Positions 1 to 37,202 of a stretch of 37,202 bases of DNA are shown here, one piece after another. This DNA comes from Deltaproteobacteria bacterium. Its GTDB lineage: Bacteria > Desulfobacterota > DSM-4660 > Desulfatiglandales > B25-G16. Position 1 is the first letter of the stretch; the number at the start of each line of letters is the position of its first letter. The position numbers and the translations under genes were made by a program. The DNA is taken from positions 4,743,787 to 4,780,988 of the forward strand of contig CP070673.1 of the NCBI GenBank assembly GCA_020351915.1. The letters are read 5' to 3'. The notes under the pieces are model-generated. The model was given only the letters and a program-made list of their open reading frames with translations, did not search any database and had not been told where the DNA came from.

Positions 1-1
1 T

Positions 2-589
2 AGTAACCGAAATTTGACAGAAGAGGACATCCACGGTGCCGAGTCTGACATTTCATGGGGCGAAGTGCTTTTGATCCAACTCGAAGTACCCATGCCCACA
101 GTCAAGGAGGCCTTGCGCTTGGCCAAGGCTCATGGTCTACGGACCATCTTGAACCCTGCGCCCGCCCGTCGCTTACCAGAGGAGATCGTCGCCCTCATTG
201 ACATCCTTACCCCCAATGAGATAGAAGCTGGAACACTCACCGGAGACATGGCTGAGGACCTGAATGAGGCCACTCGGGCTGCCAGTAAGTTTCTCGAATC
301 CGGTGTTGGACACGTGATCATCACGCTGGGGGAAAGGGGAGCCTGCTGGGTTCAAAGAGATCGTGTGCAAGCGTTTCCCGCTTTCCCTGTGGCGGCGGTA
401 GATTCTACGGCAGCAGGCGATGCCTTCAACGGGGCTTTGGCCCTAGCGTTGGCCGAGGAGCGGCCCATGCAAGAGGCTATCAGTTTCGCCAACGCCGCCG
501 GTGCTCTGACCGTGACGAAGAAAGGGGCTCAAGACTCACTTCCCACAAGAGAGGAGATCGCGTACCTCCTTATGCAATCTCAAGGATAG
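2..589 (+). CDS. rbsK: Ribokinase, PfkB family (3' part; 5' end outside the window)
   Basis: ATP-dependent sugar kinase that phosphorylates ribose (or a related sugar) at O5 in the cytoplasm. The frame is open from the first bases, so the TTG at position 14 is not taken as a start: the residues before it (SNRNLTEEDI) already match the ribokinase core, and the gene begins upstream. Visible family signatures are QLEVP, the NPAPA turn, TPNE, and the C-terminal catalytic block DSTAAGDAFNGAL, whose AAGD supplies the anion hole and the catalytic Asp. About 195 residues are present of the usual ~300. The C-terminus looks complete. The substrate could be another pentose or nucleoside, since PfkB kinases are hard to separate by motif. 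No sugar transporter or isomerase gene follows it here. Confidence 0.9.
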   Translation, partial: SNRNLTEEDIHGAESDISWGEVLLIQLEVPMPTVKEALRLAKAHGLRTILNPAPARRLPEEIVALIDILTPNEIEAGTLTGDMAEDLNEATRAASKFLESGVGHVIITLGERGACWVQRDRVQAFPAFPVAAVDSTAAGDAFNGALALALAEERPMQEAISFANAAGALTVTKKGAQDSLPTREEIAYLLMQSQG

Positions 590-714
590 AACCCGGCTTG
601 ATGGATGGTAGATCTAGGGCCCTGGCCATGGTTGAGCAAGAGAGTAAGCAAAAAAGGTTCATCCTTTGCCTGCACTGATGGAGGTTCACCAAGACTTGCG
701 CCCAAGGTTATGGT

Positions 715-735
715 AAGCCTAAATCCTTTAGGCTT
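715..735. terminator. Perfect 9-bp hairpin between ribokinase and flavoprotein genes
   Basis: AAGCCTAAA, loop TCC, then TTTAGGCTT: a perfect 9-bp stem with a 3-base loop, 126 bases after the ribokinase stop. No T-run follows, so intrinsic termination is uncertain and it may be an operator or a processed hairpin. Its presence argues that 605-772 is untranslated leader, although the reading frame stays open through it. Confidence 0.4.
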
Positions 736-772
736 CGATAACATTTCGAAAACTGAAATCAATAACCGCTTG

Positions 773-2404
773 ATGAGAACAAAATTAATGGCAAAAATGG
801 ACATGGACATTATCAAATCGGACGTTTTGATCATTGGAAGCGGCATTGCCGGACTGAGAGCCGCCCTGGAGGTATCAAAAAGGGGAAAGCGCGCCCTTTT
901 GGTCTCCAAATCACCTGTAGGGAAGGCCAACAACACATACCTTGCTGGAGGGGGTTTTGCTTTTGCCACCGAAAGCTTTGGTGTCGATACGCATATTGAC
1001 AAGACCCTTCGGAATGGCAGGGGCCTGAACGACCGGACTCTAGTTAGAGTGTTAGCCAGTGAGGCCCCCTCCATGGTAATGGAACTCCATGAGATGGGCA
1101 TGCGGGGAACGTTTCAGAGCACCGGATTCTCAGCCAGGTATTCTTCGCTCGTAGGGGGCCAGGAAATTACTTCGACCCTTGTTCGAGCCTGTCAACAGGC
1201 GGGCGTAAGATTCTTGGAAGGAATTATGGTCACGGATTTGATTACAGATGGCCAGGCATGCTATGGAGCAATAGGGCTTCAAAGGCGCACTGGGGAGCTC
1301 TATGGATTCCCAGCGAGTGCCCTTCTGCTCGCAACTGGAGGTGCTGGAGCGATCTATGCAGAAAATGATAATGCGCCAGGAATTACGGGAGATGGATATG
1401 TGCTGGGCATGGAGGCAGGTCTGGAACTCATCGACATGGAGTTCGTGCAGTTTTACCCTCTCGTTTTTGCCGGATCAGGCCATGCTCGTATGATTGTTCC
1501 ACCCTTTTTTGCAGATCTGGGCACGATCACGAACCGATTGGGTGAAGACCTGAAGGAAAAGTACGATTTTTACGAAAAACCCCTTGCTATCGTATCGCGG
1601 GATCGACTCTCCCAGGCCCTTTTTAGGGAAATAATCCAGGGCAATGGAATCGATGGTGCGCTCCTGCTAGATATTCGGAAAGTGAAGGAAGACCTGATAC
1701 CGGTCAGCAATAGACTGAAAGAGCTGCTCAGAAGGAGATTTTCCTATGATTCAAAACCGATAAAGATTACTCCGGCATGCCACTATAATATGGGAGGGCT
1801 GATTATCGATGGGTTATGCCGTACCGCTATATCAGGTCTTTTCGCGGCCGGGGAAGTAGTGGGCGGTACTGATGGGGCAAATAGAATGGGAGGTAATGGC
1901 CTGTCTGGCTCACTGGTTTTCGGCGCCTTGGCAGCGGAATCTGCTGTTGAGTACGCTGGTTCCAGCCAGGCGCTATCCGATTTCAAGGCCGTGGCTCACG
2001 CCACTGCCCAAAACAGGCTCTCTATTATGTCTGCAGAACACGCGCAACCATCCAGCACTCGATTCCTCATGAGGGAATTGCGGCAGGTTCTCTGGGAGAA
2101 GGTCGGCATCCTACGCTCCGAACGATCCTTAAGCGAGGGTATCAGGACGATCGATGAGATCCTAACCGAACTTCAAGGGCACCGAGCACGCAATCCCCAG
2201 GAGCTGTGCAGGATCATGGAGTGCAGAAATGCAGGCCTAACCGGCAGAGCCATTAGCGTTTCGGCACTGGCAAGGACCGAGAGCAGAGGTTCCCATTATC
2301 GTAGCGACTTCCCCGAGGAAGACAGAGATTGGATGAAGCACATCCATGTTCAGATGAAGAATGGCCTTCCGAATGTTGCCCGCATTGTAGCGATTGCCGA
2401 ATAG
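773..2404 (+). CDS. FAD-dependent oxidoreductase, fumarate reductase / L-aspartate oxidase family
   Basis: Flavoprotein of the succinate dehydrogenase/fumarate reductase/NadB superfamily, about 543 residues, the usual length. The N-terminal dinucleotide-binding motif GSGIAGL is followed by SPVGKANNTYLAGGG, the segment that packs on FAD. Further on are ATGGAGAIY, the substrate-domain motif HYNMGG, and near the C-terminus ESRGSHYRSDFPE. These motifs do not decide between L-aspartate oxidase (quinolinate synthesis) and a soluble or membrane fumarate reductase subunit. No nadA, nadC, Fe-S subunit or cytochrome subunit lies next to it, so it stands alone. The frame is open back to 605, but that leader has a strong hairpin and no homology. 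In-frame ATGs at 773, 788 and 797 are all possible starts and none has a clear Shine-Dalgarno, so 773 is a compromise. Confidence 0.8.
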   Translation: MRTKLMAKMDMDIIKSDVLIIGSGIAGLRAALEVSKRGKRALLVSKSPVGKANNTYLAGGGFAFATESFGVDTHIDKTLRNGRGLNDRTLVRVLASEAPSMVMELHEMGMRGTFQSTGFSARYSSLVGGQEITSTLVRACQQAGVRFLEGIMVTDLITDGQACYGAIGLQRRTGELYGFPASALLLATGGAGAIYAENDNAPGITGDGYVLGMEAGLELIDMEFVQFYPLVFAGSGHARMIVPPFFADLGTITNRLGEDLKEKYDFYEKPLAIVSRDRLSQALFREIIQGNGIDGALLLDIRKVKEDLIPVSNRLKELLRRRFSYDSKPIKITPACHYNMGGLIIDGLCRTAISGLFAAGEVVGGTDGANRMGGNGLSGSLVFGALAAESAVEYAGSSQALSDFKAVAHATAQNRLSIMSAEHAQPSSTRFLMRELRQVLWEKVGILRSERSLSEGIRTIDEILTELQGHRARNPQELCRIMECRNAGLTGRAISVSALARTESRGSHYRSDFPEEDRDWMKHIHVQMKNGLPNVARIVAIAE

Positions 2405-2477
2405 GAAGGATAAATGAGCTCATGGCTGACAGCTCCCCAGTGAAATAGCCTTTGGGTTTCACAGGGTAAACATAGCT

Positions 2478-2580
2478 GATAGGGGATTTGCGATGTGGGA
2501 TGTGAGATGGGCGAAGGACAGGTTGGCAAATAGCTTGTCGATGATAGCTCATAGGTAGGGAGCAAAGGAGAGCAAGGAGA
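2478..2580. repeat. Degenerate GGGAT/GCGAT-type low-complexity repeat
   Basis: The spacer after the flavoprotein gene contains an imperfect array of short units such as GGGATTTGCGATGTGGGATG and GATAGCTCATAG. The same vocabulary recurs at 3764-3930. It has no convincing coding content and appears to be a dispersed intergenic repeat rather than a gene. Confidence 0.5.
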
Positions 2581-2737
2581 GAACATATTTTGAGAGTCGT
2601 TCCAGATACTGCTGAGAGCCTCGGAACAGAAGAAAAGACCTCATGACCATCCTAGGCCCTTCTCGGTTATGTCCAATGCAAACAATAAAATGCTCTGCTT
2701 AGTAAGATGATTCGGCCGGTTTCTCTTGTTCCCAATT

Positions 2738-3199
2738 TCACGTTTCCGGCTTGAGGTCTCGCTTCTTGTGCCAGCCGATGTGCGTGTCTTGAACCGAATC
2801 TACCTGCGAGGAGTAGGGCTTGATGTCTATCAGGGGCGAGCCATCAAGGGCATCCATGCCCTTGACCTTGAGAAAGCGACCGTTCCGCTCCATAAGCTCG
2901 ACCACGCAAAGCCCCACTGGGTTGGGGCGATTGGGTGAGCGCGTTGCAAATACACCGTGTATCTCAGGGCCCCACGGCGTGCGGGTCTGTAGCACGCTTC
3001 TGTTAGCCTTGTCCTGCCAGTACAGCACGATGAGGTGTGAGCAGTGCTCAATATCCAGGAGGGCGGGCTCGTAATTTTCAAATACCTCGAGTGTGCTCAC
3101 ATCGTTTGTGTGCCTTCCCTGGGATGGGGCCTCCTTTTGCTCTCGGTAGGGTGAATGTACCACGCCGATCTGTTCGAGCTCTTCTTGAAGAATAGTCAT
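2738..3199 (-). CDS. trmO: tRNA (N6-threonylcarbamoyladenosine-37) methyltransferase TrmO (TsaA family)
   Basis: SAM-dependent methyltransferase of the TsaA/YaeB/VirR beta-barrel family, which adds a methyl group to t6A37 to give m6t6A in some ANN-decoding tRNAs and fine-tunes decoding. The 153-residue protein carries the N-terminal IGVVHSPYRE block, the central CSHLIVLYW strand and the family signature RSPNRPNPVGL, followed by DALDGSPLIDIKPY. Length fits single-domain bacterial and archaeal members; the E. coli protein has an extra C-terminal domain that is absent here. Oddly for a conserved tRNA gene it is isolated, with ~1.2 kb of spacer upstream and a repeat-bearing spacer downstream. Some TsaA-family proteins in anaerobes have been proposed to have other roles, so the exact substrate is inferred. 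Confidence 0.9.
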   Translation of the reverse strand: MTILQEELEQIGVVHSPYREQKEAPSQGRHTNDVSTLEVFENYEPALLDIEHCSHLIVLYWQDKANRSVLQTRTPWGPEIHGVFATRSPNRPNPVGLCVVELMERNGRFLKVKGMDALDGSPLIDIKPYSSQVDSVQDTHIGWHKKRDLKPET

Positions 3200-3763
3200 G
3201 CTTTCTCGCCTGTTAGCTGTCTAACTGATTAAGCCACGTCCTTTGCGCGTGGTCAGGGATAATTGGCTTTGCCTGGAAGCAATGGCTCGGAGTATTGCAA
3301 TATTGGAGTACTGGACTTAGATCCTGAGAGAAACATATTAGATTTCTGAGCATGTTTTTTGTTCTGTTTTGACAGTTTAGGATTATGTCTAAGATCCTTC
3401 ATTACTCCATGCTCCATCACCCGATTGTTCCCTGGCCCAGATTTGGTTTTACTGGCCTCAGTTCTATAGCGTCTTCTTCTGTCAAACTACAACACCACCA
3501 GGCTCTTCTGTGCAAGTCGCGCCAGGGCGGGCCATTACTCCAGAGAACTGTCAAACCGCGGAGAGGCGTTTTAAGCCCCATTTCCAGGGGGCAGAACCAA
3601 AGCCAGGTGCTCTGGGACTGGATGGTTTACTTCTGTGCTCCCGGTACAGTAATGGAGATCTCATCTCTCGTGAGGTCAATGCAGGATTAAATTGTTTTTA
3701 TATCATATGAGGTATGATGCCAAAAGTTCAACAAAAAAAGCATATAAGACTATCGAGCAAAGA
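3200..3763. other. Non-coding spacer, nothing recognised
   Basis: About 560 bases upstream of trmO. The open frames inside it (for example 3385-3690, +) have no recognisable domain, no convincing ribosome-binding site and a composition unlike the neighbouring genes. No RNA gene or terminator stands out. Confidence 0.5.
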
Positions 3764-3930
3764 GCATGGCGATGTGGGGGATGGGCAAAACAGCTTACAG
3801 CTGATAGCTCATAGCTCATATGCAGGAGAGAAAGGCCATGTGGGATTTGGGATATGCGATTTGGGATGTGAGCCATGGGATAGGCGATAAGCCAAGGGGG
3901 ATGTGTGCTTTGTTATATGCGATAGGTAAA
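3764..3930. repeat. Second tract of the degenerate GGGAT/GCGAT repeat
   Basis: Related to 2478-2580. It contains successive imperfect units (GTGGGATTTGGGATATGCGA, TTTGGGATGTGAG, GGGATAGGCGATAAG, TATGCGATAGG) and the tandem AGCTGATAGCTCATAGCTCA. The remaining ~440 bases up to the universal stress gene at 4371 show nothing else that I can identify. Confidence 0.55.
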
Positions 3931-4370
3931 ACAGGGGGGAGCCATAGGCAGAAGTCAGGGGAAAGATAGGGGGATCGGCTCAGAGTGGATGAGAGTGGAG
4001 AACGAACCAAAACTCCTTGAATCATGTGCTATTTTATGCTTTAATTTCAAATAAAACGCGACCGAGATTCATGCCAAGGTCCTATAAACTTTCATCCTGA
4101 ACTCATGGATGTCTGCTTGATAAGATTGTTATCCAACTGACACAAGCTTCGGGAAGATGGCATCCTGCTGATCAAGCGGATTGTGTGCGGAAACGCCTGA
4201 AATTCATATAGTAATGTTTTCCCCGCAATTCAATGCTGATTTCGGATAAGTTACGCTGTCAATTGCTTAAACACTTGCGACGTGATGCAATGAAGTTACG
4301 TCTTCTATGACTTCTCATTTTCAGGGATGGCCAACCGATCTATCATGAGTCAAGCTAAGGAGGGACAGGT

Positions 4371-5270
4371 ATGTATAAAAGAATATTAGTTCCATTAGAT
4401 GGATCCAACGCTGGGGAGTTCGTTCTTCCCTACGCAGCGGAGATTGCTGCCAAAATCGGGATAGAGCTTATTCTGGTAAGCGTTTCTGAGCCCACTACTG
4501 ACGCCAGGGATAACCTCTATCGCTTTTATCTGGAGCGCATTGCGGAACAGGTGGAACAACAGCTTGAGGACTGGGGTGCCAAGGGAGAGGCAAAGGTGCG
4601 GATAGAGGTCCTCGTTGGGAGCCCTGCTAATGAGATTCTGCGATACGCTGATGAAAGGAACGTGAGCCTCATAGCTATGGCAAGCCGAGGTCGGACGGGG
4701 CAAGGACCATGGCTTTTGGGAAACATCGCTAGCAAGGTTCTTAGGGCCACAGGCAAGCCGGTGTTGCTCATCAGGACTCCAGTCGACACCGCAACCCTTA
4801 AACAGAGAAGCCTGGTGAAGAGGATTTTGGTGCCGTTGGATGGTTCCGAGGTGGGAGAAGCCGCCCTTCCATACGCAGTGGGACTGGCGAAAGAGTTGGG
4901 TGCAGAGCTCGTTTTGTACCGGGTACTCAAACATATAGTGCTGGTAGCCGCTGAGGGTGCTACCATGTCTTCGGCCATGTATGAGGAAGAAGATAAGCAC
5001 AGAAGAGCATCTGCGATGGCCTATCTCGAAGGTGTCGGAAAGGGTGTTCGAGGAAAAGGGCTCAGCACCTCGAGTGCATTGGGCTCAGGGGCTCCGGCAG
5101 ACCAGATTATTGACTATGCGGAGGCGAATGCTATTGACCTCATAGCCATGTCGACACATGGACGCTCTGGCATCACGCGGTGGGTCTTCGGCAGCGTTAC
5201 GGACAAGGTGCTGCATGCTGGAAATACAGCAGTCTTAACAGTCCGGGCAAGCAAGGATACAGCAGGCTAG
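4371..5270 (+). CDS. Universal stress protein, tandem UspA domains
   Basis: Cytoplasmic stress-response protein made of two consecutive Usp alpha/beta domains (roughly residues 1-140 and 147-295), a common arrangement in anaerobic and environmental bacteria. Each half begins with a near-identical (K)RILVPLDGS strand and ends with the nucleotide-binding loop region. The second half keeps the full G-9x-G-S phosphate motif (HGRSGITRWVFGS). The first has RGRTGQGPWLLGN, with Asn in place of Ser/Thr, so ATP binding may be weaker there. The start is well supported by AAGGAGGGACAGGT just before the ATG. It appears monocistronic, with 340 bases or more of spacer on both sides. The client or trigger cannot be read from the sequence. 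Confidence 0.92.
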   Translation: MYKRILVPLDGSNAGEFVLPYAAEIAAKIGIELILVSVSEPTTDARDNLYRFYLERIAEQVEQQLEDWGAKGEAKVRIEVLVGSPANEILRYADERNVSLIAMASRGRTGQGPWLLGNIASKVLRATGKPVLLIRTPVDTATLKQRSLVKRILVPLDGSEVGEAALPYAVGLAKELGAELVLYRVLKHIVLVAAEGATMSSAMYEEEDKHRRASAMAYLEGVGKGVRGKGLSTSSALGSGAPADQIIDYAEANAIDLIAMSTHGRSGITRWVFGSVTDKVLHAGNTAVLTVRASKDTAG

Positions 5271-5819
5271 TGTCTCGTACCATGAATTCGGAGATCCAAG
5301 AATACCGTATTCGGGAATCAGTGACCCAGCTTTTTCATGAGGCATACCCTATTCCCTCAAAAACCCTTTTCTCATAAGGTAAACTTCCCTTTGAAATAGG
5401 TGCCTTTGACCGTTTTTGCCTTTTCTTTGGCCCATACTTCCAATCCCATTTTTTTAATGAGGCACACATTGAAAACCTTGGTCCCGCTTGCCAAGGCGTT
5501 GCGAGGCAGACGGGCCTAAAGTTCAACCTGTTACTTGCCCTCTCCTCTTTTCTTACCTTTGGCTCACGCCAGGCACGCTTTTGTGCGCTGGCACCTTGTC
5601 CAGGATAGGTGTTCTGGGATGAAATACATTCTCGAACAGACAAATTAAAGTTCCAGGGCATTTTGCAGCCCACATTTCTGGGAGCACTCCACACCCTGTC
5701 TTGCCCTGAGGATTGAGCGATACCATAAGGCAAATCCTCAAGCAGTTCATCTTTTAGATTGAAATCCGAGAGTCAAGTAAATAGGATGAGGGCCAGCAAA
5801 AAAGAAGAAGGGAAGTGTC
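5271..5819. other. Non-coding spacer with a strong hairpin, possible structured repeat
   Basis: No supportable gene lies in these ~550 bases. The minus-strand frame at 5335-5733 is rich in Arg, Lys, Trp and Pro and matches no family I know. A stable hairpin lies at 5568-5592 (GCCAGGCAC, loop GCTTTT, GTGC-G-CTGGC; 9 pairs with one bulged G). An imperfect TGCC/GGCA pairing lies nearby at about 5488-5510. The block may be an extragenic repeat or a small RNA. Confidence 0.4.
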
Positions 5820-6863
5820 ATGTCTGAACTGCGACAAAATACTATTACCAAAGACTGGGTAGTAATAGCGCCAGAGCGGAGTAAGCGGCCTGATCAATTT
5901 AAACATCGTAAGGTCCACGATAAACGAGCTGAACAGGAGGGGAAAGAGCAAGCTGCCTGTCCATTCTGTCCCGGAAACGAGGTGATGTGCGGAGAGGCTG
6001 TTTTGACATACTATCAGAAAGATTCCGGGAAGGGCCCACAAGCAAAGTGGTCTCTGAGGGTAGTGCCCAACAAGTTTCCTGCTTTGGTCGAAGATGAGGA
6101 AACCTCAAGGATCACCGAAGGAATTGGAAATTTTTTCATAAAGATGAATGGCGTGGGCCATCATGAGGTGGTAATTGAACATCCAGAACATTTCCAGACT
6201 ATTGCAACCATGTCACATAAGGCTGTGGAGGGCATTATTGCTTCATATATTGAACGATATCAGGAACTCTCAGAAGACCCCTGTGTACAGCTCATCACCA
6301 TATTTCGAAATAATGGCCCGAGAGCTGGCACATCCCTAAGACATCCGCATTCCCAGATAATTGCAAGCCCCATCATCCCCATACAAATTAGGCACGTAAT
6401 TGAAGAGGCGGTGAGATACTTTGATACGATGGGTAGATGTATATTCTGCACCATGATAGAGCAAGAGAAAGCAGGTGAAAAAAGGGTAATATCGGAAACC
6501 GAACACTTCATTTCTGTTGCTCCCTTTGCATCACGAAGCCCTTTTGAGATCTGGATTGTTCCGAAAAGGCATAGGGCATCATTTACAAAGATCTCTGATG
6601 TGGAAAAGAGAGATCTGGCTGGGGTATTACGTGATATCTTATCCAGATTATATCACGGGCTCGGCGATCCGGATTATAATTATATGATCCATTCAGCACC
6701 GTATCATGAGGATCCGGCAGGCTATTATCATTGGCATCTTCAAATATTGCCAAAGCTGTCTGAAGTGGCCGGTTTTGAACTCGGCTCCAGCATATATCTC
6801 AACACCACGAGTCCTGAAGAAAATGCAAGATTCTTGAGGGGGATAAAGGCGAGCAATTCATAG
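5820..6863 (+). CDS. galT: Galactose-1-phosphate uridylyltransferase
   Basis: Leloir-pathway enzyme (or ADP-sugar/nucleotidyl homologue) that transfers UMP between UDP-glucose and galactose-1-phosphate in the cytoplasm. The 347-residue length and two-domain HIT-like fold are typical. The active-site motif HPHSQ occupies residues 175-179, with His177 expected to be the nucleophile that is uridylylated. Zinc-site CxxC pairs are at 47-50 and 207-210, and the C-terminal H304-W-H306 motif is intact. PNKFPAL and GHHEVVIEHPEH are further family blocks. The start at 5820 is preceded by AGAAGGGAAGTGTC. No other Leloir gene is nearby. In anaerobes lacking galactose metabolism such proteins often act on other sugar phosphates, so the substrate is provisional. 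Confidence 0.92.
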   Translation: MSELRQNTITKDWVVIAPERSKRPDQFKHRKVHDKRAEQEGKEQAACPFCPGNEVMCGEAVLTYYQKDSGKGPQAKWSLRVVPNKFPALVEDEETSRITEGIGNFFIKMNGVGHHEVVIEHPEHFQTIATMSHKAVEGIIASYIERYQELSEDPCVQLITIFRNNGPRAGTSLRHPHSQIIASPIIPIQIRHVIEEAVRYFDTMGRCIFCTMIEQEKAGEKRVISETEHFISVAPFASRSPFEIWIVPKRHRASFTKISDVEKRDLAGVLRDILSRLYHGLGDPDYNYMIHSAPYHEDPAGYYHWHLQILPKLSEVAGFELGSSIYLNTTSPEENARFLRGIKASNS

Positions 6864-6945
6864 AATAATACTGCTGCCATTATCAACAGAAGTTCCCATA
6901 AGCACGCCACATATGTCCATAGTCGCCCATTTCCAAGAAGTATTT

Positions 6946-7713
6946 CTAGGCGAGCTTGGTCACGTCTGTTGCCACCTGCCGATAATTCTCTGACATGAGT
7001 GAGTCATGACCAGGGAACATCAGATCAAGGGACGAAGCCCTTTCCCGGAGCTTTTCATATGTTTTCATCCATGCTACCAAATCAACGATAAGAACACTCG
7101 GCCAATCTTCTTGATAGTTACGAAAAATATGGGCACAATCAGAACCGAGAATGGCAGTTCCTTTGGCTGTGTTCACACCAACCGCTTGGAGCGCCACCGT
7201 ATGCCCTGGTGCAAGAAGACATTCGATCCCAGGGAGGATTTCCTGATCCCCTTTGAGTAGTACAAGACGATCTGTCCCCTCAAGGGAGGATAGGTATTCA
7301 TTGGCGGCTTCATCTGCCACGTGCTTGAAGGGCGGCCGTGTGGCAATCTGATCTTTCAACCAGAACCGATACTCTTCATCCTGAACATAGAAAGTGGCCC
7401 TCGGAAACAGGGACACACCGTTTGCGTGATCCCAATGTATGTGTGTGAGTATGACATGTCGGACTTCATCGGCATTAATACCGATTCGGGAAAGGACTTC
7501 AGCGGGGTTTATGTATCCTGTGAGGTTCTTTTCTCTGGCCAGCTCAGGTGATACTCCAGAATCCACGACAACCACCTCTCTGGAGCCTTTTATACACCAG
7601 ATATAGTAGTTCCTTTTCACAGTCTCTTCCCAGTCCTTGAGCCACATGAGTAAGGCTCCGGAACTAAAAAATGGTCCAGCATACTTGAGGGCATAGATTT
7701 CATAGTTCGGCAT
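6946..7713 (-). CDS. Metallo-beta-lactamase-fold hydrolase, N-acyl homoserine lactonase-like
   Basis: Binuclear metal hydrolase of the MBL fold, 255 residues. The complete ligand set is visible: H91-x-H93-x-D95-H96 (THIHWDH), H171 (APGHT), D192 (GSDCAH) and H236 (PGHDSLM). The size, the N-terminal IYALKY-type strand and the order of blocks resemble the AHL-lactonase/quorum-quenching subgroup, but this subgroup also contains hydrolases of other lactones and esters, so the substrate is not assigned. The start is supported by AGGGAGGAGATTTTGTC upstream of the ATG. The gene lies 93 bases downstream of an OFA-like MFS permease on the same strand. The two probably form a transport-plus-hydrolysis pair for a small organic acid or lactone. 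Confidence 0.85.
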   Translation of the reverse strand: MPNYEIYALKYAGPFFSSGALLMWLKDWEETVKRNYYIWCIKGSREVVVVDSGVSPELAREKNLTGYINPAEVLSRIGINADEVRHVILTHIHWDHANGVSLFPRATFYVQDEEYRFWLKDQIATRPPFKHVADEAANEYLSSLEGTDRLVLLKGDQEILPGIECLLAPGHTVALQAVGVNTAKGTAILGSDCAHIFRNYQEDWPSVLIVDLVAWMKTYEKLRERASSLDLMFPGHDSLMSENYRQVATDVTKLA

Positions 7714-7806
7714 GACAAAATCTCCTCCCTGTTTGGTAGGGTTTTGGCTTTAGGGCGGAATCCACCTCATGGCCAAAAAATTCGGTTTTTTCAAAACAGC
7801 ATGATC

Positions 7807-9039
7807 CTATGACGAAATCATAAGCTCTGGTCGCTTCATTGTATGCGCAATAATGCCACTAATTAAGAAGAGGAGCATAACAATCGTGAAAACTACAGAG
7901 TAACTGCCGGTAGTATCAAAGATGAATCCAGCCACATAAGGGGCAAAGGCGCCTATGAACACAGCAATGGCAGTAGATATTCCGATGAGCTCTCCCAAAG
8001 AGCGCAGCCCGTAAAACTCGCCGAGAATGCCAATATGGGCAGAAACCCTACTGCCGTGACAGAGTCCATAGAAAAAAACAAAGCAATAGAGCATCCAGTA
8101 TTCTTTGAGAAATAGTAGTAGTGGCAGGGAAAGTGACATCCCAAAACATGACAGAACGAGCGTCTTTTGCCATGCTACCTTGTCTGATATGAAACCGGAT
8201 ACGATTCGACCGGGGACTGAGAGTCCTCCCAAAAGGCCAAGTGCTGCTGCTGAGGCTGTGGGGGAAATATCGGCATCCGTGGCGTGGGGCACAAAGTGGA
8301 CAGCCAAAATTTGAAAGGCCAGAACCGCAACGCAATGAATGAATGTTATGCCAGCAAAGGAAGAGGTAGTCACTGCTTTACCTGTTCCCCAACTGTGGAT
8401 AGTTTGGTGATTTGGCATGCTTCTCTCTCCCTGGGAAACTGTGCCTGTATTCGCAGGAGCTTGTTTAATTATCAGCGATGATATGGCAAGGATAATGAAG
8501 AAGAGGATACCAGCAAACAGATACGCGCCCCTCCAGCCGTAGGTCAGGACCAGATAGTTGATCAGCGGGGCGAAGACGAGGCACCCTACACCGAATCCAG
8601 CGACTACTATTCCTAATGCTACGCCCGCTCTCCTCCTCCGGTAAAACCATCGCTGCACGGTGGAAGTGGGTACTGACCAGGTTGCGCCAGCGCCCAGCCC
8701 CCCAATAAAAAGAAAAATGCGGAGCTGGTTAACGTTTTGGATCTGGCTACACAGAGAAATCCCGAATCCAGCTAATAATCCGCTCACAAAAAGGATGGGG
8801 CGGGGACTGTATCGGTCGGCAAGTCTCCCACCAGTCATAACCGAAATGCAATAACCGATAAGGAACGCAGTGTAGCCTGATGATACGAGGGCTCTGCTCC
8901 AACCAAACTCGTTTTTCAGTGGCTTAAAAAAGACACCAAAGGTAAACAGGGCTTCACCCAGCGTGAAGGTCGCAGCAAAACAAGCGGCCACTACAAGCCA
9001 ACCATAGAATATTCTTGGGCCCTTCGGTTCGTTAGACAA
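7807..9039 (-). CDS. MFS transporter, oxalate/formate antiporter (OFA)-like
   Basis: Inner-membrane permease of 410 residues with 12 predicted membrane segments. It has the hallmark beginning of OFA/monocarboxylate-type MFS proteins (FYGWLVVAAC, then FGVFFKPLKNEFGWSR), a loop 2-3 motif GGRLADRYSPRP, and the corresponding second-half motif SGFISDKVAWQKT. Likely substrates are carboxylates such as formate, oxalate or pyruvate, but none can be chosen. The start is a TTG at 9039 preceded by TTGAGGCG; no ATG fits the N-terminal homology. The gene is likely co-transcribed with the MBL-fold hydrolase downstream. A second, related permease occurs at 33756-34976. Confidence 0.88.
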   Translation of the reverse strand: MSNEPKGPRIFYGWLVVAACFAATFTLGEALFTFGVFFKPLKNEFGWSRALVSSGYTAFLIGYCISVMTGGRLADRYSPRPILFVSGLLAGFGISLCSQIQNVNQLRIFLFIGGLGAGATWSVPTSTVQRWFYRRRRAGVALGIVVAGFGVGCLVFAPLINYLVLTYGWRGAYLFAGILFFIILAISSLIIKQAPANTGTVSQGERSMPNHQTIHSWGTGKAVTTSSFAGITFIHCVAVLAFQILAVHFVPHATDADISPTASAAALGLLGGLSVPGRIVSGFISDKVAWQKTLVLSCFGMSLSLPLLLFLKEYWMLYCFVFFYGLCHGSRVSAHIGILGEFYGLRSLGELIGISTAIAVFIGAFAPYVAGFIFDTTGSYSVVFTIVMLLFLISGIIAHTMKRPELMISS

Positions 9040-9257
9040 GATTATTTCGCCTCAACACAAAGGATGTTTACGAGCACTAATGCCGATTGTTCGCCAAGAT
9101 ATAACAAATGGGTATTCTCACAGGAGTAGAGTTTGTTCTTGGGTGAGAGAGGTATAGGGTAACGGAGGGTTTGTGTCAATGGAAAAACCAGTCGAAGAAT
9201 ATGGATGAGGAACCCCAATTGTATAGATCAACAGCAAACCTCTGTCATACTGGCTGG

Positions 9258-10085
9258 CTACACAAAGCACTTCTGCCGCTTATAGTTGAGATAATGCTCT
9301 GTGATAAAATTCAACGGTTTCTTCGCCTTTTGAAAATTTCCATGGAGTGTCCAGAAAACCTCAGAGAGATTGAGCTCCCTGGCTGACTGATGTTCTGCGG
9401 CCAACTTATAGAATCTTCGACCTTCTTTTTCATACTCTTCCGGGCTAATTTTCACCTTTCCGCGAATTTGAGGCCTGAGTTGCCCTGAGAAGGGGTAACG
9501 GTAATCTCGCTCAGCATAATCAGGAAATATGCCTAAAATAAACAGACAAATATCAGCGATCCGTTTATAAAAGCCCAGCCGATACTCATCCTCTACCGCT
9601 CCACAGAGACTCATCAGGCTGTGGATATCCAAGTCATTGAATCGGATTTTTTTCCAGATCCCCTTTCCTACCCTGAATGAAATGGCATAGCTCTCAATTT
9701 TGGTGAAAGATGAAAGCATGTCAGCCAGGTACAGCAGGAGTGACTCCTTGGTTAGGATCTCTACCACCTCTTTGGTATCAAATACCGGAATCCTCATGGT
9801 ACTGGTTCTTTCAACTGTGTAGCTCACCCCCGCCAAATCTTTGACTGCCTTCCTAAGCAGAACCTCAAAGAAGAGGGTAGGTGAGATTTTCAAAGATATC
9901 TCCTCATCATCCATCAGTTTCCTGAATACCTTATCATCCGTGACAAAGGAGTTTCTAAAATCTTCATCCTCTCTGATGATCTGCTTGAGCTTCGGTTTAT
10001 TGGTGACCTCGGGAGATGCAGTATCTACCAAGAAATCCAAATCTCTGTCAGATAATCGCAAATGTTTCAGGCTTACCCGAGACAT
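9258..10085 (-). CDS. Protein of unknown function (275 residues)
   Basis: I do not recognise a family. The protein is charged and mostly helical by eye, with no signal peptide or membrane segment. Notable features are an N-terminal ARG/LYS-rich stretch (MSRVSLKHLRLSDRDLDFL), a middle part with LLLYLADMLSSF and FRVGKGIWKKI, and a Tyr-rich segment PDYAERDYRYPFSG near residue 200. The ATG at 10085 is preferred to the TTG at 10106 because GGAAAGGGAGAGAACTCCA precedes it. Codon use and RBS make it a real gene. It is flanked by the MFS permease downstream and a ~280-base spacer upstream, so context gives no function. Confidence 0.7.
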   Translation of the reverse strand: MSRVSLKHLRLSDRDLDFLVDTASPEVTNKPKLKQIIREDEDFRNSFVTDDKVFRKLMDDEEISLKISPTLFFEVLLRKAVKDLAGVSYTVERTSTMRIPVFDTKEVVEILTKESLLLYLADMLSSFTKIESYAISFRVGKGIWKKIRFNDLDIHSLMSLCGAVEDEYRLGFYKRIADICLFILGIFPDYAERDYRYPFSGQLRPQIRGKVKISPEEYEKEGRRFYKLAAEHQSARELNLSEVFWTLHGNFQKAKKPLNFITEHYLNYKRQKCFV

Positions 10086-10385
10086 TGGAGTTCTCTCCCT
10101 TTCCAAAATCGGAAATCATGCCAGCTATTTCTTAAATCTAAGAAAGCTATCAAAGAAAATCAATACCATATTTTTTGCAGCTGAGTAGTGAGACTATTCC
10201 CTGCGTAACACACTGCTGGGTTTTTCGGTGATGAGAGGGCTCTTGAAAGTCCCATAAAATGTTGTGGGAAAAACAGGGCGTTGTGCCACGGCAGCTAGTC
10301 TAGGCCGTTCCAGAGCGAGAGCACGTAGCCGAATAGACCTCGGCCAAGAGTTGATAGATGGTGCTGTATAGATTCGGATGTCACC

Positions 10386-10658
10386 CTAATTCTTAGGTGG
10401 TGTCCTCAAATTAAGGGTAAGTTGAATGCCTTCACCTTTCTCCCTTGCCCTTTCAAAAGCTGTCTTTATCCTTACCTTGTGCTTAGAGATAAGTTCCCAA
10501 GCGCGCTTAATCACTTCAACATCTTTCTCAGAAAAATCGTTATAATACAAGCTTTGGCTCTTGATTTTCCGAGGGTTAACGTAGCCAGCACGGACAAAAT
10601 AAATGAGCTTGTCGTAAGTCAAGCCGTCAACCCGTTTCAAAACTCCGCCAGCGTACAT
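10386..10658 (-). CDS. Small MerR-like helix-turn-helix protein
   Basis: This 90-residue protein resembles the DNA-binding half of MerR-type regulators. LTYDKLIYFVRAGYVNP matches the recognition helix and turn, and YYNDFSEKDVEVIKRAWEL matches the wing followed by the second helix pair. It lacks an effector or dimerisation domain; the tail is only a charged helix (VRIKTAFERAREKGEG) and a short basic end. The start ATG is the only one available, because an in-frame TGA lies at 10671-10673. AAGGTGAGG around 10668-10678 is the likely ribosome-binding site, and it overlaps the stop codon of the decayed frame upstream, which suggests the two were once translationally coupled. Target genes are unknown. 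Confidence 0.6.
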   Translation of the reverse strand: MYAGGVLKRVDGLTYDKLIYFVRAGYVNPRKIKSQSLYYNDFSEKDVEVIKRAWELISKHKVRIKTAFERAREKGEGIQLTLNLRTPPKN

Positions 10659-10675
10659 ATCACCAAGGCCTCACC

Positions 10676-10921
10676 TTATTGAAATAGTTTAGGGATGTTA
10701 TCCCTACGCTTTTCAAAATACTGCTGATAATAGTCTTCCGCTCTGTAAGATCCTTCTTCAAAATCCACTTTATCACTATCTCAAAGACACTCAAAAAATA
10801 AAAGCATTTTCTTGTCAGTAGTGGAAATATCGTGGACGCCTTTCCAATGATCTATACTAGCTATATGGCTGCTGTATGGAATTTTTATCCCCCTCAATGC
10901 TTTTCTACTCCAGCCGGGGTT
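10676..10921 (-). pseudogene. Decayed gene upstream of the MerR-like gene, weak MsrA-like C-terminus
   Basis: A minus-strand frame reads through a protein-like stretch of ~80 codons interrupted once by TGA at 10781-10783. Before the stop is NPGWSRKALRGIKIP...HWKGVHDIS...LLFFECL; after it is DSDKVDFEEGSYRAEDYYQQYFEKRRDN...KLFQ ending at 10676. The segment YRAEDYYQQYFEK resembles the C-terminal FYxAEDxHQQYLxK block of peptide methionine sulfoxide reductase A. The MsrA catalytic N-terminus (GCFWG) is not present. I read it as a truncated and interrupted remnant. Selenocysteine at the TGA is not supported, because no Sec-family context is visible. Confidence 0.35.
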
Positions 10922-10925
10922 GCAT

Positions 10926-11132
10926 CTACACAGGCTGTTGCCGAAATCCCTTTTCTCATGGTCTAAAACGTTTCCTGAAAAATCTAAGGCTCGCTCCAGG
11001 CGATGTCAAAACTCACCCTTAGGGCTCAAACAGTTGACATCGAATATCTTCCACTTCACCAAGGGTTTCTTGGCAAAAAACGTTTTAATGACCGCTCAAA
11101 GAGATTTCCGTTTGGGCAACAGCCTGTGTAGA
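10926..11132. repeat. Inverted-repeat element enclosing a stable hairpin
   Basis: CTACACAGGCTGTTGCC (10927-10943) recurs inverted as GGCAACAGCCTGTGTAG (about 11115-11131), and sequence next to both arms stays loosely similar (GAAATCCC versus GGAAATCTC). Between them, 11001-11042 forms a hairpin with arms CGATGTCAA and TTGACATCG. The layout resembles a palindromic extragenic element or MITE-like insertion placed between the decayed gene and the HtrA promoter region. No transposase frame is present. Confidence 0.5.
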
Positions 11133-11308
11133 ATTGGCCCAAAGAAAGACTCCGGCCTCTATCTGGGTTTAAAGAAAAATCTGTTTGTTTGGGTTGAAGT
11201 TTGAAATTAATTGATTATTTTTTAGAGGTTGAGAATACGTTAATTAGTCGCATCAAATAAAATATTCTTCGCTGCACGTTACGGCACTGAAAAATCAAGG
11301 AGAACATT

Positions 11309-12760
11309 ATGCATGACCAAAAGACTACCATGAGAAAGACAATCATTGTTGCCTGGTCACTTTTTTTCCTCATTGCCGGGTTTACCCTAGCCACCTTGCT
11401 CGATCGGACTTCAACACTAACTGCCCAAACAGGCCCTGTTTTATCAGGTGCCCCCGGGTCTTTTTCACACCTGGCCAAGAAAGCCAGCCCGTCGGTGGTG
11501 AATATCAGCACGGTAAAGGTCATCAAGGGAGGGAGACAGGTTCCCCCACCATTTGGTCCCAATGATCCTTTCAGAGAGTTTTTTGAACGCTTCTTTGGAG
11601 ACCAGGCACCGAGGGACTTCAAACAGCGAAGCCTGGGGACCGGTTTTATCATCGACAAACAAGGATTCATACTAACCAACAATCACGTCGTTGAACAGAC
11701 CGATGAGATCAAGGTGACGTTAAATGACAAGAGGGAATTTGACGCCAAGATTATCGGCCGCGATCCCAAGACCGATCTGGCCCTCATCCGTATCGAATCC
11801 GACCACCCGCTCACACCACTGCCTCTTGGTGATTCGGACAAGTTGGAGGTAGGCGACTGGGTGATGGCAATTGGAAATCCATTCGGCTTGGGTCATACGG
11901 TTACTGCGGGAATTGTAAGCGCCAAATACCGTCAGATCGGAGCAGGGGCCTATGATAATTTCATCCAAACAGATGCCTCAATTAACCCTGGAAACAGTGG
12001 TGGCCCGCTCCTGAACACCGCAGGAGAAGTAGTGGGAGTTAATTCAGCTATCTTTACACAGAGCGGCGGAAGCGTGGGCATCGGGTTTGCCATACCTATC
12101 AATATGGCCAAAGACCTTCTCCCTCAGCTCAAAAAGGGAAAAGTGGTGAGGGGCTGGCTCGGTGTCATGATCCAGGAGATTACCCCTGAGCTAAAGGAGA
12201 AACTTAACCTGAAAGAGGAAAAGGGCGCTTTAGTTGGAGATGTCGTGGCCGAAGGACCTGCCGATAAAGCTGGCATCAAACGGGGGGACGTGATTGTCTC
12301 CTTTGACGGAAAAGAGATCAGCGAAGCGAATGACCTGCCCTTTATCGTGGCTTCAACCCCTGTGGGTAAAACTGTGACCGTGGAGGTAATCAGTGAGGGT
12401 AAGAAAGAGCATTTTCAAGTGCAGATTGAGGAACTTAAGGAGGAAAGGGAAGCCCAGGTCGTCAGTGAAGCCAGACCCAATTTGGGTCTGACCGTGAGAG
12501 AGATTACCCCCGAGCTTGCGAGAAATTTCGGCCTATCCGAGGCGAGTGGTGTTGTTGTGGTGCAGGTTCAAAATAATACCCCCGCACAAGAGGCCGGTCT
12601 GGCACCGGGAGATATCATTCTGGAGATGGACCAGGTTCCGGTGAAAGATCTAAAGCAATTCAACCAAATGATCGGGGCTTACAAGGTAGGGGACACGATT
12701 CTCTTTTTGGTTAAGCGTCGTGGTTCAACTCTTTACCTAACCCTGAAGGTAGCGGAATAG
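11309..12760 (+). CDS. degQ: Periplasmic serine protease, HtrA/DegP/DegQ family
   Basis: ATP-independent protease and chaperone that degrades misfolded envelope proteins. The 483-residue protein has an N-terminal hydrophobic signal or anchor (about residues 11-31), then a trypsin-like domain with the complete triad H126 (TNNHVV), D156 (KTDLALI) and S230 (GNSGGP), followed by two PDZ domains (about 282-375 and 390-480; RGWLGV and PNLGL mark their beginnings). Two PDZ domains place it in the DegP/DegQ/MucD group rather than DegS. The ATG follows AAGGAGAACATT. It appears monocistronic; the upstream 340 bases contain the inverted-repeat element. No sigma-E or CpxR-type operator was recognised. 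Whether it is DegP- or DegQ-like cannot be settled from sequence alone. Confidence 0.95.
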   Translation: MHDQKTTMRKTIIVAWSLFFLIAGFTLATLLDRTSTLTAQTGPVLSGAPGSFSHLAKKASPSVVNISTVKVIKGGRQVPPPFGPNDPFREFFERFFGDQAPRDFKQRSLGTGFIIDKQGFILTNNHVVEQTDEIKVTLNDKREFDAKIIGRDPKTDLALIRIESDHPLTPLPLGDSDKLEVGDWVMAIGNPFGLGHTVTAGIVSAKYRQIGAGAYDNFIQTDASINPGNSGGPLLNTAGEVVGVNSAIFTQSGGSVGIGFAIPINMAKDLLPQLKKGKVVRGWLGVMIQEITPELKEKLNLKEEKGALVGDVVAEGPADKAGIKRGDVIVSFDGKEISEANDLPFIVASTPVGKTVTVEVISEGKKEHFQVQIEELKEEREAQVVSEARPNLGLTVREITPELARNFGLSEASGVVVVQVQNNTPAQEAGLAPGDIILEMDQVPVKDLKQFNQMIGAYKVGDTILFLVKRRGSTLYLTLKVAE

Positions 12761-12810
12761 AAGGCCTGTGAGGCAGGAAATAGATGTGGTGCCAAGGATC
12801 TGGCAAGAGA

Positions 12811-13008
12811 CTAGAGGTTCTCCCTGACATACTCTTTGATTCTTTTTCTGATGAGCAAATAGCCTCCGATGACAAATACGAGCCCGATGATAAAGATTAG
12901 ATCGTTACCGTTGAGCATGCCATATGAAACCGCCACTATGCCAATCACACAGATGAGAGAGACCAGGATTTTATTGTGAAGTATATATGATATAAGTTCT
13001 TGTACCAT
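12811..13008 (-). CDS. Small two-helix membrane protein
   Basis: A 65-residue protein with two clear hydrophobic helices (about residues 14-31, LVSLICVIGIVAVSYGML, and 37-53, LIFIIGLVFVIGGYLLI) separated by a short NGND turn and ending in a basic tail RKRIKEYVREN. It would sit in the inner membrane as a hairpin. It is convergent to the HtrA gene, with only 50 bases between stops. I cannot name a family. GAGCGAGAGATA precedes the ATG, a weak but plausible ribosome-binding site. The composition is typical of real short membrane proteins. Confidence 0.5.
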   Translation of the reverse strand: MVQELISYILHNKILVSLICVIGIVAVSYGMLNGNDLIFIIGLVFVIGGYLLIRKRIKEYVRENL

Positions 13009-13113
13009 TATCTCTCGCTCGCCCGTTTTCTACAGCCATCCGAAAGAAATATTCTTTTCAAATGCTTTTGGCTGTTTGGCACATATTCACCAACTGACCC
13101 ACCTTTTCTATCT

Positions 13114-13263
13114 CTACAGCATTATTCCCATTTCTCCATTTGGTGATCGCAGGATTCTTTCTCCTACCTTTTTGATCGTTTCCTTACTGCCAGATACCCC
13201 TGATGTTGCTATTATAGAAATCGCCATTAAACAGGACAGAATTGCTACTGTGAATTTAAACAT
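13114..13263 (-). CDS. Possible small exported peptide (49 residues)
   Basis: The ATG at 13263 is preceded by TTTGGAGGAATA, the strongest ribosome-binding site in this part of the window, so the short frame is preferred to the longer open frame reaching 13416. The peptide starts MFKFTVAILSCLMAISII, a hydrophobic segment that looks like a signal peptide, then ATSGVSGSKETIKKVGERI and a short tail. There is no proper lipobox. It resembles entericidin-size exported peptides in layout only; I cannot assign a family. Confidence 0.4.
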   Translation of the reverse strand: MFKFTVAILSCLMAISIIATSGVSGSKETIKKVGERILRSPNGEMGIML

Positions 13264-13690
13264 TATTCCTCCAAAGACAATTTCGGAGTTATCTTTGATG
13301 GATGCCAAAATACGTTTTAGCCTGTGGGTCTCCTCGGTTTCACTGTCAAACGCTCGCAGATTTGTATTTGAGGATGTCAAGATATTATACATCATGGTCA
13401 AAAAAAGAAAGAGCAATAGTGCTCGTTTCGCGCAAAAATATTATAAAGGGCACGTTCGTGCAGAGCTGCATTGCAATTATTTATGATCGCTAACATGACA
13501 TAATGGGTTTCCTTAGGGTATAATAATAATTAAAGAAATCAGTTTACTTTTATCATGAATGTTAAGCAATTTCTGCACCAATGTTATATATTAACATATC
13601 GAAGGCTTACACCCTCAAGAATAGCCGAGAAAAAATTATTCAATAGCTAGCAAAAAAAGAAACTGCCTGTCACCTAATAAGTCTCCCAAT
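13264..13690. other. AT-rich spacer, no gene recognised
   Basis: These ~430 bases are strongly AT-rich from about 13500. A frame open upstream of the small peptide (to 13416) has no RBS of its own. No RNA gene or clear promoter pair was identified. Confidence 0.4.
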
Positions 13691-13691
13691 T

Positions 13692-13823
13692 CCCAAGGTG
13701 GCTGCCCTGAGACCAGAGTACTTCAAGGATGTTTTTCCAGCCAGTACCATGGTCGAGGTCAAGGGCTTGGTCAATAAGGATCTGATGCTGGAAATCGAAG
13801 CCGTGGCCGTCCTGGAGGAATAA
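13692..13823 (+). pseudogene. C-terminal remnant of a RidA (YjgF/UK114) family gene
   Basis: A 43-codon frame ending in TAA at 13821 encodes a clear RidA C-terminus: YFKDVFPASTMVEVKGL followed by LMLEIEAVAVLEE. It matches the family block (R)PAST.VEV..L......EIEAVAV, including the segment around the Arg/Pro-Ala-Ser-Thr substrate pocket, though the conserved Arg before PAST is Phe here. Intact RidA proteins are ~125 residues, so two thirds is missing and the sequence upstream is AT-rich spacer. RidA removes reactive enamine/imine intermediates of amino-acid metabolism, which fits its position 60 bases before a branched-chain amino-acid-type transporter. I regard it as a truncated relic of that operon. 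Confidence 0.7.
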
Positions 13824-13882
13824 ACCTTTGCCAGACAGCAAGGCGAAGCCTAAACCTAGGAAACAAAAAAGAAGAGTCCACC

Positions 13883-15028
13883 ATGAAATATTCAAGTAAA
13901 GTTTTAGGGGGCGCTATTTTGGCTTTAGGACTGGTGCTCAGTTGCGCAAGTCTCAGCCTGGCCGATATTCAGGTTGGGGCTATGCATTCCTTGACCACAG
14001 GCCTCGCTCCGCTCGGCCAGCGCCAGATCAACGCTGCAATTTTGGCGGCTGAGGAATGGAATGCAAAAAGGGGAATCAACGGAAAAAAGATTGATCTCAT
14101 CGTGGAGGATACGGCCGACTCCACAACCATGGCAATGACCGCCCTGGATCGAGTTCTCGGGAAGGATGTTTGTGCTATTCTGGGTCCTATCTGGAGCTTC
14201 CAATTGTTCGCGCTGTTCCCGGAGGTGAAAAGAGAGGGCGTCCCTCTGTTGAGCACCTCAGGGACAAGGGCTCTGACACAGAAAAATAACCCGTGGTACT
14301 TTCGCCTTTACCCTCATGATGGCATTACCAAGCGGGCCTATACTATGTTCGCCGTCCAGGAACTGAAGGCCAAGCGGGTGGCGGTCATGTGTGTAACCAC
14401 GGAATACGGTAAGTCTGGTCACGAGCTCATCTTGGAAACACTCAAAGAGCTGGGTCTGGAACCAGTGATCGTAACCTGGCACAACAAGGATGACAAAGAT
14501 ATGACTGGTCAGCTCATGTCCATAAAACGGGGGAACCCGGATGTGATCATTTCCCAAGCCCATCCGGCGGATACCGCCATCATCCTAAAGCAGCAGCGCG
14601 ATCTTGGCATCCAAGTGCCGCATGTGGCTTCCTCAGCGGCAACGATGCCCCACATTCACAAGTTGGTGGGCCCGGCCATGGACGGGGTCTACGTAGAGGC
14701 AGCCGCCCTGCCTAACTATGACCCTGACCCCAAGATCCAGGCCTGGACAAAAAGGTATGTTAAAAGATTCAAGACAAAACCAGATTCCTTTGCGATCCTT
14801 TACTACGATGGTGCGAACTTCGTTTTCAGTGCGATCAAGGCCGCGGGTTCGAATCGGGCTAAGATTGCCAAGTGGTTGAGAGGGAATAGATTTCAGGGTC
14901 TAGCCGGCCAGTACGTCTTTGACAAGGAGCAAAACGGAGCTCATTTCGCCATCATCGTGCAGTACAGCTGGAAGGATGGCAAGGTCGTACCTCGGCTTGT
15001 TAAGAAGTACGATCTTAGCCCTAAGTAG
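13883..15028 (+). CDS. livK: ABC transporter substrate-binding protein, LivK/HAAT type
   Basis: Periplasmic binding protein (381 residues) that captures the substrate for the transporter encoded by the next four genes. It has an N-terminal signal peptide with cleavage likely after residue 27 (SLSLA then DIQVG). A Cys at 21 preceded by VLS leaves lipoprotein processing possible. The mature part shows the family-I periplasmic fold: GLAPLGQRQINAAILAAEEWNAKRG, the GPIWSF hinge region, STSGT, and the C-terminal YYDGANFVFSAIKAAGS block. Ligands of this family are branched-chain or other hydrophobic amino acids, amides, or aromatic and dicarboxylic acids; the specificity here is undetermined. A hairpin in the gap to livH (15044-15063) may keep its transcript level above that of the membrane genes. 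The ATG follows AAAAAAGAAGAGTCCACC, a modest Shine-Dalgarno. Confidence 0.93.
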   Translation: MKYSSKVLGGAILALGLVLSCASLSLADIQVGAMHSLTTGLAPLGQRQINAAILAAEEWNAKRGINGKKIDLIVEDTADSTTMAMTALDRVLGKDVCAILGPIWSFQLFALFPEVKREGVPLLSTSGTRALTQKNNPWYFRLYPHDGITKRAYTMFAVQELKAKRVAVMCVTTEYGKSGHELILETLKELGLEPVIVTWHNKDDKDMTGQLMSIKRGNPDVIISQAHPADTAIILKQQRDLGIQVPHVASSAATMPHIHKLVGPAMDGVYVEAAALPNYDPDPKIQAWTKRYVKRFKTKPDSFAILYYDGANFVFSAIKAAGSNRAKIAKWLRGNRFQGLAGQYVFDKEQNGAHFAIIVQYSWKDGKVVPRLVKKYDLSPK

Positions 15029-15043
15029 AGGACTCTGCGATCT

Positions 15044-15063
15044 CGGGGAGTGCTCTCTCCCCG
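15044..15063 (+). terminator. Intra-operon hairpin after livK
   Basis: CGGGGAG, loop TGCTCT, CTCCCCG: a perfect 7-bp GC-rich stem 15 bases after the livK stop. No T-run follows, so it is more likely an mRNA-stabilising or partially attenuating element. Such hairpins commonly separate abundant binding proteins from their permease genes. Confidence 0.5.
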
Positions 15064-15123
15064 GGGTTCAGCTAGTTTTGGGAGCAGTCCTTGGTTTCTT
15101 AAAATACTTTCGGGTAGTGGTAT

Positions 15124-15993
15124 ATGATTATTCAGGAGATTATTAGTGGTGTGGCAGTAGGTTGTATCTATGCCCTCGTCAGTTTCGGGTTTGTGCTCAT
15201 CTATAATGCAGTGGGCGCGGTCAATTTTGCATACGGTGAGTTGGTCATGTTCGGTGGATATTTGGGATTCGCGGCTTCGGTATGGCTAGGTTTTCCTCTG
15301 TGGGCTGCTATGATCTTCTCGCTGGTAGCCATGACCCTGCTGGGCATATTTTACAATGAATTCGCTTATTACCCCATGAGGCATCGACCCGTCGTAGTTG
15401 TGATTATCGCCTCCATCGGCATGAGTGTTTTGCTCAGAAACGGCGCCCTTGCAATCTGGGGTCCAGATGCCCTGAAAGTAAATTCATTTGTGGGGGACGG
15501 CATCTTAAACATTGGAGGAGTGGTGATCCCTCAGCATAATGTGCTGATCGTCTTGGTCACGGCCTTTGTTTTCATTGGGCAATATCTCTTCTTTGCCCGG
15601 ACCTCAATTGGGCGCAAGCTGGAAGCCACCGCCCAGGATCAAGAGATGGCACGACTCATGGGCATAAAAGTACGGTGGATGATTGTATTGACCTTTGTTT
15701 TAGCGGCCTGGCTGGCATCAATAGCAGGATTTTTGCTGGCGCCAATCTGGTTCCTGGAGCCGGACGTTGGGTTGTATATTATCCTCAAGGCCTTCATTGT
15801 CATTGTGATCGGTGGGTTCGGCAGCGTCCCCGGGCTTGTGGTTGCCGGGCTGTTCCTTGGTGTGACTGAGGTGCTGGTTGCCTCCCACCTGACATCAGAA
15901 TATAAGGACGTGATCTCTTTTCTTATCTTGATCACGGTCCTCATGGTCTTGCCCCAGGGTTTCTTCGGAGAAAAGATTGCTGAAAAGGTATAA
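15124..15993 (+). CDS. livH: Branched-chain amino acid-type ABC permease LivH
   Basis: Inner-membrane subunit, 289 residues, about eight helices. It begins with the family signature: an N-terminal helix, then GVAVGCIYALVSFGFVLIYNAVGAVNFAYGELVMFGGY. The cytoplasmic EAA-like loop (LEATAQDQEMARLMGI) contacts the ATPases, and a late GGFGSVPG turn is conserved in LivH proteins. It pairs with LivM, whose start is 9 bases downstream of the LivH stop, and was probably translated from the same mRNA as livK. The gap before it (95 bases) contains the hairpin and little Shine-Dalgarno sequence, so the ATG was taken from homology of the N-terminus. Confidence 0.93.
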   Translation: MIIQEIISGVAVGCIYALVSFGFVLIYNAVGAVNFAYGELVMFGGYLGFAASVWLGFPLWAAMIFSLVAMTLLGIFYNEFAYYPMRHRPVVVVIIASIGMSVLLRNGALAIWGPDALKVNSFVGDGILNIGGVVIPQHNVLIVLVTAFVFIGQYLFFARTSIGRKLEATAQDQEMARLMGIKVRWMIVLTFVLAAWLASIAGFLLAPIWFLEPDVGLYIILKAFIVIVIGGFGSVPGLVVAGLFLGVTEVLVASHLTSEYKDVISFLILITVLMVLPQGFFGEKIAEKV

Positions 15994-16002
15994 GGACAGG
16001 GG

Positions 16003-16956
16003 ATGATAATGACTTTGGAAAAGAGAAAGATACTCGTTGCCTCGATGCTTTTGGTGATAGCAGTGATACTGCCGATCTTTTTCAGGGACTCACGATATTA
16101 CATGAACATTTTTAACCTGGCCGGCATTTTCATCATTCTCACATATAGCCTAAATCTTACTCACGGGCTCTTGGGTCTTATTTCTATTGGTCATGCCGGG
16201 TTTTTCGCTGTTGGCGCTTATCTTTTGGCTGGCATGACAATGGTCTTTGGGTTTAATTTTTTCCCAGCTCTCTTCCTTGCGGGAATCGGTGCTGCAATAG
16301 TCGGGGTTTTGCTCGGCTTTCCGGCAATTCGCATGGTCGGGCATTACTTTGTTTTGATCACCCTTGGATTCGGCGAGATAGTTCGCCTGATCATCCTAAA
16401 CTGGAAAGAGGTAACGGGCGGGGCAAATGGTGTAATCGATATCCCGGTGCCCACCCTGGGTCCCTGGACCTTTGACACCCGTTTTTCGTACTACTATCTG
16501 GTCTTGTTCTGTATCGTCTTATGTATGGTTGTGACATCAAGGTTGCGCCATTCCAAGTATGGACGTTCCATGTTGGCCCTGAAGGTTGGCGAATTGGCTG
16601 CTACGGTGATGGGGGTGAACCCAAAGAGTAATAAGCTGATTAACTTCGGTTTGTCTGGGTTTTTTGCTGGACTGGCCGGAGGGCTTTACGCCAGCTACAT
16701 GAAAACCATCAGCCCGGAGGTTTTCTCTGTTGGGTTATCGGTGGATATTCTAACAATGACTCTCGTTGGCGGTTCAGGCACTATTGCCGGTCCGGTGGTA
16801 GGGGCTACATTTTTAGTATTCTTGAAAGAGTGGCTGCGTTTCATTAGAGAGTATTACATGATCATCTACGGAGCTGGTATAGTTCTGGTCATGATTTTTA
16901 TGCCGTACGGTTTTGTAGGTTTAGCTAAGCGGATTTGGGCGCGATATCAATCGTAG
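16003..16956 (+). CDS. livM: Branched-chain amino acid-type ABC permease LivM
   Basis: Second inner-membrane subunit, 317 residues, with the characteristic YSLNLTHGLLGLISIGHAGFFAVGAYL stretch near residue 50, the EIVRLIILNW segment, and the cytoplasmic loop LRHSKYGRSMLALKVGELAATVMGVN that docks onto LivG/LivF. A GGSGTIAGPVVGA block near the end is typical. An AAGGACAGGGG sequence precedes the ATGATAATG start; the first ATG is used, but the second, six bases on, is equally possible. It is the partner of LivH, and the 21-base gap to the next gene is occupied by the livG ribosome-binding site. Confidence 0.93.
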   Translation: MIMTLEKRKILVASMLLVIAVILPIFFRDSRYYMNIFNLAGIFIILTYSLNLTHGLLGLISIGHAGFFAVGAYLLAGMTMVFGFNFFPALFLAGIGAAIVGVLLGFPAIRMVGHYFVLITLGFGEIVRLIILNWKEVTGGANGVIDIPVPTLGPWTFDTRFSYYYLVLFCIVLCMVVTSRLRHSKYGRSMLALKVGELAATVMGVNPKSNKLINFGLSGFFAGLAGGLYASYMKTISPEVFSVGLSVDILTMTLVGGSGTIAGPVVGATFLVFLKEWLRFIREYYMIIYGAGIVLVMIFMPYGFVGLAKRIWARYQS

Positions 16957-16977
16957 CGGCATTGTAAGGAGGAGAAG

Positions 16978-17751
16978 TTGAATACAATTCTGAACGTCGA
17001 GAACTTGCTCATGATGTTTGGGGGATTGAGCGCCGTTTCGGATGTGCATTTCCAAGTTGAAGAAGGTGAGATTCGTGCTCTCATTGGTCCCAACGGCGCG
17101 GGCAAGACAACCATTTTGAATGTGATAAATGGAGTTTATCGGCCCACAAGAGGCAAAATCACCTTTGCTGGAGAAGATATTACTGGACTTCCGCCACACG
17201 TCATTACTCGGCGCGGAATTGCCCGAACCTTCCAGAACATACAGGTCTTTAGAGGGCTAAGTGTTCTGGAAAACGTGATGGTGGCTGGACATGTACGAAG
17301 CCCTGTGAACTTTTTTTCTACCATTGTTAAAACAGGGATTGCGCGGAAAGAGGAGGGGAATATCGTGGATAATGCAGTCGAGGCTCTGAAATTTGTGGGT
17401 CTGGTTGGCAGAAAGGACATGGATCCAGAAAACCTGCCTTATGGTCAAAAGCGGTTGATGGAAATCGCTAGAGCTCTGGCTACTGAGCCGAGACTCATCA
17501 TGGTTGATGAACCCTCTGCCGGGATGAATGAGGCAGAAACCCTGGAACTCGTTGATCTGATAGGGCAGATTCGCGATCAAGGCATTACGGTAATTCTCAT
17601 AGAGCACAATATGAGGTTGGTTATGAGCATATCGGATAGGGTCACTGTCTTCGACTTCGGGGCAAAGATAGCCGAAGGTATCCCGGAGGAGATTCAAAAT
17701 GATCCCAAAGTGATAGAGGCTTATTTGGGGGAAGAGGGGCAATATGCTTGA
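16978..17751 (+). CDS. livG: Branched-chain amino acid-type ABC ATPase LivG
   Basis: Cytoplasmic ATPase subunit, 257 residues. Walker A is GPNGAGKTT (37-45), the signature region is LPYGQKRLMEIARAL (from 153), replacing LSGGQ as usual in LivG proteins, and Walker B is LIMVDE (173-178), followed by the H-loop IEHNM. The C-terminal FDFGAKIAEGIPEEI...EAYLGEE extension is diagnostic of LivG. The start is a TTG, supported by TAAGGAGGAGAAG directly upstream and by alignment of the first residues. Its stop overlaps the livF start by 8 bases, implying translational coupling. Confidence 0.94.
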   Translation: MNTILNVENLLMMFGGLSAVSDVHFQVEEGEIRALIGPNGAGKTTILNVINGVYRPTRGKITFAGEDITGLPPHVITRRGIARTFQNIQVFRGLSVLENVMVAGHVRSPVNFFSTIVKTGIARKEEGNIVDNAVEALKFVGLVGRKDMDPENLPYGQKRLMEIARALATEPRLIMVDEPSAGMNEAETLELVDLIGQIRDQGITVILIEHNMRLVMSISDRVTVFDFGAKIAEGIPEEIQNDPKVIEAYLGEEGQYA

Positions 17752-18451
17752 ATTGGAGCAGATCGATGTCTACTATGGGAATGTTCGAGCCTTGGAAGAT
17801 GTAGATTTTGAGGTCAACACCGGGGAGATCGTGACCTTGATCGGCGCCAATGGTGCGGGAAAATCCACGATCCTCAAGACGATTTCAGGCCTGAACAGGC
17901 CCAAACAGGGGTCGATTATATTTGTGGGAGAAAACATCGAGAGGATGGCAGTAGAAAAGATCGTGTCCAGGGGTATTTCTCATGTGCCCGAGGGGCGTCG
18001 TATATTCCCCGGTTTGACTGTTTTTGGAAATCTGGAAGTTGCCACCTCCTCTTGGAGGAAGCGGGGAGAGAGCTATCAGAGGGAACTGGAGAATGTTTTT
18101 CAGCTTTTTCCACAATTGAGGGAAAGAAAGGACCAGCTCGGGTGGTCTCTGTCCGGGGGTGAGCAGCAGATGCTGTCGATGGGACGAGGGCTAATGTCCC
18201 GGCCTCGTCTCCTGCTGTTAGACGAGCCCAGTCTTGGCTTGGCCCCTAAATTGGTTCGGTTGGTTTTCGATACCGTAAAGACGATCAATGACCAAGGCAC
18301 GACCATCTTGCTGGTTGAGCAGAACGCCTATGCGGCTCTCCAGATAGCGGATCGTGGCTATGTATTAGAAAATGGACGGATCGTCCTCTCCGGTCTGGCC
18401 AAGGATCTGGCCTCAGATGAGAAGGTAAAGAAGGCATACCTGGGCGGCTGA
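17744..18451 (+). CDS. livF: Branched-chain amino acid-type ABC ATPase LivF
   Basis: Second cytoplasmic ATPase, 235 residues. Walker A is GANGAGKST (34-42), the signature is LSGGEQQML (136-144), Walker B is LLLLDE (156-161), and the typical LivF segment SHVPEGRRIFPGLTV starts near residue 79. It forms the heterodimeric ATPase with LivG. Its start codon lies inside the 3' end of livG, after GGGGAAGAGGGGCAAT. It is the last intact gene of the transporter; the 480 bases after it hold only gene remnants before the synthase gene. Confidence 0.94.
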   Translation: MLELEQIDVYYGNVRALEDVDFEVNTGEIVTLIGANGAGKSTILKTISGLNRPKQGSIIFVGENIERMAVEKIVSRGISHVPEGRRIFPGLTVFGNLEVATSSWRKRGESYQRELENVFQLFPQLRERKDQLGWSLSGGEQQMLSMGRGLMSRPRLLLLDEPSLGLAPKLVRLVFDTVKTINDQGTTILLVEQNAYAALQIADRGYVLENGRIVLSGLAKDLASDEKVKKAYLGG

Positions 18452-18525
18452 TTTTTCAATTCTCCTCACAGTCTATGTTGTCTATCCTGTCCCTATGATT
18501 AATAATGCGATGAAAGGAGGCTTTG

Positions 18526-18602
18526 ATGCCGAATATCTTTATTCATTGGTTGGAAGGAAGAAGGAGCAGAAACAGAAGATTGTTGAGGAATCTGCTGTGC
18601 AG
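18526..18602 (+). pseudogene. Frameshifted N-terminus of a 4-oxalocrotonate tautomerase family gene
   Basis: ATG at 18526, preceded by a strong AAAGGAGGCTTTG, opens MPNIFIHWLEGR, the N-terminus expected of 4-oxalocrotonate tautomerases, including the catalytic Pro exposed after Met removal. The family's next block (KEQKQKIVEE) is encoded immediately after but in another frame, from 18561, so a base has been lost or gained at about 18559-18563. Downstream of about 18602 homology fades. 4-OT proteins are ~60-75 residues, and only about half is recognisable. The RBS survives, suggesting recent decay. Confidence 0.65.
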
Positions 18603-18708
18603 GGTAAACAGTGCACTGGGAACTATTGCCATGTCTGAAAGTGGAGTGTGAGGTTGACCTACATTATGAGAGGACGGCTTTTGTCTCTTTACCTTCCTGG
18701 GCCCTGCA

Positions 18709-18891
18709 CCTGTAGTCATTGTGCCCATGATTAATAGTTTGTACGGTGTGAACTGGAGCGAGGAAGGGTATCTAGAACTAGGCAAAGACATGCTGCGCCA
18801 GGAGAGGGCATTCAACCTGAAGGCGGGTATCGGCCCTGGTGCGGACAGTATTCCCAGAAAAGGTTGCTATGTCACTGTGAGATATCGATAG
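18709..18891 (+). pseudogene. C-terminal remnant of an aldehyde:ferredoxin oxidoreductase (AOR family)
   Basis: The frame ending at 18889-18891 contains MINSLYGVNWSEEGYLELG followed by KDMLRQERAFNLKAGI and DSIPRKG. This is the pattern of the C-terminal domain of tungsten/molybdenum-dependent aldehyde:ferredoxin oxidoreductases, (L)NALYG...S.EDL..IG.R...LERAFN.R.GF....D.LP. Intact enzymes are ~600 residues with a C-terminal Cys region, whereas here only ~60 codons remain and the end has drifted. It lies between a decayed tautomerase and an intact synthase, so it looks like the 3' scar of a deleted AOR gene. There is no start codon signal of its own. Confidence 0.7.
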
Positions 18892-18931
18892 ACGAATGTC
18901 ACCCCAAGCAACGAATGGAGGACAATACGAG

Positions 18932-20179
18932 ATGAATGAAACTAGCCCGTCAAGAAAGACTCAAGCGTGGAAGACTGATAACTGGCATGTCAGCCCCTGG
19001 AATTACTTGGATGAGGTCACCAAGGATTTCACCCCTCCTGAGCAGGTGAAGATCCACGATATTACCCTCAGGGACGGAGAGCAGCAGGCCAAGGTCATCT
19101 TTACCAAAGACGATAAGATCCGCATTGCTGAGAAGCTCTGTGAGATAGGGGTGCACCGCATTGAAACCGGCATGCCGGCAGTCTCCCCCAATGACGAAGC
19201 TGCTATCAGGGAAATTGCCAAGCGGAACCTGAGTGCTGAGATTTTCTGCTTCAGCCGCTGTATGGTACCAGACGTCAAACTCGCAGCAGGCTGCGGGGTA
19301 GACGGCATCGTTATCGAAATACCCTCAAGTAAACACCTGATAGAACAGGGTTATGAGTGGCCCCTGGAAAAGGCCATCGATCTTTCCATAAAGGCTACTG
19401 CCTTTGCCAAAGAACAAGGGTTGTATACTGTGTTTTTCACCATCGATGCTACCAGGTCTGATCTCACCTGGCTCCTAGATCTTGTGGATCGTGTTGCCAC
19501 CGAAGGTCACATGGATGCCTTCACCCTGGTAGACACCTTTGGGGTCCTCTCTCCTCAGGCTGCCACCTACTTTACTAAGAAGGTTAAAGAAAGAATCACA
19601 AAGCCCTTGGAGATCCACTTTCACCCTGACTTCGGTCTTGGGGTTGCCAATACCATCAATGCGGTGCTGGCCGGTGCAGAGGTAATCCACACCACCGTTA
19701 CCGGCATCGGGGAGCGGGCCGGCAATACCAGTATGGAGGAGACCGTGCTGGCGCTTCTTACGATGTACGGGATCGATGTGGGCATCGATTATGGCAAGCT
19801 CAACGAGACTGCCAGGCTCGTCCAAGAGCTCTCAGGCACTAAGGTGCCTGGAAACCGGCCCTTTATCGGCGATGATGCCTATACCATTGAGTCAGGGATT
19901 GTGACCGGGTGGTTCAAAAATGTTTTTGAAAAACATCCGACAACCGTCTTTCCCGTACATCCCGATTTTGTAGGTCATGCAACCCCACAAATCGTGATGG
20001 GTAAAAAGAGCGGGCTCGATAATATTGCTATATGGGCTGAAAAGCTCGATATCGATCTCACTGATGATGAGGCCATGGCGGTACTCAAAGAGGTTAAGCT
20101 CCAATCGCATGATCTAAAACGGGTACTTACGGAGGAAGAGTTTAAGGAGGTCGTTGAGGGGCTGGCGGCTAAAACATAG
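18932..20179 (+). CDS. DRE-TIM metallolyase, isopropylmalate/homocitrate synthase-like
   Basis: Acyl-CoA-dependent carbon-carbon bond enzyme of the 2-isopropylmalate/homocitrate/citramalate synthase and HMG-CoA lyase superfamily, 415 residues. The TIM-barrel signature HDITLRDGEQQ (42-52) supplies the metal-binding Asp and catalytic Arg, ETGMPAVSPND follows, and the metal-ligand pair is in HFHPDFGLG (229-237). GIGERAGNTSMEE (258-270) is the second PROSITE-type signature of these synthases. The ~100-residue tail with VMGKKSGLDN resembles the linker region of LeuA-type enzymes but lacks a full LeuA regulatory domain, arguing against leucine biosynthesis. The ATG at 18932 is preferred to 18896 because GGAGGACAATACGAG precedes it. 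Position behind a liv transporter suggests a catabolic or anaplerotic role; the substrate is undetermined. Confidence 0.85.
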   Translation: MNETSPSRKTQAWKTDNWHVSPWNYLDEVTKDFTPPEQVKIHDITLRDGEQQAKVIFTKDDKIRIAEKLCEIGVHRIETGMPAVSPNDEAAIREIAKRNLSAEIFCFSRCMVPDVKLAAGCGVDGIVIEIPSSKHLIEQGYEWPLEKAIDLSIKATAFAKEQGLYTVFFTIDATRSDLTWLLDLVDRVATEGHMDAFTLVDTFGVLSPQAATYFTKKVKERITKPLEIHFHPDFGLGVANTINAVLAGAEVIHTTVTGIGERAGNTSMEETVLALLTMYGIDVGIDYGKLNETARLVQELSGTKVPGNRPFIGDDAYTIESGIVTGWFKNVFEKHPTTVFPVHPDFVGHATPQIVMGKKSGLDNIAIWAEKLDIDLTDDEAMAVLKEVKLQSHDLKRVLTEEEFKEVVEGLAAKT

Positions 20180-20505
20180 AAACGGTCACAAGAGGAGCGG
20201 ATTGATTACAGTGAGAAACCTCTGAAAGGCGCCTTGGTTTATTGGCATAACCAGCTTTGGAGTACACCAGACAATTCTTGGCTAGTCAAGATCTTGTATT
20301 TAAAAACCTCAGATGAGTATTACTTAATTGTTATTCGGGTCGGCCGACTGCAAGAGAATGTTGGTCAAGGAAATGAAAGAAACGATTTTCCCAGTTTATT
20401 GGCAAAGGAAAGTTTTTTGCTTGCATGAGAAGTATGTTTTTTGGTTATTGATAGTTACAGGGAGACATTCTTGAATTCAAGGGCTTTTCGAAAAAGGAGA
20501 ACAAA
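20180..20505. other. Spacer, no gene recognised
   Basis: About 325 bases between the synthase and the SDR gene. A TTG-started frame at 20234-20428 has no recognisable family or RBS. The last 20 bases carry the SDR ribosome-binding site AAAAAGGAGAACAAA. The length suggests either a separate promoter or deleted material. Confidence 0.4.
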
Positions 20506-21270
20506 ATGGCAGAGAGAGACATGGATTTGTCGGGAAAGGTGGCGTTGGTCACCGGAGGAAGCCGGGGTCTCGGCAGAGATATTGCTTTAGCAATGGCAGA
20601 AAAGGGTGCAAAGGGAGCCATTTGCAGCAGAAAAAAGGAGAGCCTGGATGAAGCAGTTGAGGAATTCACTAACCGCGGTCTGGATGCGATGACCAAGGTA
20701 GCCAACGTTGGCAAATCAGATGAGGTTAAGGCCCTTTTTCATGCTTTAGATGAGCGGTTTGGAAGGCTCGATATCCTCATTAATAATGTGGGCACAAACA
20801 TCCTCACACCCTCTGTGGTAGAGGCTGATGAGGGTTTGTGGGACAAGATTCTTGAAACAAGCCTCAAGAGTGCTTTTCTTGTCAGCTCTCAAGCAGTTAA
20901 GCTTATGAAAAGGGTAGGGGGTGGAAAGATTGTCAATATATCCTCTATTGCGGCCCGGAAGGCCAGCAGGGGTATGGGGATCTACTGTGTGGCCAAGGCC
21001 GGACTGGAGATGTTAACCAAGGTTCTGGCCGTTGAGTTGGCCCCGGACCAAATAAACGTAAATGCGGTTGCCCCCGCTATGATAAAAACTAAATTCAGCC
21101 AACCGTTATGGAGTAATGAAGGCATTTATAGCGATATCATAAAAACCATTCCCATGGGCAGGATTGCCGAAACAGGTGACGTGGTCGGTGCGGTGCTCTT
21201 TTTGGTTTCGGATCTTTCTGATTTTATTACCGGAGAGGTTATTACCGTTGATGGGGGATCAATGGCTTAA
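20506..21270 (+). CDS. SDR-family NAD(P)-dependent oxidoreductase (FabG-like)
   Basis: Classical short-chain dehydrogenase, 254 residues, soluble and probably tetrameric. It has the Rossmann motif TGGSRGLG (16-23), NNVG (93-96), catalytic Ser147 (NISSIAA), and Tyr160-x3-Lys164 (YCVAK). The C-terminal part (PMGRIAETGDVVGAVLFLVSD and GEVITVDGGSMA) is of the FabG/3-hydroxyacyl dehydrogenase type. The start follows AAAAAGGAGAACAAA. A likely role is reversible oxidation of a hydroxy- or hydroxyacyl-CoA intermediate in the same pathway as the upstream synthase, but this rests on proximity only. The gene's stop is followed at once by a transposase fragment, though its own C-terminus looks complete. 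Confidence 0.9.
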   Translation: MAERDMDLSGKVALVTGGSRGLGRDIALAMAEKGAKGAICSRKKESLDEAVEEFTNRGLDAMTKVANVGKSDEVKALFHALDERFGRLDILINNVGTNILTPSVVEADEGLWDKILETSLKSAFLVSSQAVKLMKRVGGGKIVNISSIAARKASRGMGIYCVAKAGLEMLTKVLAVELAPDQINVNAVAPAMIKTKFSQPLWSNEGIYSDIIKTIPMGRIAETGDVVGAVLFLVSDLSDFITGEVITVDGGSMA

Positions 21271-21271
21271 G

Positions 21272-21430
21272 GAGTCTCTAGGGGTCTACATAAGCAGAGA
21301 TCTTGAAATATGGGAAGATGGATATTTTGCCCGAACAGTTGGGGACAAGGTACCAACAGGGGTGATTAGGAAATATATTAAGTATCATCGTGAACAAGAA
21401 GAGTCTCCCAAGCAACTGGAACTGTTTTAA
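21272..21430 (+). pseudogene. C-terminal fragment of an IS200/IS605-type TnpA transposase
   Basis: A frame shifted from the SDR gene runs directly out of the SDR 3' end. It encodes YISRDLEIWEDGYFARTVGD then KVPTGVIRKYIKYHREQEE and the terminal QLELF. The pattern W.dGYFa.TVGd...vi.kYI..h matches the C-terminal end of Y1 (HUH) transposases of the IS200/IS605 or REP-associated group. The catalytic HUH motif and tyrosine helix are absent, so this is a ~50-residue relic. Its stop codon overlaps the convergent CorC-type gene by two bases. Nothing resembling the rest of the element is visible within the SDR gene. Confidence 0.6.
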
Positions 21431-22719
21431 GACGCCCGGCCCTGTGGGCGGGGAACTTCACTATCACTTTTCTCCGGCATATCAGAGACAGTAATTGATA
21501 CTTCCTTGATAGAGCGCTTGTCGGCCTGCGTGATAGTGAATTTCAGGTTGCCAAACTCAAAGCGTTCCCCAATCCGGGGTATCCGTTCCATATGCTTTAG
21601 GAGAAAACCGGCAACTGTTTCGTAGTCATCCTTGGGAAGTTGTAGTTTGAGATGATCATTCAGCTCATCTATCTCCATGCGGGCATTCACAAGGTACTTG
21701 TTTTTTCCAATTTTTACAAAAAAATGCTCTTCTTTGTCGTATTCATCATATATTTCTCCAACAACCTCCTCAAGGATGTCCTCGATGGTCACAATACCAA
21801 TGGTGCCACCATATTCGTTCACTACTATGGCAATGCTGTTTCCCTTGGTTCGTAGCTGCTTCAGAAGCTCATCAACGGGCGCGGTGTTTGGCACATAAGG
21901 AGGTGTACGAACTATGTCCTTAAGATTCTGCGTTTTTTCGCGGGCTGTAAGGAGATCAAAGGTATGAACGATGCCTATGATATTGTAGGCTTCCTCCGAA
22001 TAGACTGGTATCCTTGAGTAACCGGTTTTCTGGGCAAGGCTTATGGCCTCGTCGATGCCATCTCCTATCTCGAGTGCCGCCACGTTAATGAGCGGTATCA
22101 TGATGTCTTCCACCTCGGTTTCGGTGAAATCGAATATCCGTTCAACGATCTTCTTCTCAGCCGTTCTCAGGCCGCTGTCCATATTCCATATTGCAAGGTA
22201 GTTCTCGAGATCTTCCCTCGTGGTGTGGGGCCTGAGATGAACGCCTTCCATGCCAAAGAGCTTGACAAAGAGCCTTGTCGCCCATGAAAGAGCCACCACA
22301 AGGGGGTAAAAGATCACCGAAATTGCCCTCAGAGGATAGACAAGATATGGGGCTATCTGCTCGGCACGATATCGATATACGGTTTTCGGGACGATTTCCC
22401 CGAGAACGAGGATAGCCGGCGTCATGATGATTATGGTGATATATTTATACGCTTCTCCTAGGTGAGTGATGATCAAAAACGTCGCAATGGCATTGGCCAG
22501 CACCGCGGATATATTAGTGCCGAGCAGTGTGGTGGAGAAGAACCTTTCCGGTGTGTGGAGCATGGCGTCCAACTGGGTTTCCCTTCTGGATCCCTTCTCC
22601 GCAAGTGCCTTTATGCGCACCCGATCGAGGGAAACCATGGCAGTTTCCGTGCCCGAGAAAAACCCCTCAAAGAACAGGCAGAGACATATGACGAATATCC
22701 AGAGGACGAGCTCAAACAT
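21427..22719 (-). CDS. CNNM/CBS-domain membrane protein, HlyC/CorC family (full length)
   Basis: Inner-membrane protein of 430 residues: an N-terminal CNNM transmembrane domain (beginning [30 protein letters not shown], with the conserved GEIVPKTV motif), a CBS pair (DIMIPLINV to [10 protein letters not shown]), and a C-terminal CorC/HlyC transporter-associated domain ([13 protein letters not shown], then [18 protein letters not shown]). This family is annotated as magnesium/cobalt efflux or hemolysin-like. The annotated frame is open to 22818, but the family N-terminus begins at the ATG at 22719. That ATG lies inside the 3' end of the upstream gene (8-base overlap), so translation is probably coupled. 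The final residues extend over a GC-rich end and converge on the transposase fragment. Confidence 0.9.
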
Positions 22720-23755
22720 TGTTCTTGCCCTCTCTGTCGGTTTCATCCATGATCTCGCCGAATAGCTCCTCGAGTATGTCCTCAAGGGTGACCATCCCCA
22801 CTGTGTTCCCCTGGTCATCCACTACGATCCCGATGTGAGTTTTCCTTTTCTGGAATTGAAGAAATACAGACAGTGCATTCCTGCCCTCTGATACAAAAGT
22901 GGGATTACGCAGTATGGATCTTATGGTGAGAGGTTTTTTTCTCTGAGCGGAACCTTTGAGGCGAAGCAGCTCTTTTGCATGGGCAAAACCAACAATCCGG
23001 TCAAGGCTCTTTTCATAGACCGGGTATCGGGAGAATTTCTTCGTCTCTATGAGTTCCATAAACGCGTCTTCGCCAATGTCTTGGGGAACCGCTACAATCC
23101 CCTCACGCGGTACCATTATGTTCGATATTGGGATGTCATCCAGGTGAAACGCCCGGTGAATAAGATCCCGCTCATCAGGCTCAATGGTGCCCTCCCTGCT
23201 GCCGATATCCACCATGGACCTGAAGATGCTTTCATCGATAGTGACCGAATCGAGGGGCTGCTTGGTTGGGTCTTTCACGAACAATCCAATAAATACCTTT
23301 GCAGCGGAGTTGAGGACATGACGAACAGGTGTTATCGCGATTGAAAAGAGATGGAGGGGGTAGGAGTTTGAGAGCGCGATTCTTTCCGGATACTTCACTG
23401 CTATCGTCTTGGGTATTATCTCCCCGACAAGCAGAAGCACAGGAACGGTCACTGCCATGGAGCAAAAGGGAAGATACCGGTCGCTGATTATATCCTTGGT
23501 GATGGAGTAAAATAGTGCTGCGGCAACTACGGAGATGGAGATATTGACGATCTCGTTTCCGATAAGTACCGTAGTGAGAAACGTGCTTGGGTTTTTCAGG
23601 AGCTCCAATATAAACTTGAAACCTGAACCTTTCCGGATTTTCCTTCGGCGAAGCCTGACCTTGCTGAGTGAAAAAAAGGCGATTTCAGTTGAGGAAAAAA
23701 AACCTGAAAGAAGTAATAATAGCGCTATGGCTACGAGCTTTATGTAAATGTGCAT
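22712..23755 (-). CDS. CNNM/CBS-domain membrane protein, HlyC/CorC family (lacking the CorC C-domain)
   Basis: The 347-residue partner of the next gene. It has a CNNM membrane domain starting IYIKLVAIALLLLLSGFFSSTEIAFFSLS, with GNEIVNISIS and VGEIIPKTIAVKYPERIALSN, then a CBS pair (NIMVPREGIVAVP through LEDILEELFGEIMDETD). It stops right after the CBS pair, so the C-terminal CorC/HlyC domain found in its neighbour is missing. That is a natural short form of the family rather than obvious truncation, because the stop falls in the coupling overlap with the downstream gene. Tandem, coupled CNNM proteins may form a heterodimer, since the CBS pairs dimerise in this family. The ligand and ion are unknown. 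AAGAAGAA is the only weak RBS before the ATG. Confidence 0.88.
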   Translation of the reverse strand: MHIYIKLVAIALLLLLSGFFSSTEIAFFSLSKVRLRRRKIRKGSGFKFILELLKNPSTFLTTVLIGNEIVNISISVVAAALFYSITKDIISDRYLPFCSMAVTVPVLLLVGEIIPKTIAVKYPERIALSNSYPLHLFSIAITPVRHVLNSAAKVFIGLFVKDPTKQPLDSVTIDESIFRSMVDIGSREGTIEPDERDLIHRAFHLDDIPISNIMVPREGIVAVPQDIGEDAFMELIETKKFSRYPVYEKSLDRIVGFAHAKELLRLKGSAQRKKPLTIRSILRNPTFVSEGRNALSVFLQFQKRKTHIGIVVDDQGNTVGMVTLEDILEELFGEIMDETDREGKNNV

Positions 23756-23938
23756 TTCTTCTTAGGGAAGGAAGATATGGTGGTTGTGAAATGTCTTAGG
23801 TGCTGCGGGGCGGAGAAACCGATTTGTTGTAGTAGAGGGTCTTCCATTAAATGATTTTTAAATTCAGGATCCTGTTCTAGACTATGTTTTAAAAATACCA
23901 AGAGTCCTTACGGAAGTCAACTCAAAATAGGCAAGGTG

Positions 23939-25126
23939 TCAAGGAGTGACGATTAGCGAGGTCTTTTCCTCTTTTTCTTTATCCTCGTAATCACCCTCAA
24001 TCAGGATGTATAGAGATTTCAATAGGAGGTTCCAGATGAAGGGGTTGGGGTCAATAGAGCTAAAGGGATTTTGTAGATCTATTGCAGCGCTCACAGCTAG
24101 CCTTGCCTCCTCTTCTTTTCCTGTTTTAAGCAGGATATGCGCCATTTCCTCCAACCGCCTTTTCCAAAGGAGTCTCATGTCATCCGGGAAAAGTTCCTCC
24201 AGGGCATCCCTGTAAATGGAATTCAAGCGGGCTTCTTTTTGATCAGGTCTGAGCACAATCTTGCTTTGTTGTGCCTCGGTGATGCTGGAGGCATATTGTT
24301 CCACCTCTTGGCCGCCTAAGTGCCATGTGGAAAAGGGCATGATCTTGTGTAAGTTGACTGAGTCCTTTAAGAAATGTGGACGGTCCTTTACCTCATCCTC
24401 TCTTATGTATTGATATATGATAGGATCAGGGTCATCCCAGGTTATGTCTCTAAATTCCTTTTCAGCATCATGATATCCCCGGGGAAGGGGCTTGGAAAGC
24501 CTTTGGTGGAGAGAAGAGGCCTCTTTAAGAAGATGAACACAGTAAGCCCCAGGGGTGTTAACAATAGGAAAATCTACAGAAGAAAGAGAGCCTTTCACAA
24601 ATTCCTTAAAGCCCTTTTTACTGAATTCTTTAAGGTTAAACTGTTGTATTCCTTCCAGGTCATTCACTATGCTAATAACTACCAGGAGCCCCCTTAGAGG
24701 TTGAGGCTTGGCAATCACGATTATCCTACTTCCTGTCGAATCAATTGTGCCCAGGTATCCCTCAGGTTCGGCAAGTTTCGGAGGTCCGAGGACAGGCTCA
24801 CCTTTTGAGGGTTTTTCTTCCCACCTGACACCCCTTTGCCGCAGTTTATAGAGCGTTCTCTTTATGGACTTGATAATCCACTTTTCTTCCGCTCCGGCCA
24901 GCATTCCAGTAAGGAGTTGGGCGGTTTCAGCATTGGAAACCCTCGCCAAGGCCTCGATTAAGGGAATCGTAAGGAAAGGCTCCTTCTCTAAATAGGAGGA
25001 GACCATCAGAAGAAGCTCTTCGGGTGTGGCGTTCTGGCTCTGGGCGGCCTCGATGTCGTGGAGAATCCGATCTATTTTTTCCGCTAATAGAGGATCTACT
25101 TTTCTGTCTTTTCCCTTTTTGCCCAT
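23939..25126 (-). CDS. Protein of unknown function (396 residues), HEAT-like N-terminus
   Basis: I cannot name a family. The N-terminal ~100 residues are helical and Leu-rich (LLLMVSSYLEKEPFLTIPLIEAL, TAQLLTGMLAGAEEKWIIKSIKR), resembling an alpha-solenoid or HEAT-type start. A beta-rich part around residues 130-170 contains GTIDSTGSRIIVI and LRGLLVVISIVND, a possible small independent domain. The C-terminal half is charged and helical with two Trp-rich patches. There is no signal peptide or membrane segment. The ATG at 25126 is favoured over 25147 because CTAGGGAAGCGAAC precedes it. It lies upstream of the CNNM pair on the same strand but 180 bases away, so a shared operon is only possible. 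Confidence 0.65.
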   Translation of the reverse strand: MGKKGKDRKVDPLLAEKIDRILHDIEAAQSQNATPEELLLMVSSYLEKEPFLTIPLIEALARVSNAETAQLLTGMLAGAEEKWIIKSIKRTLYKLRQRGVRWEEKPSKGEPVLGPPKLAEPEGYLGTIDSTGSRIIVIAKPQPLRGLLVVISIVNDLEGIQQFNLKEFSKKGFKEFVKGSLSSVDFPIVNTPGAYCVHLLKEASSLHQRLSKPLPRGYHDAEKEFRDITWDDPDPIIYQYIREDEVKDRPHFLKDSVNLHKIMPFSTWHLGGQEVEQYASSITEAQQSKIVLRPDQKEARLNSIYRDALEELFPDDMRLLWKRRLEEMAHILLKTGKEEEARLAVSAAIDLQNPFSSIDPNPFIWNLLLKSLYILIEGDYEDKEKEEKTSLIVTP

Positions 25127-25287
25127 GTTCGCTTCCCTAGGTGGCATGCAGCTTGCGAGGTAGCGATAATTTGCCTTGTTAGCTGTTGAGAGTATATGGT
25201 AGGGGTAATTATGTGTAAAGGGAAAAAAGAAAAACTGTTAGTCGATTGTTGTCAGTTGTTAATAACAGGAAGGCATCTAAAGTATCA

Positions 25288-26607
25288 ATGAGCGCCACCA
25301 AAATACACAAGGATCATAAAAGAATTCTAAGAAGCTGGAAGATGTATGACTGGGCCAATTCCGCCTTTGCCACGACCATTATGGCAGCAGTGCTTCCAGA
25401 ATTCTACAGTTCAGTTGCAGGCTCCACTCTGGATAAAACAACTGCCACCAGTTACTGGGGCTATTCAAACACGATAGCTATGTTGATTATCGCGATCTCA
25501 GCACCAATACTCGGTGCAATCGGTGACCATTCTGCTGCCAAGAAGAGGTTTCTTGGTGGGTTTGCTGTTCTGGGGATCTTAGCGACAGCCCTCCTAATTG
25601 GGATTGGTAGTGGTATGTGGTTTTATGCATCGCTTGTCTACATATTTGGAAGAGTGGGTTTTGGGTGTGCCAATATCTTTTATGATAGCTTATTGCCTAA
25701 TGTGGCAAGGGCAGAGGAAATCGACAGGGTCTCCGCAGAGGGATACGCCTATGGATACCTGGGTGGCGGGATCCTTTTGGCCCTTAATCTTCTTATGATA
25801 ATGAAACATGATTTCTTTGGCATTCCAGATGCTCAATTGGCTTCGAGGATATCTTTTCTCACCGTTGCCCTGTGGTGGGCTCTGTTCTCTATACCTCTTT
25901 TGAAAAATGTTCCCGAACCCTTTACACTCGTTGCACGAGATGAAAGCATGAACCCTTTGGTTGCCGGATATCAGCGGCTGAGAAAAACATTTGGAGAGGT
26001 TAGAAAGTTCAAGGAGTTAATAAAGTTTCTCGTGGCATTCTGGCTTTATAATGATGGGATAGGAACCATAATAATCATGGCTGTGATCTTTGGAGCGGAA
26101 ATTGGGATTAGTAAATTTCACCTCATTGGGGCAATCTTAATGGTGCAGTTTATTGGTGTACCCTGCACGGCATTTTTTGGGAGGTTGCCCAAGAAATTAG
26201 GGACAAAAAACTCAATCCTTCTGGCTTTATGTGTTTATGCCGGTATCGCCATTCTTGGGTATTTTATGAAAAGGCCCCTCCACTTCTGGGTTCTGGCTTT
26301 GTTAGTTTCGATGGTACAAGGTGGGTCCCAGGCCCTGAGTCGATCCATGTATGCTTCCATGACGCCGCCATCAAAATCAGCCGAATTCTTTGGATTCTAC
26401 AATGTAAGCAGTAAATTTGCAGGCATCATTGGGCCTGCACTCTTTGCTGTAGTAGGGCAGTTAACAGGCTCAAGCAGGTTGAGCATTATCTCGATTCTTG
26501 TCTTCTTCTTGTTTGGTGCGCTGGTATTGGCGAAGGTAGACCACAGACAAGGGATTGGGACTGCCATAGCCGCTGAGCTCAGTGTTAAAGCGGAAAGAAC
26601 CACCTAA
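25288..26607 (+). CDS. MFS transporter, UMF1 (Atg22-like) family
   Basis: Integral membrane permease of about 439 residues with 11-12 helices. The family signature at the start, SWKMYDWANSAFATTIMAA, is exact in spirit (YDWANSAF), followed by GDHSAAKKRF and a long cytoplasmic loop after helix 6. The C-terminal part QALSRSMYASMTPPSKSAEFFGFY matches the conserved UMF1 segment. Members have been linked to vacuolar amino-acid efflux in fungi, and bacterial substrates are unknown. The ATG at 25288 was chosen over the TTG at 25246, although the AGGAAGG motif 14 bases ahead is a little far. It is convergent with birA, with 13 bases between the stops. Confidence 0.85.
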   Translation: MSATKIHKDHKRILRSWKMYDWANSAFATTIMAAVLPEFYSSVAGSTLDKTTATSYWGYSNTIAMLIIAISAPILGAIGDHSAAKKRFLGGFAVLGILATALLIGIGSGMWFYASLVYIFGRVGFGCANIFYDSLLPNVARAEEIDRVSAEGYAYGYLGGGILLALNLLMIMKHDFFGIPDAQLASRISFLTVALWWALFSIPLLKNVPEPFTLVARDESMNPLVAGYQRLRKTFGEVRKFKELIKFLVAFWLYNDGIGTIIIMAVIFGAEIGISKFHLIGAILMVQFIGVPCTAFFGRLPKKLGTKNSILLALCVYAGIAILGYFMKRPLHFWVLALLVSMVQGGSQALSRSMYASMTPPSKSAEFFGFYNVSSKFAGIIGPALFAVVGQLTGSSRLSIISILVFFLFGALVLAKVDHRQGIGTAIAAELSVKAERTT

Positions 26608-26620
26608 GAGAGTAATCTAG

Positions 26621-27592
26621 TTAGATCCCAGTCACGTCTCCAAAAATTATCCTGTGAGACTTCCCGGTTCTGTCCGTTATGATTAACGCACCATCTTTGT
26701 CAATATCCTGTACCTCTCCGCTGTATCTTTTATCAATTATTTCTACGGTAATCCCTCGCCCAATCATATTGGTAAGCTTCCTCCACCGTTTCCTGATAGG
26801 CTCAAACCCGATATTCTTAAATACCTCATAATATGCCTCATACCATTTCAGATATTCCCTGATTACCTTAACCCGTGAAAACCGTTTTCCTGTCTCAGTA
26901 AGCATAGAGGTGGCCTTGTCTCTGATATCATCAGGGAACCGTGGCGTGTTAACATTCAGGCCTAAGCCTACTACAACATAGTCTATGCTGTCCCCTTGAG
27001 TACCTATTTCTGTAAGAATGCCAGCCAGCTTTTTCCCGCCGACGAGGATATCATTGGGCCACTTGATAGCGATCTTTAACCTGGTCAGGGAAAGAAGGGC
27101 CTCAGCCACTGCTACCGCAGTCAACAGCGTTATCCTTGGTGCCTCCCTAAGGGGAATAGCTGGCCTCAAAACAAGAGAAAGATAAATTCCATCTCGGGAT
27201 GGAGAAAACCAATTTCTTTCTTCCCTGCCCCTTCCTTTTGTCTGCTTTTCAGAGAGAACCAGGGCTCCTTCCGGTGCCCCCCTGACTGCCATGTCTTTTG
27301 CTCTGGTATTGGTGGAATCTGTTTCGGTGAAGTACGCAATATCTCTCTTGCCCAGCACCTTAGTCTTCAGACCGTCTCGAATTTCACGTGGTGTCAGCAA
27401 ATCCGTAGTCTTTTGCAGAAGATATCCCGTTTTCGGAGAGGATTCTATGGGATAGCCATCCTTTTTGAACTGAGTGATATGTCTGCCAATGGTTGATCGG
27501 CTAACCGCCAGTTTCCTGGTCAATGATTCACCAGAAACCCAATTCCCTTTTCTCTCTTCAAGGTGTAACAGTATCTGATCTCTTGCAGCCAT
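26621..27592 (-). CDS. birA: Bifunctional biotin--protein ligase / biotin operon repressor BirA
   Basis: Activates biotin as biotinyl-AMP and transfers it to carboxylase carrier proteins. The N-terminal winged-helix (residues 1-60; SGESLTRKLAVSRSTIGRHI) indicates the repressor-type group II enzyme. The catalytic domain has the adenylate loop KGRGREERNW (119-128; consensus GRGRRGR.W with two Glu in place of RG), KWPNDILVGGKKLAGIL (177-193), and the C-terminal SH3-like domain (GEVQDIDKDGALII). 323 residues is typical. No bio gene is in the window, so any operator must lie elsewhere. The start codon has little Shine-Dalgarno (CAGGTT just before ATG). Confidence 0.95.
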   Translation of the reverse strand: MAARDQILLHLEERKGNWVSGESLTRKLAVSRSTIGRHITQFKKDGYPIESSPKTGYLLQKTTDLLTPREIRDGLKTKVLGKRDIAYFTETDSTNTRAKDMAVRGAPEGALVLSEKQTKGRGREERNWFSPSRDGIYLSLVLRPAIPLREAPRITLLTAVAVAEALLSLTRLKIAIKWPNDILVGGKKLAGILTEIGTQGDSIDYVVVGLGLNVNTPRFPDDIRDKATSMLTETGKRFSRVKVIREYLKWYEAYYEVFKNIGFEPIRKRWRKLTNMIGRGITVEIIDKRYSGEVQDIDKDGALIITDRTGKSHRIIFGDVTGI

Positions 27593-27718
27593 AACCTGAA
27601 TTGCCTATGAAAAAGACATCTCGGTTTTATTACCCTTTCTCCCCCTCTTAAATAATGTATGCCATAGTTTGATTTAGTTGGTTCTCTATTTGTCTTTCCA
27701 TGATATCCCCCCTCCTGG

Positions 27719-27743
27719 GGCTAGAATACCAGTAACTCTAGCC
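27719..27743. terminator. Hairpin between birA and the molybdopterin subunit gene
   Basis: GGCTAGA, 11-base loop, TCTAGCC: a perfect 7-bp stem about 75 bases beyond the end of the molybdenum hydroxylase operon. It has no T-run on the minus strand, so termination is plausible but not shown. The rest of 27593-27794 contains nothing identified. Confidence 0.35.
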
Positions 27744-27794
27744 TAAAGAGTGTCATCCTTAAGAACCGGTATCCTTTACGGGAGCAGGTCAAGA

Positions 27795-30044
27795 CTACTT
27801 AATCTTGCCCAGCGCATTAAGGACTTTGTCCGGAGTGAACGGATAGTCCATTATCCTTCGGCCAATGGCGTTATAGACTGCCATAAGTACGGCACTTGGT
27901 CCAGGTGAGGTAGCTATCTCGCCAACGCCAATAGCATGAAAACGGTGGCTGGGTATAGGTGTCTCCAGAATTACGTTCGTAAATGGTGGTAGGTCGTTGA
28001 AGGTTCGCCATTTATAGTCTATGAGGTTGGAGTTGAGCATACGCCCGGTATTGATATCCAGCACGTTGCCCTCGAATAAGGCTGTGTCCAAGCCCGCTGA
28101 CCCCAGGGCGCCGTGTAACTGTCCTTCCAGAACAGCGGGGGATATAATCTGACCGCAGTCGGTACTGTTGACGACATTCATCAACTTTACTTGACCCGTC
28201 GCAGTATCTACCTCGACCTCGGCGAAGGTTATGAGAAAATTGCTCAGCGAGAAGTCCTCTTCGAAACGGCCATGGCCAATGCAGGTGCGCACTATGCCGG
28301 TTGCCTTACGCCAGGGAATCCTGCGCTCAGGCTCACCAACAACAAATATCCAGCCGTCTTCAGTATCCAACGCATCCGGTTCGACGTTCAGCACCGGCGC
28401 AGCCAGTTCCAGGAGAATTCGCCTGGCATCTTCGGCAGCCTTGATTACAGCCGAGCCCACAGTATACGTGCCTCGAGAACCCACCAGCCCGAACTCGAAT
28501 GGATTAATATCCGTATCGGGTGGGGTCATGTTAACACGGTCAAGGGGAAGGTCCAGAACCTCGGCAGCCATCTTGCATAAGCTGCTCCGCTGGTCTTGCC
28601 CGGAATTCGAGACAGCAGCTAAAACAAGCGCCCGGCCATCAGGTGTCAGTTTGACCATGGCTTCAGAATCGTCCTCTCCAACATCCGCATTACAGTGAAT
28701 ACCCAGACCGACGCCCCGCCGCTTTTGACCGTCAACCGCAGTTGGTTTACCCCAACCGTGCCATTTATCATGCCAGCCAAATGTCCGCGCTCCCTCGTCG
28801 ATAGCTTTAGAGAAATCAATGCCACGGTAGACATACCACTTACCGTCTCGCCAGTAGTATCCATCGCCCGCCCTGACAAAATTCTTTTTGAAAAACTCCA
28901 CCGGATTCACACCAACTTTCTCCATGGCCATTCCCATTATGGGCAGCATCGCACTTTCCAGCTCCTGGCCGCCGTAGCCCCGGATAATGCCGCTAGGCGC
29001 CCGATTGGTACAGACGAGGGTAGAATGGAGGTCCCAGTTGGGGCACCGCAGGGCTAACTGAAGCTCACCGCAGCCGACGGCAATCTCGTGTGGTGCCACC
29101 TCCGAACCGGAGCCAGTATTGACCAGCCAGTCTCCGGCTACGGCTGTGACAGTACCGTCCTTCTTGATGCCGACCCGGGCATGGATACGTGACCCTATCC
29201 GCAGGGAGTAGGCAGCGAAATGCTCCTCCTTGCTGTAATACACCTTGACTGGTCTACCGGTAGCCCTTGAGAGAAGAGCGGCATAGCCGACAGGGGTCAT
29301 GTTGGCATTTTTCGTGCCGTAGCTGCCACCGCACTGTGTGCTGATAACCTGCATATCTGCCATGCCGATAAAAGGCTGTCCGATATACTTATTCATACCC
29401 ACGGACTGTGATGCGGTATAGATAACCAGTTTATCCGGGTTTTCCCAGTAAGCAATAATACCGGGGGGTTCGGGGGGCAGGGGGTTGGGGAAACATTCAT
29501 AGCTGGCCGTGCCCTCGATTGTTGCATCAGCCTCCTTGAAACCCTTCTCAACATCGCCGCGAACTACATTTTGCAGGAGCCTGGAAATTTGGGGGATAAT
29601 GTTTTTCGGGTATTGACCGTAGAGCTGAGGTTGACCCGGCGCAGTGGCATCCTCGACATCGAAGCAAGTCGGCAGCGGCTCATATTCCACATCGATCAGC
29701 TCCAACGCTTCGTCGGCAATCTCATAGCTTTCCGCCGCCACCAGGGCTACAGCATCACCGACAAAACGCACCTTACTATCTAATATCCTCATGTGCTTGG
29801 GGATACCCCACTCCCAGTCCGGCACATCCTCATAGGTTAAGACCGCATGGACGCCGGGGAGGGCTGCAGCCCGACTGACGTCTATTTTTTTTATATTTGC
29901 GTGGGGAAGGGGACTCCTGAGCGCCCTGCCGAAAAGCATCCGCGGCAGGCGTACATCATCCAGATATTGAGCTCTTCCCGTAACGATGTCTCTCGCGTCT
30001 TTGCGGGGTGTGTCTTTTCCGATATGACGATAGTTGCTAGCCAT
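27795..30044 (-). CDS. Molybdenum hydroxylase, molybdopterin-binding large subunit
   Basis: Catalytic subunit (749 residues) of the xanthine oxidase/CO dehydrogenase/4-hydroxybenzoyl-CoA reductase superfamily, carrying the Mo-molybdopterin cofactor. Visible motifs are DTPRKDARDIVTGRAQYLDD at the start, QCGGSYGTKNANMTP (Mo-cofactor and substrate channel), IIRGYGGQE, GSRGTYTVGSAV, and the catalytic Glu709 in GVGEIATSPGP. No xanthine-type or CO-dehydrogenase-type (AYRCSF) active-site loop is seen. It is the last gene of the operon after the FAD-type (30537-32936) and [2Fe-2S] subunits, with its start overlapping the [2Fe-2S] gene by 8 bases. Likely substrate: an aromatic or heterocyclic acid or acyl-CoA; not assignable. 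A C-terminal motif identical in style recurs as a relic at 32949. Confidence 0.9.
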   Translation of the reverse strand: MASNYRHIGKDTPRKDARDIVTGRAQYLDDVRLPRMLFGRALRSPLPHANIKKIDVSRAAALPGVHAVLTYEDVPDWEWGIPKHMRILDSKVRFVGDAVALVAAESYEIADEALELIDVEYEPLPTCFDVEDATAPGQPQLYGQYPKNIIPQISRLLQNVVRGDVEKGFKEADATIEGTASYECFPNPLPPEPPGIIAYWENPDKLVIYTASQSVGMNKYIGQPFIGMADMQVISTQCGGSYGTKNANMTPVGYAALLSRATGRPVKVYYSKEEHFAAYSLRIGSRIHARVGIKKDGTVTAVAGDWLVNTGSGSEVAPHEIAVGCGELQLALRCPNWDLHSTLVCTNRAPSGIIRGYGGQELESAMLPIMGMAMEKVGVNPVEFFKKNFVRAGDGYYWRDGKWYVYRGIDFSKAIDEGARTFGWHDKWHGWGKPTAVDGQKRRGVGLGIHCNADVGEDDSEAMVKLTPDGRALVLAAVSNSGQDQRSSLCKMAAEVLDLPLDRVNMTPPDTDINPFEFGLVGSRGTYTVGSAVIKAAEDARRILLELAAPVLNVEPDALDTEDGWIFVVGEPERRIPWRKATGIVRTCIGHGRFEEDFSLSNFLITFAEVEVDTATGQVKLMNVVNSTDCGQIISPAVLEGQLHGALGSAGLDTALFEGNVLDINTGRMLNSNLIDYKWRTFNDLPPFTNVILETPIPSHRFHAIGVGEIATSPGPSAVLMAVYNAIGRRIMDYPFTPDKVLNALGKIK

Positions 30045-30534
30045 GCTTCCCCCCTTGTATTGCCGCCATGATGGCTTTCAGCACCTCGTAGTGTGAAATA
30101 CAGCGGCAGTAATTGCCGGCAAGGGCCTGCTTGATTTCATCCTCGGTTGGGTTGGGATTCTCGTCCAGAAGGGCTTTGGTGGTCATAATGATGCCGGGAG
30201 TACAAAAGCCGCACTGGAAGGCGGTGTGGTCTATAAATGCCTGTTGTAGGGGGTGCAATTGGCCTGTTTTTGGATCTTCCAACCCTTCGATAGTGGTGAC
30301 GCTCATTCCATCGCACTCCACAGTCAGGGTTGTGCAGGATAGGACAGCTTGCCCGTTAAGGATTACGGTGCAGGCGCCACAAGCCCCCCGGTCGCACGCG
30401 ATCTTGGTACCGAGGTAACCCAGGGTATCTCGCAATGTTTGGGCTAATGTATCCGAAGGTAAAACATCCTTTCCTATGAGCAGCTCATACGGCTTACCAT
30501 TGACCACTAGATTGATGTTTTTCTTATCTGGCAT
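30037..30534 (-). CDS. Molybdenum hydroxylase, [2Fe-2S] small subunit
   Basis: Electron-transfer subunit of 165 residues with both [2Fe-2S] clusters of the family: the plant-ferredoxin-type cluster ligands C47, C52, C55 and C67 (ACDRGACGACTV, ... LSCTT) and the second set C108-x2-C111 and C143-x-C145 (FQCGFCTPG, NYCRC). It passes electrons between the Mo site in the large subunit and the flavin subunit. Length matches CoxS/HcrC-type small subunits. The start is two bases beyond the flavin subunit stop, and its 3' end overlaps the large subunit start. All three subunits are therefore almost certainly one translationally coupled complex. Confidence 0.94.
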   Translation of the reverse strand: MPDKKNINLVVNGKPYELLIGKDVLPSDTLAQTLRDTLGYLGTKIACDRGACGACTVILNGQAVLSCTTLTVECDGMSVTTIEGLEDPKTGQLHPLQQAFIDHTAFQCGFCTPGIIMTTKALLDENPNPTEDEIKQALAGNYCRCISHYEVLKAIMAAIQGGKHG

Positions 30535-30536
30535 GG

Positions 30537-32936
30537 TTACCTCATTTCCCCAGAACTTTCAGGCGGTAGAATGGCGCGCCGCACCAGTTCTCTGGCTATA
30601 GTGACTTTATAGCTGTTTTTCTCGAGTGGTATTGCATTTTCAAGAGCCGCCTGGGCTGCAGCGGTGGCCTGCCCATCGTCAATCGCCCGTCCGATTAAGA
30701 CTTTTTCAGCAGTGGTAGCCTGCACCGGGCTTGGGGCAACCGCACCTAATACGATCCGTGCGTCCTGGCAAACCCCGCCGTCAACAGTGATGACCGAGGC
30801 GACGCTCACGATGGGGAAATCCACCGACTCCCGCAGCCTGAATTTTAGGAATGTCTGCCTGGCTCCATCTGGAGGCCGAGGAACCTGGATTTCGGTTACC
30901 ATCTCATCCGATTCCAGGATCGTCCTCAGGGAACCGAAAAAATCCTCAATGGGGACTGTCCTGGTGCCTTTGGGTCCGGCAATCTCTACTCGTGCCCCCA
31001 GAGCTACCAGCACTACGCCCATATCCGATGAGCTCACCGAAACACAGCCACAGTTGAAACAGCGATTGGCCTCTCCTTCAATCTCACTCAAACCCAGACC
31101 AAGGGTATCCTCAACAGTTATGCTTCTCTCCGCTACTGGCCGTTTGGGCATTGTAACCCGACTTGTTTTCTTAAGGTAATCGCTGTTGAACCTCAAGAAA
31201 GGCTGAGCCGTTTTCTCGTCTTTGTCCTTAGCCTGTGCTTTTCCCCTTAGATAGACATTCATGGCGGCGGCCGCCCTTCTCCCGGCAGCAATTGCCTCTA
31301 TGACTGTGGCCGGGCCGTGGGTCACCGAGCCACCGGCAAACACACCCGGTACACTGGTTGCCTGAGTTTCCGGGTCAACCGTTATCAAGCCTTGCTCTAC
31401 CTTTAAGGGAGTTGCGGGATCAATGAAGGTAAGATCCGTGTCATAGCCTACGGCCAGCAGTATCTGGTCGGCCTCCACCGTCTGTTTGACAGCGCTATCA
31501 AAGGTGGGGGCAAAACACCCCTGCTCGTCAAAGACAGCGGTGCACCGGATAAGCTCCATTCCCGTGACCTTATCGTCGGCTTTGAGCACCCGGTGCGGTC
31601 CCCAGGAAGTCATCAACTTGACTCCCTGCTCAACAGCCAGCTCAATCTCCCAAGGAAGCGCCGGCATCTCCTCCCGGCATTCCAGACAGGCAATAGTCGC
31701 TTCCTCAGCCCCCAGGCGCAGGGCGCTGACAGCCACATCAACGGCGGCATTACCCCCGCCTATTACCAAAACCTTCTTCCCGGGGATTTCCTTAACCCCG
31801 AGGTTGATATTGGTCAGAAATTCCATACCGAATCTGGTTGATTCCTCACCCTCCAGCCCTATGGATACTGGATTCCAGGCTCCGTTGGCAATGAACACGC
31901 TATCAAAGTCCCGCTTGAGGTCATCCAGAGTTATGTCCCTGCCGACATCAACCTTACACTTAAATTCAACCCCTGTATTTTCAATCGCTTTTACTACCCG
32001 CTTCACAATATCCTTGGGCAGCCTGTAAGCCGGTATCACGTAGGCGAGCATGCCGCCCGCCTCTTCCATTTTGTCGAACACGGTAACGCGGTGTCCCGAC
32101 ATTCTGAGATAGTACGCCGCCGAGAGACCGGCCGGTCCTGAGCCGATAATGGCTACACTCTTGCCGGTATCGGTCCCCGGTGCTTTGATGATTTCATCTG
32201 CCTTATCAAGGATATAATCACCCATGAATCGCTCGATGTCCCTTACCGATACCGATTCGTCGAAGTCGCCGCGATTGCACTCCTGCTCGCAGAAATGTGG
32301 GCACACCCGCCCCGTTACCGACGGCAGCGGGTTGGTGTTAAGCAGCGTCCTGGCTGCTTGGGGCAGGTCTCCCTCCCTGACTTGGCTCAAGTATGAGGGT
32401 ATATCCACCCCTCCCGGGCAGGCTAAAGAGCAGGGCGGGCTGGTATCTCTCCAACCTCCGAATATGGAGTGATACTGGCTCTCCCTGGGCAGCGCGTAGC
32501 AGCCTTTGCCCCCCTTCAGATAGCACAGGATTCGCCCCCCCACACTGTGGGGATAGCGGTAGTACCAGCAGCGCACGTCCTGACACAGGTTGCCGCCGAT
32601 AGTCCCCATTCGGCGAATCTGTGGAGTCGCCACCGCTTCGGCGGCCTCAGCCAGGAGTTTATACTTCTCCTTAACCACCGGAGATTGGGCTATTTCTTCC
32701 AGCTTGGCTAAAGCCCCTATCTTCAGTCCGCCGCCATCCTCACTGATATGATTCAGTTTGGGGATGGTCTTGATGTTGACGATAGCCTCCGGGTAAGCGG
32801 GTAGAATTTTATCTTTAAGCGTACTCAGCAGGTCAGTGCCGCCGGCAATCAGCTTGGCCCTACCCCGGTTTTTTTTGAGCAGTTTAACGGCTTCCGTTAC
32901 GGTTTTGGCATCAACGTGGTTGAAAGATTTCATCAA
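30537..32936 (-). CDS. Flavin/Fe-S subunit of molybdenum hydroxylase with an internal GltD-like NAD(P)H oxidoreductase domain
   Basis: Normal CoxM/HcrB-type subunits have ~290-330 residues; this one has 799. Residues 1-161 form the FAD-PCMH fold (AGGTDLLSTLKD, TPQIRRMGTIGGNLC). An HcrB-type [4Fe-4S] loop begins with C118, C123, C138 and C146. From about 165 to 629 lies a complete GltD-like module: N-terminal Fe-S cysteines C169, C173, C212, C216 and C220 (GRVCPHFCEQEC), FAD motif IGSGPAGLSAAYY (264-276), NAD(P)H motif VIGGGNAAVDVA (391-402), the C-terminal SVPGVFAGG flavin segment, and ANRCFNCGC. The PCMH fold then resumes (SSDMGVVLVALGARVEIAG) to the CO-dehydrogenase-type C-domain. By position C631 corresponds to the fourth HcrB cluster ligand. 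The RBS GAGGAG lies 10 bases before the ATG. The likely consequence is direct NAD(P)H coupling of the Mo enzyme. Confidence 0.88.
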   Translation of the reverse strand: MMKSFNHVDAKTVTEAVKLLKKNRGRAKLIAGGTDLLSTLKDKILPAYPEAIVNIKTIPKLNHISEDGGGLKIGALAKLEEIAQSPVVKEKYKLLAEAAEAVATPQIRRMGTIGGNLCQDVRCWYYRYPHSVGGRILCYLKGGKGCYALPRESQYHSIFGGWRDTSPPCSLACPGGVDIPSYLSQVREGDLPQAARTLLNTNPLPSVTGRVCPHFCEQECNRGDFDESVSVRDIERFMGDYILDKADEIIKAPGTDTGKSVAIIGSGPAGLSAAYYLRMSGHRVTVFDKMEEAGGMLAYVIPAYRLPKDIVKRVVKAIENTGVEFKCKVDVGRDITLDDLKRDFDSVFIANGAWNPVSIGLEGEESTRFGMEFLTNINLGVKEIPGKKVLVIGGGNAAVDVAVSALRLGAEEATIACLECREEMPALPWEIELAVEQGVKLMTSWGPHRVLKADDKVTGMELIRCTAVFDEQGCFAPTFDSAVKQTVEADQILLAVGYDTDLTFIDPATPLKVEQGLITVDPETQATSVPGVFAGGSVTHGPATVIEAIAAGRRAAAAMNVYLRGKAQAKDKDEKTAQPFLRFNSDYLKKTSRVTMPKRPVAERSITVEDTLGLGLSEIEGEANRCFNCGCVSVSSSDMGVVLVALGARVEIAGPKGTRTVPIEDFFGSLRTILESDEMVTEIQVPRPPDGARQTFLKFRLRESVDFPIVSVASVITVDGGVCQDARIVLGAVAPSPVQATTAEKVLIGRAIDDGQATAAAQAALENAIPLEKNSYKVTIARELVRRAILPPESSGEMR

Positions 32937-32948
32937 TCTTCGTCTCCT

Positions 32949-33017
32949 CTATATCTTACCCAGAGCCCTGAGGATCTTGTCAGGGGTTGGCGGATAGTGG
33001 ATTACCTCTTTTTGACA
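32949..33017 (-). pseudogene. C-terminal scar of a second molybdopterin large-subunit gene
   Basis: Immediately upstream of the flavin subunit (13 bases), a minus-strand frame ending TAG at 32949 reads HYPPTPDKILRALGKI, strikingly like the last residues of the operon's own large subunit (DYPFTPDKVLNALGKIK). An in-frame TAG at 33018 closes the frame, and no other part of a large subunit is found in the 700 bases upstream. This is the 3' end of a deleted homologous gene, so the operon once had another large subunit in front of the flavin subunit. Confidence 0.75.
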
Positions 33018-33369
33018 CTAACGTCAAGAGTTTTTTATCACCGTTAAAAAAGGGGTAGCCACACCCTGCCTGTGGTTCTCATAGGAGAACACCGCATAGA
33101 GGATCCTTTCCATACTAGTATTTTGTCCCAATAGTAACTTGCGTAATTTGCACGATCGCACAACTTGCAGAATAACTACATCGTAAATCCGAAATTCTAA
33201 TACCCGCCTGCCTGGCCTGAGCTATCAACTGCCTGCAAGGGATATCGGACAGGCCACTGCGAAGCAGTTGCTATTGCATGACACAAGCACACAGGTGGCG
33301 GGCAGGTCGAAATGCGAAACAAATCCGAATATCAAATGACTGAAACTCAAAACCTATTTAAATGATTAT
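33018..33369. other. Spacer upstream of the molybdenum hydroxylase operon
   Basis: About 350 bases with no gene. CCCGCC at 33203 pairs with GGCGGG near 33296, a loose 6-bp inverted repeat. The promoter of the molybdenum hydroxylase operon should lie here, but I see no convincing -35/-10 pair. Confidence 0.35.
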
Positions 33370-33709
33370 CGATTTCTTAGAGAACCCATCCTTCCGAAAG
33401 CCTATTTTTGAGCGGGCCTTTTTCTCCTCTTAGGGCTGAGATATGAGGCACATACCCACAATGAAAAGGGAATTTGATGGTATGTGGGTCGTGGCAAGGT
33501 ATCACAACTCCTACTTGCAGCCACCGTCAATTTACGGATGGCATACCAGAGCAATGATTGATGACGTAGTCTATATTGTATTGAGCTTGGAAGGGCTTAG
33601 ATTTGCATTAGTAAGCCCAAGCTGAGGTGGAAATTCTGCCGGAAGAGGTTCATAGCAGAATGTTACCTTTTTGGCTAAGCAACCTACACACAATATATGG
33701 GCAAAGCCA
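33370..33709. repeat. Dispersed repeat, copy A
   Basis: One of three diverged copies. Shared landmarks are GATTTCTTAGA, CATACCCACAATGAAAA, and GTGGGTCGTGGCAAG. Its right end (33676-33709, 34 bases) matches 37169-37202 with one difference (GGGCAAA versus GGACAAA). The open frame 33443-33625 overlaps it but is not conserved in the other copies. Confidence 0.65.
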
Positions 33710-33755
33710 GGCCACAAATTCAACCACCCTCCCAAATGAGCAGAAATAGTAGTGT

Positions 33756-34976
33756 CTACAAGGGAGACCGTTTGATTCTCAATACTAAAACCGTTGCCAG
33801 GCCACTAAATCCACAAAAGACGAGCCAAATAGGCTGATAGCTTCCAACGGTATCAAACACCCACCCGGCTACGGCAGGGCCTATAATCCCTCCAAAGGAC
33901 CCAGACCCCATCATAATCCCGATCATTTTCCCAAAGGAATCTCTTCCGAAATATTCCCTCACAATCGAGCCCCTTGCGACCGTGATTCCTCCATGGCCTA
34001 GAGGCAAAAAGAGAAGAAAAGGGACAATTACCCATCTCACCTGCACATAACTGAAGGCAAGCAATCCTAAACTTATGAAGGCGGTTGCCATGGCCAACAC
34101 ATGCCTTTTATCGAACACATCCCCTAACCAGCCGAGCCCAAATCTTCCGATGATGCTGATCAAGGGAAGAGCCCCTGCAACCAACCCAGCAGTGGGACGT
34201 GGCATGCCCACACTGGCCAGGTAGGGCATCACATGGGTGAACACTGCCATAAGGGCCATAAAGCGTATAAACTCCGTGATATTCAGGTAGAGGAAAGACC
34301 TCATTTTAAGCGCTTCCCTGAGAGTAATTTCCACTCCTGTATCTTGAATTTCTTGGCCTTCGACTTGAGGGCTCGATACCTCACCGTCGGGAAGATAGCC
34401 ATAATGCTCTGGCCTATTGCGGATAACCAGTGATAAAGGTAGCCCTAGGGCCCACATTCCCAGTCCGAGGATGATCAGAGTAGCTCTCCACTGATAAAGG
34501 TCTATGAGACCAACGATCAGCAGAACCATTAATCCACCGGCGCCAACACCAGAGCCCATCAAACCGAGGGCTAACCCTACTTTCCTGCGAAACCAGTTGG
34601 CAACGGCAGCCATGGTGACCACAGCGGCACATCCGCCGGCGCCAAATCCGAGGAGCAGGAAGGCGGCATAGAACATGGCAAGAGATTGGGTCAGGCTGAG
34701 GAGGATGAGCCCGAATCCGACGGTAACGGTGCCCCACACCATGAGCTTTCTCGGCCCGAACCGATCAACGAGGAAACCTATTAAAGGCGCGAAGATCCCC
34801 ATCTCTAGGCCCCGGAGGCTCGCGGCAAGGGAAATCTGTGTATAACTCCAGCCGAACTCTTCTCTGATCGGTTTAAAAAAAGCGGTAAAACCGAAGACGA
34901 CGGTACCGGCAACATAAAGGCCGATAAGGGAACAAGCCAGAACGATCCACCATCCGTAGAAGATTTTCTTACTCAT
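33756..34976 (-). CDS. MFS transporter, OFA/monocarboxylate-like
   Basis: Inner-membrane permease of 406 residues, 12 helices, of the same family as the permease at 7807-9039. The hallmark start FYGWWIVLACSLIGLYV, then FGFTAFFKPIREEFGWSYTQIS, is followed by the loop motif GFLVDRFGPRKLMVWG, the halfway loop NRPEHYGYLPDGE, and the second-half motif GWLGDVFDKRHVLA. Likely carboxylate or monocarboxylate transport; the substrate cannot be specified. There is no good Shine-Dalgarno before the ATG at 34976 (CAGAACCC), so the start is chosen from the family N-terminus. It is transcribed toward the molybdenum hydroxylase operon from a repeat-bearing spacer and is alone. Confidence 0.87.
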   Translation of the reverse strand: MSKKIFYGWWIVLACSLIGLYVAGTVVFGFTAFFKPIREEFGWSYTQISLAASLRGLEMGIFAPLIGFLVDRFGPRKLMVWGTVTVGFGLILLSLTQSLAMFYAAFLLLGFGAGGCAAVVTMAAVANWFRRKVGLALGLMGSGVGAGGLMVLLIVGLIDLYQWRATLIILGLGMWALGLPLSLVIRNRPEHYGYLPDGEVSSPQVEGQEIQDTGVEITLREALKMRSFLYLNITEFIRFMALMAVFTHVMPYLASVGMPRPTAGLVAGALPLISIIGRFGLGWLGDVFDKRHVLAMATAFISLGLLAFSYVQVRWVIVPFLLFLPLGHGGITVARGSIVREYFGRDSFGKMIGIMMGSGSFGGIIGPAVAGWVFDTVGSYQPIWLVFCGFSGLATVLVLRIKRSPL

Positions 34977-35454
34977 GGGTTCTGTATGACCAGTCTGAGG
35001 TTTGCTAATAGCAGGGCAGAGTAACGATTAGCGGTATAGCCCACTAGGTGAGCCATGTCAATGTTTCGTCTCGTTCACTAAGAACCTTGTTTGGTTGCTA
35101 TGCCAAACATGCTTGAACATAGGTCCTGGGTTGAAACTGCCTAAAGCCTCGTTTGCCTGAACAATACCTTCCTCCAAGTATATAGGAACTGATCCAGAAT
35201 AACACAGAGAAAGCAAGCCATGGTGGGATAACAAAAGCTCACAAAATTCATTATCACCGTAAAGACAGGCCTATTGGTTTAGCTTCAATGATAGAGGAGT
35301 TCTTTTGCATTTTCCTTAGGATGCAAAAAGCTACTACATGTTGTGCTGACCAGCAATGGGGAAAGTTTAGACACTACGTGCCCTAGCTTCCATCTGAACA
35401 TCGTCTGATCTTACTAGAGATTACGGAATCAAATATAAAATAGCAAGCAGGTAC
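34977..35454. other. Spacer with an 8-bp palindromic hairpin
   Basis: About 480 bases without a gene. TTTTGCAT (35303-35310), a 10-base loop and ATGCAAAA (35321-35328) form a perfect AT-rich inverted repeat that could be an operator or a weak terminator. Nothing else is recognised. Confidence 0.35.
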
Positions 35455-35580
35455 CGATTTCTTAGAAAAACGGTCTTTGCTGAAAGCTTTTTTCCACTCT
35501 TGAGTTTGAGATACGATGAACATACCCACAATGAAAAAGGGGTTCAGTAGAATGTGGTCGTGGCAAGTAATCAAAGGTTT
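35455..35580. repeat. Dispersed repeat, copy B (shorter)
   Basis: Shares CGATTTCTTAGA, CATACCCACAATGAAAA and GTGGTCGTGGCAAG with copy A at 33370-33709 in the same order and with similar spacing. It lacks the right-end block found in copies A and C, so it is probably truncated just upstream of the acyltransferase gene. Confidence 0.6.
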
Positions 35581-35737
35581 TGACAAGTCAGATTTTCGTG
35601 AGGCATTCTGTATTATTTGCAGTTTCGGGTATCTTGCGATATTGACAATTTAAACGCAACACAGATATATCAATAACTTCCAGATCCCCTTGGTTTATGG
35701 TGGTTTTCCGGCATCTGAATTAAAGCAGGCGCACCAA

Positions 35738-36889
35738 ATGCCCGAACAAATAAGTACAAACCCGCCGAATAGACAACTTTACCTGGATAATCTTAGGATT
35801 TATTTAACTATTCTAGTGATTTTCCATCATGCAACTCTTACTTATGGTGGATCGGGAGCTTGGGTTGGGGGTGCGGATTTGGTAGACCCAGCAGTAGATG
35901 CGATAAGTTCCTTTTTCTTGCCAATATTCAATTGTATCAATCAATCGTACTTTATGTCCGCTTTTTTTCTTCTTGCCGGGTATTTCACGCCCCGGTCGTT
36001 TGATAGAAAGGGTTTAAAGCAATTTCTGAAAGATCGTCTAATCCGGTTGGGGATTCCTATCATCATTTATACGACTATTATCTTCAACATTAACGAATAC
36101 ATGTTAGACGTATTTAGGGGTAATCTATATCACATAAGAGTCCGATATGAGCCGGGACATCTTTGGTTCCTCAAAGCATTGTTGATCTTTGCGGTTGGTT
36201 ATATAATTTTCAGAGCACTGGCTGATCGAATTGCATCGAAAAAACGAATCGAACTTTACAGGGAAACCTTTCCTCCAGATGCTATGCTATTCCTTTTTAT
36301 TGCAATTCTAGCAATTCTTACCTTTACTGTACGTCTGGTGTTCCCGGTGGGTGTTTGGTTCTTGCGTATCCAACCAGGACACTTTGTTCACTATATTTTT
36401 TGCTTCTATATTGGCGTATTGGCGTATCGGGGGGATTGGTTCCGGCGATTATCGAAAAAACAAGCCCGCCGTTGGGGAATAATGTCTTTAGTGGTTATAC
36501 CTCTTCTCTTTGTGATCGGGGCCCTGGGTGGGGCGTTCGAACACCCTGAAAAGTTTGTTGAGTTCCTTTCCGGTGGACTGCATTGGCAAGCTTTTGCCTA
36601 TGCAGTTTGGGAATCCTTTCTCATGGTAGGGATCATTGTTTTTCTTCTTTACTTTTTCCGAGAAAGACTCAATCAGGCCGGATCCATCGCCAAATGTATG
36701 GCCATCAACGTTTATACGGTCTACATCATTCATCAAACGATTCTTGCCGCACTTCAAATGCTATTTCTACGTATTGATATCCCTACGATCTTGAAATTCT
36801 TTTTTGTTTCCCTGATTGCTGTTATTCTATGCTTCTCCTTGAGCATGCTCATCCGAAGGATTCCGTACGCAAGACGTGTCCTTGGATAG
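35738..36889 (+). CDS. Membrane-bound acyltransferase, acyltransferase-3 family
   Basis: Polytopic inner-membrane acyl transferase (about 383 residues, 10 or more helices) of the family that O-acetylates or succinylates polysaccharides, glucans or lipids (NodX, OafA, OpgC-like). It opens with the family block LYLDNLRIYLTILVIFHHAT, which has the D-x-LR-x3 and the catalytic His region, followed by FFLPIFNCINQSYFMSAFFLLAGYF, GHLWFLKALLIF, and a late HQTILAALQ helix. No sugar-transferase gene is nearby, so the acceptor is unknown. The frame is open from the TTG at 35690, but the ATG at 35738 is preferred because homology begins about 13 residues later. RBS support is weak (GCAGGCGCACCAA). Confidence 0.85.
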   Translation: MPEQISTNPPNRQLYLDNLRIYLTILVIFHHATLTYGGSGAWVGGADLVDPAVDAISSFFLPIFNCINQSYFMSAFFLLAGYFTPRSFDRKGLKQFLKDRLIRLGIPIIIYTTIIFNINEYMLDVFRGNLYHIRVRYEPGHLWFLKALLIFAVGYIIFRALADRIASKKRIELYRETFPPDAMLFLFIAILAILTFTVRLVFPVGVWFLRIQPGHFVHYIFCFYIGVLAYRGDWFRRLSKKQARRWGIMSLVVIPLLFVIGALGGAFEHPEKFVEFLSGGLHWQAFAYAVWESFLMVGIIVFLLYFFRERLNQAGSIAKCMAINVYTVYIIHQTILAALQMLFLRIDIPTILKFFFVSLIAVILCFSLSMLIRRIPYARRVLG

Positions 36890-36959
36890 AACGATTACGA
36901 GCACATCCATTCTATATGGGCCTGTGATATTTCGCAAGACTTTCGAGCTTCAAAAAAGC

Positions 36960-37202
36960 TCAGATATCTCCAACATACCCACAAAGAAAAGGGAGAATTT
37001 GATAGTATGTGGTCGTGGCAAGAAATCGCAACTTTTTCTAGATTCTACCCACCCTCAGATATTGTGGGTTCGGCACTGCACCCAGCCTGTGCATGTTACA
37101 TATAGTAATGGCAAGCCAGGAGACTTGTTGGAGGCTTTCCATTTATAGCAGGAAGCTACATTTTCGGTTAAGCAACCTACACACAATATATGGACAAAGC
37201 CA
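36960..37202. repeat. Dispersed repeat, copy C (runs off the window)
   Basis: Contains CATACCCACAAAGAAAAGGG and GTGGTCGTGGCAAG, then a ~130-base middle that is only loosely like copy A, and a right end (37169-37202) nearly identical to 33676-33709. Together with copies A and B it brackets the MFS and acyltransferase genes. Confidence 0.65.

Follow-up and report, generated by a model that had tools for sequence, protein, structure and literature searches.

The window, by which we mean the entire 37,202-nucleotide stretch analysed, carries three neighbouring genes on its reverse strand. The first is a fusion gene (30537..32936), recognised from its open frame and Pfam matches, that encodes a CoxM/HcrB-type FAD subunit with an inserted GltD-like module. 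Downstream of it on the same strand lie the genes for a [2Fe-2S] small subunit (30037..30534) and a 749-amino-acid large molybdopterin (Mo) subunit (27795..30044). The small subunit has PDB relatives, a match to Fer2_2 above cut-off and, read by eye, eight canonical cysteines; the large subunit matches MoCoBD_1 and MoCoBD_2 above cut-off as well as Ald_Xan_dh_C, and its best PDB match is 1rm6_A. With the Mo large subunit, the [2Fe-2S] small subunit and the FAD (PCMH)/CO_deh_flav_C subunit all recognised, the predicted product is a heterotrimer of the xanthine oxidase family. Upstream of the operon, also on the reverse strand, an MFS transporter (33756..34976) that may be a substrate carrier belongs to an ORF cluster present at five of 21 fusion loci (the window and four others).

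The fusion frame spans 799 codons from a TTG, or 798 from an ATG at 32933, one codon downstream, which has GAGGAG on its 5' side; residues are numbered here by the 799-residue count from the TTG. The preliminary description had reported a single frame in which a GltD-like module splits a flavin subunit, and profile searches bear this out: FAD_binding_5 (4-119), Fer4_20 (166-244), Pyr_redox_2 (260-552) and CO_deh_flav_C (702-790) all fall within one protein, with Fer4_20 and Pyr_redox_2 above cut-off in the GltD-like module. The parts of the gene, all on the reverse strand, can be delimited closely. The N-terminal FAD (PCMH) part (residues 1-161, 32454..32936) contains C123, C138 and C146 and is defined by FAD_binding_5, by alignments of an FAD subunit that lacks the insert (L016) to 1rm6_B and to the window, and by conservation in 98 of 98 fusions. 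The GltD-like module (residues 162-630, 31047..32453) starts right after the motif YHSIFGG, ends immediately before C631, and holds C169, C173, C212, C216, C220, E235, an FAD motif, an NAD(P) motif, C626 and C629. A junction peptide, C626-F-N-C629-G-C631 (31044..31061), identified from conservation, alignments and a survey of CxxC motifs, leads into the C-terminal FAD-subunit part with its CO_deh_flav_C domain (residues 631-799 plus stop, 30537..31046), of which residues 631-793 are 41% identical to an un-inserted paralogue.

The best NCBIfam match to the middle of the protein is the GltD-like PRK12771 (164-631, 451.5 of 516 bits, below cut-off); the cut-offs of the gltA NADPH-dependent glutamate synthase (TIGR01316, 298 of 471.75 bits) and of YgfK (TIGR03315, 287.8 of 835.3 bits) were also missed. 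Both ends match FAD subunits of the xanthine oxidase family in NCBIfam below cut-offs, and the FAD-subunit part matches 1rm6_B, 1ffu_C and 3hrd_C. The top fold matches were 8oh5, 9bov and 9n5u, which are the StnC/NfnABC large subunit. The gene encodes a molybdenum-hydroxylase flavin subunit with a complete GltD-like module inside the [4Fe-4S] loop of the HBCR type, HBCR being 4-hydroxybenzoyl-CoA reductase, the Thauera enzyme of PDB 1rm6, which itself has no GltD module.

The window genome is a single assembly with 90.6% completeness and 7.2% contamination, and this is the sole point for regarding the join as an artefact of assembly or annotation, or the module as an inactive passenger. The join is, however, common to the 120 homologues listed and to several named records, which refutes the assembly error that had initially been considered, and homologues retain the module's cofactor motifs and its ligands, which speaks against a passenger. 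We regard either possibility as extremely improbable. The module is internal in all 98 aligned homologues and terminal in none, in keeping with the insertion as first described.

Conservation was assessed on 98 non-redundant fusions, obtained by thinning 258 sequences to <90% identity (160 were removed as ≥90% identical). Three copies (L009, L010 and L033) and one partial sequence (L029) had been left out before thinning, and L027 is not part of the alignment. The sample is weighted towards the window's own clade, with 80 of the 98 at least 70% identical to the window and 18 more distant (37-51%). Eleven cysteines (C123, C138, C146, C169, C173, C212, C216, C220, C626, C629 and C631) and E235 are invariant in all 98; the same residues are present in 258 of 258 fusions before thinning, and a second alignment of the 98 agrees. 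Twelve putative ligands would be just enough to bind three [4Fe-4S] clusters.

The HBCR beta subunit (1rm6_B) has cysteines at positions 122, 138, 146 and 155, as seen in its alignment with the un-inserted L016, and these we take to be the ligands of its [4Fe-4S] cluster. Through L016 they correspond to C123, C138, C146 and C631 of the window, which has Cys at all four places of the HBCR loop and is predicted to form a cluster there. The alignments and the 98/98 conservation also agree with the earlier proposal that this loop is interrupted by the module after its third ligand and before its fourth. Three of the loop ligands proposed with it (C138, C146 and C631) stand; the other, C118, was rejected in favour of C123, since it is Cys in 84 of 98 fusions, unlike the invariant C123, and its counterpart in HBCR is C117. 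The un-inserted L016 and L017 keep the four loop cysteines and lack those of the module, including C626 and C629, and this supports the division of the ligands between loop and module.

The most likely grouping has C626 and C629 complete the distal cluster of the module and assigns C631 to the loop. The proximal module cluster would be bound by C173, C212, C216 and E235, a ligand set that includes Glu as in NfnB; the distal cluster by C169, C220, C626 and C629; and the loop cluster by C123, C138, C146 and C631, the predicted fourth ligand. With this grouping the insert would both begin and end at its distal cluster, which would then sit beside the loop cluster.

A survey of GltD-like proteins bears on the place of C626 and C629. 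Classical GltD carries the motif EAxRCxxC right before CxxxCP; in the window it is absent from that place, and the module's end has EANRCFNC. We tried 66 GltD-like loci. Seven had been found earlier, and the other 59 came from one query of each type, namely the insert of the window and the classical GltD that its genome encodes. An N-terminal "arm" was defined as a CxxC that precedes the opening Cys of CxxxCP by no more than 12 residues, and a C-terminal arm as a CxxC no more than 110 residues past the reductase core. Six loci were dropped: the C-terminal core was not reached in L006, nor the N-terminal core in L109 and L131; L106 and L116 were cut at the N-terminus, and L132 was masked. Each of the 60 parsed proteins has a single arm, at the N-terminus in 26 and at the C-terminus in 34, with none having both or neither; these 60 represent few orthologous groups and a handful of architectures, each query drawing its own type, and should not be counted as 60 independent events. 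Two of the 34 C-terminal-arm proteins are fusions, one of them (L082) being the window. Thirteen apparent cases of both arms proved to be matches to extra ferredoxin domains upstream, and two apparently armless cases came from loci that were truncated or masked. L004 and L137 both end a few residues from the C-terminal motif, so the arm and the N-terminal cysteines most likely act jointly as ligands. Since the arm occurs at one end only, and is C-terminal in the window, C626 and C629 should complete the distal cluster of the module. The rule that RCxxC occupies one terminus or the opposite one offers a simple criterion, readable from sequence, for GltD modules within fusions.

The insert has well-described relatives. 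The StnC/NfnABC large subunit (8oh5, 9bov and 9n5u) likewise holds a GltD-like module within a molybdoenzyme-like chain and is described as passing electrons from NADPH along [4Fe-4S] clusters; its RCxxC motif is C-terminal in 9bov_A and 9n5u_A, as in the window. The host chain differs, being NuoG/formate-dehydrogenase-like in StnC, with a catalytically inactive FdhF domain and a bifurcating partner, and the path given for it in that account is linear, NADPH-FAD-C7-C6-C5 (PMC10482914). Dihydropyrimidine dehydrogenase (DPD), the glutamate synthase beta subunit and NfnB share with the window the module of FAD, NAD(P) and two [4Fe-4S] sites, but there it is N-terminal or a separate subunit rather than set in a loop, and has no Mo partner; the RCxxC arm of NfnB is N-terminal, whereas that of the window is C-terminal. 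For DPD the order is given as FAD-nFeS2-nFeS1-next cluster in a passage of PMC8097209. At the place of E235, NfnB (4ylf_B) has Glu, whereas 9bov_A and 9n5u_A, the StnC type, have Lys. Glu is one of the ligands of the proximal cluster in NfnB, and having a residue at that place that can serve as ligand, Lys in StnC, is reported as essential (PMC10482914).

The predicted wire runs from NAD(P)H through FAD, three [4Fe-4S] clusters, a second FAD and two [2Fe-2S] clusters to Mo. It is the likeliest reading of the protein and follows the path suggested in the preliminary description, now with three [4Fe-4S] clusters on the strength of the twelve invariant ligands; taken by itself, we hold it to be quite probable. 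Confurcation, raised with it, found no support. The idea is that the GltD FAD bifurcates or confurcates, so that NAD(P)H and a second carrier are coupled to low-potential reduction at Mo. E235 is Glu as in the bifurcating NfnB, not Lys as in StnC, and R305, invariant in 98 of 98 fusions, aligns with a flavin-site Arg (R239 of StnC, R201 of NfnB); StnC, however, has this Arg and its FAD there is described as not bifurcating (PMC10482914). Moreover, no NfnA- or HydBC-like partner was seen in the window operon, and a likely Nfn pair lies near only one (L069) of the 20 loci, out of 21, that were read by ORF starts (all but L080). We consider coupling of this kind very unlikely.

Partner genes are usual beside the fusion, although they do not always accompany it, as the preliminary description had asked. 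A clustered large-subunit ORF is present at 19 of 21 loci and a small-subunit ORF at 17. L080 is cut short by the end of its contig; at L081, whose fusion is the most diverged (36%), a small subunit but no large subunit is in view; and at L070, L071 and L076 a separate small-subunit ORF is not clustered. All three genes were called at 16 loci, of which 15 are arranged small-large-fusion, while the window has fusion-small-large. Acyl-CoA ligase ORFs forming one cluster occur at eight of the 21 loci (five confirmed by PF00501; L013, L069 and L073 from sequence clustering alone), and none occurs at the window locus. For the 20 loci with a counted genome density (the genome of L011 was not counted), eight were seen where 1.27 were expected (Poisson P ~5 × 10-5); without L013, a near copy of L010, the figures are seven and 1.26 (P ~3 × 10-4). 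The recurrence of these ligases near fusion loci makes a CoA-thioester substrate, as for HBCR, plausible, though it is a hint only.

HBCR takes electrons from ferredoxin, and dehydroxylation of its type needs a low-potential donor. A hard-wired NAD(P)H input, if true, would explain how HBCR-type chemistry could proceed without a dedicated ferredoxin. The three subunits of the window miss the HBCR cut-offs (TIGR03193, 159.7 of 257.8 bits; TIGR03194, 352.3 of 994.55; TIGR03195, 171.5 of 404.55), and the Mo subunit is 27.6% identical to the compared pieces of HBCR alpha. The likely use of the wire would be to reduce, by dehydroxylation, a substrate of the acyl-CoA type. Four points favour reduction, namely the predicted Glu ligation of a cluster, the loop shared with HBCR, the recurring CoA ligases and the existence of Ucdh, an enzyme driven by NADH, but we nonetheless see little more than an even chance for this direction. 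The same wire could also run in reverse, with a hydroxylase oxidising its substrate at Mo and the electrons leaving through the loop cluster and the GltD module to NAD(P)+. Most enzymes of the xanthine oxidase family hydroxylate. The loop does not set the direction, because the aldehyde oxidoreductase FAD subunits 5y6q_B and 5g5g_B, among the solved chains nearest L016, have it too; the aldehyde oxidase 5y6q_B outscores HBCR for L016 (155.2 vs 131.8 bits), and the best NCBIfam match of the Mo subunit, below cut-off, is the xanthine dehydrogenase XdhA. Yet the proximal cluster would have a Glu ligand as in NfnB-type clusters, which are regarded as low-potential, and the acyl-CoA ligases recur as HBCR chemistry needs, although hydroxylation of an acyl-CoA would be compatible with both facts. 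We judge this reverse flow rather unlikely while giving it serious weight. The favoured explanation as a whole, a fixed wire from NAD(P)H to Mo serving a likely reductive reaction on an acyl-CoA-type substrate, appears reasonably probable from the sequences.

Residues 418-419 bear on the choice of nucleotide. In the Nfn-type chains 9n5u_A, 9bov_A and 4ylf_B this place is occupied by Arg-Arg, a pair that presumably binds the NADPH phosphate, whereas the window has L418-E419 (31680..31685, reverse strand). Leu-Glu is found in 89 of the 98 fusions and Arg-Arg in nine; inside the window's clade the ratio is 80 to 0, and outside it 9 to 9. The substitution suggests that NADH is favoured in the window's clade, while the Arg-Arg group is predicted to use NADPH. 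With Arg-Arg in nine of the 18 fusions outside the clade, NADH is not general.

The fusion is also encoded in Dehalococcoidia, in Clostridia and in Enterocloster bolteae, a species of the human gut, and this apparently uncharacterised set of enzymes can now be named. Horizontal transfer is likely because the window fusion is 85% identical to the L009 fusion while the RpoB proteins of the two genomes are 54.6% identical over 647 aligned positions, and because the fusion is absent from the four same-genus and 13 other same-family genomes searched, many of them incomplete. Identity between the window and L009 is 85% for the fusion, 72.5% for the small subunit and 65% for the large subunit; the electron-input subunit is thus more alike than its partners. 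In a midpoint-rooted tree of 26 fused and nine un-inserted FAD subunits, the un-inserted L016 and L017 are placed among fused rows, with moderate support near L016 (89/89) and strong support for L012 with L017 (99/97). The fused label needs three changes on this tree, of which the starred branches force two; one gain and two losses of the module would fit. Long branches lead to HcrB, L054, L055 and L037.

A broader reading, which as a whole we place slightly short of an even chance, treats the module as a transferable socket through which a molybdenum hydroxylase changes over from ferredoxin to NAD(P)H. The six residues C626-x-x-C629-x-C631 would join two [4Fe-4S] clusters at the junction, which is possible because the class of GltD found here has its distal-cluster arm C-terminal, not N-terminal; the gene would move between phyla and pair with diverged Mo subunits; and the module could be lost, as in L016 and L017, leaving an intact ferredoxin-type loop.

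The architecture is built from known modules in a new combination. Table 4 of a 2018 survey of molybdoprotein fusions in about 5,900 organisms has GltD fused to proteins of the DMSO reductase family but lists no such fusion among xanthine oxidase family members (PMC6147048); being aimed at molybdoproteins, the survey may have passed over FAD subunits. In the part concerned, a review on flavoenzymes of the GltD-like kind names GltS, DPD, Nfn and AegA as users of the module (PMC8097209). In the open-access full texts searched, judged by title, start of abstract and passages, we found no paper on this architecture and no biochemistry of the fusion. The automatic JGI names for fusions already combine both functions, so the domain combination was visible in databases. 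The YgfK and XdhD-YgfM proteins of E. coli urate reduction contain the same kinds of domain in one gene cluster. We had considered whether YgfK feeds in electrons in the same way from a gene of its own, but it is described as an enzyme in its own right, a yanthine reductase, with XdhD and YgfM taking NADH unaided (PMC12507026), and the idea was ruled out.

The occurrence of the fusion in E. bolteae raises the question of its relation to Ucdh, the urolithin C dehydroxylase of that species, which Pidgeon 2025 is said to have been the first to link to E. bolteae. Genome G439 encodes 13 Mo subunits. Five of the 12 other than that of the fusion have a recognisable FAD subunit within ~1.5 kb, and none of these five has room for a [4Fe-4S] loop by sequence or alignment positions; no adjacent FAD subunit was seen among the ORFs near one further Mo locus (L046). 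Ucdh belongs to the xanthine oxidase family, runs with NADH in vitro and is reported to be 32.7% identical to HBCR (PMC12771579). The Mo subunit adjoining the fusion in an Enterocloster-like genome is 26.3% identical to HBCR, and because these values differ it is unlikely that Ucdh is the fusion; the E. bolteae fusion is probably a different enzyme.

The cysteine loop of the FAD subunits seems to be a site that tolerates insertions, since a loop-type subunit of 383 amino acids that lacks the GltD module, encoded in the same genome (L008:1489-2640, the same gene as L066:6180-7331), has an extra stretch of its own, about 45 residues long, after the third loop cysteine and before the fourth. Of the 12 FAD subunits fetched from this genome, two further ones (L054 and L055) have a cysteine loop resembling that of 4-hydroxybenzoyl-CoA reductase, and no loop was found at the corresponding place in the other 10.

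In L081:4338-9370, the most diverged fusion (36% identity) has a small subunit as its neighbor, together with a fumarate-reductase-like flavoprotein, and no Mo subunit is in view near it. About 5 kb from the L069 fusion lie a GltD-like protein with an N-terminal RCxxC arm and a 303-amino-acid neighbor (L069:3-2259), which, judged from the start of the sequence only, look like a separate NfnAB pair. The un-inserted relative in L016 has upstream of it a protein of 1,052 amino acids (L016:6-3164) that scores slightly under the cut-off for acyl-CoA dehydratase activases (116.1 of 125.4 bits); an activase-like neighbor would fit a ferredoxin-fed enzyme.

The fusion locus L009 (JAUVYB010000004.1) is titled Deltaproteobacteria in its record. 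This name looks wrong on sequence grounds, because RpoB, encoded on the same contig as the fusion (C41), is 71-74% identical to the RpoB of one Dehalococcoidia genome.

Elsewhere in the window, at the thresholds used, ORFs of 282 (9258-10106) and 402 amino acids (23939-25147) matched no Pfam family. Two overlapping CNNM/CBS (CorC-like) genes (21427-23755) are apparently a tandem duplication, and both group in one sequence cluster.
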